From Thermodesulfobacteriota bacterium (lineage in GTDB: Bacteria > Desulfobacterota > Desulfobacteria > Desulfobacterales > Desulfosudaceae): a stretch of DNA of 64,000 nt. Below, one piece after another: positions 1-64,000 of the stretch. The stretch is from positions 124,001 through 188,000 of the forward strand of contig JBFMDX010000007.1 of NCBI GenBank assembly GCA_040753795.1. The letters are read 5' to 3'. Each line of letters opens with the position of its first letter. Position 1 is the first letter of the stretch. Under the pieces are notes generated by a model. The model saw only the letters and a program-made list of their open reading frames with translations, did no database searches and was not told the origin of the DNA. Made by a program: the position numbers and the translations under genes.

Positions 1-1395
1 GCCTTGCAGCAGGCGGCCGGCTTCGGCCGGATCGGCCGGCAGCAGGGCGCGGAAATTCTTGACGGTGGAGGAGCTGGTAAAGGTGATCATGTCCACCTGT
101 TTCTCTTTTAACGCCGCCAGCAATTCATCGGCGGCCGAGGTGTCCTGCCGGGTAAAATAGACCGGGATTTCATCCACCTGCGCCCCCATGGCCGCAAGTT
201 CCCTGGGAAGGACGAAACGCGCCTCGGCGGCCCGGGGCAGAAGCACCTTTTTGCCGTTCATGTCCCGGCCGCGGAAAGCCTCCACCACCGACTCGGCCCG
301 GTAGCTGTCGGGCATGATGTCGGAGCGGAGCCCGAAGGCCAGCAGGCGGTCCCGGGTGGCCGGCCCGATGACGGCGGTTTGCACCTGATGCAGTGCCCGC
401 ACGTCCAGCCCTTTTTCAAACAGCCGCGAAAAGAAGAACTCCACGCCGTTGACGCTGGTGAACACCAGCCAGTCGTAGGCGGCCAGGTTGTCCAGGGCCG
501 CGTCCAGGGCCGAGAAATCCTCCGGCGCCTCGATGCGGATGGTGGGGCACTCCAGGCAGGCCGCGCCCAGATCGGTCAGCAGCTTGACCAGTTCGCTGGC
601 CTGGGCCCGGGCCCGGGTAACGACGATTCTTTTGCCGAACAAAGGCCGGTTCTCAAACCAGCCGATGGTTTCCCGCAGGCGGATGACCTCGCCGACCACG
701 ATGATGCAGGGCGCCTGCAGGCCCGCCTGCCGCGCTTTTTCCACGATGTCGGCCAGGGTGCCGGTGACGGTCTTCTGTTCCGGCGTGGTTCCCCAGCGGA
801 CCAGGGCCACCGGCGTGCCGGCCGCGAGGCCGTTGGCCATGAGCTGTCCGGTGATGTGGGGCAGGTTTTTCACGCCCATGAAAAAGACCAGGGTGCCGCC
901 CAGGGAGGCCAGGGCCGGCCAGTTGATGCTGGAGACTTCCTTGTCCGGTTTTTCATGGCCCGTCACCAGGCAGACCGAGGAGGTGAAGTCCCGGTGGGTC
1001 AAAGGGATGCCGGCATAGGCGGGTGCGGCAATGGCCGAGGTGACGCCGGGAACGATCTCAAAAGCAATTCCCCGCTCGACCAGGTACTCGGCTTCCTCGC
1101 CGCCGCGGCCGAAGATGAAGGGGTCGCCGCCTTTCAGGCGTGCGACAGTCTTGCCGCCGGCCGCCTTGTCGGCGATCAGGGCGTTGATCCCCTCCTGGGG
1201 CAGAGTGTGGTCCCCGCCCTTCTTGCCCACATAGATGATTTCCGCGTCCTGGCGGGCATAGGCCAGAAGCTGGTCGGCGGCCAGGTAATCGTAGACCACC
1301 ACGTCCGCGTTGCGGATGCATTCAACCCCTTTGACCGTGATCAGGCCCGGATCTCCCGGCCCCGCTCCGATAAGATAGACTTTACCTGTCGCCAT
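1..1395 (-). CDS. cobA-hemD: Uroporphyrinogen-III C-methyltransferase / uroporphyrinogen-III synthase fusion (3' end cut by window)
   Basis: Reading the minus strand from ATG at 1395 gives an open frame to the window edge, about 465 residues. The N-terminal half is an SUMT-type methyltransferase: VYLIGAGPGDPGL near residue 6, GGDPFIFGRG around 90-100 and the PGVTSA motif near 120. It makes precorrin-2 from uroporphyrinogen III using SAM. From about residue 255 a HemD domain starts (RIVVTRARAQ, then DWLVFTSVNGVEFF), which closes hydroxymethylbilane to uroporphyrinogen III. CobA-HemD fusions are known in anaerobes that make siroheme, heme d1-like or B12 cofactors. hemC lies upstream on the same strand but is separated by a repeat-rich insert. 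The C-terminus lies outside the window. The family assignment is firm. Confidence 0.93.
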   Translation of the reverse strand, partial: MATGKVYLIGAGPGDPGLITVKGVECIRNADVVVYDYLAADQLLAYARQDAEIIYVGKKGGDHTLPQEGINALIADKAAGGKTVARLKGGDPFIFGRGGEEAEYLVERGIAFEIVPGVTSAIAAPAYAGIPLTHRDFTSSVCLVTGHEKPDKEVSSINWPALASLGGTLVFFMGVKNLPHITGQLMANGLAAGTPVALVRWGTTPEQKTVTGTLADIVEKARQAGLQAPCIIVVGEVIRLRETIGWFENRPLFGKRIVVTRARAQASELVKLLTDLGAACLECPTIRIEAPEDFSALDAALDNLAAYDWLVFTSVNGVEFFFSRLFEKGLDVRALHQVQTAVIGPATRDRLLAFGLRSDIMPDSYRAESVVEAFRGRDMNGKKVLLPRAAEARFVLPRELAAMGAQVDEIPVYFTRQDTSAADELLAALKEKQVDMITFTSSSTVKNFRALLPADPAEAGRLLQG

Positions 1396-1440
1396 GCGAT
1401 TGTTTTTCTCCCTTTTTTGACGGCTTCGTAAAAAACCGCG

Positions 1441-1499
1441 TCGTCATGCCGGGCAAGCCTGTCCCGGACTTGATCCGGGAACCCGGCATCCAGAAAATA
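1441..1499. repeat. Short palindromic intergenic repeat (GTCATGCCGGG...CCCGGCATCCAG type)
   Basis: The arms GTCATGCCGGG and CCCGGCATCCAG can fold into a hairpin with an inner CCCGGACTTGATCCGGG stem. A shorter relative lies at 1793-1826 and a related GGATCCCCCGG/CCGGGGGAT hairpin at 3066-3091. This is the common proteobacterial extragenic palindrome style. It is not protein coding. It lies just downstream of the first copy of the larger repeat (minus-strand sense), so the segment has accumulated several repeat families. Confidence 0.6.
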
Positions 1500-1510
1500 A
1501 GTCTGCATGC

Positions 1511-1795
1511 CTTATTATTATGGTTGATGGCTTGATAAAAAGTGTGCTTGTTCGCTCCCCGATCCTTTTGGGCGGGCGCGACGCTCTTCGCGGAATTTCT
1601 CGAACTCGGGCTGTTCAATGGTTCAAAAAATGTCCGAATTTCACCCTCAGACAACGAGAAATTCTTATCGCGAAGACCGCCGCGCCCTTTCTTCCCAAAA
1701 TGATCGCAGGTCGCTCACAACCAACTTTTTACCGGCCATTCATCGTTAAACGTCCTGCTGCTACCCTACTTTAAGGTTTTTCCCAGTGCCGCGTC
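1511..1795 (+). repeat. Large palindromic repeat, copy 1 (core 1531-1735)
   Basis: This stretch is nearly identical to 2119-2402, and its core recurs inverted at 3190-3396. The core ends are imperfect inverted repeats: AAAAAGTGTGCTTGTTCGCT with CCCGATCCTTTTGGG on one side, and CCCAAAATGATCGCAGG with TCGCTCACAACCAACTTTTT on the other. Inside is a second inverted pair, CTTCGCGGAATTTCTCG and CGAGAAATTCTTATCGCGAAG, around a spacer holding CTCGGGCTGTTCAATGG. ORFs can be drawn through it, but their translations only follow the repeat. It resembles a MITE or REP-like element. It lies immediately downstream (minus-strand sense) of the small gene at 1871-2101. Confidence 0.8.
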
Positions 1796-1870
1796 ATGCC
1801 GGGCTCCGACCCGGCATCCAGAAAAAAACTGCATAACGTGTTTGCTAATCGTCAGACCTTGCGCATTATG

Positions 1871-2101
1871 TCACCACCACCAGCGCCATAGCCAAGACCA
1901 TCGGCTGAGGTGCTCCCAAAACGAATCTCCAAAATGCATGGCCAACAAGCCACACGCAATTGCCACCAGCACTGCTGCTGCCAAGTATCCGTAGCCACCT
2001 ACGATGGCTTCCGTTAGCAGTACTCCAGCGAAAACAATGACGCCAAATACAAATCCGCAACCGAATCGAACGGCCTTCTCTATTTTATCTGGTGGCTCCA
2101 T
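1871..2101 (-). CDS. Small predicted membrane protein, unknown function
   Basis: This 76-residue reading frame starts at ATG 2101. The frame stays open further upstream, but that part reads only repeat sequence, so I take MEPPDKIEKA as the start. Two hydrophobic stretches are visible, about residues 13-33 (GCGFVFGVIVFAGVLL) and 36-55 (YGYLAAAVLVAIACGLLAM), followed by a Trp-rich tail ending WLWRWWW. That suggests a two-helix inner-membrane protein. I recognise no family. No strong Shine-Dalgarno is visible. It sits between two copies of the large repeat, in a gene-plus-repeat unit like the next gene, and looks like a mobile cassette rather than part of the heme operon. Confidence 0.45.
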   Translation of the reverse strand: MEPPDKIEKAVRFGCGFVFGVIVFAGVLLTEAIVGGYGYLAAAVLVAIACGLLAMHFGDSFWEHLSRWSWLWRWWW

Positions 2102-2118
2102 GCCTGGTGCTGCCTGAC

Positions 2119-2402
2119 TTATTGCTATATGGTTATTGGCTTTATAAAAAGTGTGTTTGTTCGCTCCCCGATCATTTTGGGCGGGCGCTGCGCTCTTCGC
2201 GGAATTTCTCGAACTCGGGCTGTTCAATGGTTCAAAAAATGTCCGGATTTCACCCTCAGACAGCGAGAAATTCTTTTCGCGAAGACCGCCGCGCCCTTTT
2301 TTCCCAAAATGACCGCAGGTCGCTCACAACCAACTTTTTACCGGCCATTCATCGTCAAACGTCCTGCTGCTATCCTTCTTTAAGGTATTTCCCAGTTCCG
2401 CG
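2119..2402 (+). repeat. Large palindromic repeat, copy 2 (core 2141-2344)
   Basis: This copy is almost identical to copy 1 over about 280 bp, in the same orientation, with scattered single-base differences. Similarity continues past the core to TTTCCCAGT(G/T)CCGCG. It begins 15 bp beyond the 3' end of the gene at 2417-2965 (minus-strand sense). Each of the two orphan genes is therefore followed by one copy of the element. Confidence 0.8.
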
Positions 2403-2416
2403 GTTCTTAAAATTTA

Positions 2417-2965
2417 TCAATACCATCTGCCTAAGGAACAATATTGTGTCATTTCTTCAAACGAATATGTCTCTGGAATCATTTCTGCTTTTTTAAGTGA
2501 TTGGAGCGTGTTCTCAAAGTTTGAGATATCGTCATGGCTTCCAAACTGTTCAAATAACAATTCAAGGAGCCTGCGTTTAAAGGATATGAAGTCATTTTGA
2601 TATATTTTCTTTTCCTTTCCATACCCAATAAGCTTCTGAAGATTTTCAAGAATGGGAAAGATAACCATATCTCTTTTAGCTTCGTTCAAATCTTTTTCAG
2701 CTAATCTTCCTGGTATATGCGCCATAGCCTCTTCTATTGAGGAGTAATCCATCCAAACTGTTTCGGCTTCCTGTCGCGTAAGGTTACCGTATAAAAATTT
2801 GTTTAGAAGGTTGTCAGCTTTAATGACGGTTCCTTCCAAGAATTCATTAAATTCATGCATAATTTTTTGTCGTTCATTTTTTTGCTTGTCCGTAAGTATA
2901 GCCGAGGCTTCTAAGCCCAGAACATTGTACTCTGCAAGATCAATTTTGTTTTCATTCGTCTTCAT
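2417..2965 (-). CDS. Hypothetical protein, 182 aa, predicted helical
   Basis: The gene begins with ATG at 2965 (MKTNENKIDLAEYNV). The product is soluble, charged and rich in Glu, Lys, Leu and Phe, with no signal peptide or membrane segment. It looks largely alpha-helical (for example residues 30-70 and 95-135). I recognise no family. The DNA is clearly AT-richer than the surrounding heme genes (many AAA, GAA, ATT codons), which points to horizontal acquisition. It is bracketed by copy 2 of the large repeat on its 3' side and a 41-bp fragment of the same repeat at 3001-3041 on its 5' side. Coding is supported by length and codon character; function is unknown. Confidence 0.7.
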   Translation of the reverse strand: MKTNENKIDLAEYNVLGLEASAILTDKQKNERQKIMHEFNEFLEGTVIKADNLLNKFLYGNLTRQEAETVWMDYSSIEEAMAHIPGRLAEKDLNEAKRDMVIFPILENLQKLIGYGKEKKIYQNDFISFKRRLLELLFEQFGSHDDISNFENTLQSLKKAEMIPETYSFEEMTQYCSLGRWY

Positions 2966-3000
2966 GTTTTAGCGCATAACTTATTTTATACGTCTAATGG

Positions 3001-3041
3001 TTTGACAAAAAGAGTGTTTGTTCTCTCCCCGATCATTTTGG
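3001..3041 (+). repeat. Truncated left end of the large palindromic repeat
   Basis: TTTGACAAAAAGAGTGTTTG followed by TTCTCTCCCCGATCATTTTGG matches the left end of copies 1 and 2 in the same orientation, then similarity stops abruptly at 3041. About 150 bp later an inverted full copy begins. The arrangement suggests a rearranged or partly deleted insertion. Confidence 0.65.
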
Positions 3042-3065
3042 AATGAATAGTATCTATTTTATACT

Positions 3066-3091
3066 GGATCCCCCGGTCGAGCCGGGGGATG
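3066..3091. repeat. GGATCCCCCGG hairpin, short extragenic palindrome
   Basis: TCCCCCGG, loop TCGA, then GCCGGGGGA form a compact GC-rich hairpin typical of dispersed proteobacterial palindromes. It lies inside the repeat-rich segment between the broken and the inverted copy of the larger element. Confidence 0.5.
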
Positions 3092-3189
3092 ACGCCCAAA
3101 GGCGAAAAACCGCAGAGAGCCTTCTCCGGAATGACGGCGAACAAGCAGGGCTCATATAATAAAGGATCAAATACCTTATGAAAATGTTC

Positions 3190-3396
3190 TTGTAAAAAGC
3201 GTTTTGTGAGCGACCTGCGATCATTTTGGGAGACAAGGGATTAAAAGCCTTCGCGTAAAGAATTTCTTGCTGTTTGAGGGTGAAGTCCGGACGTTTTTAA
3301 AAACCATTGAACAGCCCGAGTTCGAGAAATTTTCGCGAAGCATTTTAATCCCGCCCAAAATGATCGGGGAGCGAACACAAACCTGCTTTTTACAAG
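3190..3396 (-). repeat. Large palindromic repeat, copy 3 (inverted)
   Basis: The reverse complement of this stretch aligns with the cores of copies 1 and 2 (CTTGTAAAAAGC...GTGAGCGACCTGCGATCATT...GAACAGCCCGAGTTCGAG...CCCAAAATGATCGGGGAGCG...TTTTTACAAG). It is more diverged internally than copies 1 and 2 are from each other. The outer inverted repeats are clearest here: CTTGTAAAAAGCG on one side and CTGCTTTTTACAAG on the other. No transposase is present, so it is non-autonomous. The rest of 3397-3533, up to the hemC stop codon, shows nothing recognisable. Confidence 0.75.
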
Positions 3397-3533
3397 TTCC
3401 CTGTTTTGATGTTTTGATTCACTCGTAAATATCATTTCCCGGAAAACGAGATTTCTCCCTTCGGTCAAAATGACAGGGTGACCGGCCCCGATCGCTAAAA
3501 GACTATCAATTAGAAATATCCGCCGGCCTGTTG

Positions 3534-4466
3534 TCAGCCGTTCAGTTTCTTCAGAATCACATCCGCGCCCCGGGCCAGCAGGCGCTCGGCCAGTTGAATG
3601 CCCAGGGTGGCGGCCTTTCCCGCCGGGCCGCTGATCCGGCCTCGGACAATGGTGCCGCCGTCCACGTCCGCCACCAGGCCGTCCATGGAGATGGCGCCGT
3701 TATCTGTTTTCGCCAGGGCGGCGATGGGAATCTGGCAGCCGCCTTCCAGCTTCCTTAAAAAAGCGCGTTCGGCGGTGACGGCCAGGCGGGTGTCGGCATG
3801 ACCGATACGGCCCACTATATTATTAATGAAGGCGTCGGCCTCCCGGGTTTCGATGCACAGGGCGCCCTGGGCCACGGCCGGCAGCATGATCTCTTCAGGC
3901 AGGTGCTCGGTGATGGCCCCGGCCAGGCCCAGGCGCGAAAGACCGGCGGCCGCCAGGATGATGGCCTCCATCTCGCCCCGGTCCAGCTTGGCCAGCCGGG
4001 TGTCGATGTTGCCGCGCAGAGGCACGATGGTCATATCCGGCCGCAGGGACAACAACTGGGCCGCCCGGCGCAGGCTGCTGGTGCCGACCCGGCAATTTTC
4101 CGGCAGGCCGGAAAACGATACCCCGTCCCGGGAAATGAGGGCGTCAAAGGGCGTTTCCCGCACGGGCACGGCGCCGATGATCAGCCCCGGCGGCAGCTCG
4201 GCCGGCATGTCCTTCATGCTGTGAACAGCCAAATCAATCCGACCGCCGGACAGGGCCTCCTCGATCTCTTTGACAAACAGCCCCTTGCCGCCGATGGCCG
4301 CCAGGGGCACGTCCAGGATCTTGTCGCCGCTGGTCTTGATGATTTCCAGTTCGCAGGTCAGGCCGGAGGCGCTCTCCTCCAGCCGGTTCTTGACCCAGTT
4401 GGCCTGCCACAGGGCCAGCTTGCTGCCCCGGGTACCGATTTTAATGACGCGGTCGGCTGATGACAT
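3534..4466 (-). CDS. hemC: Porphobilinogen deaminase (hydroxymethylbilane synthase)
   Basis: This is 310 residues, the usual HemC length. The N-terminus reads IKIGTRGSKLALWQA, followed by VHSMKDMPAELP near residue 80, VGTSSLRRAAQL near 130 and the cofactor-loop motif EGGCQIPIAA with the dipyrromethane-binding Cys at 244. It polymerises four porphobilinogens to hydroxymethylbilane, the substrate of the HemD domain encoded at 1-1395. The upstream fmdB-like gene ends 9 bp before this ATG, so selA, fmdB and hemC probably form one minus-strand transcript. Downstream the expected hemD follows only after 2.1 kb of repeats. Assignment is firm. Confidence 0.97.
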   Translation of the reverse strand: MSSADRVIKIGTRGSKLALWQANWVKNRLEESASGLTCELEIIKTSGDKILDVPLAAIGGKGLFVKEIEEALSGGRIDLAVHSMKDMPAELPPGLIIGAVPVRETPFDALISRDGVSFSGLPENCRVGTSSLRRAAQLLSLRPDMTIVPLRGNIDTRLAKLDRGEMEAIILAAAGLSRLGLAGAITEHLPEEIMLPAVAQGALCIETREADAFINNIVGRIGHADTRLAVTAERAFLRKLEGGCQIPIAALAKTDNGAISMDGLVADVDGGTIVRGRISGPAGKAATLGIQLAERLLARGADVILKKLNG

Positions 4467-4475
4467 GGCCGGCCC

Positions 4476-4706
4476 TTAATGGCAGCCGGCGCATGAAGAG
4501 GAACTGCAGCCGGAGCAGGAGGAGGCGGACGCCGAGCTTTTGGTGGTCAGGCCGCTTTTGTCTTTGGTGTGAAAACAGCCGGCGGACATGAGTTTGCCTA
4601 TTTTTTTGGAACCACAAAAGCGGCAGGCGTCCGGCTCTTCTCCGCCCAGGACAATTTCCTCAAACTTCTTATTGCAGGCCTTGCACTTGTATTCATAGAT
4701 GGGCAT
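4476..4706 (-). CDS. FmdB-family zinc-ribbon protein
   Basis: This is a 76-residue protein starting MPIYEYKCKACNKKFEEI, the hallmark start of the FmdB/CxxC_CxxC_SSSS regulatory-protein family. I chose the ATG at 4706 over the upstream in-frame one because MPIYEY is the conserved N-terminus. Two CxxC pairs (CKAC near residue 8, CRFC near 28) should bind one zinc. The tail is Ser/Cys rich (SSCSGCSSSSCAGCH), also typical of the family. The exact role is not established; the original FmdB was linked to formamidase or amide-induced regulation. It is closely coupled to hemC, and selA is 49 bp upstream. Confidence 0.85.
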   Translation of the reverse strand: MPIYEYKCKACNKKFEEIVLGGEEPDACRFCGSKKIGKLMSAGCFHTKDKSGLTTKSSASASSCSGCSSSSCAGCH

Positions 4707-4755
4707 GATCTTAAAACTCCTCAAGTTTTGTGCATTTCAGATACTACTTCTATAT

Positions 4756-6204
4756 CTACCGGTTCAGAACGGCAAGCAGAGCGTCCCTGATAACCGGGAG
4801 TTCATCCGCCGCCACGGTTCGCATATCCATCAGCAACATCTCTTTTTCAATCCGGCCGATCACCGGCGGCCGGTTGCCGCGCAGGGCGGTTTCCAGACTG
4901 TCCGGAGAGAGTCCGGCAATTTCGATGGAGAGGCATTTGGTGGGTATCTCCAGCAGGGGGAACGACCCGCCGCCGGCCCGGGAAACGCCGTCCACGATCT
5001 CCGCATTAAGGCGGGCATCGCCCGTGTCCTTGAGCAGGGCCATCAGCCGCTGGCATTTTTCCAACACCTCGGTCACCGGCGCCGTCATCATCTTCAGGGT
5101 GGGAATGGTTTCGACAGCCCGGTCCGAGTCCCGATACTCCCGCAGGGTGATTTCCAGGGCGGCCAGGGTCAGCTTGTCGATACGCAGGGCCCGGGTCAGG
5201 GGATTTTTCCGGATGGTTGCCAGGATGTCTTTTTTGCCCACGATGATCCCGGCCTGGGGCCCGCCCAGGAGCTTGTCGCCGCTGAAGGTGACCACGTCGG
5301 TCCCCGCGGCCACCGCCTCCTGGATGGTGGGTTCGTAGGCCAGGCCATATTTGCGGAAATCCACCAGGGTGCCGCTGCCCAGATCGTTCATGACGGGCAG
5401 GCCGTGTTTCCGGCCCAGGTCAACCAGATCCCCCAAGCCGACTTCGGCGGTGAATCCGATCATGCTGTAATTGCTGGTGTGGACCTTCATCAGCAGGGCC
5501 GTATTGTCCGTGATGGCCTCTTCATAATCCCGGGGGTGGGTGCGGTTGGTGGTGCCCACCTCCTTTAGAACGGCCCCGCTTTTTTTCATCACGTCGGGAA
5601 TGCGGAACGATCCCCCGATTTCAACCAGTTCTCCTCTGGAAACGATGACTTCCCGGTCCCGGGCCAGACTTTCCAGGCAGAGCAGCACCGCGCCGGCGTT
5701 ATTGTTGACCGCCATGGCCGCCTCGGCCCCGGTCAGTTCGCAGATCAGCTCTTCCACGCAGGCGTAACGGATGCCCCGTTTGCCCCGGGCCAGATCAAAC
5801 TCCAGGTTGGAATAACCGCAGGCCACGCGGACAATATGTTCGGCCGCTTTTGGAGACAGCAGGGAACGTCCCAGGTTGGTATGAATCACCACGCCGGTAG
5901 CGTTGATCACCCGGTCCAGGTTGGGCAGCATGGCCCGCCCGGCTTTTTCCCCGGCAATCTCCGCGGTCTTTTCCGCGCTCAGGGATTCCGCGGAGACACC
6001 CGCTTTCCGGGAAAGGACCCGCGCCCGTTGCTCCCCGACGGCGGCGCGCACGGCGGCCGTCAGAACGGACAGGGGGATATCCGCCATGTTCCCGTCGTTT
6101 TTCAACAATTCCAGAACGGTGTCGACGCCGGGAATCAGTTTTAGCGATTTCAACTGCTTGTCCGAAAGCGCCGGTTCCGTTCCGGTCTTTTTCCCTGATG
6201 CCAT
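4756..6204 (-). CDS. selA: L-seryl-tRNA(Sec) selenium transferase
   Basis: This is 482 residues. It is a PLP enzyme that converts Ser-tRNA(Sec) to Sec-tRNA(Sec) using selenophosphate. Visible family motifs are RVINATGVVIHTNLGRS at about 98-114, YSNLEFDLARGKRG at about 131-144, NDLGSGTL near 273 and the PLP-lysine motif TFSGDKLLGGPQAG with Lys 311. The start at 6204 is the only reasonable ATG. Its presence means the organism makes selenoproteins, as expected for formate dehydrogenases and hydrogenases in sulfate reducers. selB and selC are not in this window. It heads a likely operon with the fmdB-like gene and hemC. Confidence 0.97.
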   Translation of the reverse strand: MASGKKTGTEPALSDKQLKSLKLIPGVDTVLELLKNDGNMADIPLSVLTAAVRAAVGEQRARVLSRKAGVSAESLSAEKTAEIAGEKAGRAMLPNLDRVINATGVVIHTNLGRSLLSPKAAEHIVRVACGYSNLEFDLARGKRGIRYACVEELICELTGAEAAMAVNNNAGAVLLCLESLARDREVIVSRGELVEIGGSFRIPDVMKKSGAVLKEVGTTNRTHPRDYEEAITDNTALLMKVHTSNYSMIGFTAEVGLGDLVDLGRKHGLPVMNDLGSGTLVDFRKYGLAYEPTIQEAVAAGTDVVTFSGDKLLGGPQAGIIVGKKDILATIRKNPLTRALRIDKLTLAALEITLREYRDSDRAVETIPTLKMMTAPVTEVLEKCQRLMALLKDTGDARLNAEIVDGVSRAGGGSFPLLEIPTKCLSIEIAGLSPDSLETALRGNRPPVIGRIEKEMLLMDMRTVAADELPVIRDALLAVLNR

Positions 6205-6579
6205 AAGAACGCTTTCTTTAACAACCGGTATTTACCGGTAATGTTTTATACTAATACTCCCAATTTCTGGAAAAATATAACAATTCTCCGGATAAAAGCC
6301 AGCATTTTTCTTTCGATCGCCCCGTACCCCCTTGTTCCTTGAACCTTAACCCTGAACCTTACACCTTGACCCCTGATTCAACGACCGATAAAAAAAAATA
6401 ATTGCTTTGATGTCAACAGGATGGTAGCTTATCTTTTATTAATTTTTATGGACATCCGGTGTCGCAATAATATTTAACAATTTTAATATGTTAGATATGT
6501 TTCGCGCCCCGGCTTGATTTGTATGCCGCTGACGGCACAACAGAAATAGGACCCTTAAGAAAGCAACGAAGGAGGAATT
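6205..6579. other. Intergenic region between divergent selA and fhs
   Basis: About 375 bp without a gene. It holds the divergent promoters of selA and fhs, but I cannot place a clear -35/-10 pair with confidence. At 6331-6374 there is a run of degenerate 7-8 bp repeats of the CCTTGAAC/CCTTAACC/CCTGAACC/CCTTGACC type. The part from 6380 to 6520 is very AT-rich. A strong ribosome site, GGAGGA, precedes fhs at 6571-6576. Confidence 0.5.
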
Positions 6580-8343
6580 ATGGCTTACGATGCGACAAAA
6601 ATGCCTGACTGGCAGATTTCCGAGGAAGCGGAAAAGAACATGCCCATGCCCGAAGACTGGCGCGTAAAACTCGGCCTGGAAAAGGACGAAATGCTGCCCA
6701 TGGGCCGGCTGTCCAAGCTGGATTTTCTGAAGATCATCAAGCGTCTGGAGAACAAACCGGACGGTAAGTACATTGAAGTAACCGCCATCACCCCGACCCC
6801 CCTGGGAGAAGGCAAAAGCACCACCTCCCTGGGCCTGATCGAAGGCCTGGGCGCCCGGGGCAAAAACGTCGGCGGCGCCCTGCGTCAGCCCTCCGGCGGA
6901 CCCACCATGAACGTCAAGGGCACGGCGGCCGGCGGCGGGAACTCCCTGCTGATCCCCATGACCGAATTCTCTTTAGGCCTTACCGGCGACATCAACGACA
7001 TCATGAATGCCCACAACCTGGGCATGGTGGCCCTGACCGCCCGCATGCAGCATGAGCGCAACTACAACGACGAGCAGCTGGCCCGCCTGACCAAGATGCG
7101 CCGCCTGGACATCGACCCCACCCGCGTCGAGTTCGGCTGGATCATCGACTTCTGCGCCCAGGCCCTGCGCAACATCGTCATCGGCCTCGGCGGCCGCACC
7201 GACGGCTACACCATGCAGTCCAAGTTCGGCATTGCCGTGGGCTCCGAGCTGATGGCTATTCTGGCCGTGGCCACCGATCTGGCCGACCTGAAAGAGCGCA
7301 TCAACAACATCACCGTGGCCTTCGACAAGTCCGGCAAACCCGTCACCTGCCGCGACCTGGAAGTGGGCAACGCCATGGCGGCCTTCATGCGCAACACCAT
7401 CAACCCCACCCTCATGAGCACGGCCGAGTATCAGCCCTGCCTGGTTCATGCCGGCCCCTTCGCCAACATCGCCGTGGGCCAGAGCTCCATCATCGCCGAC
7501 CGCGTCGGCCTGAAACTGTGGGATTACCATGTGACCGAGTCCGGCTTTGCCGCCGACATCGGATTTGAAAAATTCTGGAACGTCAAGTGCCGCTTCTCCG
7601 GCCTCAAGCCCCACGTGTCCATCCTGACCGCCACGGTTCGCGCCCTGAAGATGCACGGCGGCGGGCCCAAGGTCGTGGCCGGCAAGCCCCTGGACGAAGC
7701 CTACACCAAGGAGAACCTGGCCCTGGTGGAAAAAGGCTGCGAAAACATGGTCCACCTGATCGGCGTCATCCGCAAATCCGGCATCAACCCGGTCGTCTGC
7801 ATCAACCGTTTCTACACCGACACCGACGCCGAAGTGGCCCTGGTGAAAAAGGTCGCGGAAGCGGCCGGCGCCCGCTGCGCCGAGTCCAACCACTGGCTCA
7901 AGGGCGGCCAGGGCGCGCTGGAATTCGCCGACGCGGTTATCGACGCCTGCGACGCCGGCAATGATTTCAAATTCCTGTATCCTCTGGAGATGAAGCTGCG
8001 CGACCGCGTTGACCTGATCGCCAGGGAAATTTACGGCGCCGACGGCGTGGACTGGCTGCCCGAAGCAGCGGCCAAGGCCGATATGCTGGAAAAAGATCCC
8101 AAGTACGCCGACTTTGCCACCATGATGGTCAAGTCCCACCTGTCCCTGACCCACGACCCGGTCAGAAAGGGCGTGCCCAAGGGCTGGCGTCTGCCCATCC
8201 GTGACGTCCTGATTTACTCCGGCGCCAAGTTCCTGTGCCCCTGCGCCGGGACCATCAGCCTCATGCCCGGAACCGCCTCTGATCCTGCTTTCCGCAGAAT
8301 CGATGTCGATCCGGCCACCGGCAAGGTGTCCGGCCTGTTCTAA
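6580..8343 (+). CDS. fhs: Formate-tetrahydrofolate ligase
   Basis: This is 587 residues, slightly longer than the usual 555-560 because of an N-terminal extension. The nucleotide loop [12 protein letters not shown] lies at about 71-82, with [17 protein letters not shown] soon after and MPGLP-type terminal sequence [17 protein letters not shown]. It joins formate to tetrahydrofolate with ATP, giving 10-formyl-THF. This is the entry of the methyl branch of the reductive acetyl-CoA pathway, and it also serves purine synthesis. The start is fixed by GGAGGA 4 bp upstream of the ATG. It appears monocistronic: a strong terminator follows at once. The codon bias toward C-ending codons suggests high expression. 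Confidence 0.97.
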
Positions 8344-8372
8344 AGGGCGGTTGTTTGAAGTTGATCCATCAT

Positions 8373-8407
8373 GCAGGGTCCGGAGGCTCTCCGGACCCTG
8401 CTTTTTT
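8373..8407 (+). terminator. Rho-independent terminator of fhs
   Basis: A perfect 13-bp stem, GCAGGGTCCGGAG and CTCCGGACCCTGC, has a 3-nt loop and is followed by six T residues. It lies 30 bp after the fhs stop codon. Confidence 0.92.
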
Positions 8408-8417
8408 CAGGTGACCC

Positions 8418-10013
8418 ATGAAATGTCTGCTGATCAACCCCTTTTATCCCATCTCGGAAACGCCTTCACCTCCCCTGGGCCTGGCCTATCTGGCGGCCGT
8501 GCTGGAGCGCGCCGGCGTGGAGGTGGCCCTGCTGGATTTTGTGGTCTTCCCCTACAGCCGCGAGGCCCTGGCGGAAAAGCTGCGAATATTTTCCCCGGAC
8601 TTTGTCGGTCTGACCGCGGTCACCATGAGTTTCGACCAGGCCGCCCAAATCGTTCGTGATGTCAAGTCGCTGGCGCCCGGGCTGCTGACCGTCATGGGCG
8701 GCCCCCATGTCTCCATGTGCGCGTCCGACACCCTGGCAAACCTGCCGGAACTGGACATGGTGGCCGTGGGCGAGGGGGACGAGACCATTGTGCGGCTGGC
8801 GGCGGAACTGGCCGGCGGTCGCCGCTGGGAAACCGTCCCGGGGATCGTTTACCGGGATAAGGCCGGCGCCGTTTGCGCCACGCCGGTGAAGGAATACGCC
8901 GTGGACGTCAAGGCCCTGCCCCTGCCGGCCCGGCACCTGCTGCCCCTGGGACGGTACAAGGCCCTGAACATGCCGGTCAGCATGACCACCAGCCGGGGCT
9001 GCCCCTTTAAATGCATTTTCTGCGTGGGCCGCAAGATGGTGGGCGCCAGGGTCCGTTACCGGGACCCCATATCGGTGGTGGATGAGCTGGAATACCTCAT
9101 GGGACTGGGCTTTCCCCAGATCAACATCGCCGACGACCTGTTCACCGCCAGCCGGGCCCACTGCTTCGGCGTCTGCGACGAGATCGAACGGCGGGGCCTG
9201 AAGGTCAAGTGGTCCTCCTTTGCCCGGGTGGACCTGGTCAGCCTGGACCTGCTGCAACGGATGAAGCAGGCCGGGTGCGTGGCGGTCAGCTTCGGCGTCG
9301 AAACCGCCAACCCCGATATTCTCAAAACCATCAAAAAAGGCATTACCATCGCCCAGGTCGAGGCGGCCGTAACGGCCTGCGCCGAGGCCGGCATGCTGCC
9401 CCATGTCTCTTTTATCCTCGGCCTGCCCGGCGAGACCCCGGAGACCATTGAAGAGACCAAAGCCTTCGGGGAAAAGCTCAAGGCCCTGGGCGCTTCCTAC
9501 GGGTTTCACCTGCTGGCCCCGTTCCCGGGCACCGAGGTCCGGGATCGGGCCGGTGAGCTGGGCATCCGCATCCTCACCCACGACTGGCGGGAATACCACG
9601 CCAATAAAGCCATTGTCGAAACCGAAAAAGCCGACGCCGCCCTGATGGACCGGGTGGCCGGCCGCTGGAAGGACGAGTACGACGAGTACCTGGGGCACGT
9701 CCAGCGGCTGATCGAGGCCGGAACGGCCACCGATGAAGAGGCCTGGGCCCTGATCGGCCTTGAAAACACGGTTATGCTTTACGACCTGATGATGAAATCC
9801 TCTCTGGAGGACAAGGGGGCGTGGCCGGCAAAGGAAAGCACCGACGCTGACCCGAACGCCCTGCTGGCGGATCTGGCCGGCCGGGTGTGCGGCTTTACCG
9901 ACTATCCCGCCGAGCGGGTGGCCCGGGCCATGCAGTGGGCCATTGACCGGGGGTGCCTGGCTCACCGTGTTGAAGAAGGCCGGATCGTCTGGGCCTGGAA
10001 AGATTATTTGTAA
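8418..10013 (+). CDS. B12-binding radical SAM protein
   Basis: This is 531 residues. The N-terminal B12-binding (Rossmann) domain spans about 1-150 (MKCLLINPFYP, then VMGGPHVSM near 92). The radical SAM core starts at about 185 with SRGCPFKCIFC, placing the cluster cysteines at 195, 199 and 202. A C-terminal region of about 130 residues has no motif I know. The group includes methyltransferases and cyclases, so the substrate cannot be inferred. It starts 11 bp after the fhs terminator with an AGGTGA site, and the small lipoprotein gene follows 15 bp downstream. A second protein of the same architecture is at 13216-14895 on the other strand. Confidence 0.85.
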   Translation: MKCLLINPFYPISETPSPPLGLAYLAAVLERAGVEVALLDFVVFPYSREALAEKLRIFSPDFVGLTAVTMSFDQAAQIVRDVKSLAPGLLTVMGGPHVSMCASDTLANLPELDMVAVGEGDETIVRLAAELAGGRRWETVPGIVYRDKAGAVCATPVKEYAVDVKALPLPARHLLPLGRYKALNMPVSMTTSRGCPFKCIFCVGRKMVGARVRYRDPISVVDELEYLMGLGFPQINIADDLFTASRAHCFGVCDEIERRGLKVKWSSFARVDLVSLDLLQRMKQAGCVAVSFGVETANPDILKTIKKGITIAQVEAAVTACAEAGMLPHVSFILGLPGETPETIEETKAFGEKLKALGASYGFHLLAPFPGTEVRDRAGELGIRILTHDWREYHANKAIVETEKADAALMDRVAGRWKDEYDEYLGHVQRLIEAGTATDEEAWALIGLENTVMLYDLMMKSSLEDKGAWPAKESTDADPNALLADLAGRVCGFTDYPAERVARAMQWAIDRGCLAHRVEEGRIVWAWKDYL

Positions 10014-10028
10014 ATAAGGAGAAGAATC

Positions 10029-10313
10029 ATGAAAAAATTTATCGTTCCCATCAGCTGTCTTTTTCTGGCAATAACGCTGACCGCCTGCGCCACATATCCG
10101 ATTCCCATCACGGCCACCGGCAACGAGATCGGCCCACGACGGGGCGTTGCCACCGGTAAGATTTATTTCGGTATGTTCGGGGACGCCTCTTCCGCCAACA
10201 TTGCCGCCGCGGCCGAGGACGGCAACATCAAAAAAATTTCCACGGTGGACATCCAGGTGGAAAATTTCCTGGGCATTGTCCAGACCATCTCCTGCGTGGT
10301 TACCGGGGAATAA
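10029..10313 (+). CDS. TRL-like small lipoprotein
   Basis: This is 94 residues. The lipoprotein signal has a lipobox, LTLTACA, with the lipidated Cys at about 22. The mature part contains the pattern GxxTGKIYFGMFG...NIAAAAEDGNIKKISTVDIQ, which I recognise as the TRL-like family (small lipoproteins named from a tRNA-associated locus). Function is unknown; members are envelope proteins, often present in several copies. It is preceded by AAGGAG and probably co-transcribed with the radical SAM gene upstream. Confidence 0.8.
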   Translation: MKKFIVPISCLFLAITLTACATYPIPITATGNEIGPRRGVATGKIYFGMFGDASSANIAAAAEDGNIKKISTVDIQVENFLGIVQTISCVVTGE

Positions 10314-10328
10314 TTTTTCCCCGCCCCT

Positions 10329-11396
10329 TCACCCGTTCGTGATATATCCGCCATGGGATGACCCGGCCTGCTCAATGGGCCGGTGCAGGGTCACCCGGCG
10401 GCCGTCATCGACGCCGGCGCGGTAGGCCTCGCCGGCCGACACGCCGCCCCCGTAACAGGTGCGGATCCGGGGATTCAGGTACCGGTAATAGGCGGTCAGC
10501 CGGGGATCGCCCCGCCACACCAGTGCCTTTGTCTCCCGAATGATCCGCTCCTGCTGTTCCAGCTTGCGGTAAAAGCCGTCCAGCACGCCCGCGAAATACC
10601 GCTGGCGCTGGCGCTGGTCCGGAACCCGGTGGGCCTCCCGGTACCACGTCCACAGGGACGCCATCACCGTCCACAAATAGTCATAAACATAATGGGCCAT
10701 GTCCAAGTTGGGCCGGGTCCCGTAGACCGTCAGCACCGTTCCCGCCCGGTCGCGCCGGGCATCGTAGGTATGCTGCCACAGCACCTCCACGAAGAAAAAA
10801 CGGCCCAGGAGCGAGGCCATTCTCAGTTCCGCGGCGGTGTGCCGGCCCTTTACCGGTCCCAGGACCAGGCAGGAGAAATCGTCGTTCCGGTCCGTCTCCA
10901 CCCGGTCGAGGTTGTACTTGAGCATGAGTTCCCGGGCCTTCTGCACCGCCCGCTGGGCCTCGTTCTCGTTGGGACTGGCCGCCAGACAGAGGACCTTCTT
11001 CAGGCGCCGCAGGGCGCGGTCTTCGGTCGGGGGCACAACCCGGCCGGAAGCCTTGTGCCCGCAGCGAAGTTTCCGGCAGGCCTCTTTAAACGCGGTTCCG
11101 TGGGCGGTTTCATTGACCGGCCGCAGGACTTCGCTGACGTACTGGTGGGCCATCTCGTGGCGCAGGGTGTCCATGACCAAAAACCAGTCGTCGTCCTCGA
11201 TGTGAACGATGGCCAGGGTCAGGGTCCTGATGCCCGCGTCCCATTGGCCCATGGCCCCCTTCAGCGGCGACAACCGGATCACGGGTCGCTTCAGGCTCCG
11301 GGCAAGATAAAGCTCATTGTAATAGTCCCACCACAGGTAAAGGTTCCTGTTCCAGGCGCCGTAGAGCCGGGAACGCAGATCATTTGCGTCATTCAT
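10329..11396 (-). CDS. SprT-like zinc protease domain fused to DUF2786-type region
   Basis: This is 355 residues. A metalloprotease-type motif, LRHEMAHQYV, lies near residue 79-88 (HExxH variant with HEMAH), followed by the downstream HGTAFKEACRKLRC stretch typical of SprT-like domains. From about 125 the sequence DRALRRLKKVLCLAASPNENEAQRAVQKARELM matches the DUF2786 motif of phage and bacterial proteins. The rest (about 165-355) is helical and uncharacterised. No signal peptide is present, so it is cytoplasmic. A role in DNA-protein crosslink or phage-related proteolysis is only inferred from the SprT fold. The gene converges on the lipoprotein gene, ending 15 bp from it. Confidence 0.7.
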   Translation of the reverse strand: MNDANDLRSRLYGAWNRNLYLWWDYYNELYLARSLKRPVIRLSPLKGAMGQWDAGIRTLTLAIVHIEDDDWFLVMDTLRHEMAHQYVSEVLRPVNETAHGTAFKEACRKLRCGHKASGRVVPPTEDRALRRLKKVLCLAASPNENEAQRAVQKARELMLKYNLDRVETDRNDDFSCLVLGPVKGRHTAAELRMASLLGRFFFVEVLWQHTYDARRDRAGTVLTVYGTRPNLDMAHYVYDYLWTVMASLWTWYREAHRVPDQRQRQRYFAGVLDGFYRKLEQQERIIRETKALVWRGDPRLTAYYRYLNPRIRTCYGGGVSAGEAYRAGVDDGRRVTLHRPIEQAGSSHGGYITNG

Positions 11397-11583
11397 GACG
11401 ATAGTCTCAAAGAAAATTTTACATCTTCATTCCGTTGAAAGCCTGAATCCAGCGGGCCCGCCGGCGTGCTGCCGGCTTGAACGATCATGAAACTTCATTG
11501 TCTCGCCGTCATCCCGGCCCGTGACGCGAAGCGGAACGTGAGCCGGGGTGACGATTGAATGCGGATTCACGCTTTTTACTCGC

Positions 11584-12249
11584 TTATCTTTTTTCCGGAA
11601 CAATGCCGTGGTACAGGTGGGTCATCCACACCGTTCCGATGATGGGAGCGAAAAGATTGACCACGGGCGTCAGCGTGATGACGGTGATGATCAGCCCGCC
11701 GATATAACGGCCACGCCGGTTTTTCTTTCCAAGCCGCCTGGCCTCGACCTTGCCGATATGGTACCCGGCCACGCTTTCGAAAAATTCCCGTCCCAGCAGG
11801 TAGCTGTTCAGGACGATGGACACCGCGAATCCGATCCCGATCAGGTACAGGGGCAGAACGATCACGTTGAGGGCCAGGGCGACGATGGTGAACCGGATGT
11901 CATGCATCAATTCGGCCACGAAATTAAGGGACTCATTGGCCCTGGACTCCGGATAATATACGCTTTCCACCCGCCGGATCACCTTTTCCTGGAAAAGGCC
12001 GGAAATCAGCACCGTGAAAACCGGCAGCATGAACCAGCCGCCGACCCCCATGGTGATGCCGAACCCGGCATTGAACAGTGCCGCCAGCCAGGCCGTTTCG
12101 ATATTCACGAAATGGGTGCCCAGCCAGGTCAGCACCACCACCAGAGCAACCACCAGGGTGATCGCGCAGAACGCGCAGAGCAGGATGACGCCCGGCAGTT
12201 TGGCCTTTGTCAGCGACCGCATCGTCTTCAATAAAGGAAACAAGTCCAT
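11584..12249 (-). CDS. EI24/CysZ-like integral membrane protein
   Basis: This is 221 residues. I start at ATG 12249 (MDLFPLLKTMRSLTKAKLPG); the open frame extends upstream but only as antisense-like sequence. Four or more hydrophobic segments are visible, at about 17-45, 55-85, 115-145 and 180-205. The pattern, including the FNAGFGITMG and YLLGREFFESV stretches, fits the EI24 domain family, whose bacterial relative CysZ imports sulfate. Sulfate transport would suit a sulfate reducer but cannot be claimed from this sequence. The ferredoxin-like gene ends 8 bp upstream, so the two form an operon. Confidence 0.7.
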   Translation of the reverse strand: MDLFPLLKTMRSLTKAKLPGVILLCAFCAITLVVALVVVLTWLGTHFVNIETAWLAALFNAGFGITMGVGGWFMLPVFTVLISGLFQEKVIRRVESVYYPESRANESLNFVAELMHDIRFTIVALALNVIVLPLYLIGIGFAVSIVLNSYLLGREFFESVAGYHIGKVEARRLGKKNRRGRYIGGLIITVITLTPVVNLFAPIIGTVWMTHLYHGIVPEKR

Positions 12250-12257
12250 CCTCCTTT

Positions 12258-13082
12258 CTATCTGGTCCGGGCCGTCATGGTGATGGCCCGGTTCGGGCAG
12301 ACAAAGGCGCACAATCCACAGCCGTAACACCGGGACGGATCATACCGCAACGTCGCCGTCCCATTCCCCGTCACCATGGTCCTGGCTCCGAAATGGCATA
12401 CCCGGGCGCAAGCCCCGGCATTATCGCAGGCCACCAAATCGGTGGCGGCAATGGTCTGCCCCTTTTTGATCACCCTGGCCCGGCTGTCATTCAAATTATT
12501 ATAGACGATCAGCGGCACACAGGTGGCGGAGGAACAGTGGCAGATGCTGCCTTCCCCGCCCATCATGAGGTAGAGGTTTGATACCAGGCCCATGTTCCGG
12601 GTTTCCTGTTCAAGGGCCAGCAACTGCTGCTTGGAAACAGGTTCATAGCCGTCACAGTCCCGGAACTTGTCGCCGCACACGCCGAACTGGATGTCCAGGT
12701 TCAAAGGCGACGGCCGGCAGAGATCCAGCCGGCCGGCCGCGATATCCCTGGCGTCGCTGCCGGCCTCGGCCAGGGTGTTTTTCCGGCAGGCGCAGGGACC
12801 GCGGACAATGGTAAAATCATCCGGGATGGAAGCGATAAAGGCCGTCATTTCCTCGTAAGTGGCCACCTGGGTGTAAATGGAAAGGCCGACCAGGCGATCG
12901 ATGATCCGCAGGAGGGTTTTGCGGGAAAACAGCTTCTTCGGCCCCAGGGTGTTCAGCAGCAGTTTCATGATCTGGGGTTCACGCGGGGCCCAGGCGCCGA
13001 TAACCATTTCCCGCACCAGGCCTTGCTGCATTCTGGCGCGCTCCTCCTCCGGCATGTTGATCAGTTCAGCAATGGTGATCAT
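12258..13082 (-). CDS. 4Fe-4S ferredoxin-type protein with additional cysteine cluster
   Basis: This is 274 residues. The C-terminus has one clear 4Fe-4S motif, CYGCGLCAFVCP (about 251-262), with a second cysteine group just before it (CDNAGACARVCHFGAR) that resembles a degenerate cluster site. Earlier cysteine clusters include GPCACRK near 95, CRPSP, VCGDKFRDCDGY and ICHCSSATC. This layout occurs in uncharacterised anaerobe ferredoxin-like proteins that may carry several clusters. There is no signal peptide or membrane segment, so it is probably a cytoplasmic electron carrier. It is immediately upstream of the EI24-like gene on the same strand. Confidence 0.75.
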   Translation of the reverse strand: MITIAELINMPEEERARMQQGLVREMVIGAWAPREPQIMKLLLNTLGPKKLFSRKTLLRIIDRLVGLSIYTQVATYEEMTAFIASIPDDFTIVRGPCACRKNTLAEAGSDARDIAAGRLDLCRPSPLNLDIQFGVCGDKFRDCDGYEPVSKQQLLALEQETRNMGLVSNLYLMMGGEGSICHCSSATCVPLIVYNNLNDSRARVIKKGQTIAATDLVACDNAGACARVCHFGARTMVTGNGTATLRYDPSRCYGCGLCAFVCPNRAITMTARTR

Positions 13083-13215
13083 GGCGCCTGTTCCTCGTTC
13101 CGTTATCGTATTTCATATTCCGACTTGCATTTATCGTTGCAGGGCGAACTCAAGGTTCGCCCCTGCAACATGTGGTTCATCTTTGTTCCCCGCCCTGTCT
13201 TTCCCGGTCCGGACT

Positions 13216-14895
13216 TCATTGTTCCGCGGCCGGGCGCAGGCCGGCCGGCGAAGGCGGGCGGCCGCCGAGGCGGCGGCGGATCTTCTGAAACACATAGCGG
13301 AAAAAGGCCGGTCCGATAACCAGAAAAATGAGCGGCTGGTATGAAAACATGTCCACCCGCTCTTTGACGGGCTCGGGGATGGGCAGAGTTTTCAGGGCGT
13401 CCAGTTTGTCGGTCAGCAGGCGCTCGTTTTCATCGTACAGGCCGGCCTCGATTCGCTTCAGGTAATCATAGTAGTGGTCTTCGCAGATCCGTTCGATGCT
13501 CCGGTTCATGCGGCGGATACCGTAGCCGTGGACAATGCCCATGAGGGACTCAAAGACGTTTTTCCGGAACAGGAAGCTTAAGATATACCGGTGAGTGTAA
13601 ACCCGCTTGTAAATATCCACGATGCACTTCTGCAGGGTGCTGGGCTTCATCTGGTTGGGGAAGTAGGTCAGGAAGCTGCCGGTGGCATAATCTAAATAGT
13701 CGGTGTTGTCCGGGTCGGTGTTCCGGTAGTAAGTCATAAACCGCCGGTTCAGCGGGATGATGAGTTCCCGACCCTCTTCCATGTGGATGTCGTGGAGGAT
13801 AAAGACGTTCAGGCTCAGCCCGCTCTGATGAATGAAGTCAACCAGTTCTTCGGCCTTTGCCTTTGTGTCGCCGTCAAACCCGAAGGCGAAGGTGCCGATG
13901 ACGTGAATGCCGTGCCGCTTGATGTTGCGGATGGCCTCCAGGGCCCGGGCGCTGGTCTGCTTCTTGTTGAAGGCCGTCAGGTTTTCGTCGGCCAGGGATT
14001 CCACGCCCACGATCAGGCAGCGCACCCCGGCCCGTTTCATCAGGTCGAGCATCTCGTCGTCAAAGCCGATCTCGTGGCGCTCGAAGACCGTCAGTTCCGC
14101 GCCCAGGTTTTCTTCTATCAGCCGGTTGAGCAGGTCCCGGGCCTTCTGGCGGTTGCCGAAAAAGCTGTTGTCCACCACCAGGAACCAGTCGTTAAACTTC
14201 TGTTTGTATTTGATCTCGGCGATGATGCTGTCGATGTCGCGGTTGCGGAAGGAGTAGCCGAACAGCTGCGGCGTGGGGCAGAAGGCGCAGCGGAAGTTGC
14301 ATCCCCGGGAGGTCTGGAGGGTGTTGACCAGGTTGTAGAGCCGGCCGGTGCCGAAGGCGGCGCGCCGGAACCCCTGAATGAGGCCGTAATCCGGGATGGT
14401 CTTCGGGATCGCCGGGGGCTCCCGGTCCGGGGTGTTGATCACGGTCCCGTTCCGCACAAAAGAAATCCCCTTCACCCGGCCGGGATCGCCGCCGGACCGG
14501 AGGGTTTCGATCAGCTCCGGCAGGACCTCGTCGCCCTCGCAGCGGACAGTGTAATCGGCCAGGTCGACGACCCGTTCCGGATAGAGGATGGCGGTGGGGC
14601 CGCCGATGATGACCGGCAAGTCCGGCCGGTCTTTTTTGACCCGTCGGACGAAATCCCTGACCTTGTTGTAGGCGGGGATGAAAAGGGGCAGGCAGAGGCA
14701 GTCGCAGTCGATCAGCTTGTCATAGTTCATGGGGCTGACGCCTTCGAGATATATTTTCACGTCATAGCCCTTTTCCTTCATGATGGCAGCCAGCAGCGGG
14801 GTGCCGTACTTGGGAAAGAGCCGGACATGCATGAGGGTGTTGATCTTGGCGTTGAACTCCACGAAATGGATTGTTCTGATGACTCGCGCGGACAT
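13216..14895 (-). CDS. B12-binding radical SAM protein
   Basis: This is 559 residues. The N-terminal B12-binding domain is at about 20-150 (LPVIIGGPTAILYP at about 93-106). The radical SAM core opens with TSRGCNFRCAFC, cysteines 199, 203 and 206. The C-terminal third is helical and ends with a hydrophobic stretch, PLIFLVIGPAFFRYVF, around 520-535 that may contact the membrane. It resembles the HpnP/HpnJ-like and cyclopropyl-type class only in broad architecture, so the substrate is unknown. The gene stands alone: 134 bp separate it from the ferredoxin-like gene downstream, and the next gene upstream is divergent. Confidence 0.85.
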   Translation of the reverse strand: MSARVIRTIHFVEFNAKINTLMHVRLFPKYGTPLLAAIMKEKGYDVKIYLEGVSPMNYDKLIDCDCLCLPLFIPAYNKVRDFVRRVKKDRPDLPVIIGGPTAILYPERVVDLADYTVRCEGDEVLPELIETLRSGGDPGRVKGISFVRNGTVINTPDREPPAIPKTIPDYGLIQGFRRAAFGTGRLYNLVNTLQTSRGCNFRCAFCPTPQLFGYSFRNRDIDSIIAEIKYKQKFNDWFLVVDNSFFGNRQKARDLLNRLIEENLGAELTVFERHEIGFDDEMLDLMKRAGVRCLIVGVESLADENLTAFNKKQTSARALEAIRNIKRHGIHVIGTFAFGFDGDTKAKAEELVDFIHQSGLSLNVFILHDIHMEEGRELIIPLNRRFMTYYRNTDPDNTDYLDYATGSFLTYFPNQMKPSTLQKCIVDIYKRVYTHRYILSFLFRKNVFESLMGIVHGYGIRRMNRSIERICEDHYYDYLKRIEAGLYDENERLLTDKLDALKTLPIPEPVKERVDMFSYQPLIFLVIGPAFFRYVFQKIRRRLGGRPPSPAGLRPAAEQ

Positions 14896-15172
14896 GACTG
14901 CTCTCCTTTATATAAGAAGAAATTCCGGTAAGGGGGCCGGCAGCCGGTGTTTTCAGCCTGATGATAAAGGCGGTTGTGTTTCTGAAATTATCGGGAGGAT
15001 ATCACACCATACCGCCGGCATTCAACCTTTTCGGACGTTTTCCGCCGCCGGGGGCACGCCTCCTTAATAGGGTTGGTCAACACAGCGCAATAATGCTACT
15101 ATCCGTTCAAGTGGTCGTATCCGGGCCTGCTCTGTTCGGGCCGTAACATAATTTACATCCATATTAATTGCC

Positions 15173-16468
15173 ATGCCTTCTGACGGCGAAAAACCGAAAA
15201 TGATTTACTGCGCGGGCCCATCCGCGTTTCCTGAAGACCGGTGGCAGCTTCTTTGCCTGGCTGACCGGCTGGAAGGCGACGGCTACCGCGCCTACATTCC
15301 TTTCAGGGACGGCCTCGACGCCCTTTATCCAGACCCTTTGGCCGATGATCCAACCCGGCGGCAAAAACTGGCCCGGGCCGTCTTTGCCTTCAATGTCGGC
15401 CGGCTCGTCCGGGAATGTGATGCCGTACTCTTTTCCCTGAACGGCCGGGTGCCGGACGAAGGCGGCCTGATCGTGACCGCCATAGCCGCCATGACCGGCA
15501 TTCCGGTTGTCCTTTTCAAGCAGGATCATCGCAGCGCCTTTCACGGTTTTGACAACGCCATGATCATTGGCCTGAGCCGGACCTTTTCCGCGGTAACGCG
15601 TCCCGGACAAATTATCCGGGCAATCGCGCGTGAAATCGAGCAGGGGAGCTGGAATAAAAACGCGGCCAAACTCCCGCCGGCCGTGGCCGCGGCCGTGGAC
15701 CTGGGCCTGAAGCTGACCGAAGTGCTGGACGGGCAACTGCCGTTGACCGACGGCGGCCAAGCCGTGATCATCCGGACGATTCTGTCGGTCTACGACGGGT
15801 CCGAGTGGGCCGATATTCAATCGCCGGCGGAACAGCCGGAGAACCAACAGGCGCCCGGCAAGGGCGATCGGGGGCGCGACCTTGTCTATTGTTCCGGCCC
15901 GCTGTTCTGCCCGGGAGAGGTCAGGGCCATGACGGCTATCGCACGGGCTTTGGAAGATTCAGGCCGGGACGCCTATCTTCCCCACCGGGACGGGGTGGAA
16001 GCCTTTGTCATGAAGAACACCGACAATTATCTGGCCAACCTGGTTCGGCCCCTGGTCCGGTTTTTCCATCGCCTGACCTTTGCCGTTGACGTCTATTTTA
16101 TTTTAAAATGCCAGGCACTGGTGTTTAACGCCAACGGCCGGGTGCCGGACGAAGGCGGCGTGGTCGAGATCGGCCTGGCATTTGCCGCCGGAAAGCCGGT
16201 TCTGCTGTACCGGGAAGGACTTCAAACCACCGGCCCGGACATGGACCCCATGATCATCGGCGCCATGGCCCTGGCAACACCGGCCGCCACTGTCGACCGG
16301 ATTCCGGAACAGGCGGGCCAAATCAACCGGCATCTTTACTGGCCGATGGACCTGACCGGCGAGACCGGCCGCCGGTCGACCCACATGCAAAGCATTGTCC
16401 GGCTGGGGCACGGGGCGTGGCGGATCATGCGGCGCATCCCTTTTTTAAAACCCGAAACTATTTTTTAA
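15173..16468 (+). CDS. Tandem nucleoside 2-deoxyribosyltransferase-like protein
   Basis: This is 431 residues with two copies of a nucleoside deoxyribosyltransferase (Ndt) type fold. Copy 1 spans about 9-125 (IYCAGPSAF, then NGRVPDEGGLIVTAIA). Copy 2 spans about 236-350 (VYCSGPLFC, then NGRVPDEGGVVEIGLAFAAGKPV). Ndt enzymes use a Glu in this last motif. It is present in copy 2 (Glu 332) but is Val 101 in copy 1, so copy 1 is probably non-catalytic. The enzyme would break or exchange the N-glycosidic bond of 2-deoxynucleosides. The next gene, 20 bp on, is a sugar kinase-DeoC fusion, which supports deoxyribose catabolism. The start has only a weak ribosome site. Confidence 0.75.
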   Translation: MPSDGEKPKMIYCAGPSAFPEDRWQLLCLADRLEGDGYRAYIPFRDGLDALYPDPLADDPTRRQKLARAVFAFNVGRLVRECDAVLFSLNGRVPDEGGLIVTAIAAMTGIPVVLFKQDHRSAFHGFDNAMIIGLSRTFSAVTRPGQIIRAIAREIEQGSWNKNAAKLPPAVAAAVDLGLKLTEVLDGQLPLTDGGQAVIIRTILSVYDGSEWADIQSPAEQPENQQAPGKGDRGRDLVYCSGPLFCPGEVRAMTAIARALEDSGRDAYLPHRDGVEAFVMKNTDNYLANLVRPLVRFFHRLTFAVDVYFILKCQALVFNANGRVPDEGGVVEIGLAFAAGKPVLLYREGLQTTGPDMDPMIIGAMALATPAATVDRIPEQAGQINRHLYWPMDLTGETGRRSTHMQSIVRLGHGAWRIMRRIPFLKPETIF

Positions 16469-16488
16469 TATCCAAAATGGAGAAAAGC

Positions 16489-18105
16489 ATGAAGCAGCCG
16501 AAAATATGCGTGGTGGGTTCCTGCGCCATGGATCTGATCAGTTATGTCGACCGCCTGCCGGTTCTCGGTGAAACCCTTCACGGCCAACGCTTTGCCATGG
16601 GCTTTGGCGGAAAAGGGGCCAACCAGGCGGTCATGGCCGCCAAGCTGTCGGCGCAGGTGACCATGGTGACCAAGCTGGGCAACGATATCTTCGGAGAAAA
16701 CACCCTGAAAAATTTTCGCGGACACGGGATCGACACGACTCATGTCCATTTCACCGACCGGGCCTTTTCCGGCGTGGCGCCCATTGCCGTTGACCCGCGG
16801 GGACATAATTCCATCATCATTGTGCTGGGCGCCAACAACGAGCTGACCGCCGAAGAGGTGGAGGCGGCCCGGCCGGCCATCGCCGCCGCCGATATCCTCA
16901 TCTGCCAGAACGAGATTCCCCTTGAAATCAACCGGGTGGCCATGGCCATCGCCCGGCAGGAGGGCGTGACCACCATCTACAATCCCGCGCCGGCATTGAA
17001 AACCGTGCCCCGGGAACTGTTCGCCTTAAGCGATCTGGTCTGCCCCAACGAAAGCGAAACCGAAATTCTGACCGGCCTGGCGGCCCACTCACTGGAAGAA
17101 GCGGAAAAAGCGGCCCGCCTGCTCATTTCATACGGCGCCGGCGGCGTTATCCTGACCCTGGGACAAAGGGGCAGCCTTTACGTGAGCCGGGAAACCGTTT
17201 GTCATGTGCCGGTAGACCCGGTCAAAGCCGTGGACACCACCGGCGCCGGCGACTGCTTCATGGGCGGCCTGGCCGTTTATCTGGCTTGTGGCGATCCGGT
17301 GGAAAAGGCCATGGAAAAGGCCAACCGCCTGGCCGCCATCAGCGTCCAGGCGCCCGGCACGCAGACCAGTTTCCCGGACGCGGCCGATCTGCCCGATGAC
17401 CTGAAAATCAACGCCGGTTATGCCGAACCCGCGCGGACGGAGACACCCGCGGAAATGGCCCGGGAGGAGATGGCCGCTTACATCGATCACACCATTCTCA
17501 AACCCGAGGCCGGGCCGGCGGACATTGACCGCGTCTGCGACGAGGCCCTGAGCTGCGGGTTTGCGGCGGTCTGCGTCAATTCCGTCTGGGTGTCCCGGGT
17601 GGCGAAGCGCCTGGCCGGCTCGCCGGTCAGGGTCTGTTCGGTCATCGGTTTTCCCCTGGGGGCCATGGCCACGGAAGCCAAAGCCGCCGAAGCCCGTCAG
17701 GCGGTTCTTGACGGCGCGTCGGAGCTGGACATGGTCATCAACATCGGCGCCCTGAAATCCGGTGACACGGACGCGGTCACCCGGGATATCGCGGCGGTCC
17801 GGGCAGCCGCCCCGGCGCCGGTTGTCCTCAAGGTCATTATTGAAACCGCTCTGCTGGACGATGAAGAAAAACGGCTGGCCTGCCTGGCTGCCGGAAAAAC
17901 GGGCGCGGATTTTGTCAAAACCAGCACCGGTTTTGCGGCCGGCGGCGCCACCGTGGCGGACATCGCCCTGATGCGGAAAACGGTGGGGCCGGACATGGGC
18001 GTCAAAGCCAGCGGCGGTATCCGGGATTTTGAAACGGCCCTGGCCATGATCCGGGCCGGCGCCAGCCGGATCGGTTGCGGCAGCAGCCTGGCGCTGATGG
18101 CCTGA
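16489..18105 (+). CDS. Ribokinase-family kinase fused to deoxyribose-phosphate aldolase
   Basis: Starting at ATG 16489 (GGAG 6 bp upstream; another ATG lies at 16477) this is 538 residues. The N-terminal PfkB/ribokinase domain, about 1-300, has GGKGANQA at 40-47 and the catalytic DTTGAGDCF at 249-257 with base Asp 255. The C-terminal DeoC domain, about 325-538, has YIDHTILKP (331-339), SELDMVINIG with Asp 414, the Schiff-base lysine motif FVKTSTGF with Lys 477, and KASGGIR with Lys 506. All catalytic residues of both enzymes are kept. Together they would phosphorylate free 2-deoxyribose and cleave it to glyceraldehyde-3-phosphate and acetaldehyde. The upstream gene could supply deoxyribose. 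Confidence 0.9.
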   Translation: MKQPKICVVGSCAMDLISYVDRLPVLGETLHGQRFAMGFGGKGANQAVMAAKLSAQVTMVTKLGNDIFGENTLKNFRGHGIDTTHVHFTDRAFSGVAPIAVDPRGHNSIIIVLGANNELTAEEVEAARPAIAAADILICQNEIPLEINRVAMAIARQEGVTTIYNPAPALKTVPRELFALSDLVCPNESETEILTGLAAHSLEEAEKAARLLISYGAGGVILTLGQRGSLYVSRETVCHVPVDPVKAVDTTGAGDCFMGGLAVYLACGDPVEKAMEKANRLAAISVQAPGTQTSFPDAADLPDDLKINAGYAEPARTETPAEMAREEMAAYIDHTILKPEAGPADIDRVCDEALSCGFAAVCVNSVWVSRVAKRLAGSPVRVCSVIGFPLGAMATEAKAAEARQAVLDGASELDMVINIGALKSGDTDAVTRDIAAVRAAAPAPVVLKVIIETALLDDEEKRLACLAAGKTGADFVKTSTGFAAGGATVADIALMRKTVGPDMGVKASGGIRDFETALAMIRAGASRIGCGSSLALMA

Positions 18106-18250
18106 CCCGGGCAAGCTTAGCCTGTCGTTTCGGACTTATGCCTCCGGATTGCTTTTCCGGCTTGTTGGCCTCTTCAAAGGGTGATATGTTTTTAAGAATT
18201 TCATAATTTGTGAAACCATTTGCAACAATCAATAATAATTGAGGTGTCCG

Positions 18251-20179
18251 ATGAAGATGAAAACCATTTTCGCCAAACCGTTATTAGTTCTTCTTGTTTT
18301 CCTGTCCATGATTATTGCGCCGGGCACGGATTTCCCGTCCGGCTGCGGCCAGGCCTTTGCGATTGTTGTTCCGGTCGATCTTGATTTCGGGGACGCGCCG
18401 GATCCGACCTATCCGACCCTGCTGGCCAGCGACGGCGCCCGTCATATTCTCGCGCCTGTTAACGCGGCCGTAATCGCCGATCCGATTTTCCTGGGCGCCG
18501 GCGTGGACGCGGACTTGGATGGTCAGCCCACGGCAGCCGCCGACGGGGACACCAATGATGACGGGGTGGTGTTTAACAACACCCTGGCAGCCGGCGGCAC
18601 CGGCAATGTGAACGTAACGGTCAGCGGGGCCTGCTTCCTGTCGGCCTGGATCGATTTTAACGCCGACGGGGACTGGGCCGATGCCGGCGAACAGATATTT
18701 TCCGGTCAGGTATTGGCGCCAGGCGTCAATAATTTGAATTTCGCCATCCCGGCCGCGGCCGTCAACGGCACCACCTTTGCCCGCTTCCGGGCCACCACCG
18801 GCGGCGGGATCACCTATACCGGTCTGGCCCCGGACGGCGAGGTGGAAGACTACCAGGTCACCATCGTAAGCGGACCGGAAATGGATCTGCTGGTTGGCGA
18901 AAGAGCATTGGCTTCCGGCGGAACCTATGATTTCGGTTTTGTGCTCGTGAGCGGCACCGCCGGACCGACCGTCTTTACCATTGAAAACAACGGCGCCGAC
19001 GTGCTGAACCTGACCGGCGACCCCAAAATAGTAAAAGGCGGCGCCAATCCGGGTGACTTCATCGTCGATGAAACCGCCACGGTCTCGCCGGTGATCCCTT
19101 CCGGCGCTGGAAATGTTGCCAATTTCGTCCTCCCGCAACCGGCCGGAACTACCTTCACCATCGCGTTTACGCCCCTGGCCGGGGGATTAAGGTCCGCCAC
19201 CATCTCCATTGCCAATGATGACCCGGATGAAGACCCGTACACCTTTACCGTGCAGGGCACGGGAACCGTGCCGAATCCTCCGGACACGGACGGAGACGGC
19301 GTTGATGATACTCTTGACGGGTGCCCGGCGGACGCGGCCAAAACCGATCCGGGGGTATGCGGCTGCGGCACGGCGGACACGGACAGCGATAGTGACGGCA
19401 CCCCGGACTGCAATGACGCCTGCCCGAATGACCCGAACAAGACAACGGCCGGCGCCTGCGGCTGCGGCACGGCTGACGCCGACGGCGACGGTGACGCCGC
19501 CGCAGACTGCAATGACGGCTGCCCGGACGATCCGGACAAAACAGCGGCCGGGGTGTGCGGCTGCGGCACGGCCGACACCGACTGGGACGGTAACGACGTG
19601 GCCGACTGCCGGGACCGTGAAACCTGGCCCGCTGACCTGGACCTGGACGCCAACGGCATCCCGGACCGGGACCAGACGGATATCATGGACATCGCTACCG
19701 GAATCGCCGGCCTCTATTTCGGATTTATTCCGCCGGAAGAGGAAATCCCGGAATACCTGGAATGGATCGACGCCGCTACCATAACTGATGATAACGGCCG
19801 CCCGGATGTGTCCTTCCCTCTGGGAATGGTTAAATTCCGGATTCGCGTCAGCCAGCCCGGCGGGACCCTCGAGTTGAAAATCTACTGTTCCTCGCCCATT
19901 CCCGAGGACGCGGCCTGGTACAAGTATGATGCCGTCAACGGCTGGTATGATTTCTCCTCTTCAGTAACCGTCAGCGAGGACCGGCTGTCTTTGACCATTG
20001 TCCTGCGTGACGGCGGCGCCGGCGACGCGGACGGCACGGTCAACGGCTATATCGAGGATCCCGTGGGACCGGCGGTGTCCGGCGGCGACACGGACGGCGG
20101 AGACGGGGATGACACAACGGACGGCAAAGGCGGCCACCACGGCGGCGGCAGCTGTTTTGTGAGCGTCATTTCCGACTAA
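18251..20179 (+). CDS. Secreted protein with GEVEDY domain and thrombospondin-type-3-like calcium repeats
   Basis: This is 642 residues; the ATG at 18251 follows GAGG and opens a Sec signal peptide (MKMKTIFAKPLLVLLVFLSM). Residues about 40-205 form a GEVEDY-type module (DFGDAPDPTYPTL, then PDGEVEDYQVTI). Next comes an immunoglobulin-like region with a DUF1573-like pattern (about 210-335). About 340-460 holds three Cys-rich repeats, each CNDxCPxDPxKTxxGxCGCG with DxDxDG loops that should bind calcium. A C-terminal domain then ends in GGHHGGGSCFVSVISD. That end resembles the start of the GGGCFIATAAYGS tail seen in many deltaproteobacterial surface proteins, but the protein stops right after it. 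A surface or extracellular location is likely; the role is unknown. Confidence 0.8.
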   Translation: MKMKTIFAKPLLVLLVFLSMIIAPGTDFPSGCGQAFAIVVPVDLDFGDAPDPTYPTLLASDGARHILAPVNAAVIADPIFLGAGVDADLDGQPTAAADGDTNDDGVVFNNTLAAGGTGNVNVTVSGACFLSAWIDFNADGDWADAGEQIFSGQVLAPGVNNLNFAIPAAAVNGTTFARFRATTGGGITYTGLAPDGEVEDYQVTIVSGPEMDLLVGERALASGGTYDFGFVLVSGTAGPTVFTIENNGADVLNLTGDPKIVKGGANPGDFIVDETATVSPVIPSGAGNVANFVLPQPAGTTFTIAFTPLAGGLRSATISIANDDPDEDPYTFTVQGTGTVPNPPDTDGDGVDDTLDGCPADAAKTDPGVCGCGTADTDSDSDGTPDCNDACPNDPNKTTAGACGCGTADADGDGDAAADCNDGCPDDPDKTAAGVCGCGTADTDWDGNDVADCRDRETWPADLDLDANGIPDRDQTDIMDIATGIAGLYFGFIPPEEEIPEYLEWIDAATITDDNGRPDVSFPLGMVKFRIRVSQPGGTLELKIYCSSPIPEDAAWYKYDAVNGWYDFSSSVTVSEDRLSLTIVLRDGGAGDADGTVNGYIEDPVGPAVSGGDTDGGDGDDTTDGKGGHHGGGSCFVSVISD

Positions 20180-20202
20180 GCTTAACCTGAACATTTCCCA
20201 AA

Positions 20203-20243
20203 GGCCGGCAGGGGCATGGCGCGCCGTGCCCCTGCCGAAGGCC
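20203..20243 (+). terminator. GC-rich hairpin after the secreted protein gene
   Basis: GGCCGGCAGGGGCATGGCGC and GCGCCGTGCCCCTGCCG plus GGCC pair almost completely, giving a long stem 24 bp after the stop codon. There is no T-run, so it may be a processing or pause hairpin rather than a classical terminator. Confidence 0.55.
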
Positions 20244-20337
20244 GCCTCCGGTCAGAAGAACCAGTGGACCAGAAAACCTGAAGGGTGCTCCTGCCTCCCA
20301 GGGGCTGGTACGATAATCCTGTATGGACAACGCCGGT

Positions 20338-21606
20338 TCAGGCGGCATGAATTTCCGCCGCGATCCCGTCCAGAAGGGCGGTCACGTCGTCCGCGGAAAA
20401 CCCCGGCACGTTGAAACCGGAGCTCAAGGTCATCGTATCCCGGTAACGGCTGACGCCCACCCCCAGAATCGGGGCGTGGACTACCGGCGGCAGCAGGTAA
20501 GCCTCTTCCACGGGCCGGCCGTCAAACATGAGCGCCTGCGGGTCGAGCCGCCCCATGTTCGTGAACGAAGGAGGCACGGCCAGTCCCTGTAACACCTTCG
20601 GCGCGAGCTTCTCCAGGCAGGCCCTGGCCGCGGCCTGCGGCAGCCCGCGGCCGGCCAGCCAGACCAGGGGGATCATCCCCATCCCCAGGCAGCTGGCCTT
20701 GTTCCGGTCCATCCGCGCGGAAACCCGTCGGCAGGTCGCTTCCAGATTTTCCCCCGTATCGCGGCCCAGGTCGGCAAATACCCATCCGGACAGGTTGCGG
20801 ACCTGGCCGGCCTGTAGCCCCGGCGGAAGGTGGCGTCGCAGGTCCGCCGTCACCACCAGCCGGAAGGCCGGCCGCCTCCCCGGCGGCACGAATATCGCCA
20901 GGGAACGGATGAAGGCCGCCATAAGCACGTCGTTGACCGTGGCCTGATACGCGGCGGCCAGGGCCGTCAGTCGCGCCGTGCTATCCGGCCCTATCTGCCG
21001 GATGACATACCGGCGGTCAAACCGGTTCGATCGTTTGCCCGGCAGGGTGACGGCCGGCGGAAACGGCAGCTGGCTGCCAATATCCTCAATGGTCCGCCGC
21101 AGAATACCCAGCTTCTTCCGCCCCGGAAACTGATGGAGCAGAATATCCAGCCCGCGGTCGTGATGCTCCGGCTTTATTGCGTCCGGGGACCGGTATGCCC
21201 GGCACAGCAGATAAGCCAGTTCCCTGACGCCGGCCGCGTCCGCCACGAAATGCGATACATTCAGGCATAGATAATTCACGTCCCCTTCAAGAAGCAGGCC
21301 TTTGATCTGAGGGCCGGTGCAGGGATTGACGGGCCGGGTAAAAAAGTCCTGAACCTGAGCGGCGCCGTCACGGAGAAGTTCAACCGCAACCAGTTCATCA
21401 CCGGCAGCATGCGGTTTCCAGCGACCGCGCCGCCGGCCCGGAACAAACGCCATGGTCAGGACCGGTAAAGCGCCGGACAGGGCGGACAGGGCTTTCCGGA
21501 GCCGTTCCCGGTCCAGGGGGCCGGCGGTCCGCATGGCCAGGCCGATCTGAAAATCACCGAAAACCTGCAGCAGATGGAAGATATCGTCAACCAGAACGCT
21601 TTTCAT
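20338..21606 (-). CDS. Condensation-fold (PapA/WES-like) acyltransferase
   Basis: This is 422 residues. The overall layout matches the CoA-dependent acyltransferase superfamily that includes NRPS condensation domains, PapA5 and wax ester synthases. There is an N-terminal region with the motif NVSHFVADAAGVRELAYLL (about 118-136), a variant of HHxxxDG with Ser-His-x3-Asp-Ala. A central RLVVTADLRRHLPPG (about 225) is typical of the second subdomain. The active-site His and Asp are kept; the first His is Ser. The likely role is acyl transfer to an alcohol or amine, substrate unknown. The gene lies 7 bp downstream of the double TetR regulator and is probably co-transcribed with it. Confidence 0.7.
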   Translation of the reverse strand: MKSVLVDDIFHLLQVFGDFQIGLAMRTAGPLDRERLRKALSALSGALPVLTMAFVPGRRRGRWKPHAAGDELVAVELLRDGAAQVQDFFTRPVNPCTGPQIKGLLLEGDVNYLCLNVSHFVADAAGVRELAYLLCRAYRSPDAIKPEHHDRGLDILLHQFPGRKKLGILRRTIEDIGSQLPFPPAVTLPGKRSNRFDRRYVIRQIGPDSTARLTALAAAYQATVNDVLMAAFIRSLAIFVPPGRRPAFRLVVTADLRRHLPPGLQAGQVRNLSGWVFADLGRDTGENLEATCRRVSARMDRNKASCLGMGMIPLVWLAGRGLPQAAARACLEKLAPKVLQGLAVPPSFTNMGRLDPQALMFDGRPVEEAYLLPPVVHAPILGVGVSRYRDTMTLSSGFNVPGFSADDVTALLDGIAAEIHAA

Positions 21607-21613
21607 TCGGGAG

Positions 21614-22957
21614 CTACTGCCCTTTAACGTTATTCACCAGCGACGGCATGAAAACAAAACAAAGGGTTTCAAAGACCCACTGCCGGTAGGCGGCGGTGTC
21701 GGGTTTGAGTTTCATCATCCGGGCGGGATAACTGGGGGCGCCGGCAAAGGTATAGCCCATCATGATAATGGTGTAGAGCCAGCGGCTCACCTTTTCAAAA
21801 GGGACCTGGGGCGGCGCGCTTTGGCGCACCATCTCCAGCATGTTGGAGTGAACCTTCGCCATGAAGGGAAAGCCCGACACGTCCCGGTAATTTTCGTAAT
21901 GGGCGATGTTGATGACCAGCAGGCTGACGGTCTCCCGGATTTCAAAGCAATAGGTCAGCCCCTTCTGAAGATAATGGACAAAGACTTCATCCGGCGGCAG
22001 GCCGGCCGCCCCTTCCTGCCAGCTGGCAATGGTGTCGACAAACTCCCGAAAGTTTTCCTGGAGCACGGCTTCAAAAAGCGCGGCTTTTGTCGGGAACATG
22101 TGGTGGATGCGGGAAAAGTCGAAATTGCCGACCTGACCGATCATGCGGATAGTGGCCCGGTCATACGGATAGGCGGCAAAAACCCGGCGGGCCGCGTCGA
22201 TGATCCGCTGCCGGGTGATCTCGCCCCGGCGCAGGGGCGCCTCCGTTTCGGCCGGCGGCCGCTGTGACGCCTGCGGCGGCTCTTCCCGCCAGCGCGACAT
22301 GTGCCGGGCCAGAAAGGGGGTCCGCCCCCCGGGCAGAGCCGCCAGGACCGGCTGGAACAGCTGCCGGACCGTCTCTCCTACCCAGGCTTCGTATTTTTCG
22401 TCGGATTTCAAACCCAGCACCTTCTGATGAAAGGCCCGGCCCCCGGCAAAATGAACCACGGCCATGGTAAAAACGATCATGAACATCCCGGCCAGATCCG
22501 CCGGGGCATCGGGAATGACATAATCACTGAGCAGGGAAAGAATTTTCTGGTGAATGCCGACCATGCGATCCAGTCCCGGCAGGGGTTTACGGCGGGCGAC
22601 TACCTCCACCGCGTTGAGCAGAATCATCCGGTAGGCGTCCGGCTGACGCAACCCCTGCCGGATAATACCGTCAAGATAAACGCCGCCGCGGTTATCCGGC
22701 TCCAGGGTTTGCAGATAGTTGAAAAATCCGGGATGGCTTTCCAGGATCTCATCCTGAATCTGAGCGGCCACCGCCTCGAACAGGCCGGATTTTGACTTGA
22801 AATAATGGACGACCAGGGGGTGCTTAACGCCGGCCTTTTCCGCTACCGTTCGAAGCGCGGCCGTCTGAAACGAGTTGCGGGTAAATACCTCGCGGGCCGC
22901 TCGCAGGATGCGCTGCCGGGTCTGATCGCTCTTGGAAATTTTTTCGTTCGTCGGCAC
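21614..22957 (-). CDS. Double TetR-type regulator (two TetR units in one chain)
   Basis: This is 447 residues, twice the normal TetR length. HTH 1 lies at about 13-60 (RQRILRAAREVFTRNSFQ...VVHYFKSKSGLFEAV) with a ligand domain to about 205. HTH 2 lies at about 247-298 (RQRIIDAARRVFAAYPYD...IHHMFPTKAALFEAV) with its own ligand domain to the end. The link (about 220-243) is Pro/Glu/Arg rich. The start is GTG at 22957; no good ATG gives an intact first HTH. The gene diverges from the acyl-CoA dehydrogenase operon, so it probably controls it and the acyltransferase with which it is co-transcribed. TetR proteins normally dimerise on a palindrome; here one chain carries two DNA-binding heads. Confidence 0.9.
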   Translation of the reverse strand: MPTNEKISKSDQTRQRILRAAREVFTRNSFQTAALRTVAEKAGVKHPLVVHYFKSKSGLFEAVAAQIQDEILESHPGFFNYLQTLEPDNRGGVYLDGIIRQGLRQPDAYRMILLNAVEVVARRKPLPGLDRMVGIHQKILSLLSDYVIPDAPADLAGMFMIVFTMAVVHFAGGRAFHQKVLGLKSDEKYEAWVGETVRQLFQPVLAALPGGRTPFLARHMSRWREEPPQASQRPPAETEAPLRRGEITRQRIIDAARRVFAAYPYDRATIRMIGQVGNFDFSRIHHMFPTKAALFEAVLQENFREFVDTIASWQEGAAGLPPDEVFVHYLQKGLTYCFEIRETVSLLVINIAHYENYRDVSGFPFMAKVHSNMLEMVRQSAPPQVPFEKVSRWLYTIIMMGYTFAGAPSYPARMMKLKPDTAAYRQWVFETLCFVFMPSLVNNVKGQ

Positions 22958-23059
22958 TGACGCTGCCTTACTCTTTACAAGCGTTCAAGGAGTCGAGGAT
23001 TCAAGGGTTCAAGGGTTTATGGAAACGGTCTACCATTAATCCGGCGTCGGGGGCAACCT

Positions 23060-23135
23060 TTTTTTACCGGTTGTGGATTTTCCCTATTGACAAATCCCCA
23101 CCGGGCCGGTATATTTTTTACCGGTTGTGGATTTT
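23060..23135 (+). promoter_or_regulatory. Two direct repeats TTTTTTACCGGTTGTGGATTTT flanking the promoter
   Basis: The same 22-bp sequence occurs at 23060-23081 and 23114-23135, 54 bp apart (about five helical turns). The first lies just upstream of the -35 box, the second covers the end of the -10 box and the start region. Each contains the small palindrome ACCGGT. They are the obvious candidate operators for the divergently encoded double TetR protein. Confidence 0.65.
23087..23115 (+). promoter_or_regulatory. Sigma-70 type promoter of the acyl-CoA operon
   Basis: TTGACA at 23087-23092, a 17-bp spacer and TATATT at 23110-23115 give a near-consensus housekeeping promoter. It reads toward the acyl-CoA dehydrogenase gene, whose AAAGGAGG ribosome site and ATG (23183) follow about 60 bp later. 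It sits between the paired repeats. Confidence 0.75.
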
Positions 23136-23182
23136 AAAGCCGGAACGGCTTTGCTCGGTCCGCCATCAAAAAAGGAGGCCCC

Positions 23183-24802
23183 ATGTCTTTTCCCGACAGG
23201 AATAACCCCTATACGTTCAATCCCTATCTGGAATGGCGGAAAAATGTCGACTATTACCGGGAAGATCCGTTCGCGCAGAAACTGGTCGGAATTTACGCCG
23301 GCCCGGAAGCGGAACAGGTGGATGCCGAGGCACGGGCCTTTTCAAAGAAAGCCTCCTTCCGCTGGCGGGATCTGGCCGAACGCATCGCCACCCCGGACAA
23401 CCGCCCTTACATGACGCATTATGACGGCCACAAGAACCGCATCGACCGGATCGTCCGGCCTTATGAAATCGAAGTTATGGAAAAGGAAGTCTTTGCCGAG
23501 GCCTGGTTCGCGGATAAAACATCGCCCTGGACCCGGTTTATCAAGCTCTACCTGCTCAGCCAGAACTCCGAAGCCGGCCTGGTCTGCCCGCTGATCTGCA
23601 CCTGGGGCCTGGTGGACCTGCTGACAAAATACGCCGACACCCCGGAAACCCTTCACATCCTGAAACACGTCCGGGACGGCATCAACGGAGATTTCGCCAT
23701 CGGCGCCCAGTTTGTATCCGAAATCCAGGGCGGCTCCGACGTGCCCGCCAACCTGCTGGAGGCGGTGGAAGAAAACGGTCAGTGGCGGCTATACGGCACC
23801 AAATTTTTCTGCTCGGCGGCCCATGCCGATTATTCCGTGGTCACGGCCAAGCCAAAAGGATCGGAAACCGTGGCGCTGTTCGTGATTCCCATGTGGCTTC
23901 CCGGCAACAAAGAAAAGGAAATCCGTAACAGCTACACCATCGACCGCTTAAAATGGAAAATGGGCACGGTGGAACTGCCCACGGCGGAGATCACCTTCCA
24001 CGGCGCCACGGCCTACCCGATCGGGCCGCTCAACCGGGGCGTGGCCAACGTGGTCGGCATCGTGCTGACCTGCTCCCGCCTGGCCCTTTCCATCGGGTCG
24101 GCCGGCGGCATGGCCCGGGGCCTGCGGGAGGTGGAAAAATACGGCCAGTTCCGCACGGCCTTCGGGTTCGCCCTCAAGGATTTTCCCATGATGGCCGGTC
24201 AGTACCTGAAAAACGAGCGTTTTGTCCGGCGCACCACGGCCGGGAACTTCAAAGTTTACAAGGCCTTTATCGACCTTCCCGGCGGACTGTCCGTAGGCCT
24301 GGACTCCGGGGGATTGTCGGTCAGTTCAACGAGCGATGAGCCGCCGGAAATACGCAAGCAGCGTTTTGACGTCCGGCAGATGGTCCTGCTCCAGAAAATC
24401 ACCGTGGCCGGTGATGCCGTCGACTTGTCGCGCCTGGGGATCAGCGCCTTCGGCGGGCACGGCGTCATGGAAGACTTTTCCAGTTTTCCGCGCATGTTCA
24501 GGGACGGCCTGGTCAATGAACTGTGGGAAGGACCGCGGAATGTCCTGCTGACCCAGCTTTTTCTGGATTTTCAAAAAGTCAGGAAGTGGTACCCCCCGGC
24601 GGAGTTTGTCGGCCGGGTGCTGAAAGGAGCGGATACCGCCGTGATCATTGACAATACCCGGGAAATGGAAGATATCATGGAAACACCCCATTTCTTCGAT
24701 ATGAATGAACAGACGATCCGCGCCTGCGCGCGGTGGGATGATTTCTGCGGCCGGCTCTTTCACGCCTATCAGGATCTGGCCCTGGACGAGGCGGAGAATT
24801 GA
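23183..24802 (+). CDS. Acyl-CoA dehydrogenase family protein (AidB-like architecture)
   Basis: This is 539 residues, longer than the 380-residue standard. The flavin-binding middle domain is visible (GAQFVSEIQGGSDVPANLLEAV at about 173-194, KFFCSAAHADYSVVTAK at about 207-223). The C-terminal helical domain includes SAFGGHGVMEDF and NELWEGPRNVLLTQ, where the WEG motif fits AidB-type members. It would oxidise an acyl-CoA at the alpha-beta bond and pass electrons to ETF; the substrate is unknown. It is the first gene of an operon with two HgdB/BcrC-like genes, a thiolase and a crotonase, starting 67 bp downstream of the -10 box. The next gene starts 1 bp after its stop. Confidence 0.85.
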   Translation: MSFPDRNNPYTFNPYLEWRKNVDYYREDPFAQKLVGIYAGPEAEQVDAEARAFSKKASFRWRDLAERIATPDNRPYMTHYDGHKNRIDRIVRPYEIEVMEKEVFAEAWFADKTSPWTRFIKLYLLSQNSEAGLVCPLICTWGLVDLLTKYADTPETLHILKHVRDGINGDFAIGAQFVSEIQGGSDVPANLLEAVEENGQWRLYGTKFFCSAAHADYSVVTAKPKGSETVALFVIPMWLPGNKEKEIRNSYTIDRLKWKMGTVELPTAEITFHGATAYPIGPLNRGVANVVGIVLTCSRLALSIGSAGGMARGLREVEKYGQFRTAFGFALKDFPMMAGQYLKNERFVRRTTAGNFKVYKAFIDLPGGLSVGLDSGGLSVSSTSDEPPEIRKQRFDVRQMVLLQKITVAGDAVDLSRLGISAFGGHGVMEDFSSFPRMFRDGLVNELWEGPRNVLLTQLFLDFQKVRKWYPPAEFVGRVLKGADTAVIIDNTREMEDIMETPHFFDMNEQTIRACARWDDFCGRLFHAYQDLALDEAEN

Positions 24803-24803
24803 A

Positions 24804-25916
24804 ATGGAAACACCCCTGCAAGCCCTGACCCGACTGAAAAACGGGCCCCGGCCCGTTATCGGCTGCCTGCCGCTCTACCCGCCCCTGGAGCTGTTCCACA
24901 GCATGGGGCTGACCCCTATCGTCCTGTGGGGGCTGGCCGATGTGGTGCCCCATGTAAACGACGCCGACCGCCATCTGCAAAGCTATACCTGCGCCCTGGC
25001 CCGCCGTCTTACCCAGTTTGTCGTCAGCGAATGGGAAGAGCTCCTGGACGGACTGTTTTTTTATAATGCCTGCGACACCCTGCGCAATCTCCCGGAAATT
25101 CTGCGGGAAGGCCTGGTGGAATACGGCGGTCTGCTGCACCCCCAGTTCCGGCTTCATGTGCCCATGACCTCCCCGGACCAGGCGGACGCGTCCGCTTATC
25201 TTCAGAACGAAATTGAAGACCTTATCTATGCCCTGGAAAAGCACTATGGGGTAGGCTTTTCAGAGGAGCGGTTCGCCGACAGTGTGGCCCTGTATGACCG
25301 GATGCGGGAACTGTGCCGACAGCTGGAGGCGGCCGTAGCTGCCGGCCGGATGCCCTTTGCCGATTTCTGCCGCCTGCTGACCGCCGCCAATTTCATGGAA
25401 GTCAATGAGCAGATTGTCCTGCTGGAGTCGATCCTGGAGGAAGTTAAAGCCCGCCCGACACCCGGCGGGAATCCCGCCGGAGTGATCGTCAGCGGCATTA
25501 TGCCGCCGCCGACAGCCGTCTGCGAAATGATGGATCAGGCCGGCCTGCGCGTGGCCGGCAACGACATCGCCTTCTTGCACCGCGCCTACGCCCGGACGCC
25601 TGAGTCATGGGACGACGCCACGGGCTACTACGTCCGTTTCTACCGGGACCACTTTCCCTGTCCCACCCTGCTGTATTCAGCCAACCGACGGATGGCGGAA
25701 ATTTTGGATCTGGCGAAACAAACCGGCGCCCGGGGATTCCTGTTCATCGGCGAAAAGTTCTGCGAGTATGAATATTTTGAATTTCCTTACCTTGAAAAAC
25801 GGCTCCGGGAACAGAGTATTCCGGCCCTGGCCCTGGAAATATCCCTGGATGACAGCACCGGAGCGGAAACCATCCGGACACGGCTGGAAGCATTCAGGGA
25901 ATTAATCGAAAGATAG
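24804..25916 (+). CDS. 2-hydroxyacyl-CoA dehydratase / benzoyl-CoA reductase-like subunit (HgdB/BcrC family)
   Basis: This is 370 residues from ATG 24804. The N-terminus GCLPLYPPLELFHSMGLTPI is the standard opening of the HgdB/BcrC fold. Cluster-ligand cysteines appear in the usual three places: YTCALARRLTQF (about 65-76), FFYNACDTLRNL (about 85-96) and GEKFCEYEYFEFPYLEKRL near 320-338. The family binds a [4Fe-4S] cluster, or a double-cubane cluster in some members, and does low-potential electron transfer after ATP-driven activation. The reaction here could be alpha-beta dehydration of a 2-hydroxyacyl-CoA or a reduction. No HgdC-type activating ATPase is in the window. It is tightly coupled to both neighbours. 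Confidence 0.85.
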   Translation: METPLQALTRLKNGPRPVIGCLPLYPPLELFHSMGLTPIVLWGLADVVPHVNDADRHLQSYTCALARRLTQFVVSEWEELLDGLFFYNACDTLRNLPEILREGLVEYGGLLHPQFRLHVPMTSPDQADASAYLQNEIEDLIYALEKHYGVGFSEERFADSVALYDRMRELCRQLEAAVAAGRMPFADFCRLLTAANFMEVNEQIVLLESILEEVKARPTPGGNPAGVIVSGIMPPPTAVCEMMDQAGLRVAGNDIAFLHRAYARTPESWDDATGYYVRFYRDHFPCPTLLYSANRRMAEILDLAKQTGARGFLFIGEKFCEYEYFEFPYLEKRLREQSIPALALEISLDDSTGAETIRTRLEAFRELIER

Positions 25917-25931
25917 CGAGACGCATCCGCC

Positions 25932-27185
25932 ATGGAAATCGACGAAAAAACCCAAACCGGCAAAAGCCTGACCCGACTCCTGGTCAACGCCTACATGGAC
26001 ATCCACACCCGGGCGGCCGGAGGGGCCTTCGTGGTCTGGGGGGCCATCATCGTTCCGGCGGAAATTTTCCGGGGGTTCGAAAACGTGGTCTTCTGCCTGC
26101 CGGAAAGTCACGCCGCCCTTTGCGCCGCCAAGGGCGTCGGCGCGGACCTCTGCCTGAAGGCCGAAGCCCTGGGCTACTCCATGGACCTGTGCTCCTACGC
26201 CCGCATCGATATCGGCAGCATGGCCGACGGCGGCAAAACCTCGCCCACCATGGGCCTGCCCCGACCCCACCTGCTGGTCTCCAACACCAACAACTGCTCC
26301 CTGCTGGTCAAGTGGTTTGACGTCCATCACCGCGACCTGAATATCCCCCACTTTATCCTGGACGTGCCGTTCTGCTATGGTCCGCAACAGGAAAAAGACC
26401 TGCACTATATCCTGAACCAGTTCCGGGACCTGATTCAAATGGTGGAGAAACTCTCCGGCCAGAAATTCAATGAGGACAGGTTTTTTGAGGCCGCCATGTA
26501 TACCGCTTCGGCGGTGACGGACTGGAAACGGTTTATGGCCTGCGCCGAACACCGGCCCTCGGGCATCACGGTCTTCGACTCCTTTGTCCAGATGGCGCCG
26601 TTCCTGGTTGTCCGCGGGACAAAGGAACTGGCCGATCACTACCGGCTGCTGGCCGACGAGACCGAAGACAACGTCCGCCGGGGAATCTTTCCGGTGCCCG
26701 GGGAAAAATACCGGCTGCTGTGGGACAACATCGCCCCCTGGCACCAGCTGCGGAAGATGTCCACCCGGCTGGCGGACATGGGCGCCAACATCGTGGCCGC
26801 GCCTTACACCTCGTGCATCGGCGCCGTGGAGGGCAGCTTTGACCTGATGCCCTTCGACCGGGAAGCCGACCCCCTGTGGTACATGGCCCGGGTCCAGAAC
26901 CATTCGGTCTGCCCCATGGGCATGGACCTGCGACTGGCCGCCCTGAACCCCCTGATCGACAGGCTGGGCATCGACGGCGTGGTTTTTGCCAGCAACCGCA
27001 GTTGCAAAGTGTTCTCGGTCATGCAGATGGATGAGGAACGGTATATCAAGGAAAAGCTGGGCATCCCGGCAGTCATGATCGACGTGGATCACGCCGATGT
27101 CCGCAAGTTCAGTCAGGAAAACGTCTATGTCCGGCTGGAAGCTCTGCTGGAAAATATCGACGCCAGGCGTGCAGCGCCTGCCTGA
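25932..27185 (+). CDS. HgdB/BcrB-like dehydratase or reductase partner subunit
   Basis: This is 417 residues. It is related to the preceding protein but more diverged. Candidate cluster cysteines sit in MDLCSYARIDIGS (about 87-99), NTNNCSLLVKWF (about 119-130) and ASNRSCKVFSVMQM near 352-365, each followed by family-like sequence (LGIPAVMIDVDHAD). Paired subunits of this kind form the catalytic heterodimer of class I benzoyl-CoA reductases and 2-hydroxyacyl-CoA dehydratases. The pair is therefore probably one enzyme. The gene starts 15 bp after the previous stop. The ORF on the opposite strand across this gene is a GC-rich shadow. Confidence 0.8.
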   Translation: MEIDEKTQTGKSLTRLLVNAYMDIHTRAAGGAFVVWGAIIVPAEIFRGFENVVFCLPESHAALCAAKGVGADLCLKAEALGYSMDLCSYARIDIGSMADGGKTSPTMGLPRPHLLVSNTNNCSLLVKWFDVHHRDLNIPHFILDVPFCYGPQQEKDLHYILNQFRDLIQMVEKLSGQKFNEDRFFEAAMYTASAVTDWKRFMACAEHRPSGITVFDSFVQMAPFLVVRGTKELADHYRLLADETEDNVRRGIFPVPGEKYRLLWDNIAPWHQLRKMSTRLADMGANIVAAPYTSCIGAVEGSFDLMPFDREADPLWYMARVQNHSVCPMGMDLRLAALNPLIDRLGIDGVVFASNRSCKVFSVMQMDEERYIKEKLGIPAVMIDVDHADVRKFSQENVYVRLEALLENIDARRAAPA

Positions 27186-27243
27186 CGGATAGATATCGAC
27201 TGGAACAGCAGCAAAAACCCTAAACGCTAAAAGGAGAAAAACA

Positions 27244-28425
27244 GTGAGAAAAGTAAATGTCATTGGCGTGGGCATGACCCCGTTCACCACCCCCAAGCAG
27301 AAAATTCCCTATACCGACATGGCCCGACAGGCCGTAAAGGACGCCTTAAAAGACGCGGGCGTGGACTACAAGGAAATCCAGCAGGCTTATACCGGCTGGG
27401 TCTATGCCGACAGCTGCGCCGGCCAGATGGCGCTTTACGAAATCGGCATGACCGGCATCCCGGTGTTCAACCTGAACAACAACTGCTCCACCGGCTCCAA
27501 CGCCCTGTTTCTGGCGCGCCAGGCCGTGGCCACGGGGGTCGCCGAATGCGTCCTGGCCCTGGGTTTTGAACAGATGACCCCGGGCGCCCTGGGCGTTGTC
27601 TTCAACGACCGTCCCATTCCCATGCAGCAGTTCTTCATCAAGCTGTTCCAGTTCCTGGAGCCCAAACCCGGCGCGCCACCCGCCGCCATGCTCTTCGGCG
27701 GGGCCGGCGTGGAATACCAGAAGAAATACGGCATCAAGGACGAGGTCTTCGGCAAAATTTCCGTCAAAGCCAGAAAGCATGCCCAGCACAATGAGCGGGC
27801 CGTGTTCCGGGATCTGCTTTCCCTGGAGGAAGTCATGGCCTCGCCCCATATCTACGGCCCCCTGACCCGCTTCCAGTGCTGCCCGCCCACCTGCGGATCG
27901 GCCGCCGCCATCCTGTGCTCCGACGAGTTCGCCAAAAAGCACAATATCAGCAACCCGGTCTATATCGCCGCCCAGTCCCTGAATTCGGACTTTGCCAGTT
28001 CATTTGAAGGCGCCAGCCCCATGCGCATCTGCGGCTACGAGATGACCAGGGCGGCCGCCAATGACGTTTACGAGCAGTCCGGCCTGGGGCCCGAGGACGT
28101 GGACGTGGTGGAACTGCACGACTGCTTCACGGCCAATGAATTGATCACCTATGAAGGACTGGGCCTGACACCGGAAGGCACGGCTGAAAAATTCATCAAT
28201 GACGGCGACAACACCTACGGCGGCAAATATGTCACCAACCCTTCCGGCGGCCTGCTCTCCAAGGGTCATCCCCTGGGCGCCACCGGGCTGGCCCAGTGCG
28301 CCGAACTGACCTGGCAGCTCCGCGGTGAATGCGGCGTCCGTCAGGTGGAAGGCGCCAAAGTGGCCCTGCAGCACAACATCGGCCTGGGCGGCTGCTGCGT
28401 GGTGGGCATGTACCGGAAGGATTGA
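27244..28425 (+). CDS. SCPx-type thiolase / lipid-transfer protein
   Basis: This is 393 residues from a GTG start at 27244 with a strong AAAGGAG upstream. The nucleophilic Cys is in NNNCSTGSNALFLARQAV (about residue 82). The C-terminal catalytic block GGLLSKGHPLGATGLAQCAEL (about 338-358) and IGLGGCCVVGMY are typical of the sterol-carrier-type thiolases. It should cleave a 3-ketoacyl-CoA with CoA, or act in the reverse direction. As the fourth gene of the acyl-CoA operon it provides the terminal thiolytic step. Confidence 0.9.
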   Translation: MRKVNVIGVGMTPFTTPKQKIPYTDMARQAVKDALKDAGVDYKEIQQAYTGWVYADSCAGQMALYEIGMTGIPVFNLNNNCSTGSNALFLARQAVATGVAECVLALGFEQMTPGALGVVFNDRPIPMQQFFIKLFQFLEPKPGAPPAAMLFGGAGVEYQKKYGIKDEVFGKISVKARKHAQHNERAVFRDLLSLEEVMASPHIYGPLTRFQCCPPTCGSAAAILCSDEFAKKHNISNPVYIAAQSLNSDFASSFEGASPMRICGYEMTRAAANDVYEQSGLGPEDVDVVELHDCFTANELITYEGLGLTPEGTAEKFINDGDNTYGGKYVTNPSGGLLSKGHPLGATGLAQCAELTWQLRGECGVRQVEGAKVALQHNIGLGGCCVVGMYRKD

Positions 28426-28437
28426 TAAAGAGAACGC

Positions 28438-29364
28438 ATGAAAACGTTAAAAACCATGACCTATGAGGTAACGGATAAGATCGCCCGGATCACCTTCAAC
28501 CGGCCGGACCGGGGCAACGCCATCACCATGGAGACGCCCCGGGAACTGGCCTGGTGCGTGGAGCAGGCGGATCTGGATCCGGCCGTTCATGTCATGGCCC
28601 TGTCCGGAAGAGGCAAGGGGTTCTGCGGCGGATATGACCTGCTGGCCTTTGCCGAAGGAACTGTTGACGAAAAGCAGACGGATGTGCTGCAGTGGGACGC
28701 GCCCAAAGGCTCGGCCCTGGACCCCCTGACCCTGTTTACCAACCACATTCCGGCTCAGCCCTGGGACCCCATGGTGGACTACCAGATGATGAGCCGGAAT
28801 GTCCGGGGGTTCATGAGCCTGTTTAACGCCAACAAGCCGGTGGTCTGCAAGGTCCACGGGTTCTGCGTAGCCGGCGGCACGGATATGGCCCTGTGCTCGG
28901 ATCTTCTGGTCATCGAAGACAACGCCAAGATCGGCTATCCGCCGGCCCGGGTCTGGGGCTCACCCACCACCAGCATCTGGGCCTTCCGCGTCGGCATTGA
29001 AAAAGCCAAGCGACTGCTGTTCACCGGTGACTGCTTCAGCGGACGGGAAGCGAAGGAGTGGGGACTGGCCATCGAATCCGCGCCCGCGGACAAACTGGAC
29101 GAGCGCTTCGAGATTCTGCTGGGACGCATTGCCCGCATGCCGGTCAATCAACTGATAATGATGAAGCTGCTGATCAACCAGACGGTGACGGCGGCCGGGC
29201 TGGGGCCGACCCAGATCCTGGGCACGGTCTTTGACGGCATCGCCCGGCATACGAAGGAAGGATACGATTTCCAGAAGCGGTCGGCCGAGGCTGGTTTCCG
29301 GCAGGCCGTGCGGGAGCGGGATGAGCCGTTTGGGGATTATGGCGGCAGCACCTTTAAGGGATAG
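28438..29364 (+). CDS. Enoyl-CoA hydratase/isomerase (crotonase family)
   Basis: This is 308 residues. Crotonase features are RITFNRPDRGNAI (about 17-29), the first oxyanion-hole segment ALSGRGKGFCGGYDLLAF (about 54-71) and KVHGFCVAGGTDMALCSDLLV (about 137-157) for the second. An insertion of about 40 residues between them (around 75-125) is longer than in E. coli-type hydratases. Expected roles are hydration or isomerisation of an enoyl-CoA. It ends the operon, 12 bp after the thiolase stop, and a small repeat element follows. Confidence 0.88.
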   Translation: MKTLKTMTYEVTDKIARITFNRPDRGNAITMETPRELAWCVEQADLDPAVHVMALSGRGKGFCGGYDLLAFAEGTVDEKQTDVLQWDAPKGSALDPLTLFTNHIPAQPWDPMVDYQMMSRNVRGFMSLFNANKPVVCKVHGFCVAGGTDMALCSDLLVIEDNAKIGYPPARVWGSPTTSIWAFRVGIEKAKRLLFTGDCFSGREAKEWGLAIESAPADKLDERFEILLGRIARMPVNQLIMMKLLINQTVTAAGLGPTQILGTVFDGIARHTKEGYDFQKRSAEAGFRQAVRERDEPFGDYGGSTFKG

Positions 29365-29378
29365 GGCCGGCTTCGGAT

Positions 29379-29475
29379 AAAGCCCAATATCACGTTGCGC
29401 TGCATCCCTCGTCACTGCGGCGTACCAAAAGTACGCCTCATTCCTCGGGATTGGCGCGCCTTGATCTTGAGCTTT
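29379..29475. repeat. 97-bp palindromic element after the crotonase gene
   Basis: The outer ends AAAGCCCAATATCACG and, as reverse complement, AAAGCTCAAGATCAAGGCG are imperfect inverted repeats, and the centre GGCGTACCAAAAGTACGCC is a perfect hairpin. The CAAGATCAAGGCGCGC part with CCGAGGAATGA recurs in the 42850-43100 repeats in the other orientation. It begins 15 bp after a stop codon and may double as a terminator. Confidence 0.65.
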
Positions 29476-29534
29476 CTGCAAAGCCGCCTGATATCATGTC
29501 AGTCAGATGACACTATTGATTGTTAGGATTGATA

Positions 29535-30398
29535 ATGGAAACGATCCAGCAGGACCAGCCCTCACCCTTCTATCCGGCGGCCATGGTCAATATCACCAAC
29601 AAGTGCACCCTGCGGTGCCGCCACTGTTTTGTCTTCCGGGAAGGCAATCCGGTTGAGAAAAAAGACGAAATGGATACGCCGACCATGCTGGCGACCCTGG
29701 CGGACTTGCAGCAGAAGCACTACATTCATACCATGCTCTGGATGGGCGGCGAGCCCCTGCTGAGGCCCGATGTGCTGCGCGAGGGTGTTAAACTGTTTCA
29801 CAAAAACCACATCACCACCAACGGCACCATCGATCTGATCGACCTGCCCGGCTGTATCTATGTCATTTCCATTGACGGTCCTCCGGAGATCAATGACGCC
29901 ATCCGCGGCAACGGCACCTTTGCCCGGGTCATGGAGACCCTCTCCCGGGTTCCGGATAATTTCGGATCGACCATCATGTGCCAGTGTGTGGCGACAAAGG
30001 CCAACGAGGACCACCTGGAGGACCTGGTCAACCTGCTCCTGCCGACCCGGCTGGAAGGCATGACCTTTTCCTTTTACGTTCCCAACAAGGTCGACCATTC
30101 CGAGTTCACTTGGGGCTCTCTGGAACGGCGGGACAAAGCCGTTAACGAGGCCCTGCGGCTGAAAGAGAAATATCCGGACTTTATCTGGAACTCCCGGCGA
30201 TCCCTGGAATTGACCCTGTCACCAAACGCCAAATCGATCACCGACAAATGCCCGGCCAAACAGTTTGTTCTGCCCCTGTACCTGGAGGGTGATCATTTCA
30301 TCCGGCCATTCTGCTGCTACGGCAATGACGCCGACTGCGACCTGTGCGGCGCCTGGGTGGTGTTTTATCTGGCGGACAAGACGGGCATGGGGAGATAA
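29535..30398 (+). CDS. Radical SAM protein with a partial SPASM-like C-terminus
   Basis: This is 287 residues, start ATG 29535. The cluster motif NKCTLRCRHCFVF is at about residues 21-33, followed by MWMGGEPLLRPDVL (GGEP motif). A C-terminal cysteine group, FCCYGNDADCDLCGAW, could hold one auxiliary cluster, as in short SPASM or twitch-type proteins. The substrate is not evident. The neighbouring membrane gene starts 2 bp after its stop, so the two are probably translated together. Confidence 0.8.
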   Translation: METIQQDQPSPFYPAAMVNITNKCTLRCRHCFVFREGNPVEKKDEMDTPTMLATLADLQQKHYIHTMLWMGGEPLLRPDVLREGVKLFHKNHITTNGTIDLIDLPGCIYVISIDGPPEINDAIRGNGTFARVMETLSRVPDNFGSTIMCQCVATKANEDHLEDLVNLLLPTRLEGMTFSFYVPNKVDHSEFTWGSLERRDKAVNEALRLKEKYPDFIWNSRRSLELTLSPNAKSITDKCPAKQFVLPLYLEGDHFIRPFCCYGNDADCDLCGAWVVFYLADKTGMGR

Positions 30399-30400
30399 GC

Positions 30401-31633
30401 ATGGCGTTGAATTACATCTGGACGGGTTTTTTTCTGGTCGCCTTTATCGTCGCCCTGGCCAGATTTTTCATTGCCGGGGATTATGAAATTTTTTCCCGCC
30501 TGGTGAACGCCACCTTTGAAATGTCCAAAACCGGTTTTGAAATTTCCCTAGGGTTGACGGGGGTGCTTACCCTCTGGCTGGGCATCATGAAAATCGGCGA
30601 AAAAGGCGGCGCCGTTCGCATCCTGTCCTGGCTGGTCGGGCCTTTTTTCCGCAGGCTTTTTCCGGAGCTGCCCAAAGACCATCCGGCCGCGGGCTCCATC
30701 ATGATGAACGTGGCCGCCAACATGCTGGGACTGGACAATGCCGCCACCCCCGTCGGCCTGAAAGCCATGAAGGAAATGCAGGAAGACAACCCGGACAAGG
30801 AGACGGCCACCAACGCCATGATCATGTTCCTGGTGCTCAACACCAGCGGGCTGACCCTGATCCCCATCAGCGTCATGGTTTACCGGGCCCAACTGGGAGC
30901 CGTCAACCCCACCGACGTGTTTATCCCCATCCTCATCGCGACGTTCTTTTCCACTCTGGCCGGCCTGATCAGCGTCGCCCTGTATCAGCGCATCAACCTG
31001 TTTGACCGGGTCATTCTGGCGTATGTCGGCGGCGCCACGGCCCTGATCGTCCTGCCGGTCGTCTACCTGACCACCCTGCCCCAGGAAAAGATCCAGCTCT
31101 ACAGTTCGGTCGCCGGGAATTTGATTCTGTTCGGGATCATTATCGCTTTTTTGACGCTGGCGGCCTGGCGCCGGGTCAATGTGTATGAGGCCTTTATCGA
31201 CGGCGCCCGGGACGGATTTACGACAGCCGTAAAAATCATTCCCTACCTGATCGCCATCCTGGTGGCCATCGGCGTGTTTCGCGCCTCGGGCGCCATGGAT
31301 TTTCTGGTGGACGGGATCTGCCGGCTGCTGAACCTGATGCGCCTGAACACGGATTTTGCCGAGGCCCTGCCCACCGCCCTGATGAAACCCTTGAGCGGCA
31401 GCGGCTCGCGCGGACTGATGGTGGATGTGATGACCGCGCGCGGGGCCGACTCCTTTGTCGGACGCGTGGCCTCCGTCGTGCAGGGCTCCACGGACACGAC
31501 GTTTTACATCCTGGCCGTATATTTCGGTTCCGTCGGGATCAAAAACACCCGTTATGCCCTGACCTGTGGATTAATAGCGGACTGTGTCGGGATTACGGCA
31601 GCAATTTTGCTGGGGTATATATTCTTTTATTAA
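30401..31633 (+). CDS. SpmA-SpmB type nucleoside-recognition (Gate) membrane protein fusion
   Basis: This is 410 residues from ATG 30401. It has about eight to ten membrane segments. The first half carries the SpmA-like block AANMLGLDNAATPVGLKAMKEMQ (within about 105-135) and the second half the SpmB-like block ALPTALMKPLSGSGSRGLMVDVMTARGADSF (within about 330-365). The two are separate genes in spore formers and are commonly fused in Gram-negative bacteria. The substrate is unknown; nucleoside-recognition/Gate domains occur in transporters. It is coupled to the radical SAM gene just upstream. Confidence 0.85.
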   Translation: MALNYIWTGFFLVAFIVALARFFIAGDYEIFSRLVNATFEMSKTGFEISLGLTGVLTLWLGIMKIGEKGGAVRILSWLVGPFFRRLFPELPKDHPAAGSIMMNVAANMLGLDNAATPVGLKAMKEMQEDNPDKETATNAMIMFLVLNTSGLTLIPISVMVYRAQLGAVNPTDVFIPILIATFFSTLAGLISVALYQRINLFDRVILAYVGGATALIVLPVVYLTTLPQEKIQLYSSVAGNLILFGIIIAFLTLAAWRRVNVYEAFIDGARDGFTTAVKIIPYLIAILVAIGVFRASGAMDFLVDGICRLLNLMRLNTDFAEALPTALMKPLSGSGSRGLMVDVMTARGADSFVGRVASVVQGSTDTTFYILAVYFGSVGIKNTRYALTCGLIADCVGITAAILLGYIFFY

Positions 31634-31690
31634 GGGCGATGCCCCTGCCGGGAACATCGGCCGGAGCAAAATCGTTTTTGAAAAATCAGC

Positions 31691-32263
31691 CTATTTTTCT
31701 TTTTTTGACCAGGGGCTTTTCATTTCGGCTCCAAACTCATCGATGAAAGCCTCAAGCTGAACCCGCTGCTGGGGCAGCAGTTTTTCAAACTGAACGCACA
31801 GGCTCCAGACTTCCTTGTCGCCCGGAAGATCGGCCACCTTGAAGGTATTGACCACTTTAAAGGGGACCTTGTCCACAACAATCCGTTCGCCCGGCAGCAT
31901 GATTGATAAAAACGGCGCTTTTCTATAAATGGATTCGCCGTTTTTTTCCACATAATGGACGGCCAGCCCCTTCATGCCGATATCTTTCACCGGTCCCAGC
32001 ATGATATAAGTCGGCCTTAAAAAAGAAAGCAGCGGCGCTTTCCCGATCATGACGACCGCGCCCTCGATGGCAAACCGTTTCCAATTTCGCCTCTCCTGGG
32101 GCGGTTTGGGGGAAATGATGAAGCGGCTGTCGCCGGCGGGTTTTTCGCCGGTCGTCTCTTTTTCTAAAGCAAGCCCTTCAGCGGTGTCAAACACATCTTC
32201 CATATCGATGCCCACGTTTGCAAAATCAATGGGGCTGTCCCGCAATGGTTTGTCGGACGACAT
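31691..32263 (-). CDS. PilZ-domain-like protein
   Basis: This is 190 residues. An acidic N-terminal segment of about 55 residues precedes a beta-rich region starting ERRNWKRFAIEGAVVM, which includes an RxxxR signature (RNWKR). The second PilZ motif (D/N-x-S-x-x-G) appears as DIGMKG near residue 93, with Gly in place of Ser. PilZ domains bind cyclic di-GMP through these motifs; the altered second motif makes binding uncertain. No signal peptide. It is transcribed alone, divergent from the EcsC-like gene. Confidence 0.65.
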   Translation of the reverse strand: MSSDKPLRDSPIDFANVGIDMEDVFDTAEGLALEKETTGEKPAGDSRFIISPKPPQERRNWKRFAIEGAVVMIGKAPLLSFLRPTYIMLGPVKDIGMKGLAVHYVEKNGESIYRKAPFLSIMLPGERIVVDKVPFKVVNTFKVADLPGDKEVWSLCVQFEKLLPQQRVQLEAFIDEFGAEMKSPWSKKEK

Positions 32264-32453
32264 CCACCCTCCTCCTGATCTGTGCTATCGGTTGCTGCCG
32301 GGGAATAAACAGAAGAATTACAGCGAATAAAGTATCATGCAATCAAAAATGAATAGCAAGAATTTTTTTAATTAACGTGTCCCGGTACTATCCCTTCTTG
32401 ATTTTTCGCGGCAAAAAAGATATCTCCTTGAAAAAAACAATTCAGGAACAAGG

Positions 32454-33236
32454 GTGATGGCGTTCTCTTCCCTGGAAATAAAGGACTTGGCGCTGGCCAG
32501 GCGGCTGCTTGAAAATCCCGGTCTGGCCGCGAAAATCGGCGATGTTATCGGCGCGCCGATTGAAAAAGGCTTTGCCCTGTTGCCCGACGCCTGGGAACAG
32601 ACGGTCAATGACGCCGCCAGAAAATCCGTGGAAGCCGCCCTGAAAGTCGCCCTGTGGACCCTGGATCATAGCCGACGGGACCCCCCCGCCAACCGCTGGC
32701 ATAAACTCGCGGCCGGAGCCAGCGGGGCCATCGGCGGCGCCTTCGGGCTGCCGGCCCTGGCCGTCGAGCTGCCGGTATCAACGGCCATCATGCTCCGGTC
32801 CATCGCGGACATCGCCCGCAGTGAAGGTGAAAATCTGGAAAATCCCGAGGCCAGACTCGCCTGCATCCAGGTCCTGGCCCTCGGCGGCCGATCACAAAAA
32901 GACGACGCGGCCGAGACGGCCTATTTCACCGCCCGCGCGGCCATGGCCAAGTCCGTTTCAGATGCCGCCGCCCATCTGGCCAGGCGGGGGCTATCCGACA
33001 AAGGAGCGCCCGCCATTGTCCGGTTCATCAGCCAGATTGCCTCCCGTTTTTCCATCGTTGTCTCGGAAAAGGCGGCGGCCCAAGCCGTACCCGTTGTCGG
33101 GGCCTTCGGCGGCGCGATCATCAATACCCTGTTTATGGATCACTTCCAGAACATGGGCAGAGGCCACTTTATCATCCGCCGGTTGGAACGTCTTCATGGT
33201 ATCGAAGCGGTCAGGCGAATCTATGAGTCTCACTGA
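32454..33236 (+). CDS. EcsC family protein
   Basis: This is 260 residues from GTG 32454, or 259 from ATG 32457; the GGAACAAGG site fits the GTG slightly better. The central Gly/Ala-rich segment (AAGASGAIGGAFGLPALAVELPVSTAIMLRSIADIARSEGE at about 82-122) and VPVVGAFGGAIINTLFMDHFQNMGRGHFIIRRLER near the end are typical of EcsC proteins. EcsC is named from the third gene of a Bacillus ABC transporter operon, but its function is unknown. The last 7 bp overlap the end of the convergent ABC permease gene. Confidence 0.85.
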   Translation: MMAFSSLEIKDLALARRLLENPGLAAKIGDVIGAPIEKGFALLPDAWEQTVNDAARKSVEAALKVALWTLDHSRRDPPANRWHKLAAGASGAIGGAFGLPALAVELPVSTAIMLRSIADIARSEGENLENPEARLACIQVLALGGRSQKDDAAETAYFTARAAMAKSVSDAAAHLARRGLSDKGAPAIVRFISQIASRFSIVVSEKAAAQAVPVVGAFGGAIINTLFMDHFQNMGRGHFIIRRLERLHGIEAVRRIYESH

Positions 33237-33985
33237 ATCACCCGCCGCCGCATCAGCCGGAACACCACCGGCGCCAGCACGGCCGCCGCGACCGCGACCC
33301 AGGCGTAACTGACCAGGCATCCCGCGATCCGGCCGGCGGTCAGCTCCCGGCAGATAATGACCACGTGATAGAGGGGCGTGAACCAGGCGATATCGCCGAT
33401 GATCTTTGGCATGGCCTCGACCGGGAAGAAAATTCCGGAAAACAGAAACAGCGGGGTCATGAAAAGCGTGTAAAAATAACTGAAGGAGTCGATGCCCGGC
33501 ACCAGGGCCGTAGTGACCAGCGAGATCTCGGCGAAAATCAGGCCACCGATAAAGACGCCGGGCAGGGCCAGAAGGATCAGCGGCGACTTGACCAGACCGA
33601 ACAGGGCGATGACGATCATGATGGTGATGCCGTAGATGACGCTCTTGGTGGCGGCCCAGGCCATTTCCGCCGCCACCAGGTCCTCCAGGTTCACCGGCGT
33701 GGCCAGAATGGCGTCAAAGGTCTTCTGAAAGGTCATGCGGATATAGGTGCCGTAAGTACACTCGTACACGGCCGCGAACACGGCCGAGGAGGCGACGATG
33801 CCCGGACCGATAAATTCGATGTAAGTCTGGCCGTTGATATCGTCCACAAATGCGCCCAGGCCCATGCCCATGGCCACCAGATAAAGCAGGGGGTCGGCGA
33901 AATTTAAGGCGAAATTCGTTTTGTAGAGCCGGGTGTGGACGGTCCAGTGCCGCTGCAGCACCCGCCAGACGCGTCTAATATTCAA
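33230..33985 (-). CDS. ABC-2 type transporter permease (NodJ-like)
   Basis: This is 251 residues. The start is TTG at 33985, supported by the strong site GGGAGGAG just upstream and by the lack of an ATG before the conserved N-terminus (RRVWRVLQRHWTVHTRLYKTN). Six hydrophobic segments are visible, with the ABC-2 signature region PLFLFSGIFFPVEAMP at about 173-188. It would form the channel of an exporter with the ATPase encoded just upstream, whose gene overlaps it by 11 bp. The fold resembles the NodJ lipo-oligosaccharide exporters; the cargo is unknown. Confidence 0.88.
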   Translation of the reverse strand: MNIRRVWRVLQRHWTVHTRLYKTNFALNFADPLLYLVAMGMGLGAFVDDINGQTYIEFIGPGIVASSAVFAAVYECTYGTYIRMTFQKTFDAILATPVNLEDLVAAEMAWAATKSVIYGITIMIVIALFGLVKSPLILLALPGVFIGGLIFAEISLVTTALVPGIDSFSYFYTLFMTPLFLFSGIFFPVEAMPKIIGDIAWFTPLYHVVIICRELTAGRIAGCLVSYAWVAVAAAVLAPVVFRLMRRRVIQ

Positions 33986-34724
33986 GACTCCTCCCGGTCA
34001 GCTTGAGATACACCTGCTCGAGGTTGTCTCCCCCGTGCCGCTCCATCAGGACTTGAGGTGCGTCGACGGTCACGACTTTGCCCCGGTCGATGATGGCCAC
34101 CCGGTCGCAGAGGCGTTCCGCCTCCTCCATATAGTGGGTCGTCAGCAGCAGGGTGGTGTTGCGGCTCTTGAGATGATTCAGCCGTTCCCAGACGGCATGA
34201 CGGCTATGGGGGTCCAGGCCGGTGGTGGGTTCATCCAGGATCATCAGTTCCGGGGAGTTGACCAGGGCCCGTGCCAGCATCAGCCGCCGTTTCATTCCGC
34301 CCGAGAGATCCTTGATTTTCGCCTTGCCCCGCTCGTGCAGTTCGACAAAGGCAAGAAGTGTTGCGGCCAGGGGTGCTGACGTTTTTTTGGGTATGTCAAA
34401 ATATCGGGCATAAACGATAAGATTGTCGATGACCGAAAGATCCAGGTCGAGGTTGTCCTCCTGGGGCATCACACCCATCCTGGCCTTGATGGCCGATGGC
34501 TCCCGGGTCACCTCCCGCCCGAAAACCGTCACCGATCCGGACGTGGGCGGCAGGAAGCAGGAAATGACGCGCATGACCGTGGTCTTGCCGGCGCCGTTGG
34601 GGCCAAGGAACCCGAAGCATTCCCCGGCGCTGATCCGGAAGTCCATGCCGTCCACGGCCCTGAACTCGCCGTAGTCCTTGACCAGGCCCTGCACCATCAC
34701 GATGGGGGGAGTGCCCTCTATCAT
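33975..34724 (-). CDS. ABC transporter ATP-binding protein (NodI-like)
   Basis: This is 249 residues. Walker A GPNGAGKTT (about 39-47), the ABC signature LSGGMKRRL (about 138-146) and Walker B LMILDEPTTGLD (about 157-168) are intact, with the switch His in TTHYMEEAE. It energises the permease encoded downstream. Its start overlaps the stop of the preceding 230-residue gene as ATGA, so the three genes form a translationally coupled operon. Confidence 0.93.
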   Translation of the reverse strand: MIEGTPPIVMVQGLVKDYGEFRAVDGMDFRISAGECFGFLGPNGAGKTTVMRVISCFLPPTSGSVTVFGREVTREPSAIKARMGVMPQEDNLDLDLSVIDNLIVYARYFDIPKKTSAPLAATLLAFVELHERGKAKIKDLSGGMKRRLMLARALVNSPELMILDEPTTGLDPHSRHAVWERLNHLKSRNTTLLLTTHYMEEAERLCDRVAIIDRGKVVTVDAPQVLMERHGGDNLEQVYLKLTGRSLEY

Positions 34725-35413
34725 TTCGTCCCGCCGTAACCCGGATTCTGGGCCAGGAAGGCGTCGGCCTGAATCCGGAGAGCGGTTGTCTTTCCCCGGT
34801 TGGGCAGCCCGGCCCGGACATTGACCAGGGTGTTAAACACGCCCATGGGGCCCGCGCCGGACACAGCCGGAACCTTGAACGGGGAGGCCGCCCCGTGAAT
34901 ATTGGTGATGGCGATGACCCCGTCCGGAACGCCTTCCCGGGTCAGCGCCGGGATTTCCCGGTCCCAGTCCGCCCGGTGGATCGGCACCGTCACGGGTTCC
35001 TCCGGGGTTCCGATGTAGCAGTCACCGCCCACAAACGGGTTCTGCACCTGGATCCGCAGGAAAAGGGTGATGTCGAAGGCCAGCAGGTCGTGGATGATCA
35101 GGGGCTTGACCGCCTCCACCCGGGCCGTGGCGTTCCCCAGGGATCCCAGGGCGCGGGAAACCCGGTCGATGGCGGTGGCCCCTCCCGGCACGGGCAGGGG
35201 CCGGCTGTAGAGGCCGTGGCTTCCGTCAGGCGGGGGCAGAAATTCGTTGCCGGCGATGCCCCCGATGAGCTTCAGGCCGCCGTCGGAGATGGGAAAGACA
35301 AAGTCCGCGCTACGGAACTCACCACCCCGGACGATGATGGCCACACAGTGCTGCGCTTCGGGGGGGGCGTTGAACCCGGGAAAGACTGCGCTGAATTTTT
35401 CTGATGAAGGCAT
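34721..35413 (-). CDS. Uncharacterised protein in ABC exporter operon
   Basis: This is 230 residues. I do not recognise a firm family. No signal peptide is evident at the N-terminus (MPSSEKFSAVFPGFNAPPEA). The sequence is Gly/Pro rich with many short beta-type segments. It includes GGDCYIGTPEEPVTVPI near 126-142 and VSGAGPMGVFNTLVNVRAGLP near 188-208, which recalls lipid- or surface-associated actinobacterial hypothetical proteins only weakly. The coupling (ATGA overlap) to the ABC ATPase suggests a role with the exporter, perhaps as cargo-related factor. Codon usage fits the neighbours, so it is a real gene. Confidence 0.7.
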   Translation of the reverse strand: MPSSEKFSAVFPGFNAPPEAQHCVAIIVRGGEFRSADFVFPISDGGLKLIGGIAGNEFLPPPDGSHGLYSRPLPVPGGATAIDRVSRALGSLGNATARVEAVKPLIIHDLLAFDITLFLRIQVQNPFVGGDCYIGTPEEPVTVPIHRADWDREIPALTREGVPDGVIAITNIHGAASPFKVPAVSGAGPMGVFNTLVNVRAGLPNRGKTTALRIQADAFLAQNPGYGGTK

Positions 35414-35517
35414 CGGCCGCTTCCTGTTTTATGAATGACAGATCCCTTGGCACTTCTCACCACACCTGCTCTGAACGCTGATGAACACGTTCTCCATTAT
35501 GCCGGCCATGCGCTTAG

Positions 35518-35787
35518 AACCGGATATTTCATGAAAATTTTCGACATGAATGAATATCTATATCAAACACATACGGTTGCAATAAAAAACAGACGTTTTT
35601 TGAAACTACAAACTGTCATGAGGCGATTGATGAATTTTACGCCAATTTTATGTCGAAACCTTTCACCCTCTGGGCGAGTCACCTTGGCCGCATCCGCTGT
35701 GTTGCAGGCCGCTCGCAGTAGATTTACTACAGCTTCGCGTCCTGCGCCGTGCGGCTGCGGCCAAATCGACTCGTGAAATATCCGGTT
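35518..35787. repeat. 270-bp MITE-like element with 17-bp terminal inverted repeats
   Basis: AACCGGATATTTCATGA at 35518-35534 is matched by TCGTGAAATATCCGGTT at 35771-35787 (one mismatch as inverted repeat). Inside, TTGGCCGCA at 35681-35689 and TGCGGCCAA at 35756-35764 form a second inverted pair around a centre AGTAGATTTACT. There is no convincing gene; a 113-residue frame over it is made of this repeat. The right end overlaps the stop codon of the outer-membrane gene. It fills most of the 372-bp gap 35414-35785. Confidence 0.7.
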
Positions 35788-36631
35788 AGAACCGGAATCT
35801 CACCCCGACCAGCGGTCCGCTGATGTCCAGGCTGTCCAGGACCTTATCGTCCTCAAACTGCCACTCCAGATACCGGTAGGCTGCGACCACATCCGCCGAC
35901 TTGCCGATCCGGTAGCCGGCGCCCGCCAGCGCCTGCCAGGTCAGATCGCTGTCCCCTGTGCCCAGGTCCGCATAATAAAGAAGATACCAGTCCTCGGCCA
36001 GGTTCACTTCCCCCCTGATACCGGCGACGCCGTCCCAGACATCCTCCGAATCAGAGATGCATCTCCCCCTTGAATTTAAAGGCCCGGTGATATCAAATTC
36101 CAGTTCCGGTTTCATATAAAGATAGCGGAGACCGGCGAGAACCTCCATCGAAAACCCTTTCGTGCCGACGACGCTGTAGCCGGCGACCGGCGTAACGACC
36201 CAGGCCTGTTCCTTAACCGTTACCTCCGCCTTGAGATCGTTCCCCCCGGGCAGGGTCAACCGGCTGCTGTTGTCCCCCTCAACGTCCAGGTAGTTGACAT
36301 CCAGAGAAAGATGCCAACCGCCATTGCGGGCCTGCAGGGCGCCCAGAAAAGCAAAATCAAGATTGTCCAGGATATCATGGAAGGGGACATCGAGGTCCTC
36401 TCCGCCGGCGGTCTCGCCGCCAAGTTCGATCATCCACAGATAAAAGTCCGCGCCGAATTGCCACGCCCGGGATTGGGCGGAATCCTTCTCTGCCGCGCCG
36501 GCGGAAACAGCCGCCGCGAGAACAAGGATCAGGGCCATCAAAAAACCGGAAAAGCCCAACCTTCCCGGCGCGAAGACCGTCTTTTCTTTGCGGCGGAATA
36601 CGAGATACGATTTTTTCTTTTTGATATCCAT
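35786..36631 (-). CDS. Outer-membrane beta-barrel protein
   Basis: This is 281 residues. An N-terminal basic stretch precedes a signal segment (FSGFLMALILVLAAAVSAGAA, cleavage likely near residue 47). The mature part has alternating short beta-strands such as WHLSLDVNYLDVEG, FSMEVLAGLRYLYM and AGYRIGKSADVVAAYRYLEWQF, and it ends in the C-terminal aromatic signature VGVRFRF of outer-membrane barrels. Function is unknown; small barrels of this type are often annotated as porin-like. The stop codon lies inside the right inverted repeat of the 270-bp element. It is transcribed in the same direction as the glycyl radical operon, but after that operon's terminator. Confidence 0.78.
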   Translation of the reverse strand: MDIKKKKSYLVFRRKEKTVFAPGRLGFSGFLMALILVLAAAVSAGAAEKDSAQSRAWQFGADFYLWMIELGGETAGGEDLDVPFHDILDNLDFAFLGALQARNGGWHLSLDVNYLDVEGDNSSRLTLPGGNDLKAEVTVKEQAWVVTPVAGYSVVGTKGFSMEVLAGLRYLYMKPELEFDITGPLNSRGRCISDSEDVWDGVAGIRGEVNLAEDWYLLYYADLGTGDSDLTWQALAGAGYRIGKSADVVAAYRYLEWQFEDDKVLDSLDISGPLVGVRFRF

Positions 36632-36764
36632 GGTTTCTCCCGCAGGTTTTATTGAAAAATCGGTTAATTAGGCGATACTATATACCGGGCCGGTTTTAGG
36701 TGTCAAATAATTTCAGCCCGCGGCCTGCTAAGGGCCGCGGAGGGGGGCCGGTTTCCGGGGCAGG

Positions 36765-36806
36765 CGAAAAAAAGGGGGCCTGTATGTCAATACAGCCCCC
36801 CTTTTC
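36765..36806 (-). terminator. Rho-independent terminator of the glycyl radical operon
   Basis: AAAGGGGGCCTGTAT and ATACAGCCCCCCTTT form a 15-bp stem with one mismatch around a GTCA loop. In the minus-strand sense it is followed by a run of T. It lies 120 bp beyond the 1100-residue gene. The remaining sequence of 36807-36925 shows nothing else I can identify. Confidence 0.85.
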
Positions 36807-36925
36807 ATGCGCTCTTCCCGGCAACAGCAGGAAGAAAATAAACATCAAGACTGGCGTTAAGAAGGCGGCGACACTCGCCGGTCCGGTTTCAGGTCTCTAT
36901 AAAATCATCGTTTTCAAAAGCGTTC

Positions 36926-39900
36926 TTATGAATAACAGGTCCGGTTGATAATGATTTTTTTCAATTCGTCGGACAGGTCGTTAAAGTAGGCGCAGTATCC
37001 GGCCACGCGGACCAGCAGGTACTTGTGCTTTTCCGGATTCTCGTAGGCTTCCAGCAGGATTTTCCGGTCGATGACATTGGGCTGGAACTGCATGCCCCCC
37101 TTCTTGAAAAAGGTGCCAAAAATCGCGGCCAGGTTGCGGACCCCTTCCCGCCCGGGGAACAGGGCGGCGTCGATGGTAAAGGTGACCGTGGTGCCGTTGG
37201 GCGCGTAGGTAACAAAATCCACCCCGGCCACGGAGTTGAGCGACGACAGCAGATCGGCCATTTCCATGCCGTAATGGGGGGAGACGCTGTTGGCCAGGGA
37301 CACCCCTTTTAACCGGCCGGATGGCAGGGCCGGGGTCTTGGCCCCGTAAACGTCATTGACGTTGAGGGCATAATAACCGGCGGTGTAGATGCCGTTGCGG
37401 GGGCAGTTGGGGACCTGGTTCAGGGCGTTGACGTAAATCTCCAGGGTCTTGTTGACCCAGGCCACCGCCTCCCGGGATTCGTCGTGGCCGAACTTCTTCA
37501 CGGCCGACAGGGCCGCGCGGATCTGTTGATTCTTTTCCCCTTCAAAATTGCTGTCGATGGCCTCGATGATTTCATTCAGGGTATACTGCTGTTTCTTGAA
37601 CACCACTTCATCGATGGCGTGAAGCGAGTCGGCCACGTCCGTGATTCCCACGCCCTGAATACCGCTGCTGTTAAACGTCGTACCGCCTTCATTGACGTCC
37701 TTGCCGTTTTCCACGCAGCTTTTGAACAGCGCCGACGCCAGCGGCGTGGGGAAATATTGGCTGATCTGTTTTTCGATCTTCTGGTGATCGGTCAGAATGG
37801 CCGTCGCCAGGCAGTTTAAACGCGTCTGAAAGCGATCCAGCAGTTCGTTCATGTCGGCCGGCGGATTGACCGGGCCGGCGTTTTTCCGTTTTCTTTTTTC
37901 CCGGGCCGCAGTGTATGTCGAGGAGACAAACCGGGAGAACCGGTTGTTTCCCCGGAAGGTGTATTCCACGAACTTGGCCGTCATTTTGTCCAGTTGCTCG
38001 GTAAGACCGAAGTTCCACAGATCTTTTTCCTCGCCCTTGAGGGCCTGGAGAAAGGGCAGGGTGACATTCATGTTGGCGCAGTCGGTGTTGCCGAAATGAT
38101 TGTCCGAGGCATTAGGCTCGACGCAGCCCACGATGGAGTAATTCCGGGCTTCTTCCACGGTGGTGTCATAGTGCTTGAGCAGGGTTTGGACATAAAGTTC
38201 ATCATTATATAAAGCCGGCATGGGGGCGCCGTTGATGTACACCTCGGCCAGACGTTCCAGGTACTCCCGCGGGCTGTCGGGGTGGATCCGGGCCGTCATG
38301 TTGACGGCGTAGGGCTGGAGTTCGCAGATATCCAGCAGCATGTAGGTGAGGTCGTTGGTGGCGTCTTTTCCGTCCCGGCCCAGACCGCCGGCCGTCACGG
38401 TCTGGTCGGTGGACATGGTCTCAAAGAGCCGGCCGATGCGGAGGTAGGTATCGCCGTCGTTGGCCAGGATGACTTCATCCATTTTGAGGATAAACAGGGC
38501 CAGCAGCTCTTTGGCCTTCTCGTAGGTGATCCGCCCGGCTTCCTTGTCCTTCAGATAGTAAGGATAAAGTATCTGATCCAGCCGTCCGAAGGAAACGGCG
38601 TTTTCGTAAGACTCGATGCACAGGCCGATATGCAGGAAGAGCATGGACTGGAGCGCCTCATGAAAGGTGCGGGCCGGGTTGCGGGGGACATACCGGCAGA
38701 TGGCCGCCATTTCTTCCAGTTCCCGGCGCCGGTCCGGGTCCGTTTCCACCGCGGCAAGCCGGGACAGTTCGGCCGCGTACCTGTCGGCAAAGGCTTCGAG
38801 GGCCTTTAAGGTGATGATCGCGCTTTCATAAAAATCGGCGCTCTCCGGCTTCTGTTCGCGGGCAGCCTCGATCTCCCGGATGATCCCCTCGGTCCCCAGT
38901 TCCAGCAGACGGTCGAAATTGACGATAAAATGGGCGATGGCCGCCATGTTGTTGTTGAAGCCGGTATTCATTTCCGAGCACCGCGATACCATCAGCATCA
39001 GGTCGGAGAATTTCCGGTTGACCTTGGCGATAAGGCCGTGCCTGGCCCAGAAGGGGAAAATCTTGAAATAAAAATCCAGCTTGTCTTTCCAGGAGCACTT
39101 GAATGAAACCGGCTTCTGACGATTGATCTGGTGGATAATCGACAGGAACAGCGTGCCGTAGTGCTCTTCCCAGACCTGGCCGCCTTTTCTCTTGGAGGTG
39201 AAGTTGCCGGCCAGCAGTTCCCCGGGATAGATGATAATCTGCTTGTTGTCCAGCACATGGGCCAGGCGCTCCGCCCGATGAATGTAGGCCGGTTTTTTGA
39301 AGCCGTTCTTTTTGTAGAATGACGTCTTCAGCCTGGAGACCTCGAAGCAGAGATGGTGGTCGCTTTCCCGGATGGCCTTCTGAATGTCATACACCCGCTG
39401 GGTAAAGACCGCCTTGTTCCGGGAGGAGTCCAGCTCCAGGCATTCGACCTTTATGCCGAGAGCGGCAAACAGGTCGACCGATTTTTTGAGGGCTGCCAGG
39501 CTCTGTTCCGGGGCTATGTTCAGGGGTTCACGGACCAGGCCCAGGCGCCGGGCTTTATCCTCGTACATGTTGTGATACTTGAGCAGTTCAATGGACGGAG
39601 AGCTGATCGATTTTAAAAAATCCGCCGCGGCCCGGATATGTTCCCCGGCGTCGTTGTATCCCGGCACGATGACCATGCGGAATTTGATGCCGGCCTTCAG
39701 GTCGATCAGTTTTCTGATGTTGGCGTGGATCAGCCGGGTGTCCTGGGCGGTCAGCGTTTTATGCAGGGTATCGTCTCCGACGATTTTTAAATCGACCAGA
39801 AACAGGTCGATATATGGCGCCAGGCGGACGATATGCTCCGTCGGAACGTGAAGGGAGGTCTCCGCGGCCACGTGGATATGTTCATCTTTAATCGCCGTCA

Positions 39901-40228
39901 GCAGACGGATCAGGCTGTCCGGGTCCTGCAGCAGGGGATCGCCGCCGCTCAAGGTTACGCCCCCTCCGGTTTCAAGAAAATAGTCTTTATCCCTCAGCAC
40001 CACGTCCATGATGTCGGCCGTGGAATAATTGCTGTCCGGCGCGAGTTCCGGCTTGAGGGAAAGGGCCTCGGGGTTCTGGCACCACAGGCATCGCAGCCGA
40101 CACCCCTGGAAAAAGATGGTCGTGCGGATACCGGGACCGTCATGGACACAGGTGCGCTGAATTTTTAGAATGTTCAGCTTTTCCGTATATTCAACGGGGT
40201 ATTCGTCAAATTTTCTGGCGGGCTTCAT
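36926..40228 (-). CDS. Fused glycyl-radical-enzyme activating enzyme and glycyl radical enzyme
   Basis: One uninterrupted 1100-residue frame. Residues about 17-270 are a radical SAM activase: RTCVHDGPGIRTTIFFQGC, then cysteines 43, 47 and 50 in CRLRCLWC, then GGGVTLSGGDPLL (88-100). It lacks the ferredoxin insert found in many activases. Residues about 275-1100 are a PFL-like enzyme: active-site Cys 702 in SIVGCVEPN with Glu 704, the GGTTFNSSGIQGVGI region, and the glycyl radical loop VRVAGYCAYF with Gly 1077. The GCVE motif is seen in dehydratases, choline lyase and related C-C/C-N/C-O lyases, so pyruvate is not the likely substrate. It starts 2 bp after the gntR gene, with AAAAGGAG upstream. 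Confidence 0.93.
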   Translation of the reverse strand: MKPARKFDEYPVEYTEKLNILKIQRTCVHDGPGIRTTIFFQGCRLRCLWCQNPEALSLKPELAPDSNYSTADIMDVVLRDKDYFLETGGGVTLSGGDPLLQDPDSLIRLLTAIKDEHIHVAAETSLHVPTEHIVRLAPYIDLFLVDLKIVGDDTLHKTLTAQDTRLIHANIRKLIDLKAGIKFRMVIVPGYNDAGEHIRAAADFLKSISSPSIELLKYHNMYEDKARRLGLVREPLNIAPEQSLAALKKSVDLFAALGIKVECLELDSSRNKAVFTQRVYDIQKAIRESDHHLCFEVSRLKTSFYKKNGFKKPAYIHRAERLAHVLDNKQIIIYPGELLAGNFTSKRKGGQVWEEHYGTLFLSIIHQINRQKPVSFKCSWKDKLDFYFKIFPFWARHGLIAKVNRKFSDLMLMVSRCSEMNTGFNNNMAAIAHFIVNFDRLLELGTEGIIREIEAAREQKPESADFYESAIITLKALEAFADRYAAELSRLAAVETDPDRRRELEEMAAICRYVPRNPARTFHEALQSMLFLHIGLCIESYENAVSFGRLDQILYPYYLKDKEAGRITYEKAKELLALFILKMDEVILANDGDTYLRIGRLFETMSTDQTVTAGGLGRDGKDATNDLTYMLLDICELQPYAVNMTARIHPDSPREYLERLAEVYINGAPMPALYNDELYVQTLLKHYDTTVEEARNYSIVGCVEPNASDNHFGNTDCANMNVTLPFLQALKGEEKDLWNFGLTEQLDKMTAKFVEYTFRGNNRFSRFVSSTYTAAREKRKRKNAGPVNPPADMNELLDRFQTRLNCLATAILTDHQKIEKQISQYFPTPLASALFKSCVENGKDVNEGGTTFNSSGIQGVGITDVADSLHAIDEVVFKKQQYTLNEIIEAIDSNFEGEKNQQIRAALSAVKKFGHDESREAVAWVNKTLEIYVNALNQVPNCPRNGIYTAGYYALNVNDVYGAKTPALPSGRLKGVSLANSVSPHYGMEMADLLSSLNSVAGVDFVTYAPNGTTVTFTIDAALFPGREGVRNLAAIFGTFFKKGGMQFQPNVIDRKILLEAYENPEKHKYLLVRVAGYCAYFNDLSDELKKIIINRTCYS

Positions 40229-40230
40229 TT

Positions 40231-40926
40231 CTATACTCCTTTTAATAACGTCATGCCGGTCTGTAAAAACTCCCTCGTTTTTTCTGCTGCCTTTGCTTCA
40301 TCGCCGTTGATGACGGCTTTGAGTATGTCCTTTTTCAAAGCCATATTTTGATGCGAAGAAAGGGGCAGAAAAATATCCAGGTGCCGGTCATGAATGGTTT
40401 TGATGGTGTTCATCAGCAATATGTAAACCATGTTCTTGCTGGCCAGGGCCAGGAGATGGAAAAATTCGAAATCCAGTTGTTGCGATTCAGCCGGGTCTTT
40501 GGTCGCGGTCATCTTTTCCATCAGCGACTTCATCTGATCAACATCTTTTTTGTCCGCCCGCCGTGCAGCCAGCCTGGCGACATCGCTTCCGAAAAGCTGC
40601 CGCGCCTCCATGATATTTTCCAGAATCTTCAGATCGATTTCTCCGTTGATGACCAGCAGAGAAAAAATCAGGTCGATGGAGGCATTGCGGAAATCCTCGA
40701 CAATGATCCCCTTGCCCTGACGAATTACCACCAGCTTCAACTGCTCCAGTTTTTTCAACGCTTCCCTCAGGGTGGCCCGGGTCACGTTGAGCTGGGCCGC
40801 CAGGGTCCGTTCCGCCGGCAGCATTTCTCCCGGCCGGACACCGCCCTGGAGAATGTATTTCATCAGCATTTCGGCAACCTGCTCGGATGCTTTTCTCTTT
40901 TCAACCGGAGCCAATGCAGGGGTCAT
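40231..40926 (-). CDS. GntR-family regulator, FadR/FCD subgroup
   Basis: This is 231 residues. An N-terminal winged helix (SEQVAEMLMKYILQGGVRPGEMLPAERTLAAQLNVTRATLREALKKLEQLKLV at about 14-65) is followed by a helical FCD ligand domain. FCD regulators sense small carboxylates or similar metabolites. It is the first gene of the operon with the fused glycyl radical enzyme and is the likely local regulator. A TGGT-N3-ACCA box typical of this subgroup lies 118 bp upstream of its ATG. Confidence 0.92.
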   Translation of the reverse strand: MTPALAPVEKRKASEQVAEMLMKYILQGGVRPGEMLPAERTLAAQLNVTRATLREALKKLEQLKLVVIRQGKGIIVEDFRNASIDLIFSLLVINGEIDLKILENIMEARQLFGSDVARLAARRADKKDVDQMKSLMEKMTATKDPAESQQLDFEFFHLLALASKNMVYILLMNTIKTIHDRHLDIFLPLSSHQNMALKKDILKAVINGDEAKAAEKTREFLQTGMTLLKGV

Positions 40927-41043
40927 GATCTTTTCCAGTTTCTATTCCCGACGAAATATGTCTGCTTTCGTCCGGAGGGAAATATGTTATTAGTATTTGT
41001 TATCATTCAATAAATTTGTCTGTTCGCAAACACAACGCCCAAC

Positions 41044-41054
41044 TGGTACTACCA
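41044..41054. promoter_or_regulatory. Candidate FadR-type GntR operator TGGTACTACCA
   Basis: TGGT-ACT-ACCA matches the TGGTNNNACCA consensus shared by FadR-subgroup regulators such as PdhR and LldR. It lies in the divergent gap between the gntR-glycyl radical operon and the secreted repeat protein gene, so it could control either or both. The gap 40927-41251 is otherwise AT-rich and gene-free. Confidence 0.6.
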
Positions 41055-41161
41055 TCATACCAATTTGAAATTTAAAAGCAAGTTTTTTTTTCTTTCAATT
41101 CAGAAACAGATCGTCAAACCTCCCGACACACCCTTGGTCGCCTTGACCGCTCAAAAAATGC

Positions 41162-41198
41162 TTGACATATTTGCGGATTTTATTGTACATGCGTACAA
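41162..41198 (+). promoter_or_regulatory. Promoter with overlapping inverted repeat TTGTACATGCGTACAA
   Basis: TTGACA at 41162-41167 is followed after 16-17 bp by TGTACA or GTACAT as a weak -10. That -10 lies inside the inverted repeat TTGTAC-ATGC-GTACAA (41183-41198). The layout suits a repressor site over the promoter of the gene starting at 41252. Confidence 0.45.
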
Positions 41199-41251
41199 AA
41201 CAATCCAATGGTTCTTTTTCCCCAACCCTGGCATGAAAAGGAGACAACCCC

Positions 41252-42805
41252 ATGCGACCTGCCGGAATTGCTATCCTCGTTCTTTCTTTTGTCTTTTGCC
41301 TGATGGGCGCATCGGCCGGCGCGGCCGATGCGGTTCAGGCGGCTTCCCCGGTTGAAACCAAAACGGAAAAACCGGTGCCGGTGATTTCGGCCCCCGACCA
41401 GTATTTCGACCCGGACCTGGAGAGCATTCTGGCGGTCAATGACCGCTCTCAATACGCGTTTCTTTCCCGTCTGACACCGGCCGAGCAGCAGGAACTGGCC
41501 CGGATGATCAAGAAACGGGTGGATGATGAAGCCGGGGTGGTGGTGTCCATCATGGCGGTGGTGTCCGGCTGGGTTCCGGCCATCATCAGCGCCCAGTTTG
41601 CCGACAAGATGGAACCGGCCACGGTAGCCCGCATTTCCGACAAGGTATCCGTGAAAAAGGCCATTGCCATCGCCGGTCACCTGGAGCCCGATTTTCTGGC
41701 CCGGGTGGCGGTCTACCAGGACCCGCGCAAAGTCACGGCGGTGGTGGAAGGGCTGGAAGATAAACAACTGGTGGAAATCTGCCGGATCCTCTTTGAACGA
41801 AAAGAGTACCGGGTGGTGGCCAAGTTCTCCGACGACCTGAGCCCGGCCAAACTTAAAAACGTGGCCGACAAAATCAACGACCCGGCCACCCTCATCGAGA
41901 TCGCCCGACACATGCAAAACAGGACCAAGGTGGTGGAAACGTCGGCTTCCCTTTCCGACGACTACCTGCTGGGCTTCATGAACCTGCTCTCCAGCGGCGA
42001 AGACTATGACCTGGCGGCGGCCGTGGGCAGCGCCCTGGACGTGAAGCGGCAGGTCAGCCTGCTCAACCGCCTGGATCCGCAGAAGGCCGCTCTCCTGTCC
42101 TCCCATTATCCGCCGGAAACCATCGCCCGCATCATGGACAACCCCGACCCGGCCGTTCCGGAAAAGCAGATGATGGAAGTCACCCGGATCCTGATGGAGA
42201 GAAAAGAGTACCCGGTCATCGCCGGTTTTGCCGACGCGCTTTCCGTCGACAAGCTCAAGTATGTGACTGAAAAAATCAACGACCCGGACGGCCTGATGGA
42301 AATCGCGCGGCACATGAAAAACAAGGATAAAATGGTCCGCACGGCGGTGGCCCTGTCCGACGATTACCTGCTCGGTTTCATGGACCGGGTCTCCGGCGGC
42401 GATGATCTTGATCTGGCGGCCGCCGTGGGGCGTGAGCTGGACGTAAACCGTCAGGTCAGCATGTTAAACCGCATGGAACCGGGAAAAGCCGCCCTCCTGG
42501 CCTCCCACTACCCGCCTGAAACCATCGCCCGCGTGATGGAGCAGACCGACGACAAAACGCTGAAGGATATTGCCCAGCGCCTCTCGCCGGAGGTTATGGG
42601 CCGGGTATCCGGCGCCCTGAACCCGAAGGACATCAACCGCTTCATCAAGCTGGTCGACCGGCAGCAGCTCCTGGCCGCCCTGCCCCACATGGACCTGACA
42701 AAAATTCAGAGTGCCTGGCCTGACCTGACAGCCGAAACAAAAAACATCCTGCAGGATATGGGCAAGGATTATCCGCCATTGGCGGAAGCCATCGCGAAGA
42801 TGTAG
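41252..42805 (+). CDS. Exported repeat protein, unknown function
   Basis: This is 517 residues with an AAGGAG site and a Sec signal peptide (cleavage likely ASAGAA/DA near 25). After a conserved-looking hydrophobic segment (about 95-116) come two tandem units of about 130 residues: 171-303 and 305-435. They share (K)Q(L/M)(V/M)E(I/V)xRIL(F/M)ERKEY, then KINDPxxLxEIARHM, then LSDDYLLGFM, then HYPPETIAR(I/V)M. Shorter copies of the PPET/LSPE pattern continue to about 490. All-helical, acidic repeats recall MgtE-N or FliG-type superhelices, but I cannot assign a family. Divergent from the gntR-glycyl radical operon and separated by candidate operators, so possibly co-regulated. Confidence 0.8.
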   Translation: MRPAGIAILVLSFVFCLMGASAGAADAVQAASPVETKTEKPVPVISAPDQYFDPDLESILAVNDRSQYAFLSRLTPAEQQELARMIKKRVDDEAGVVVSIMAVVSGWVPAIISAQFADKMEPATVARISDKVSVKKAIAIAGHLEPDFLARVAVYQDPRKVTAVVEGLEDKQLVEICRILFERKEYRVVAKFSDDLSPAKLKNVADKINDPATLIEIARHMQNRTKVVETSASLSDDYLLGFMNLLSSGEDYDLAAAVGSALDVKRQVSLLNRLDPQKAALLSSHYPPETIARIMDNPDPAVPEKQMMEVTRILMERKEYPVIAGFADALSVDKLKYVTEKINDPDGLMEIARHMKNKDKMVRTAVALSDDYLLGFMDRVSGGDDLDLAAAVGRELDVNRQVSMLNRMEPGKAALLASHYPPETIARVMEQTDDKTLKDIAQRLSPEVMGRVSGALNPKDINRFIKLVDRQQLLAALPHMDLTKIQSAWPDLTAETKNILQDMGKDYPPLAEAIAKM

Positions 42806-42849
42806 CAAACGAACAGGGTCCAATGATTCGAGGAGTCACGGGTACAAAA

Positions 42850-43218
42850 CCAAGATCAAGGCGCGCAAGCTCCGAGGAATGAACGGCTAAAAAACAGAGT
42901 ACCATCCAGAGACGAGCGTTTTCCCTTTATGTGGGAAATCGGGTTATACCAATCCCAAATCAAAGATGATCTCAAGGCGGCCAGGAGGAGGCGACGCAGA
43001 CGTAAGGGGGAAGTGCGTCAACCTCGGTTTTTCGTCTGTAAGCCGGCAAAGCAAAAAGGCCAAGGTCAAGGCGCGCAAGCTCCGAGGAATGCAAGGCTAA
43101 AAAACAATCCCCCACCCAGGAATGAGCGTTTTCCGTTATGGATAAACACCGGGCTTATACCAATTTCAAATCAAAGATGATCTCAAGGCGGCCAGGAGGA
43201 GGCGACGCAGACGTATTG
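42850..43218. repeat. Direct duplication of a 210-bp repeat unit
   Basis: The unit beginning CCAAGATCAAGGCGCGCAAG at 42850 starts again at 43060 (CCAAGGTCAAGGCGCGCAAG). Both continue with CTCCGAGGAATG, GGCTAAAAAACA, GAGCGTTTTCC and then the ATACCAAT...GGAGGAGGCGACGCAGACGT block. The first part matches the element at 29379-29475 in reverse orientation. There is no convincing gene anywhere in 42806-43279. Confidence 0.75.
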
Positions 43219-43279
43219 TAATACGTCGAGGAGCCGACGACGCAGCCAACGCAGAGAGCGCTTTGATTTGGAATTGGTA

Positions 43280-43280
<1 letters not shown>
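43157..43280. repeat. 124-bp element with 20-bp terminal inverted repeats
   Basis: ATACCAATTTCAAATCAAAG at 43157-43176 and CTTTGATTTGGAATTGGTAT at 43261-43280 are inverted copies with one mismatch. The centre GACGTATTGTAATACGTC is palindromic. A half copy (left end only) starts at 42946. The right end touches the stop codon of the activator gene that follows on the minus strand. Confidence 0.8.
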
Positions 43281-44806
<1,526 letters not shown>

Positions 44807-44972
44807 CGCCGGAACGCCTTGAAATTACAAATTTGTTAAAAAACCATCCTTTTTTGTTAAATAGCCTTTAGCGCTTTAAAAAGCAAACCAAAACAGATAG
44901 ACATGCGTGGCAAAGAAGAACGCGGAGACCGAACGGGGGAAAACAATAAAAAAAACCGCGATTCAGGCAAAG

Positions 44973-45006
44973 GGCGTTGGGTTCTCCGTGCGGGGAACCC
45001 AACGCC
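44973..45006 (-). terminator. Hairpin after the lipoprotein gene
   Basis: GGCGTTGGGTTC and GAACCCAACGCC form a perfect 12-bp stem 8 bp beyond the stop codon of the minus-strand lipoprotein gene. A run of T (minus sense) follows only after about 15 bp, so termination may be partial. Confidence 0.6.
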
Positions 45007-45013
45007 GGATGAA

Positions 45014-45337
45014 TCAGCGCTTGCCTTCTTCGGTTGTATTGAATGAATAGGAATAGACCGTGTTGTCCTTGTTAAAGGTAACAACCAGGTCCTTGGTGTC
45101 GGCCGGCCCGAAAAGACGGTACTTGTAATATCCATAGGTCCATGTTTTCTTACCGTTTTCCAGACCGGTGCGCCAGGGGTTGCCGAGCAGGTTGCAGACA
45201 TCTTCGGCGGTGGTTTCATTGACCACGATCTCTTTAACGGCTCCCGACTCGAAATTCTTGCCCACGGTGGCGCAACCCGCCATCAGAAGAACAAGCCACA
45301 GACACACGACCACACCCGACAGTTTTTGTATTTTCAT
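45014..45337 (-). CDS. Small lipoprotein, SmpA/OmlA (BamE)-like
   Basis: This is 107 residues. I start at ATG 45337 (MKIQKLSGVVVCLWLVLLMAGC), which gives a lipoprotein signal with lipobox LMAGC. The mature part has the pattern VNETTAEDVCNLLGNPWRTGLENGKKTWTYGYYKYR and LVVTFNKDNTVYSY, as in SmpA/OmlA-fold lipoproteins, which include the outer-membrane assembly factor BamE. A direct BamE role is uncertain. The gene diverges from glnD; their start codons are about 235 bp apart. Confidence 0.78.
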   Translation of the reverse strand: MKIQKLSGVVVCLWLVLLMAGCATVGKNFESGAVKEIVVNETTAEDVCNLLGNPWRTGLENGKKTWTYGYYKYRLFGPADTKDLVVTFNKDNTVYSYSFNTTEEGKR

Positions 45338-45545
45338 CTGCCCTATCCTTTTTATTGTTGTCATTGATGGTAAATGCCGGTAACCAGCCCAATGGTTTTC
45401 TTTTATCATGATTGCCGGGTAGTCTATCAATACCTTTTTATTGGTTTTACATCATAATTACAAAAAAGTCGTTTTTTTTCTCATCCGCGCGGTAAGCATT
45501 CCGAGGCAAAGCATAAAATCGTATAAAATTATAGGGTTGTATTTT

Positions 45546-45561
45546 TGGCACGCCTGTTGCT
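45546..45561 (+). promoter_or_regulatory. Sigma-54 promoter of glnD-amtB-glnK
   Basis: TGGCACG-CCTG-TTGCT is a perfect -24/-12 element (consensus TGGCACG-N4-TTGCW). The expected transcription start, about 12 bp after the -12 GC, falls at or next to the ATG of glnD (45573). Confidence 0.85.
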
Positions 45562-45572
45562 GATTATCCGGC

Positions 45573-48266
45573 ATGAACAAAAAAGCAGCCGGCGCTCCGG
45601 AGGCCGTCCATAGTCCGTCCGAGCGCCTGAAAAAGGGACGGGATCAGTTGATTTCCTTGTTTTTTGAAAAAGGGAAGTCCACGGATTTCCTTGTTCATCA
45701 TGCCGCCCTCCTGGACCAGTATTTTATCGAATGTTTTGAAGCCAGCCAGGTCGGTCCCCGCATGGCGTTCCACAAAAAACCTTATGCCATGATCGCCCTG
45801 GGCGGGTATGGCCGCCAGGAGCAGTGCCTGCATTCGGATATCGATATTCTGCTGCTTTTTGAAAAAAACGTACCGCCCCAGGCGGAACAACTGATCCGGG
45901 AAATTCTTTATCCCCTGTGGGATCTGGGCTTTGAAGTCGGCCACGCCACCCGCTCCATCAAAGACTGCCTGAAACTGGCCGCCAATGATCTCGATGTCCT
46001 GACCGCCCTGCTGGATGCCCGGTTTCTATGCGGCATGTCCACCCTCTACGCCCAGCTCCGGGAACGCCTGAATCTTTCCCTGACCGGCTCCCGGGCCAGA
46101 AAGATCGTGGCCGGCCTGATTGAACGCAACCATGAACGCCATGGCCGGTTCGGGGATTCCAGCTACCTGCTGGAACCCAACCTCAAGGACGGTCAGGGCG
46201 GATTACGGGACTATCATACCCTGTTGTGGATCGCCCGGGTCCAGTTGAAAATCATCCAGCCCCGCGACCTGGAGTTCATGGGCTTTCTCTCCTGCGAGGA
46301 GTTCCAGCACCTCAACCTGGCCCTGGATTTTATCTGGAAAGTCAGAAATCATCTGCACCGTCTGACGCAGCGGAAATTCGACCAGCTTTATTTTGAGCAT
46401 CAGCAAACCCTGGCCGCGCTATTAAATTTCCACAACTCCCACGGGCAGCTGGCGGTGGAACGCTTTCTGGGAAAACTCCACTCGGAAATGGCGTTTATCA
46501 AGGAGACCAACCTGACCTTCCTGGCCGAAGCATCCTCCCCGCGGCCGTCCCTGCTGAGAAAAGGAAGCAGAGGCAAAACGGACATCAACGGTCTTAAGAT
46601 CGAGAACAACCAGATGGGCTTTGTTTCCACGGAACATATTCTCCGGCAGCCCGAGCTGCTGCTGCGGATCTTTGAAGAAAGCGGCCGGCTGAAAATCCCC
46701 TTGAGCTGGGAGGCCCGGCGGGTGGTCCGGGAATTTTCCTACCTGGCGGACAAGCGGTTTCGGTCCGACCCCCGACACGTAAAAATTTTCGAAAAAATAC
46801 TGCAAACGCCGGCCGGCTCTTTCAACGCCCTCAGCGCCATGCTCCAGACCGGCTTTCTGGAACGGTTCATACCGCCGGTCAGAGCCATCAAGGACCGCAT
46901 CCAGTATGACGGTTACCATCTGTTTCCCATCGACCGCCATTCCCTGCGGACCGTCCGGATCATTAAAGCGTTCGCGACTGAAGCCGCCGACGCCGGCCTG
47001 CTGGACGACTTGTACCGAGAACTCGGCAAACGAAAAACCATTCTGCTGTGGGCGGCCCTGCTGCATGACATCGGCAAGGGACGGGCCGGCGGCGGACATT
47101 CGGAAAGAGGCGCCCGGATCGCCTCCCGTATCCTGAAACATATGGGTTACGCGCCGGACGTGGTGGAAACCGTCGCCTTTCTCATTGAAAACCACCTGTT
47201 TCTCGTTGAGACCGCCACCCGCCGGGACACCAATGACGAGGAAACCGCCATTTCCTGCGCCCGGAAAATCAAGGACCCCAGGCGACTCAAAATGCTCTAC
47301 CTGCTGACCGTGGCCGACTCCATGGCCACCGGACCCAAAGCCTGGAACGACTGGACGGCGGAACTGCTGCGGGATCTCTTTTTTAAAATTTTGAACATTC
47401 TGGAAAAAGGAGAGCTGGCCTCGTCTAAGGCACTGGAAACGGTGGATCGGAAAAAACCGGCCCTGCTGGCCGCCGTTTCCGGCAAAGAAAAAGCTCTTCT
47501 GGAAACCCACCTGGAGGTTCTTTCCCCGCGATATTTTCTGTACACGGAAGCGCAGGCCATTGTTGACCACATGCGCCTGTCTCATCAGCTTGCGGATCAA
47601 CCGTTCGTCTGGCGGATCGATGCCGGCCGCAATCCCAACACCCGCACGGTGACCATCTGCGCCAAGGACCGGCCCGGCCTCTTTTCAAAAATGGCGGGCG
47701 TCTTTACCCTAAACGGCCTGGACATCCTGGAAGCCGAAATCTACACCTGGAAAAACAATATCGCCCTGGATATTTTCACGGTGCGGCCGCCGGCGGACCT
47801 GGTGTATGAACATCAGCGCTGGGAAAAAGCCGCCGGCCACCTGCGGGCGGCCCTGGCCGGCGAACTGGACCTGGCCCGGTCCCTGGCCGACCAGCAGAAC
47901 GGCTTCAAACCGAAGGACTGCTACGTCGCCCGGCCTCACCGCGTCGTCATCGACAACCGCACCTCGAGTTTTTTTACTATCATCGAGGTCTTCACCCGCG
48001 ACTGCCCGGGACTGCTCTTTTACATCACCGACACCCTGTTCCGCCACAAGCTGGATGTTCGGGTGGCCAAAATCGGCACCAAAATCGACCAGGTGGTGGA
48101 CGTTTTTTATGTCCGGGACCGGGACGGCCAGAAGGTTGACGACCCGGATCAAATTGAAGGCCTGAAGCAGGACATCGATCAGGTGCTGGCAGCGCTGCTG
48201 CCGCCTTGTCATGCGCTGCGCGCGGCGGCAAAACCGACAACAATAAACATGGAGGGAGGGAATTAA
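45573..48266 (+). CDS. glnD: [Protein-PII] uridylyltransferase / uridylyl-removing enzyme
   Basis: This is 897 residues, the usual GlnD size. The nucleotidyltransferase motif GGYGRQEQCLHSDIDILLLF is at about 71-90. The HD hydrolase domain includes LLHDIGKGRAGGGHSERGA near 495. Two C-terminal ACT domains are visible (TICAKDRPGLFSKMAGVF near 690 and FTRDCPGLLFYITDTLF near 808). GlnD uridylylates PII when glutamine is low and removes UMP when it is high. The ATG at 45573 lies almost on the predicted sigma-54 start site. amtB starts 3 bp after its stop, and glnK follows, so sensor, transporter and PII are one operon. Confidence 0.96.
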   Translation: MNKKAAGAPEAVHSPSERLKKGRDQLISLFFEKGKSTDFLVHHAALLDQYFIECFEASQVGPRMAFHKKPYAMIALGGYGRQEQCLHSDIDILLLFEKNVPPQAEQLIREILYPLWDLGFEVGHATRSIKDCLKLAANDLDVLTALLDARFLCGMSTLYAQLRERLNLSLTGSRARKIVAGLIERNHERHGRFGDSSYLLEPNLKDGQGGLRDYHTLLWIARVQLKIIQPRDLEFMGFLSCEEFQHLNLALDFIWKVRNHLHRLTQRKFDQLYFEHQQTLAALLNFHNSHGQLAVERFLGKLHSEMAFIKETNLTFLAEASSPRPSLLRKGSRGKTDINGLKIENNQMGFVSTEHILRQPELLLRIFEESGRLKIPLSWEARRVVREFSYLADKRFRSDPRHVKIFEKILQTPAGSFNALSAMLQTGFLERFIPPVRAIKDRIQYDGYHLFPIDRHSLRTVRIIKAFATEAADAGLLDDLYRELGKRKTILLWAALLHDIGKGRAGGGHSERGARIASRILKHMGYAPDVVETVAFLIENHLFLVETATRRDTNDEETAISCARKIKDPRRLKMLYLLTVADSMATGPKAWNDWTAELLRDLFFKILNILEKGELASSKALETVDRKKPALLAAVSGKEKALLETHLEVLSPRYFLYTEAQAIVDHMRLSHQLADQPFVWRIDAGRNPNTRTVTICAKDRPGLFSKMAGVFTLNGLDILEAEIYTWKNNIALDIFTVRPPADLVYEHQRWEKAAGHLRAALAGELDLARSLADQQNGFKPKDCYVARPHRVVIDNRTSSFFTIIEVFTRDCPGLLFYITDTLFRHKLDVRVAKIGTKIDQVVDVFYVRDRDGQKVDDPDQIEGLKQDIDQVLAALLPPCHALRAAAKPTTINMEGGN

Positions 48267-48269
48267 AAA

Positions 48270-49604
48270 ATGAAAAAAAGATTCTCGCTGATGCTGGCGG
48301 AACTCTTGCTCTTATTGACGCTGCCGGGCGTCCTGCCGGCCGCGGAAGGGGAAATCGATACCGGCACCACCTGCTGGATGCTGACTTCCACCGCCCTGGT
48401 GCTGCTGATGGTGCCGGGGCTGGCCATGTTTTACGGCGGCCTGGTCCGAACGAAAAACGTTCTCGGCACCATGATGCACAGTTTTGTCGCCATGTCCCTG
48501 ATCGGTATTCTCTGGGTGGTGGTCGGCTACTCGCTGACGTTCGGCAAAAATGTTCTCGGCGGCCTGGTCGGCTGGAACAATGATTATTTCATGTTGCGGG
48601 GCATCGACGACAGCGTCGTCAGCGGCGTGCCGGAATACGTCCTGGCCATGTTCCAGGGCAAATTCGCCATCATCACGCCGGCCCTGATCAGCGGCGCCCT
48701 GGCCGAACGGGTTTATTTCCGCGGTTACACGCTGTTTATCTCCCTGTGGTTTCTCCTGGTTTACTGCCCCCTGTGCCACTGGGTCTGGGCTCCGGATGGC
48801 TGGTTGTTCAATGCCGGCGCGGCCGGCGTCATCGACCTGGCCGGGGGCACGGTCATTCATGTCTCGGCCGGGTTCAGCGCCCTGATCATCGCCCTGCTGC
48901 TCGGCAGCCGCAAAGGATATCCAAAAACGCCCATGATACCCAACAACATGGTCATGACCATGATGGGCGCGGGCCTGCTATGGGTCGGCTGGTTCGGTTT
49001 CAATGCCGGTTCCACCGTGCAGAGCGGGCTGGACACGGCCCGGGCGCTGACTATGACCCAGATTTCCGCGGCCAGCGGGGCGTTGACCTGGATCATCATC
49101 GAAGCCCTGATTTACCGCAAGGCGACCTCCCTGGGTTTTGTCTCCGGGATCCTGGCGGGACTGGTGGCCATCACCCCGGCCGCGGGCGTGGTTCAGCCCG
49201 GCGGCGCCATGTTTCTCGGCGCCTGCTCATCCATCGCCTGTTACTACGCGTTAAGGGCCAAGGCAAAATTCGGATATGACGACAGCCTGGATTGTTTCGG
49301 CATTCACGGGGTGGGCAGCGGCCTGGGCGTACTGTTGCTGAGCTTTTTTATCCGCGACAGCTGGATGGCCAAGGCCGCGTCCGCGGCGGGCGGGTCATGG
49401 ACGGCCGGGGACCAGTTCCTGATTCAGATGCTCGGAATGGGCGCAGCCATCGCCATTGCCGCCGTCGGCACGGTGATCATCTATTTTCTGGTGGAAAAAT
49501 CCGTGGGATTCCGTATAAGTGAACAGAAAGAGGTGGAGGGCCTTGACCAGTCCCTGCACGGTGAAAACGGCTACGGCCTGGTTCACTCGGATTTTGTAAA
49601 ATAA
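48270..49604 (+). CDS. amtB: Ammonium transporter
   Basis: This is 444 residues with a cleavable signal (MKKRFSLMLAELLLLLTLPG) and 11 membrane segments. The conserved twin-His pore residues are in GGTVIHVSAGFSALI and CFGIHGVGSGLG. It conducts ammonium/ammonia across the inner membrane and is blocked by unmodified GlnK. It starts 3 bp after glnD, and glnK is 15 bp downstream, the classic amtB-glnK pairing. Confidence 0.96.
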   Translation: MKKRFSLMLAELLLLLTLPGVLPAAEGEIDTGTTCWMLTSTALVLLMVPGLAMFYGGLVRTKNVLGTMMHSFVAMSLIGILWVVVGYSLTFGKNVLGGLVGWNNDYFMLRGIDDSVVSGVPEYVLAMFQGKFAIITPALISGALAERVYFRGYTLFISLWFLLVYCPLCHWVWAPDGWLFNAGAAGVIDLAGGTVIHVSAGFSALIIALLLGSRKGYPKTPMIPNNMVMTMMGAGLLWVGWFGFNAGSTVQSGLDTARALTMTQISAASGALTWIIIEALIYRKATSLGFVSGILAGLVAITPAAGVVQPGGAMFLGACSSIACYYALRAKAKFGYDDSLDCFGIHGVGSGLGVLLLSFFIRDSWMAKAASAAGGSWTAGDQFLIQMLGMGAAIAIAAVGTVIIYFLVEKSVGFRISEQKEVEGLDQSLHGENGYGLVHSDFVK

Positions 49605-49958
<354 letters not shown>

Positions 49959-50099
49959 TAACGGTTTCGCATCGGACGCCCGCTTCAGGGCGCTCTGGTT
50001 GTCCGCGCCGCCGGCTCCCTGAAGGCATGGCCATACCCAGCAGCGGCCAGGAAAAAGAACCCAACGCCTTCTTGCCGCTTTTGCCGCGACAACCTTTTT

Positions 50100-50146
50100 A
50101 TAAAGAGACCGGTCCATGATATCTCATGGGCCGGTCTCTTTATTTG
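50100..50146 (+). terminator. Rho-independent terminator of the glnD-amtB-glnK operon
   Basis: ATAAAGAGACCGGTCCATGA and TCATGGGCCGGTCTCTTTAT pair over almost 20 bp with a short TATC loop and a T-rich tail. It lies about 140 bp after glnK. Confidence 0.9.
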
Positions 50147-50262
50147 AAGGCCCGGCTTTTCTTCTTTCTCAATCCCCCGGATATTTGAAGGCCCCCCATC
50201 CGCCCGATTCACCGCCGCGACGGCCCGGCCATTTAAACACATAAATGTATTTTCATATATTC

Positions 50263-50280
50263 GATATTACATAATTGTAT
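50263..50280 (-). promoter_or_regulatory. Upstream motif ACAATTATGTAATATCGA (minus strand)
   Basis: On the minus strand this reads ACAATTATGTAATATCGA, close to ACAATTACGTAATATTTT before the second glnA and ACAAATATGTAATATTTT before the first. It lies about 90 bp upstream of a sigma-54 promoter, where activator sites are expected. The rest of 49959-50443 contains the terminator, the promoter and no gene. Confidence 0.5.
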
Positions 50281-50369
50281 TTCACTGTGGCAACAAAAGC
50301 GGCCGGGGGATGCACTGAAAATCTCATAATTACAATATTTTAAAAAAATCATTTGCCTGCCGCCGAACT

Positions 50370-50385
50370 CGGCACAGGCATTGCT
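50370..50385 (+). promoter_or_regulatory. Sigma-54 promoter of the second amtB-glnK operon
   Basis: CGGCACA-GGCA-TTGCT fits the -24/-12 consensus with correct spacing. The expected start at about 50396 leaves a leader of about 48 bases before the ATG at 50444. Confidence 0.75.
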
Positions 50386-50443
50386 CTTACGGATAAACAA
50401 CGCGCGCTTTCAACCAACACGTAATGAAAAGGAGAAGAAGAAA

Positions 50444-51736
50444 ATGAAGAAGCGAATTTTCATGTTACTCACGGGCTTGTTGATTCCGCTGTCTCCGGCT
50501 TTTGCCGCGGAGGCAGCTCTGGACACCGGCGACACGGCCTGGATCATCGTGGCCACTGCCCTGGTCATGATGATGACCCCGGCCGGGCTGGCGCTTTTTT
50601 ACGGCGGCATGTCCCGGAGCAAAAACCTGCTCAACACTTACGGCATGACTTTTGCCGCTTATTGCCTGGCCAGCCTGGTCTGGGTCTGCTGGGGATACAC
50701 CCTGGCTTTCGGTCCGGACCGGGGCGGCCTGATCGGCGGCCTGGATTTTCTATTTCTAAAAGGCATCGCGCCGGACACGCTGACCGGCACTATTCCGACT
50801 TACGTGTTCATTCTGTTCCAGCTGACCTTCGCCGCCATCACCGTGGCGCTGGTGCTGGGGTCCATCGTCGACCGCATGAAATTTTCCTCCTGGCTGGTCT
50901 TTTCCCTGCTCTGGCTGACCTTCGTGTACAGCCCGGTGGCCCACTGGGTCTGGGGCGGGGGCTGGATGGCGAAAATGGGGGCCCTTGATTTCGCCGGCGG
51001 CAACGTGGTCCACATCAACGCCGGCGTCGCCGGGCTGGTGCTGGCCCTGGTGCTCGGCAAGCGGGAAGGGTTCGGCCGCGAGGCCATGTTCCCCTCCAGC
51101 ATCGCCCTGACGGCCCTGGGCGCCGCCCTGCTGTGGTTCGGCTGGTTCGGATTCAACGCCGGAAGTGCCCTGGCGGCCAACGGCATCGCCGGTTCGGCCT
51201 TCCTGGTCACCAACACCTCCGCCGCCATGGCGGCCGTATCCTGGATGGTGGCCGAGTGGCTGGTCAGCAGGAAGCCGACGGTGCTGGGTATCGCCTCCGG
51301 CGTGGTCGCCGGACTGGTGGCCATCACGCCCGCGGCGGGGTTTGTCACCCTGCCGGCCTCCCTGGTCATCGGCCTGGTGGCGGGCGTGCTCGGATTCTAC
51401 AGCGTTTCCAAGCTCAAGCATAAAATCGGCTACGACGATTCCCTGGACGCTTTCGGCGTTCACGGCATCTGCGGCATCTGGGGCGCGCTGGCCACGGGTC
51501 TTTTCGCCAGCCCCTCGGTCACGGCCAGCGCCAGCGGCCTGTTTTACGGAAACCCCAGGCAGGTTTTGATTCAGGGCCTGTCCATCGCGGCGACCATCGG
51601 CTTTACCGCCGTGGCCACGCTGGTCATGGTCTTCATTACCAAAATAATTACCGGCGGCCTGCGGGTAACCCGGGATGATGAAATGATGGGGCTTGACAGC
51701 GCCATCCACGGCGAAAGAGCATTTGAACTGGATTAA
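50444..51736 (+). CDS. amtB: Ammonium transporter (second copy)
   Basis: This is 430 residues from ATG 50444, preceded by AAAAGGAGAAG; an in-frame upstream ATG only adds charged residues. A signal peptide (MKKRIFMLLTGLLIPLSPAFA) and 11 membrane helices are predicted. Pore histidines are in GGNVVHINAGVAGL and AFGVHGICGIWGA. It differs clearly from the first AmtB in sequence (they share the family motifs but not close identity), so it is not a recent duplicate, unlike the PII partner. Coupled to glnK2, 20 bp downstream. Confidence 0.96.
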   Translation: MKKRIFMLLTGLLIPLSPAFAAEAALDTGDTAWIIVATALVMMMTPAGLALFYGGMSRSKNLLNTYGMTFAAYCLASLVWVCWGYTLAFGPDRGGLIGGLDFLFLKGIAPDTLTGTIPTYVFILFQLTFAAITVALVLGSIVDRMKFSSWLVFSLLWLTFVYSPVAHWVWGGGWMAKMGALDFAGGNVVHINAGVAGLVLALVLGKREGFGREAMFPSSIALTALGAALLWFGWFGFNAGSALAANGIAGSAFLVTNTSAAMAAVSWMVAEWLVSRKPTVLGIASGVVAGLVAITPAAGFVTLPASLVIGLVAGVLGFYSVSKLKHKIGYDDSLDAFGVHGICGIWGALATGLFASPSVTASASGLFYGNPRQVLIQGLSIAATIGFTAVATLVMVFITKIITGGLRVTRDDEMMGLDSAIHGERAFELD

Positions 51737-51744
51737 TATATTAA

Positions 51745-52525
<781 letters not shown>

Positions 52526-52526
<1 letters not shown>

Positions 52527-52543
52527 CAAATATGTAATATTTT
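52526..52543 (+). promoter_or_regulatory. Upstream motif ACAAATATGTAATATTTT before glnA
   Basis: It matches 15 of 18 positions of the motif before the second glnA (57642-57659). It lies about 100 bp upstream of the sigma-54 promoter, a typical activator-site distance. Confidence 0.45.
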
Positions 52544-52644
52544 GAATTTTGAAATCACAGAAATGTAGGCATGAAAATTGTTTAGAGTATCCGAAATTAA
52601 GCGGTTTTTTAATTATACCAGCGGGATATTTAACATTAGGCCTA

Positions 52645-52660
52645 TGGCATAGCTATTGCT
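52645..52660 (+). promoter_or_regulatory. Sigma-54 promoter of glnA-glnE
   Basis: TGGCATA-GCTA-TTGCT fits -24/-12 with exact spacing. The leader would be about 125 bases to the ATG of glnA at 52795. Confidence 0.75.
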
Positions 52661-52794
52661 TTATGTAATGCAGTATTGTCGGTGTTTGTGCATGAAGCCA
52701 CCGCATCAGGAAAAAGAATATAGGTTAGCGTGCCTTCGCTTTTTTAGACAAGCATGACGGACGGACTGTAAAAAACATTTAAGGAGAACTGATC

Positions 52795-54207
52795 ATGACA
52801 CCAAAAGAAGTATTGCGTATGGCAAAAGAAAATAAGTCAAAGGTCCTGGATGTCCGCTTTATGGATTTCCCCGGAGTCTGGCAGCATTTTTCCGTACCCA
52901 TCGGCGAACTTGAAGAATCAAGTTTTGAGGACGGATTCGGTTTCGACGGTTCCAGTATCCGCGGCTGGCAGGCCATCAATGAAAGCGACATGCTGGTTGT
53001 TCCGGATGCCACAACCGCCAAGATGGACCCCTTTTGCGTTGAACCGACACTTGTGCTCATCGGCAACATTGTCGATCCGATTACCAGAGCGTCCTATTCC
53101 CGTGACCCCAGAAATATCGCCAGGAAGGCAGAGGCTTTTCTGAAAAGTACCGGTATCGGTGACACCGCCTTTATCGGTCCTGAAGCGGAGTTTTTTATTT
53201 TTGATGATATCAAATATGCTTCCGCCTCGAATATGGCTTACTATGAGATCGACTCGATCGAGGGCACCTGGAATACCGGCCGGGAAGAAGGGCCCAACCT
53301 GGGATACAAACCCAGACCTAAAGAGGGCTACTTCCCGGTTCCGCCGTTGGATAAATTTCAGGACCTGAGAACGGAAATGATGCTTATCCTTCAAGATCTG
53401 GGTATCGACATGGAATGTCAGCATCATGAAGTGGCCACCGCCGGGCAGGCTGAGATCGACATGCGGTTCAAACCGCTGCTTCAGATGGGTGATCAGTTGG
53501 CATGGTTCAAATATGTTTTAAAGAACGTGGCCTATAAGCATGGCCATACCGTAACCTTTATGCCCAAACCCCTGTTCGGTGATAACGGTTCGGGTATGCA
53601 TACCCACTTGAGCATCTGGAAAGACGGCAAGCCGCTGTTCGCGGGAAACAAATATGCCGGCGTATCCCAGGAAGCACTGTATGCCATCGGCGGGATTTTA
53701 AAACACTGCAAGGCCCTGTGCGCGATCACGAACCCCACCACCAACTCATACAAGAGACTGGTTCCGGGCTTTGAGGCCCCTGTCAACCTGGCTTACTCCA
53801 GCCGCAACAGAAGCGCGGCCGTGCGTATTCCCATGTATTCCAACTCACCCAAAGCAAAACGGATCGAATTCCGTACGCCCGATCCGTCCTGTAACGGTTA
53901 CATGGCCTTCTCGGCCGTACTCATGGCGGCTATTGACGGCATCCAGAACAAGATTGATCCGGGTGATCCGCTTGATAAGAACATCTATGATCTTCCCAAA
54001 GAAGAACTGGCCAACATCGAATCCGCCCCGGGTTCCCTGGACGAAGCCCTGAACGCGCTTGCTAACGATCACGAATTTTTGATCAAGGGTGACGTATTTA
54101 CCAAAGACGTCATTGAGACCTGGATTGATTATAAGATAAACAGCGAAGTCAATCCCGTCAGACTCCGGCCCCATCCCCATGAGTTCCACCTTTATTATGA
54201 TATATAA
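52795..54207 (+). CDS. glnA: Glutamine synthetase, adenylylatable type I
   Basis: This is 470 residues, the GSI-beta length. Signatures include [12 protein letters not shown] (about 42-53), [12 protein letters not shown] (metal site), the ammonium/ATP-site block [19 protein letters not shown] and the adenylylation site [12 protein letters not shown] with Tyr 398. It makes glutamine from glutamate, ammonium and ATP. The Tyr is modified by GlnE, encoded directly downstream. An AAGGAG site precedes the ATG. It is followed by a strong terminator, so glnE may also have its own promoter. Confidence 0.97.
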
Positions 54208-54229
54208 ATAAAAAACCGTTTGATCGTCT

Positions 54230-54271
54230 GGGGGTGAAGCTTCACAATTGTGAACCTTCACCCCTTTTTTT
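54230..54271 (+). terminator. Rho-independent terminator of glnA
   Basis: GGGGTGAAG-C-TTCACA and TGTGAA-CC-TTCACCCC form an interrupted stem around an AATT-type loop, followed by seven T residues. It lies 24 bp after the glnA stop codon. Confidence 0.88.
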
Positions 54272-54460
54272 GTTTTGATCAGGCTGCATATTCCTGTAAC
54301 AAGAAGCATTTCAATAATTTTTTTAATATCGACCTTATGCATAACCCTTCGTCCGCGATAGCATGGCCTGAGTAATACCTACAGATCCATTTACAGGCCA
54401 AACTGCTTTTGTTATAAGTATTATATAGAAAACAGAAACTTATCGACATAACGAGCACGC

Positions 54461-57367
54461 ATGACATCACGATTACTGCTTCCGGAAGTGCTGACATCTG
54501 AAGGCCGCAATAAAATGGCCGCTTTCACACAAAAATTTGCGGAAAAAGCAGGCCACTTTCAATTAAGTGAAAGACAAGCTGCTGAGGCAGAAAAAGTATT
54601 TTTGTTCAGTGAATTTGTGTATCGGACGGTAATGAACACCCCTGAATTCCTGGCTGATCTTTTCCAAAGCGGTGATTTGAACCGTTCATATCATGACCGG
54701 GATTTTTTTTCGCGTGTTCAACAGGTGACTGCTCCTGCCCGGGACGATGAAGAAATCGGCAGTGCCTTGAGGCGTATCCGACAGCGTGAAATGATTAGAA
54801 TCGCCTGGCGCGACCTTTGCCGGAAAGCCGACCTTTTCGAGACGCTGAAAGATCTTTCCTCCTTTGCCGACGCCTGCATACAAAGCACTGTTCTCAGGCT
54901 GCACTCTTTTCTTGAAAAGGAATTCGGCACGCCTGTTTCTTCAGGCGGGGCAGAATATCAACTAATCACCCTCGGCATGGGCAAGCTGGGCGCCCAAGAA
55001 CTCAATTTTTCATCTGATATCGATCTGGTCTTTGTTTATCCCGATGACGGTGAAACGGGATTATCCCCGGGCAGCAATGTTGCAACGCCGCCCCGACACG
55101 CCATAACCAATGAAGATTTTTTCACCCGGCTGGCCAGGCGATTGACAAAAGTCCTGGGCCAGGCCACAGACGAGGGGATCGTCTTTCGGGTCGACCTCAG
55201 ACTTCGTCCCTATGGTGACTCAGGGCCGGTCGTGATGAGCATCGATGCCATGGAAGACTATCTGGTTGCCCAGGGGAGGGAATGGGAGCGGTATGCCTAT
55301 ATTAAAGCTCGTGCCATAACAGGGAACACAAAAGACATTATCCGGCTTAAGGAAATCCTGCATGCTTTTGTTTTCCGTAAACATCTTGATTATGCAAGTT
55401 TTGATTCCTTAAGAGATATGAAGCAGAGTATTGTCACGGAGATAAAAAGAAAGGGGTTGAAAAATAACATCAAAATAGGGACCGGCGGAATCAGGGAGAT
55501 CGAATTTTTCGGCCAGATTTTTCAGCTGATTCGTGGCGGCGTGGAACCAGCTTTAAGGGAAAGAAAAATCTTTGAAGTACTGGAACTTCTTGTTGAAGGC
55601 GGCCATATTCCTCAGACCGTCAGCCGGGAATTGAAAGATGCGTATACATTTCTCAGGTATACCGAACATCGGCTTCAGGAGTATGCGGACGCCCAAACCC
55701 ATACCCTTCCCAGAGATAACGCGGGAAAAGCCCGACTGGCGGCATCGATGGGGTTTAACGACTGGCGTGATTTTCTTCCTGTTCTAGACAGTCACATGGC
55801 AAAGGTCCACCATCATTTTACACAGATTCTTGGTGTTTCAGAGCCCCCCCTGCCGTCCGACCAATTGGATCTGTTACTTTTAAATGCCTGGAAAAATTTC
55901 GAGTATAAAGAGCAGGCCGTCAAGGATTTAGGCCAAGCCGGATTTGACATGCCCGAACACATTTACCGGATGATCGACCATTTAAGAACGCACTCCCATA
56001 CCCGGACGTTAAGCCGTGAAGGAAGAGAAAGGGTCAACAAGCTCATCCCGGTTATTTTAAAAAAAACACTGCTACAGGAAAACGCGGAAAGATTGCTCAA
56101 CAAGCTTATCGATCTTGTCCTGACGATTGAAAAACGCACCTGCTACATCGCGCTTCTCAACGAAAACCCTTCAGTCATCGATCATCTGATAAAGCTAACC
56201 AAGGAAAGCCCCTGGATCATTTCCTATTTAACCCAGCATCCGGTTCTCCTTGACGAACTACTGGATAACCGGATCATTTCCGTCCCGCCTGAAAAAGATA
56301 AAATGTCAAAAGAATTGAAGGCGCGGCTTCAAAAAATTTCGATTGCCGATCTTGAAGACATGATCGTCGAAACGTGTATTTTCAAGCAGGTCAATACGTT
56401 TCGTGTGGCCGCATCTGACGTCAGTGGCGCCTTCCCGCTGATGAAGGTAAGCGATTATCTCACGGACATTGCGGAGGTGATCCTCGAAATCGTATATCGC
56501 ATCATCTGGAATGAGCTTACGAAAAAACACGGATTCCCCTCACAGGCCCATCACAGGAGAGACAGCGATACTGACTTCGTCGTTATCGGGTTCGGCAAGC
56601 TGGGCGGGATTGAACTTGGTTACGGCAGTGACCTGGATCTGGTGTTTATTCATGCCGGGGACAGCGGCCGCACCACCGGAAGAGACCAGCCCGTCGACAA
56701 TGCGCATTTTTACTACCGCCTGGGGCAGAAAATCATCCATTTTTTAACAACCCGAACGACTGCCGGCCGTTTATATGAAGTGGATATGCGACTCCGGCCC
56801 AACGGAGATGCCGGCATGATTGTCAGCCATATATCATCATTCGGTGAATATTATGAGAACAACGCCTGGACATGGGAACATCAGGCCCTGGTCAGGGCCA
56901 GGCCAATATGCGGGGACCAGGCGCTTTTTGACCGGTTTAAAAGCATCCGCAAGGCGGTCCTCTGTAAAAAAAGGAACCGGTCAGCACTTCTTGAAGAAGT
57001 CAATTCCATGCGTGAAAAAATGCGAGCCGAACATGGCAATAGGGACAGCAACCTATTTGATCTCAAGCAGGACAAAGGGGGGATCATCGACATTGAATTT
57101 CTTGTTCAGTATCTTGTCCTGGCCAATGCCCATGAGCATCCGGAATTATCACGATGGACCGATAACATCAGGCTTCTGGAAACCATGGCGGAGCATGGTA
57201 TCCTTGACGTTGAGTCAGCCGGACGTTTAAAAAAGTCATACGTCGCCATGCGGGCACAAATTCACAAATTAAATCTTCAGGAAAAACCGTCCGTTGTGCC
57301 TGCTGTTGACTTTGCAGATTACAGATCGGCCGTTTCAGAACTTTGTAAAACGTATTTGGTCGATTAA
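54461..57367 (+). CDS. glnE: Bifunctional glutamine synthetase adenylyltransferase/deadenylylase
   Basis: This is 968 residues, the full GlnE size. Two nucleotidyltransferase domains are visible: GMGKLGAQELNFSSDIDLVF (about 172-191, deadenylylase half) and GFGKLGGIELGYGSDLDLVF (about 706-725, adenylylase half). Each is followed by its DxRLRPxGxxG motif (VDLRLRPYGDSG and VDMRLRPNGDAG). It attaches AMP to Tyr 398 of the upstream GlnA under PII control. The ribosome site is weak. The DNA is somewhat AT-richer than the rest of the island. Confidence 0.96.
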   Translation: MTSRLLLPEVLTSEGRNKMAAFTQKFAEKAGHFQLSERQAAEAEKVFLFSEFVYRTVMNTPEFLADLFQSGDLNRSYHDRDFFSRVQQVTAPARDDEEIGSALRRIRQREMIRIAWRDLCRKADLFETLKDLSSFADACIQSTVLRLHSFLEKEFGTPVSSGGAEYQLITLGMGKLGAQELNFSSDIDLVFVYPDDGETGLSPGSNVATPPRHAITNEDFFTRLARRLTKVLGQATDEGIVFRVDLRLRPYGDSGPVVMSIDAMEDYLVAQGREWERYAYIKARAITGNTKDIIRLKEILHAFVFRKHLDYASFDSLRDMKQSIVTEIKRKGLKNNIKIGTGGIREIEFFGQIFQLIRGGVEPALRERKIFEVLELLVEGGHIPQTVSRELKDAYTFLRYTEHRLQEYADAQTHTLPRDNAGKARLAASMGFNDWRDFLPVLDSHMAKVHHHFTQILGVSEPPLPSDQLDLLLLNAWKNFEYKEQAVKDLGQAGFDMPEHIYRMIDHLRTHSHTRTLSREGRERVNKLIPVILKKTLLQENAERLLNKLIDLVLTIEKRTCYIALLNENPSVIDHLIKLTKESPWIISYLTQHPVLLDELLDNRIISVPPEKDKMSKELKARLQKISIADLEDMIVETCIFKQVNTFRVAASDVSGAFPLMKVSDYLTDIAEVILEIVYRIIWNELTKKHGFPSQAHHRRDSDTDFVVIGFGKLGGIELGYGSDLDLVFIHAGDSGRTTGRDQPVDNAHFYYRLGQKIIHFLTTRTTAGRLYEVDMRLRPNGDAGMIVSHISSFGEYYENNAWTWEHQALVRARPICGDQALFDRFKSIRKAVLCKKRNRSALLEEVNSMREKMRAEHGNRDSNLFDLKQDKGGIIDIEFLVQYLVLANAHEHPELSRWTDNIRLLETMAEHGILDVESAGRLKKSYVAMRAQIHKLNLQEKPSVVPAVDFADYRSAVSELCKTYLVD

Positions 57368-57546
57368 CCATGAACGATTATTTAGAAAATAACGTTTTTG
57401 CATTAAGCGACGGTCAAGAGACACCGAAAAACAAATACCTGCTTTGAAAGTCAATAAGCGACTAAAAAAGACTGCTGAAAGCCCGCTATAACCCTACCCG
57501 CAGAGATCGATATCCAGCAGCATAAATTTGAAGATCCCGCCTTATG

Positions 57547-57580
57547 CCTGCCGGCGGCCAAAAGCCGCCGGCGGGCTTTT
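57547..57580 (+). terminator. Rho-independent terminator after glnE
   Basis: CCTGCCGGCGGC and GCCGCCGGCGGG pair around a CAAAA loop, followed by CTTTTAT. It lies about 180 bp after the glnE stop codon; the stretch 57368-57546 shows no gene or other signal. Confidence 0.8.
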
Positions 57581-57638
57581 ATGGTCTTGCCCGACCGGTG
57601 ACGGTAAGTCCGGCCACCTACAACGGGAGAAACATTGG

Positions 57639-57685
57639 AAGACAATTACGTAATATTTTTTTTAAAAAAATTACGTAATTGTCTT
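57639..57685. promoter_or_regulatory. 47-bp palindrome with two ATTACGTAAT boxes upstream of the second glnA
   Basis: AAGACAATTACGTAAT at 57639-57654 is perfectly repeated in inverse at 57670-57685. Each arm contains the self-complementary box ATTACGTAAT; box centres are 25 bp apart. The loop is T8A6-type sequence. It starts 112 bp upstream of a sigma-54 promoter, which fits an activator binding site better than a terminator. Confidence 0.6.
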
Positions 57686-57750
57686 ACGCTCCGGCCTGGC
57701 CGTGCCGTCGGTGTTGTTAAAATTGTCGTTATTTTATATGGTTATTCGTC

Positions 57751-57766
57751 TGGCACGCATATTGCT
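57751..57766 (+). promoter_or_regulatory. Sigma-54 promoter of the second glnA
   Basis: TGGCACG-CATA-TTGCT is a perfect -24/-12 match. The expected start near 57777 leaves a leader of about 67 bases. Together with the palindrome upstream it forms a complete activator-dependent promoter region. Confidence 0.85.
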
Positions 57767-57843
57767 CAAATATTGACTAAACACGCGACATCGGATAAAA
57801 GTGGTTAAACCCTTTTTACTATAACGACGCGAGAGGACAGAAA

Positions 57844-59178
57844 ATGATGAAATGCAAAACAGCAGCCGATGTAAAAAAAATCGTCAAGGAAAAAAATGTC
57901 AGCTTTATCCAGTACTGGTTCACCGACGTGCTGGGGCGGTTGAAAAGCTTCGCCATTACCCCGGATGAGCTGGATGAAGGCATGGAGGAAGGCATGGGCT
58001 TTGACGGGTCATCCATCGAGGGCTTCTGCCGGATTCACGAAAGCGACATGATCGCCAAGCCCGATCCCACCACCTTTCAGTTCGTTCCCTGGCGGGGAGA
58101 AAACGACCGGCCGGTGGCCCGCATGTTCTGCGATGTTCTTACCCCGCACGGCGAACCGTACGAGGGTGATCCGCGCTATGTTTTCAAGCGTCTTCTGGCC
58201 CAGGTGGCCAAGAAAGGGTACTCCTTTTTCCTGGGTCCGGAGCTGGAGTATTTTTATTTCGCCGACAACACCGGCACCAAAATTCTGGACAAAGCCGGCT
58301 ACTTTGATGCCCGCCCGACGGACATGGGCGGTGATCTGCGGCGCCAGACCATCTTCGCCCTCCAGTCCATGGGCATCCGGGTGGAATACAGCCATCACGA
58401 GGTGGCCCCCAGCCAGCACGAAATCGACCTGCGCTATGCCGAAGGGCTGACCATGGCCGATATCACCATGACCTACCGGCTGGTGGTCAAGGAAATCGCG
58501 CATAAAAACGGCGTTCACGCCACCTTCATGCCCAAGCCGATGTTCGGTGAAAATGGCAGCGGCATGCACGTTCACCAGTCTCTGTGGAAAAACGGCAAGA
58601 ACGCATTTTACAGCGCCAAGGACAAATACCATCTGTCCGAAACGGGCAAGCACTATATCGCCGGTATCCTGAAACACGCGCCCGAAATTATCTCCGTGAC
58701 CAACCAGTGGGTCAACTCTTACAAACGCCTGGTGCCGGGATATGAAGCCCCGGTGTATGTCTCCTGGGCCAACCGCAACCGCTCGGCCATGGTCCGGGTG
58801 CCCATGTATAAACCCGGCAAAGAAGCGGCCACCCGCATGGAATTCCGGGCGCCCGACCCCTCCTGCAACCCCTACCTGGCCTTCTCGGTCATGCTGGGCG
58901 CGGGCCTGAAGGGCATCGAGAACAAGTATCCCCTGCCGGAACCCATTGAAGAGGATATTTTCGAAATGTCCCCGGAAGAGCGGGCCGAAAAAGGCATCAC
59001 CGAACTGCCGGGCAACCTCTATGCCGCCATCAAGGAAACGGAGAAGAGTGAGCTGGTTCGGGATATCCTGGGCGAACACATATTCAACAAGTTCCTTGAA
59101 AACAAAAAAGTGGAATGGGATCGCTACCGGACCCATGTCAGCCAGTTTGAGTTAGAGGAATACCTGCCGAAACTGTAG
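57844..59178 (+). CDS. glnA: Glutamine synthetase, non-adenylylated type I
   Basis: This is 444 residues, shorter than the first GlnA (the GSI-alpha length). Catalytic motifs are intact: GFDGSSIEGFCRIHESD, FFLGPELEYFYF and NGVHATFMPKPMFGENGSGMH. At the adenylylation position the sequence is EEDIFEMSPEER, with Phe 373 in place of Tyr, so GlnE cannot regulate it there. It probably acts when the first enzyme is shut off or under a different nitrogen regime. It is driven by a consensus sigma-54 promoter and ends in its own terminator. ATG 57844 and 57847 are both possible. Confidence 0.96.
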   Translation: MMKCKTAADVKKIVKEKNVSFIQYWFTDVLGRLKSFAITPDELDEGMEEGMGFDGSSIEGFCRIHESDMIAKPDPTTFQFVPWRGENDRPVARMFCDVLTPHGEPYEGDPRYVFKRLLAQVAKKGYSFFLGPELEYFYFADNTGTKILDKAGYFDARPTDMGGDLRRQTIFALQSMGIRVEYSHHEVAPSQHEIDLRYAEGLTMADITMTYRLVVKEIAHKNGVHATFMPKPMFGENGSGMHVHQSLWKNGKNAFYSAKDKYHLSETGKHYIAGILKHAPEIISVTNQWVNSYKRLVPGYEAPVYVSWANRNRSAMVRVPMYKPGKEAATRMEFRAPDPSCNPYLAFSVMLGAGLKGIENKYPLPEPIEEDIFEMSPEERAEKGITELPGNLYAAIKETEKSELVRDILGEHIFNKFLENKKVEWDRYRTHVSQFELEEYLPKL

Positions 59179-59204
59179 CGCAGGCCAAGACAACTCCTCC
59201 GCGG

Positions 59205-59248
59205 AAACGGGGTCGGTGGCGAAGTGATTCGACGCCGGCCCCGTTTTG
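59205..59248 (+). terminator. Rho-independent terminator of the second glnA
   Basis: AAACGGGG-T-CGG and CCGG-CCCCGTTTT form a GC-rich stem 27 bp after the stop codon, with the U-tract directly after the right arm. Confidence 0.8.
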
Positions 59249-59349
59249 TGCGAATATATGAGAGATTGACGAAATAAGCGCTTTACTTTCCTTTTAAAAA
59301 ATTGGAGAACACACCGTAATTTTTTTGACGGGAAGGAAGACAATCAACC

Positions 59350-60480
59350 ATGTGCCGGTTATTCGCCATCACCAGTGAAACCCCGCTGTCCCCTATCGTG
59401 GCGCTGGAAGCGCTGGACGTCATGAGGGAGGGCCACGACGGCTCCGGCGTCGGCCTTTTTTTACGGGACCTCGGCGGGCCGTTTGAAAAAATCAAAAACT
59501 CCCCGGTGCTGTCGGGTATCTTCACCGCCGACGGCCTGCGCCGGCTGGACCATTTTATGATGGACATCGGCTTTCTGACCAAGCATAAAATATCCATCAA
59601 GATTCCCAAAGCCCAGCCCCAGGGAATCCCCCGGCGTGACGTGTACCTGATCCGGGCCTATGAATATCCCGATGAGTGGGATAAATTGACCTGGGAGGAG
59701 ACCCAGAACCGGCTGACCCGGATCCGGCTGCAGCTGGTGGAAATGGGCAGTGAAAAAGAGGACATGGTGGTCTTTTCCTTCTGGCCGGACGTGATCATGA
59801 TCAAGGAAATCGGCGACCCCCTGACCGTGGCCCGGTACCTGGACCTTGACCGGGAGGAACTGCACGCCCGGGTAATCATGGCCCAGGGACGGCAGAACAC
59901 CAACTATGCCATCAACCTGTATGCCTGCCACCCCTTTTTCCTGCACGGGTACGCCACCATGACCAACGGTGAGAACACCGCCTTTGTCCCCATCAAGGAA
60001 TATTTGATGTCCCGGGGGTTTGACGGTTATTCGGGTTTTTATTCCGACTCCGAGGTCTTTACCCATATCCTGCACTACACCATGGAAAGGCTCGGCCTGG
60101 GGATAGACGCCTACAAGCATATCATCACCCCCCTGCAGGACGAGGACATCGCGCGGCATCCCAGCGCCGCCCTGCTGAAGCAGTTGAAACAAACCTGCCG
60201 CCGGCTGATCATCGACGGCCCCAACTGCACCATCGGCTGCCTGCCGGACCACTCCCTGTTCATGGCCCAGGACAGGAAAAAACTGCGCCCGGGCGTGGTC
60301 GGAGGGTACCCCGGCCGATACGCTTTTTCTTCGGAAATCTGCGGCCTTGACGCCGTTCTGCCCTACCGGGATAAAAGCCGGGACATTCAACCCATGCATT
60401 TGGATACCGCCCTGGTGGGACCGGATCGCAAGGAGATTCAATTATGTCGTCAAACGGAAGCATTGGACCTTCCCAATTAA
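59350..60480 (+). CDS. Glutamate synthase glutaminase-domain protein (GltB1-like)
   Basis: This is 376 residues. It is a class II glutamine amidotransferase: Met is followed by the nucleophilic Cys (MCRLFAITSETPLSP), and GHDGSGVGLFLRDLGG lies near residue 29-44. It releases ammonia from glutamine for the synthase domain encoded next. In most bacteria this domain is the N-terminus of large GltB; here, as in many archaea and deep-branching anaerobes, it is a separate gene. The downstream gene starts 37 bp before this one ends. Confidence 0.85.
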   Translation: MCRLFAITSETPLSPIVALEALDVMREGHDGSGVGLFLRDLGGPFEKIKNSPVLSGIFTADGLRRLDHFMMDIGFLTKHKISIKIPKAQPQGIPRRDVYLIRAYEYPDEWDKLTWEETQNRLTRIRLQLVEMGSEKEDMVVFSFWPDVIMIKEIGDPLTVARYLDLDREELHARVIMAQGRQNTNYAINLYACHPFFLHGYATMTNGENTAFVPIKEYLMSRGFDGYSGFYSDSEVFTHILHYTMERLGLGIDAYKHIITPLQDEDIARHPSAALLKQLKQTCRRLIIDGPNCTIGCLPDHSLFMAQDRKKLRPGVVGGYPGRYAFSSEICGLDAVLPYRDKSRDIQPMHLDTALVGPDRKEIQLCRQTEALDLPN

Positions 60481-62078
60481 GCATCAAGGACCTGCCCTGG
60501 CAGATCGTATGGGACAAGGAAAAGTGCGCCCTCTGCGGCAAGTGCACGGCCGTCTGCCCGGTCCGCGCCCTGGAGCTGGGCGTGTTTCAGAAGCGGGCCA
60601 TCACGCCGGTCATCGATATCCGCCAGGCCTCGGCCAGCAGCTTTTCCGTCTACTACGGCATCCGCCAGAAGACGGCCCCGGAAAACGCCTGTATCGGCTG
60701 CGGCATGTGCAGCCTGGTCTGTCCCAATGACGCCATCCTGCCGGTTCGCGGTGACGAGGCCGACAAGCTGGTCTTTCACATCAATCAGGGCGGGGCGCCC
60801 CGGCGACGCGGCGGCCGCCGCAACGCGCCCGGCGGCATTCTGGACCGCATCAAGTTCATCCGCATTTCCATGCTGACCGACCCGGCCCTGGATGCCGGCC
60901 GCCACGAATTTGAATTCCGCACCCTGCTGGGACGGGTGCTGACGCCGGAAGAGAACCTGCGTCATCTGAAAGAAAACGGCTGGATTCCGCCGGTCCGGGA
61001 AATCTATCCCCTGATCATCGGCGGCATGTCCTTCGGCGCCCTCTCGCCGCCCATGTGGGAAGGCCTGCAGATGGGCGTAGCCTACCTGAATGAGGAAATG
61101 CACATGCCGGTGCGCATGTGTACCGGTGAAGGCGGCTGCCCGCCCCGGCTGCTGCGCAGCCGTTTCCTGCAGTATGTCATCCTGCAGATCGCCAGCGGCT
61201 ACTTCGGCTGGGACGAGATCATTCACGCCATTCCGGAAATGAAGGTCGATCCCTGCGCCGTGGAAATCAAGTACGGCCAGGGCGCCAAGCCCGGCGACGG
61301 CGGCCTGCTCATGTGGAACAAGGTCAACAAACTCATCGCCGCCATCCGCGGCGTTCCGGAAGGCGTCAACCTGCCCAGCCCGCCCACCCACCAGACCAAA
61401 TACTCCATCGAGGAGGCGGTGGCCAAAATGATCCAGTCCATGTACATGGCCTGGGGCTTCCGGGTGCCGGTGTATCCGAAAATTTCGGCCACCTCCACCA
61501 CCCTGGCGGTGCTCAACAACCTGACCCGGAACACCTACGCCGCCGGCCTGGCCATCGACGGTGAAGACGGCGGCACCGGCGCGGCTTACAACGTGTCCTT
61601 GAACACCATGGGTCATCCCATCGCCAGCAACATCCGGGACTGCTACCAGAACCTGGTACGGCTGGGCATGCAGAACGAACTGCCCCTGTTCGCCGGCGGT
61701 GGCGTCGGCAAGAGCGGCAACCTGGCGGCCAACGCCGCCGCCCTGATCATGCTCGGCGCCAGCGGGGTCCAGACCGGCAAATACATCATGCAGGCCGCCG
61801 CCGGGTGCCTCGGCTCCGAGTCCGACCGCTGCAATATCTGCAACGTCGGCCTCTGCCCCAAGGGCATCACCTCCCAGGATCCCCGGCTGTACCGCCGCCT
61901 GGACGCGGAGCAGGTGGCCCAGCGAGTGGTGGACGTATTCGTCAGCTTTGATACGGAATTTAAAAAAATAATCGCGCCCCTGGGACGGTCCACCTCGCTT
62001 CCCATCGGCATGTCCGATGCGCTGGGCATCGACGACCAGGCGGCGGCGGAACGGTTGCAGATCAAATATGTGGTGTAG
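60444..62078 (+). CDS. Glutamate synthase central FMN domain with two 4Fe-4S clusters (GltB2-like)
   Basis: This is 544 residues. An N-terminal bacterial ferredoxin domain has two motifs, CALCGKCTAVCP (about 28-39) and CIGCGMCSLVCP (about 83-94). The FMN-binding TIM barrel carries PLIIGGMSFGALSP, KYGQGAKPGDGG and GEDGGTGAAYN, and a C-terminal 3Fe-4S-type motif is seen in CNICNVGLCPKGIT. It transfers the ammonia nitrogen to 2-oxoglutarate to make glutamate. Strong AAGGAG at 60430; overlap with the glutaminase gene indicates coupled translation. Confidence 0.92.
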   Translation: MSSNGSIGPSQLSIKDLPWQIVWDKEKCALCGKCTAVCPVRALELGVFQKRAITPVIDIRQASASSFSVYYGIRQKTAPENACIGCGMCSLVCPNDAILPVRGDEADKLVFHINQGGAPRRRGGRRNAPGGILDRIKFIRISMLTDPALDAGRHEFEFRTLLGRVLTPEENLRHLKENGWIPPVREIYPLIIGGMSFGALSPPMWEGLQMGVAYLNEEMHMPVRMCTGEGGCPPRLLRSRFLQYVILQIASGYFGWDEIIHAIPEMKVDPCAVEIKYGQGAKPGDGGLLMWNKVNKLIAAIRGVPEGVNLPSPPTHQTKYSIEEAVAKMIQSMYMAWGFRVPVYPKISATSTTLAVLNNLTRNTYAAGLAIDGEDGGTGAAYNVSLNTMGHPIASNIRDCYQNLVRLGMQNELPLFAGGGVGKSGNLAANAAALIMLGASGVQTGKYIMQAAAGCLGSESDRCNICNVGLCPKGITSQDPRLYRRLDAEQVAQRVVDVFVSFDTEFKKIIAPLGRSTSLPIGMSDALGIDDQAAAERLQIKYVV

Positions 62079-62105
62079 TCAGAGAAAACGCGGGAGAAAC
62101 CATTC

Positions 62106-64000
62106 ATGAGCAGTCCTGGTTTTTATCTTATCTCCGGGAAGGATAACGGTATCCGTATCGAATCCCGGGTTATGGAAGAACGCTTGCAGCAGGCGGTGGA
62201 GCGGGGCGAGCGGCGGATCGCCGTGGAGGCCTTCGGTCAGCACGGCATCGGCGGACGCCTGTGGAAGGCGGGCAGCGAACCGGTCCGGGTGAAAATCACC
62301 GGCCAGGCCGGCCAGCGGGCCGGCGCCATGGGGTTTCCCAACACCTTTATCGAGATCATGGGGCCCGCTTCCGACGACGTCGGCTGGCTGAACGCCGGCG
62401 CGACCATTGTCGTCCACGGTCAGGCCGGAAACGGCGTAGCCAACGCCATGGCCCAGGGGAAAATTTACGTGGCCGGCAATATCGGTTCCCGGGGCATGAC
62501 CATGACCAAACACAACCCCCGTTTCGCCCCGCCGGAATTATGGGTTCTGGGATCGGTCGGCGACTATTTCGGCGAATTCATGGCCGGCGGCATCGCCGTG
62601 GTCTGCGGCGTCGATCCCCAGACGCCGGACAACGTCCTGGGCTACCGGCCACTGGTCGGCATGGTCGGCGGCAGCGTTTATTTCCGCGGGCCGCATGGCG
62701 GATACAGCGCCGCCGATGCCGACATCCGCGCCCCTTCCGACGAAGACTGGCGGTGGCTTTGCGAAAACATGGCCGCTTTTCTTTCCAGCATCAATCGCGC
62801 CAACCTGCTGGAACGACTTACCGTCCGCGACGAATGGCAGTTGCTTACGGCCCGTGGCCCCGGTGAGAAGAAAACATCAAGCCCGCGATCCATGGCCGAT
62901 TTCCGGTCCGGCACCTGGGACAGGGAGCTGGGAAAAGGCGGCCTGATCGGCGATCTGACCACCATCGCACGGGACCCCATTCCTTTGATTACCACCGGGG
63001 TGATGCGACGGTATGTTCCTGTCTGGGAAAACCGGCGCTTTCGGGCCCCCTGCCAGGCGGCCTGCCCGGCCGGCATTCCGGTCCAGGAACGTTGGCGCAT
63101 GATCCGCGACGGCCGGATGGATGAGGCCGTTGAACTGGCCCTGGACTACACCCCTTTTCCGGCTTCGGTCTGCGGCTATTTATGCCCCAACCTCTGCATG
63201 GACGGCTGCACCCGCACCTCCTCCCTGATGAAACCGGTGGATGTGTCCCTGCTCGGCAGGGCCAGCATCAAGGCGGTGACGCCGGCTCCGGCTCCGAAGA
63301 CCGGTCGCAGGATCGCCGTGATCGGCGGCGGTCCGGCCGGCATCTCCGTGGCCTGGCAGTTAAACCGCCAGGGGCATGAGGCGGTGATTTACGATACCGA
63401 AAAAGTCCTCGGCGGCAAGATGACGGCGGTGATCCCGGAATCCCGAATTCCCGGAGACGTGCTCGCCGCTGAAATCGACCGGGTCCGGCAGGTCATCCCG
63501 CAGGTGCATCTTCAGCGGAAACTGACCAAAAAACAGATCGAACAGATTAAAAAGGAATCCGACTACGTGGTGCTGGCCACCGGCGCCTGGAAGCCCCGGT
63601 CGATTCCCGTTCCCGGAAAGGAACGACTGATCACGGCCTTAAACTTTCTGGCCGACGCCAGATCCGGAAAACAAAAGCCCGGAAAACGCGTCGTCATTAT
63701 CGGGGCCGGCAACGTGGGCTGCGACGTGGCCACCGAGGCCCATCGCCTGGGAGCGGAGCAGATTACGCTGATCGACGTGCAGCAGCCGGCCTCCTTCGGC
63801 AAGGAGCGGGAGGCGGCCGAGGCTATCGGCGCCCGGTTCCGCTGGCCCTGTTTCACCAAGGAAATCACCGCCGGGGGCGTGGTGCTCGACAGCGGCGAAC
63901 TGATCCCGGCCGATACCGTGGTCATCTCCATCGGCGACGCGCCGGAAACGGATTTTCTGCCCGCCTCCGTGACCCTGGCAGGCGGTTTTATCCGGGTTGA
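62106..64000 (+). CDS. Glutamate synthase GXGXG domain fused to GltD-type oxidoreductase (3' end cut by window)
   Basis: Starting at ATG 62106 (GGGAG upstream) the frame is open to the window end, at least 631 residues. Residues about 20-230 are the glutamate synthase GXGXG beta-helix (VKITGQAGQRAGAMGFPN, TIVVHGQAGNGVANAMAQG). From about 315 a GltD-like part begins with the cysteine pattern CQAACPAGIPVQ and CGYLCPNLCMDGC for 4Fe-4S clusters, then FAD-binding AVIGGGPAGISVAWQL (about 402) and NAD(P)-binding VVIIGAGNVGCDVA (about 530). The third and last GltB module thus carries its own electron-input subunit. The C-terminus is not seen. Confidence 0.9.
   Translation, partial: MSSPGFYLISGKDNGIRIESRVMEERLQQAVERGERRIAVEAFGQHGIGGRLWKAGSEPVRVKITGQAGQRAGAMGFPNTFIEIMGPASDDVGWLNAGATIVVHGQAGNGVANAMAQGKIYVAGNIGSRGMTMTKHNPRFAPPELWVLGSVGDYFGEFMAGGIAVVCGVDPQTPDNVLGYRPLVGMVGGSVYFRGPHGGYSAADADIRAPSDEDWRWLCENMAAFLSSINRANLLERLTVRDEWQLLTARGPGEKKTSSPRSMADFRSGTWDRELGKGGLIGDLTTIARDPIPLITTGVMRRYVPVWENRRFRAPCQAACPAGIPVQERWRMIRDGRMDEAVELALDYTPFPASVCGYLCPNLCMDGCTRTSSLMKPVDVSLLGRASIKAVTPAPAPKTGRRIAVIGGGPAGISVAWQLNRQGHEAVIYDTEKVLGGKMTAVIPESRIPGDVLAAEIDRVRQVIPQVHLQRKLTKKQIEQIKKESDYVVLATGAWKPRSIPVPGKERLITALNFLADARSGKQKPGKRVVIIGAGNVGCDVATEAHRLGAEQITLIDVQQPASFGKEREAAEAIGARFRWPCFTKEITAGGVVLDSGELIPADTVVISIGDAPETDFLPASVTLAGGFIRV

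Follow-up and report, generated by a model that had tools for sequence, protein, structure and literature searches.

A glycyl radical enzyme fused to an activating enzyme in a single conserved gene

The window, that is, the whole 64,000-nucleotide stretch of a Thermodesulfobacteriota contig that was analysed, was found to carry on its minus strand one open reading frame (ORF) encoding both a radical SAM activase and a glycyl radical enzyme (GRE), next to a gene for a GntR-type regulator (Table 1). The original prediction, made from the letters alone, was that the two enzymes lie in a single frame. This was confirmed, and 58 of 65 homologous loci were alike. The neighbouring regulator gene was no part of that prediction. 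The residues that it had named as functional, namely the three cysteines of the activase, the cysteine in GCVEPN and the glycine in RVAGYCAYF, were all present and were invariant in the 56 fusions that were aligned.

Table 1. Features of the fusion gene and its neighbour, in window coordinates
Feature	Position	Strand	Evidence
Activase-GRE fusion gene	36926..40228	-	ATG start, 1100 aa, no internal stop; 58 single-ORF homologues
Radical SAM activase domain, residues 16-263	39440..40183	-	Structure alignment to 3cb8; TIGR02494
[4Fe-4S]/SAM motif Cys43, Cys47, Cys50	40079..40102	-	Invariant in 56/56 fusions
Short linker, about residues 264-270	39419..39439	-	Domain ends in structure alignments; indel count
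GRE domain, about 268/271-1100	36929..39418	-	Pfam PFL-like and Gly_radical; 5i2g Z 48.6, 9rcp Z 47.0
Active-site Cys702-Val-Glu704 (GCVEPN)	38117..38125	-	Cys702 and Glu704 invariant in 56/56 fusions
Glycyl radical loop RVAGYC (in RVAGYCAYF), Gly1077 and Cys1079	36992..37009	-	Both invariant in 56/56 fusions
GntR regulator with FCD domain	40231..40926	-	Pfam GntR and FCD; 2 bp upstream of the fusion, same strand

Pfam assigned residues 38–198 of the window protein to Radical_SAM, 276–962 to PFL-like and 979–1083 to Gly_radical, with the latter two scoring 475.7 and 71.9 bits, each above the Pfam cut-off. In structure comparisons, residues 16–263 were aligned to the pyruvate formate-lyase (PFL) activating enzyme 3cb8 with a Z score of 30.1 and an rmsd of 1.9 over 241 of 244 residues, and the GRE part was aligned to 5i2g (Z 48.6), 9rcp (Z 47.0) and 1r8w (Z 45.5). 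Because the activase and GRE alignments each cover a complete fold, the protein consists of two whole enzymes joined end to end, with few residues between them. The activase ends at residue 263 of the model and the GRE starts at 268–277 in the alignments to dehydratase-like chains, in line with the claim that there is almost no linker. The region of residues 252–292 showed two indel events among 55 homologues, compared with a median of one for such stretches, and the linker region appears to be about as length-constrained as the core rather than exceptionally constant. A stop, a frameshift or an internal start between the two halves was looked for in the window and was not found. GTG 279 and GTG 325 were the only in-frame start-like codons in residues 255–344, and the usual Shine-Dalgarno spacing was absent before GTG 279. 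Across positions 255–300, a start-like codon was observed at any one position in at most 12 of 55 homologues, few of which had a Shine-Dalgarno-like stretch.

A contig scan of the best 80 of 190 relatives yielded 75 distinct loci, of which 65 were at least 50% identical and were taken as homologous. Both halves were located in one ORF in 58 of these 65 loci, at 51–74% identity to the window protein, including two (L022 and L027) in which a few dozen end residues were missing at contig ends. Five of the 65 loci were cut by contig ends (L043, L049, L073, L074 and L079), the match in L077 was lost within 70 bases of a contig end, and L083 was frame-broken, so that one ORF was kept in 58 of the 59 loci holding both halves. 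In the remaining 10 of the 75 loci (L080–L082 and L084–L090; 27–34% identity), the activase and the GRE were separate genes. Of the 58 full-length loci, all but L022, L027 and L064 were aligned, and the remaining 55 together with the window protein make up the 56 aligned fusions.

The fusion occurs widely across bacteria and Asgard archaea. The 58 loci, all from metagenome assemblies in which single taxon labels may be wrong, were labelled as 22 Deltaproteobacteria-type, 25 Bacillota-type, 4 Spirochaetes, 5 Asgard (4 assemblies), 1 Myxococcales and 1 other bacterium, and they are partly non-independent: L027 and L034 belong to one assembly, as do L041 and L078, and the surroundings of L054 and L064 match closely. 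In the Lokiarchaeal locus L038, a Ras-family GTPase gene, which is expected content of an Asgard genome, adjoins the fusion. ORFs of like size and order were observed in L040, which is from a different assembly. Full fusions were found in 2 of 76 genomes of the window's own order, together with one contig-cut copy, and in 2 of 297 genomes of a phylum sample (E 1e-80; no more than two candidates per genome were scored among the matches shown). In the genus g105, the fusion was present in 12 of 17 genomes, one of them as a contig-cut copy, and among the relatives of G105 overall it was present in 13 of 40 genomes, with some copies cut by contig ends. A candidate lone GRE in G389 was rejected, as the gene was cut by a contig end, and what looked like one long match in Enterococcus raffinosus was resolved into two in-frame genes with a 27 bp gap. 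A plasmid search returned 325 matching records, all below 60% identity, and no fusion was seen in the three regions opened among the 40 listed.

The activase half scored 208.3 bits with TIGR02494 (GRE activating enzymes), above the cut-off of 174.35, and contains the CxxxCxxC motif, while its score with TIGR02493 (148.7 bits) was below the cut-off of 231.75. Asp146 and Lys148 were as invariant across the 56 aligned fusions as Cys43, Cys47 and Cys50. His219, at the position that presumably corresponds to His202 of the PFL activase, was His in only 45 of the 56, which counts against the explanation that we prefer below. The activase had been predicted to lack a ferredoxin insert, and the stretch at residues 54–72 was indeed 15–19 aa long with no or one Cys in all 56 fusions. 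The equivalent stretch in the activases of L080, L081, L082 and L102 is 70 aa long and contains 7–8 Cys, forming a two-cluster ferredoxin insert that the L094 activase also has. Such an insert is common in TIGR02494 activases but not strictly defining, and it is absent from the fusions. It was also absent from the L093 activase and from PflA. The separate activase of the Enterococcus hydroxyproline dehydratase is without this insert, and loss of the insert is therefore not confined to the fusion. We infer that the direction of change was a loss, by the fused activase, of the insert carried by its relatives.

The GRE half showed the features of the superfamily, including the PFL-like and Gly_radical domains, the active-site Cys and the RVxGY glycine loop. 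Cys702, Glu704, His433, Asp716, Glu539, Glu542, Asn543, Ala544, Gly1077 and Cys1079 were invariant in all 56 fusions. His433 and Asp716 aligned with the His and Asp of glycerol/propanediol dehydratases, positions that we take to be those of the catalytic His and the substrate-binding Asp, and CutC has Asp at the position of His433. The set of His, Cys-x-Glu and Asp found in B12-independent glycerol/propanediol dehydratases is present in full (His433, Cys702, Glu704 and Asp716). The His/Ser substrate contacts of the glycerol enzyme are not: the positions that are presumably its His281 and Ser282 are occupied by Asn543 and Ala544 in 56 of 56 fusions, a further point against the preferred explanation. 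The fusions also share a four-residue insert (595–598) that was absent from 30 of 30 unfused aligned rows. With TIGR01774 (PFL2/glycerol dehydratase), the score was 501.3 bits, below the cut-off of 678.2, and eight of the nine unfused GREs scanned were below it as well. Pyruvate formate-lyase has an adjacent pair of catalytic Cys residues, whereas the fusion has Gly701-Cys702 at the active site and scored 114.8 bits with TIGR01255 against 994.2. Choline TMA-lyase (305.7 bits; NCBIfam equivalog cut-off 1050), hydroxyproline dehydratase (345.6 bits; NCBIfam cut-off 1100) and sulfopropanediol dehydratase (379.5 and 339.2 bits; NCBIfam cut-off 1000) were rejected as assignments.

On the aligned residues, we favour an eliminase of the dehydratase type whose pocket has been altered. 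The original prediction had left the choice between a dehydratase and a C-N or C-S lyase. The pocket residues agree with a GRE of the dehydratase/lyase type, and because the His/Glu/Asp set is nearer to that of the glycerol/propanediol dehydratases than to that of choline lyase, with its Asp at position 433, C-O elimination is somewhat favoured over the C-N or C-S cleavage also offered there.

Phylogenetic analyses placed the fusions, among the rows sampled, in one clade with support of 100/100 in both GRE trees. The first tree included 20 of the 56 fusions and an incorrect ORF for L103, and the second included the right one and 10 of the 56 fusions, with the long-branched rows L004 and L009 from the window's own genome dropped. 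A quick activase tree of 20 fusions also recovered them as one group (SH-aLRT 100). The stem of the fusion clade was long in the two GRE trees (1.54 and 1.41 changes per column), and its attachment to the nearest unfused relatives had moderate support, with L082 shifting between the trees. The unfused GREs located nearby were L080, L102, L081, L002, L094, L099–L101 and L089. In the second tree, the fusions were outside a branch (100/99) containing E. coli PflD, YbiW, L095, hydroxyproline dehydratase, sulfopropanediol dehydratase and CutC. Each of the latter three rows scored above its own NCBIfam cut-off, and L095 is probably a propanediol dehydratase, judging from the microcompartment genes around it.

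Gene order among the unfused relatives bears on the origin of the fusion. The activase ORF comes first and the GRE ORF second in L080, L081, L082 and L102, with overlapping stop-to-stop ORFs in three of the four, and an FCD-GntR gene is located divergently beside the pair in L080. The activase-first order in these loci, together with the FCD-GntR genes by L080 and in the window, suggests descent from an activase-GRE gene pair accompanied by a GntR regulator. In L089 and L094 the order is reversed, GRE then activase, which counts against our preferred explanation. The fusion would have had a single origin, probably by the joining of an activase gene to the GRE gene directly downstream, and the resulting one-gene module would then have spread widely, presumably by horizontal transfer.

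A GntR-like family was the commonest neighbour, found at 11 of the 65 homologous loci, with Pfam run on L016 and the window. A transporter-like family was located near 8 loci, though neither at a fixed distance nor on a fixed strand, and its members in L045 and L052 were MFS_2. The third commonest family was found at 7 loci. TetR genes were observed beside L029, L030, L033, L072 and L079. Other neighbours were seemingly unrelated, such as AOR in L046, a corrinoid protein and RACo in L054, MatE in L026, PAP2 in L060 and L075, FBP aldolase in L062, and tRNA synthetases in L038 and L046. Among the 40 proteins annotated near the fusions, which are part of all neighbours, no clear recurrent pathway partner was found, and the earlier statement that known partner genes are missing nearby holds for the neighbours annotated. 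Ten more proteins were scanned as neighbours of the unfused relatives. Assigning a substrate from the gene neighbourhood was rejected, as no partner enzyme was clearly recurrent and none confirmed a dehydratase. A solo gene fits an easily moving module with its own activase.

AlphaFold2 monomer models were obtained for the window protein (pTM 0.90, mean pLDDT 89.9) and for the Asgard ortholog L067 (pTM 0.90, mean pLDDT 89.6), the two not being independent because their alignments share sequences. By our estimate, an undefined placement of the activase, which makes up 24% of the chain, would cap the pTM near 0.75. Since 0.90 was reached twice, a defined placement of the two domains is predicted, and such a fixed relation in the models would favour activation within the chain or the dimer. 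The explanation that we consider probable is that the protein is a self-contained GRE, an eliminase activated by itself or within its dimer, with a single origin and a wide spread. The N-terminal radical SAM half would bind a [4Fe-4S] cluster and SAM, would probably be reduced by flavodoxin or ferredoxin, and would abstract a hydrogen from Gly1077, either in the same chain or in the other chain of the dimer. The radical stored there would then pass to Cys702 and bring about an elimination, most likely by dehydrating a small hydroxylated compound, and Glu704, His433 and Asp716 would serve in acid/base catalysis and substrate binding. A bolder version is put forward only tentatively, in which a one-gene module activates, and perhaps reactivates, itself within the chain or dimer through a permanently tethered, cluster-poor activase, carries out a so far undescribed elimination, and has passed between bacterial phyla and on to Asgard archaea.

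Activation may instead occur between the subunits of a GRE homodimer, where the activase of one chain would dock on the glycine loop of the other. Most characterised GREs with this fold form dimers or larger assemblies, and a linker of few residues may keep the activase from its own loop. The monomer models, however, place the activase confidently without a partner, although the direction of its active site is not given thereby, and we regard this route as rather unlikely. The fusion could also serve mainly to couple expression, with the activase acting on free GRE loops, including those of other GREs in the cell. The window's own genome encodes six other GREs and has activase matches on contigs C1, C3, C4 and C28 only, and the two GREs on contig C9, which have no neighbouring activase match, could borrow the fused activase. 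However, one ORF was kept in nearly every locus with both halves, and activases are usually specific to their own GRE, which make coupling of expression an improbable main role. Adjacent genes in the activase-GRE order do exist, for example in L080, and in E. raffinosus they are in frame across the short gap noted above, but the idea that the separating stop was lost by assembly or sequencing error is in effect refuted by the single ORF common to 58 loci at 51–74% identity and by its presence in most g105 genomes.

No natural activase-GRE fusion was recognised in the parts of the open-licence PMC literature that were accessible, including PMC6325248, PMC12583861, PMC5606693 and PMC11574389. 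PMC9850924 describes an engineered PFL-EutD fusion. Both enzyme families are known. Their fusion, conserved as one clade in bacteria and Asgard archaea, seems not to have been described. It has long been asked how an activase gains access to the buried glycine of a GRE and how the loop is opened, and the brevity of the contact makes this difficult to study. As a natural fusion with permanent 1:1 stoichiometry, the protein would provide a stable complex for crystallography or cryo-EM and allow cis and trans activation to be told apart cleanly by complementation. The single gene would also give straightforward access to a B12-free radical eliminase, and the fusion marks a GRE subfamily in syntroph-type bacteria and Asgard archaea.

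Compared with known systems, 1r8w, 5i2g, 9rco and Archaeoglobus PflD (2f3o) match the GRE domain in fold along its full length (Z 45–49) and have in common with the fusion the Cys-x-Glu, the His at 433 and the Asp at 716, but are only 26–32% identical to it. In the B12-independent glycerol/1,2-propanediol dehydratases, the activase is separate. The glycerol enzyme has His/Ser where the fusion has Asn543/Ala544, and the fusion further differs by its insert at 595–598 and its position outside the L095 branch. PflA (3cb8) resembles the fused activase in its radical SAM fold without a ferredoxin insert, in its CxxxCxxC motif and presumably in its DLK motif, but it is not joined to a GRE, and the GRE partner in the fusion is not a PFL. 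No solved activase-GRE complex was found among the VIA-align rows, which is not evidence of absence. The pairs L080, L081, L102 and L094, and the GRE L002 on contig C9 of the window's own genome, beside which no activase was found, are among the nearest GRE domains but are unfused. The two-cluster insert, which the fusion is without, is present in the activases of all four pairs, and in L080, L081 and L102 the activase is located upstream of the GRE, the same order as in the fusion.

The residue two positions after the radical glycine (Gly1077) was a cysteine in all 56 aligned fusions of activase and glycyl radical enzyme (GRE), comprising the window protein and 55 of its 58 full-length homologous loci. 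The same cysteine was also found in four unfused rows of the alignment (L082, L089, L100 and L101), and serine occupied this position in 19 of the 26 remaining unfused rows.

Two further loci carry the activase and the GRE as separate genes. In Enterococcus raffinosus, the activase is short and lacks the ferredoxin insert, and it is separated by only 27 bp from the hydroxyproline dehydratase gene, which lies in the same frame. Such an in-frame pair illustrates a possible route to activase-GRE fusion. The Acinetobacter towneri pair, which is related to the fusion's nearest relatives, is flanked by transposase genes; Acinetobacter is a genus known as aerobic.

Coordinates of features in the fusion, near it and at other loci
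Feature	Position	Context
Radical-loop GYC, Cys at Gly+2	window 36992-37009	loop alignment
Genes for NifA-like activator, GlnD and ammonium transporter	window 43280-49604	close to fusion
Short activase and hydroxyproline dehydratase	L093:6007-9216	Enterococcus raffinosus
Unfused GRE-activase pair	L094:4941-8316	Acinetobacter towneri plasmid
Two GRE genes and one activase	L085:1228-7154; L088:885-6830	

None of the NifA-like, GlnD and ammonium transporter genes near the fusion was seen among the annotated neighbours, a subset of all neighbours, at the other loci. Elsewhere, the source genome encodes six further GREs. Because one product (L012:436-3081, contig C3) is closely related to the (1-methylalkyl)succinate synthase MasD (1253 bits against 9o8u), the organism may degrade alkanes anaerobically. 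An activase-like match with one internal TAA was located at G000:C1:295539-296438 of this genome.

At L085 and L088, the single activase gene is placed between or ahead of the paired GRE genes. The GREs of these loci carry the active-site motif GCLD rather than the GCVE of the fusion and have no glutamate at the position of Glu539, and this arrangement is possibly an undescribed two-GRE system.
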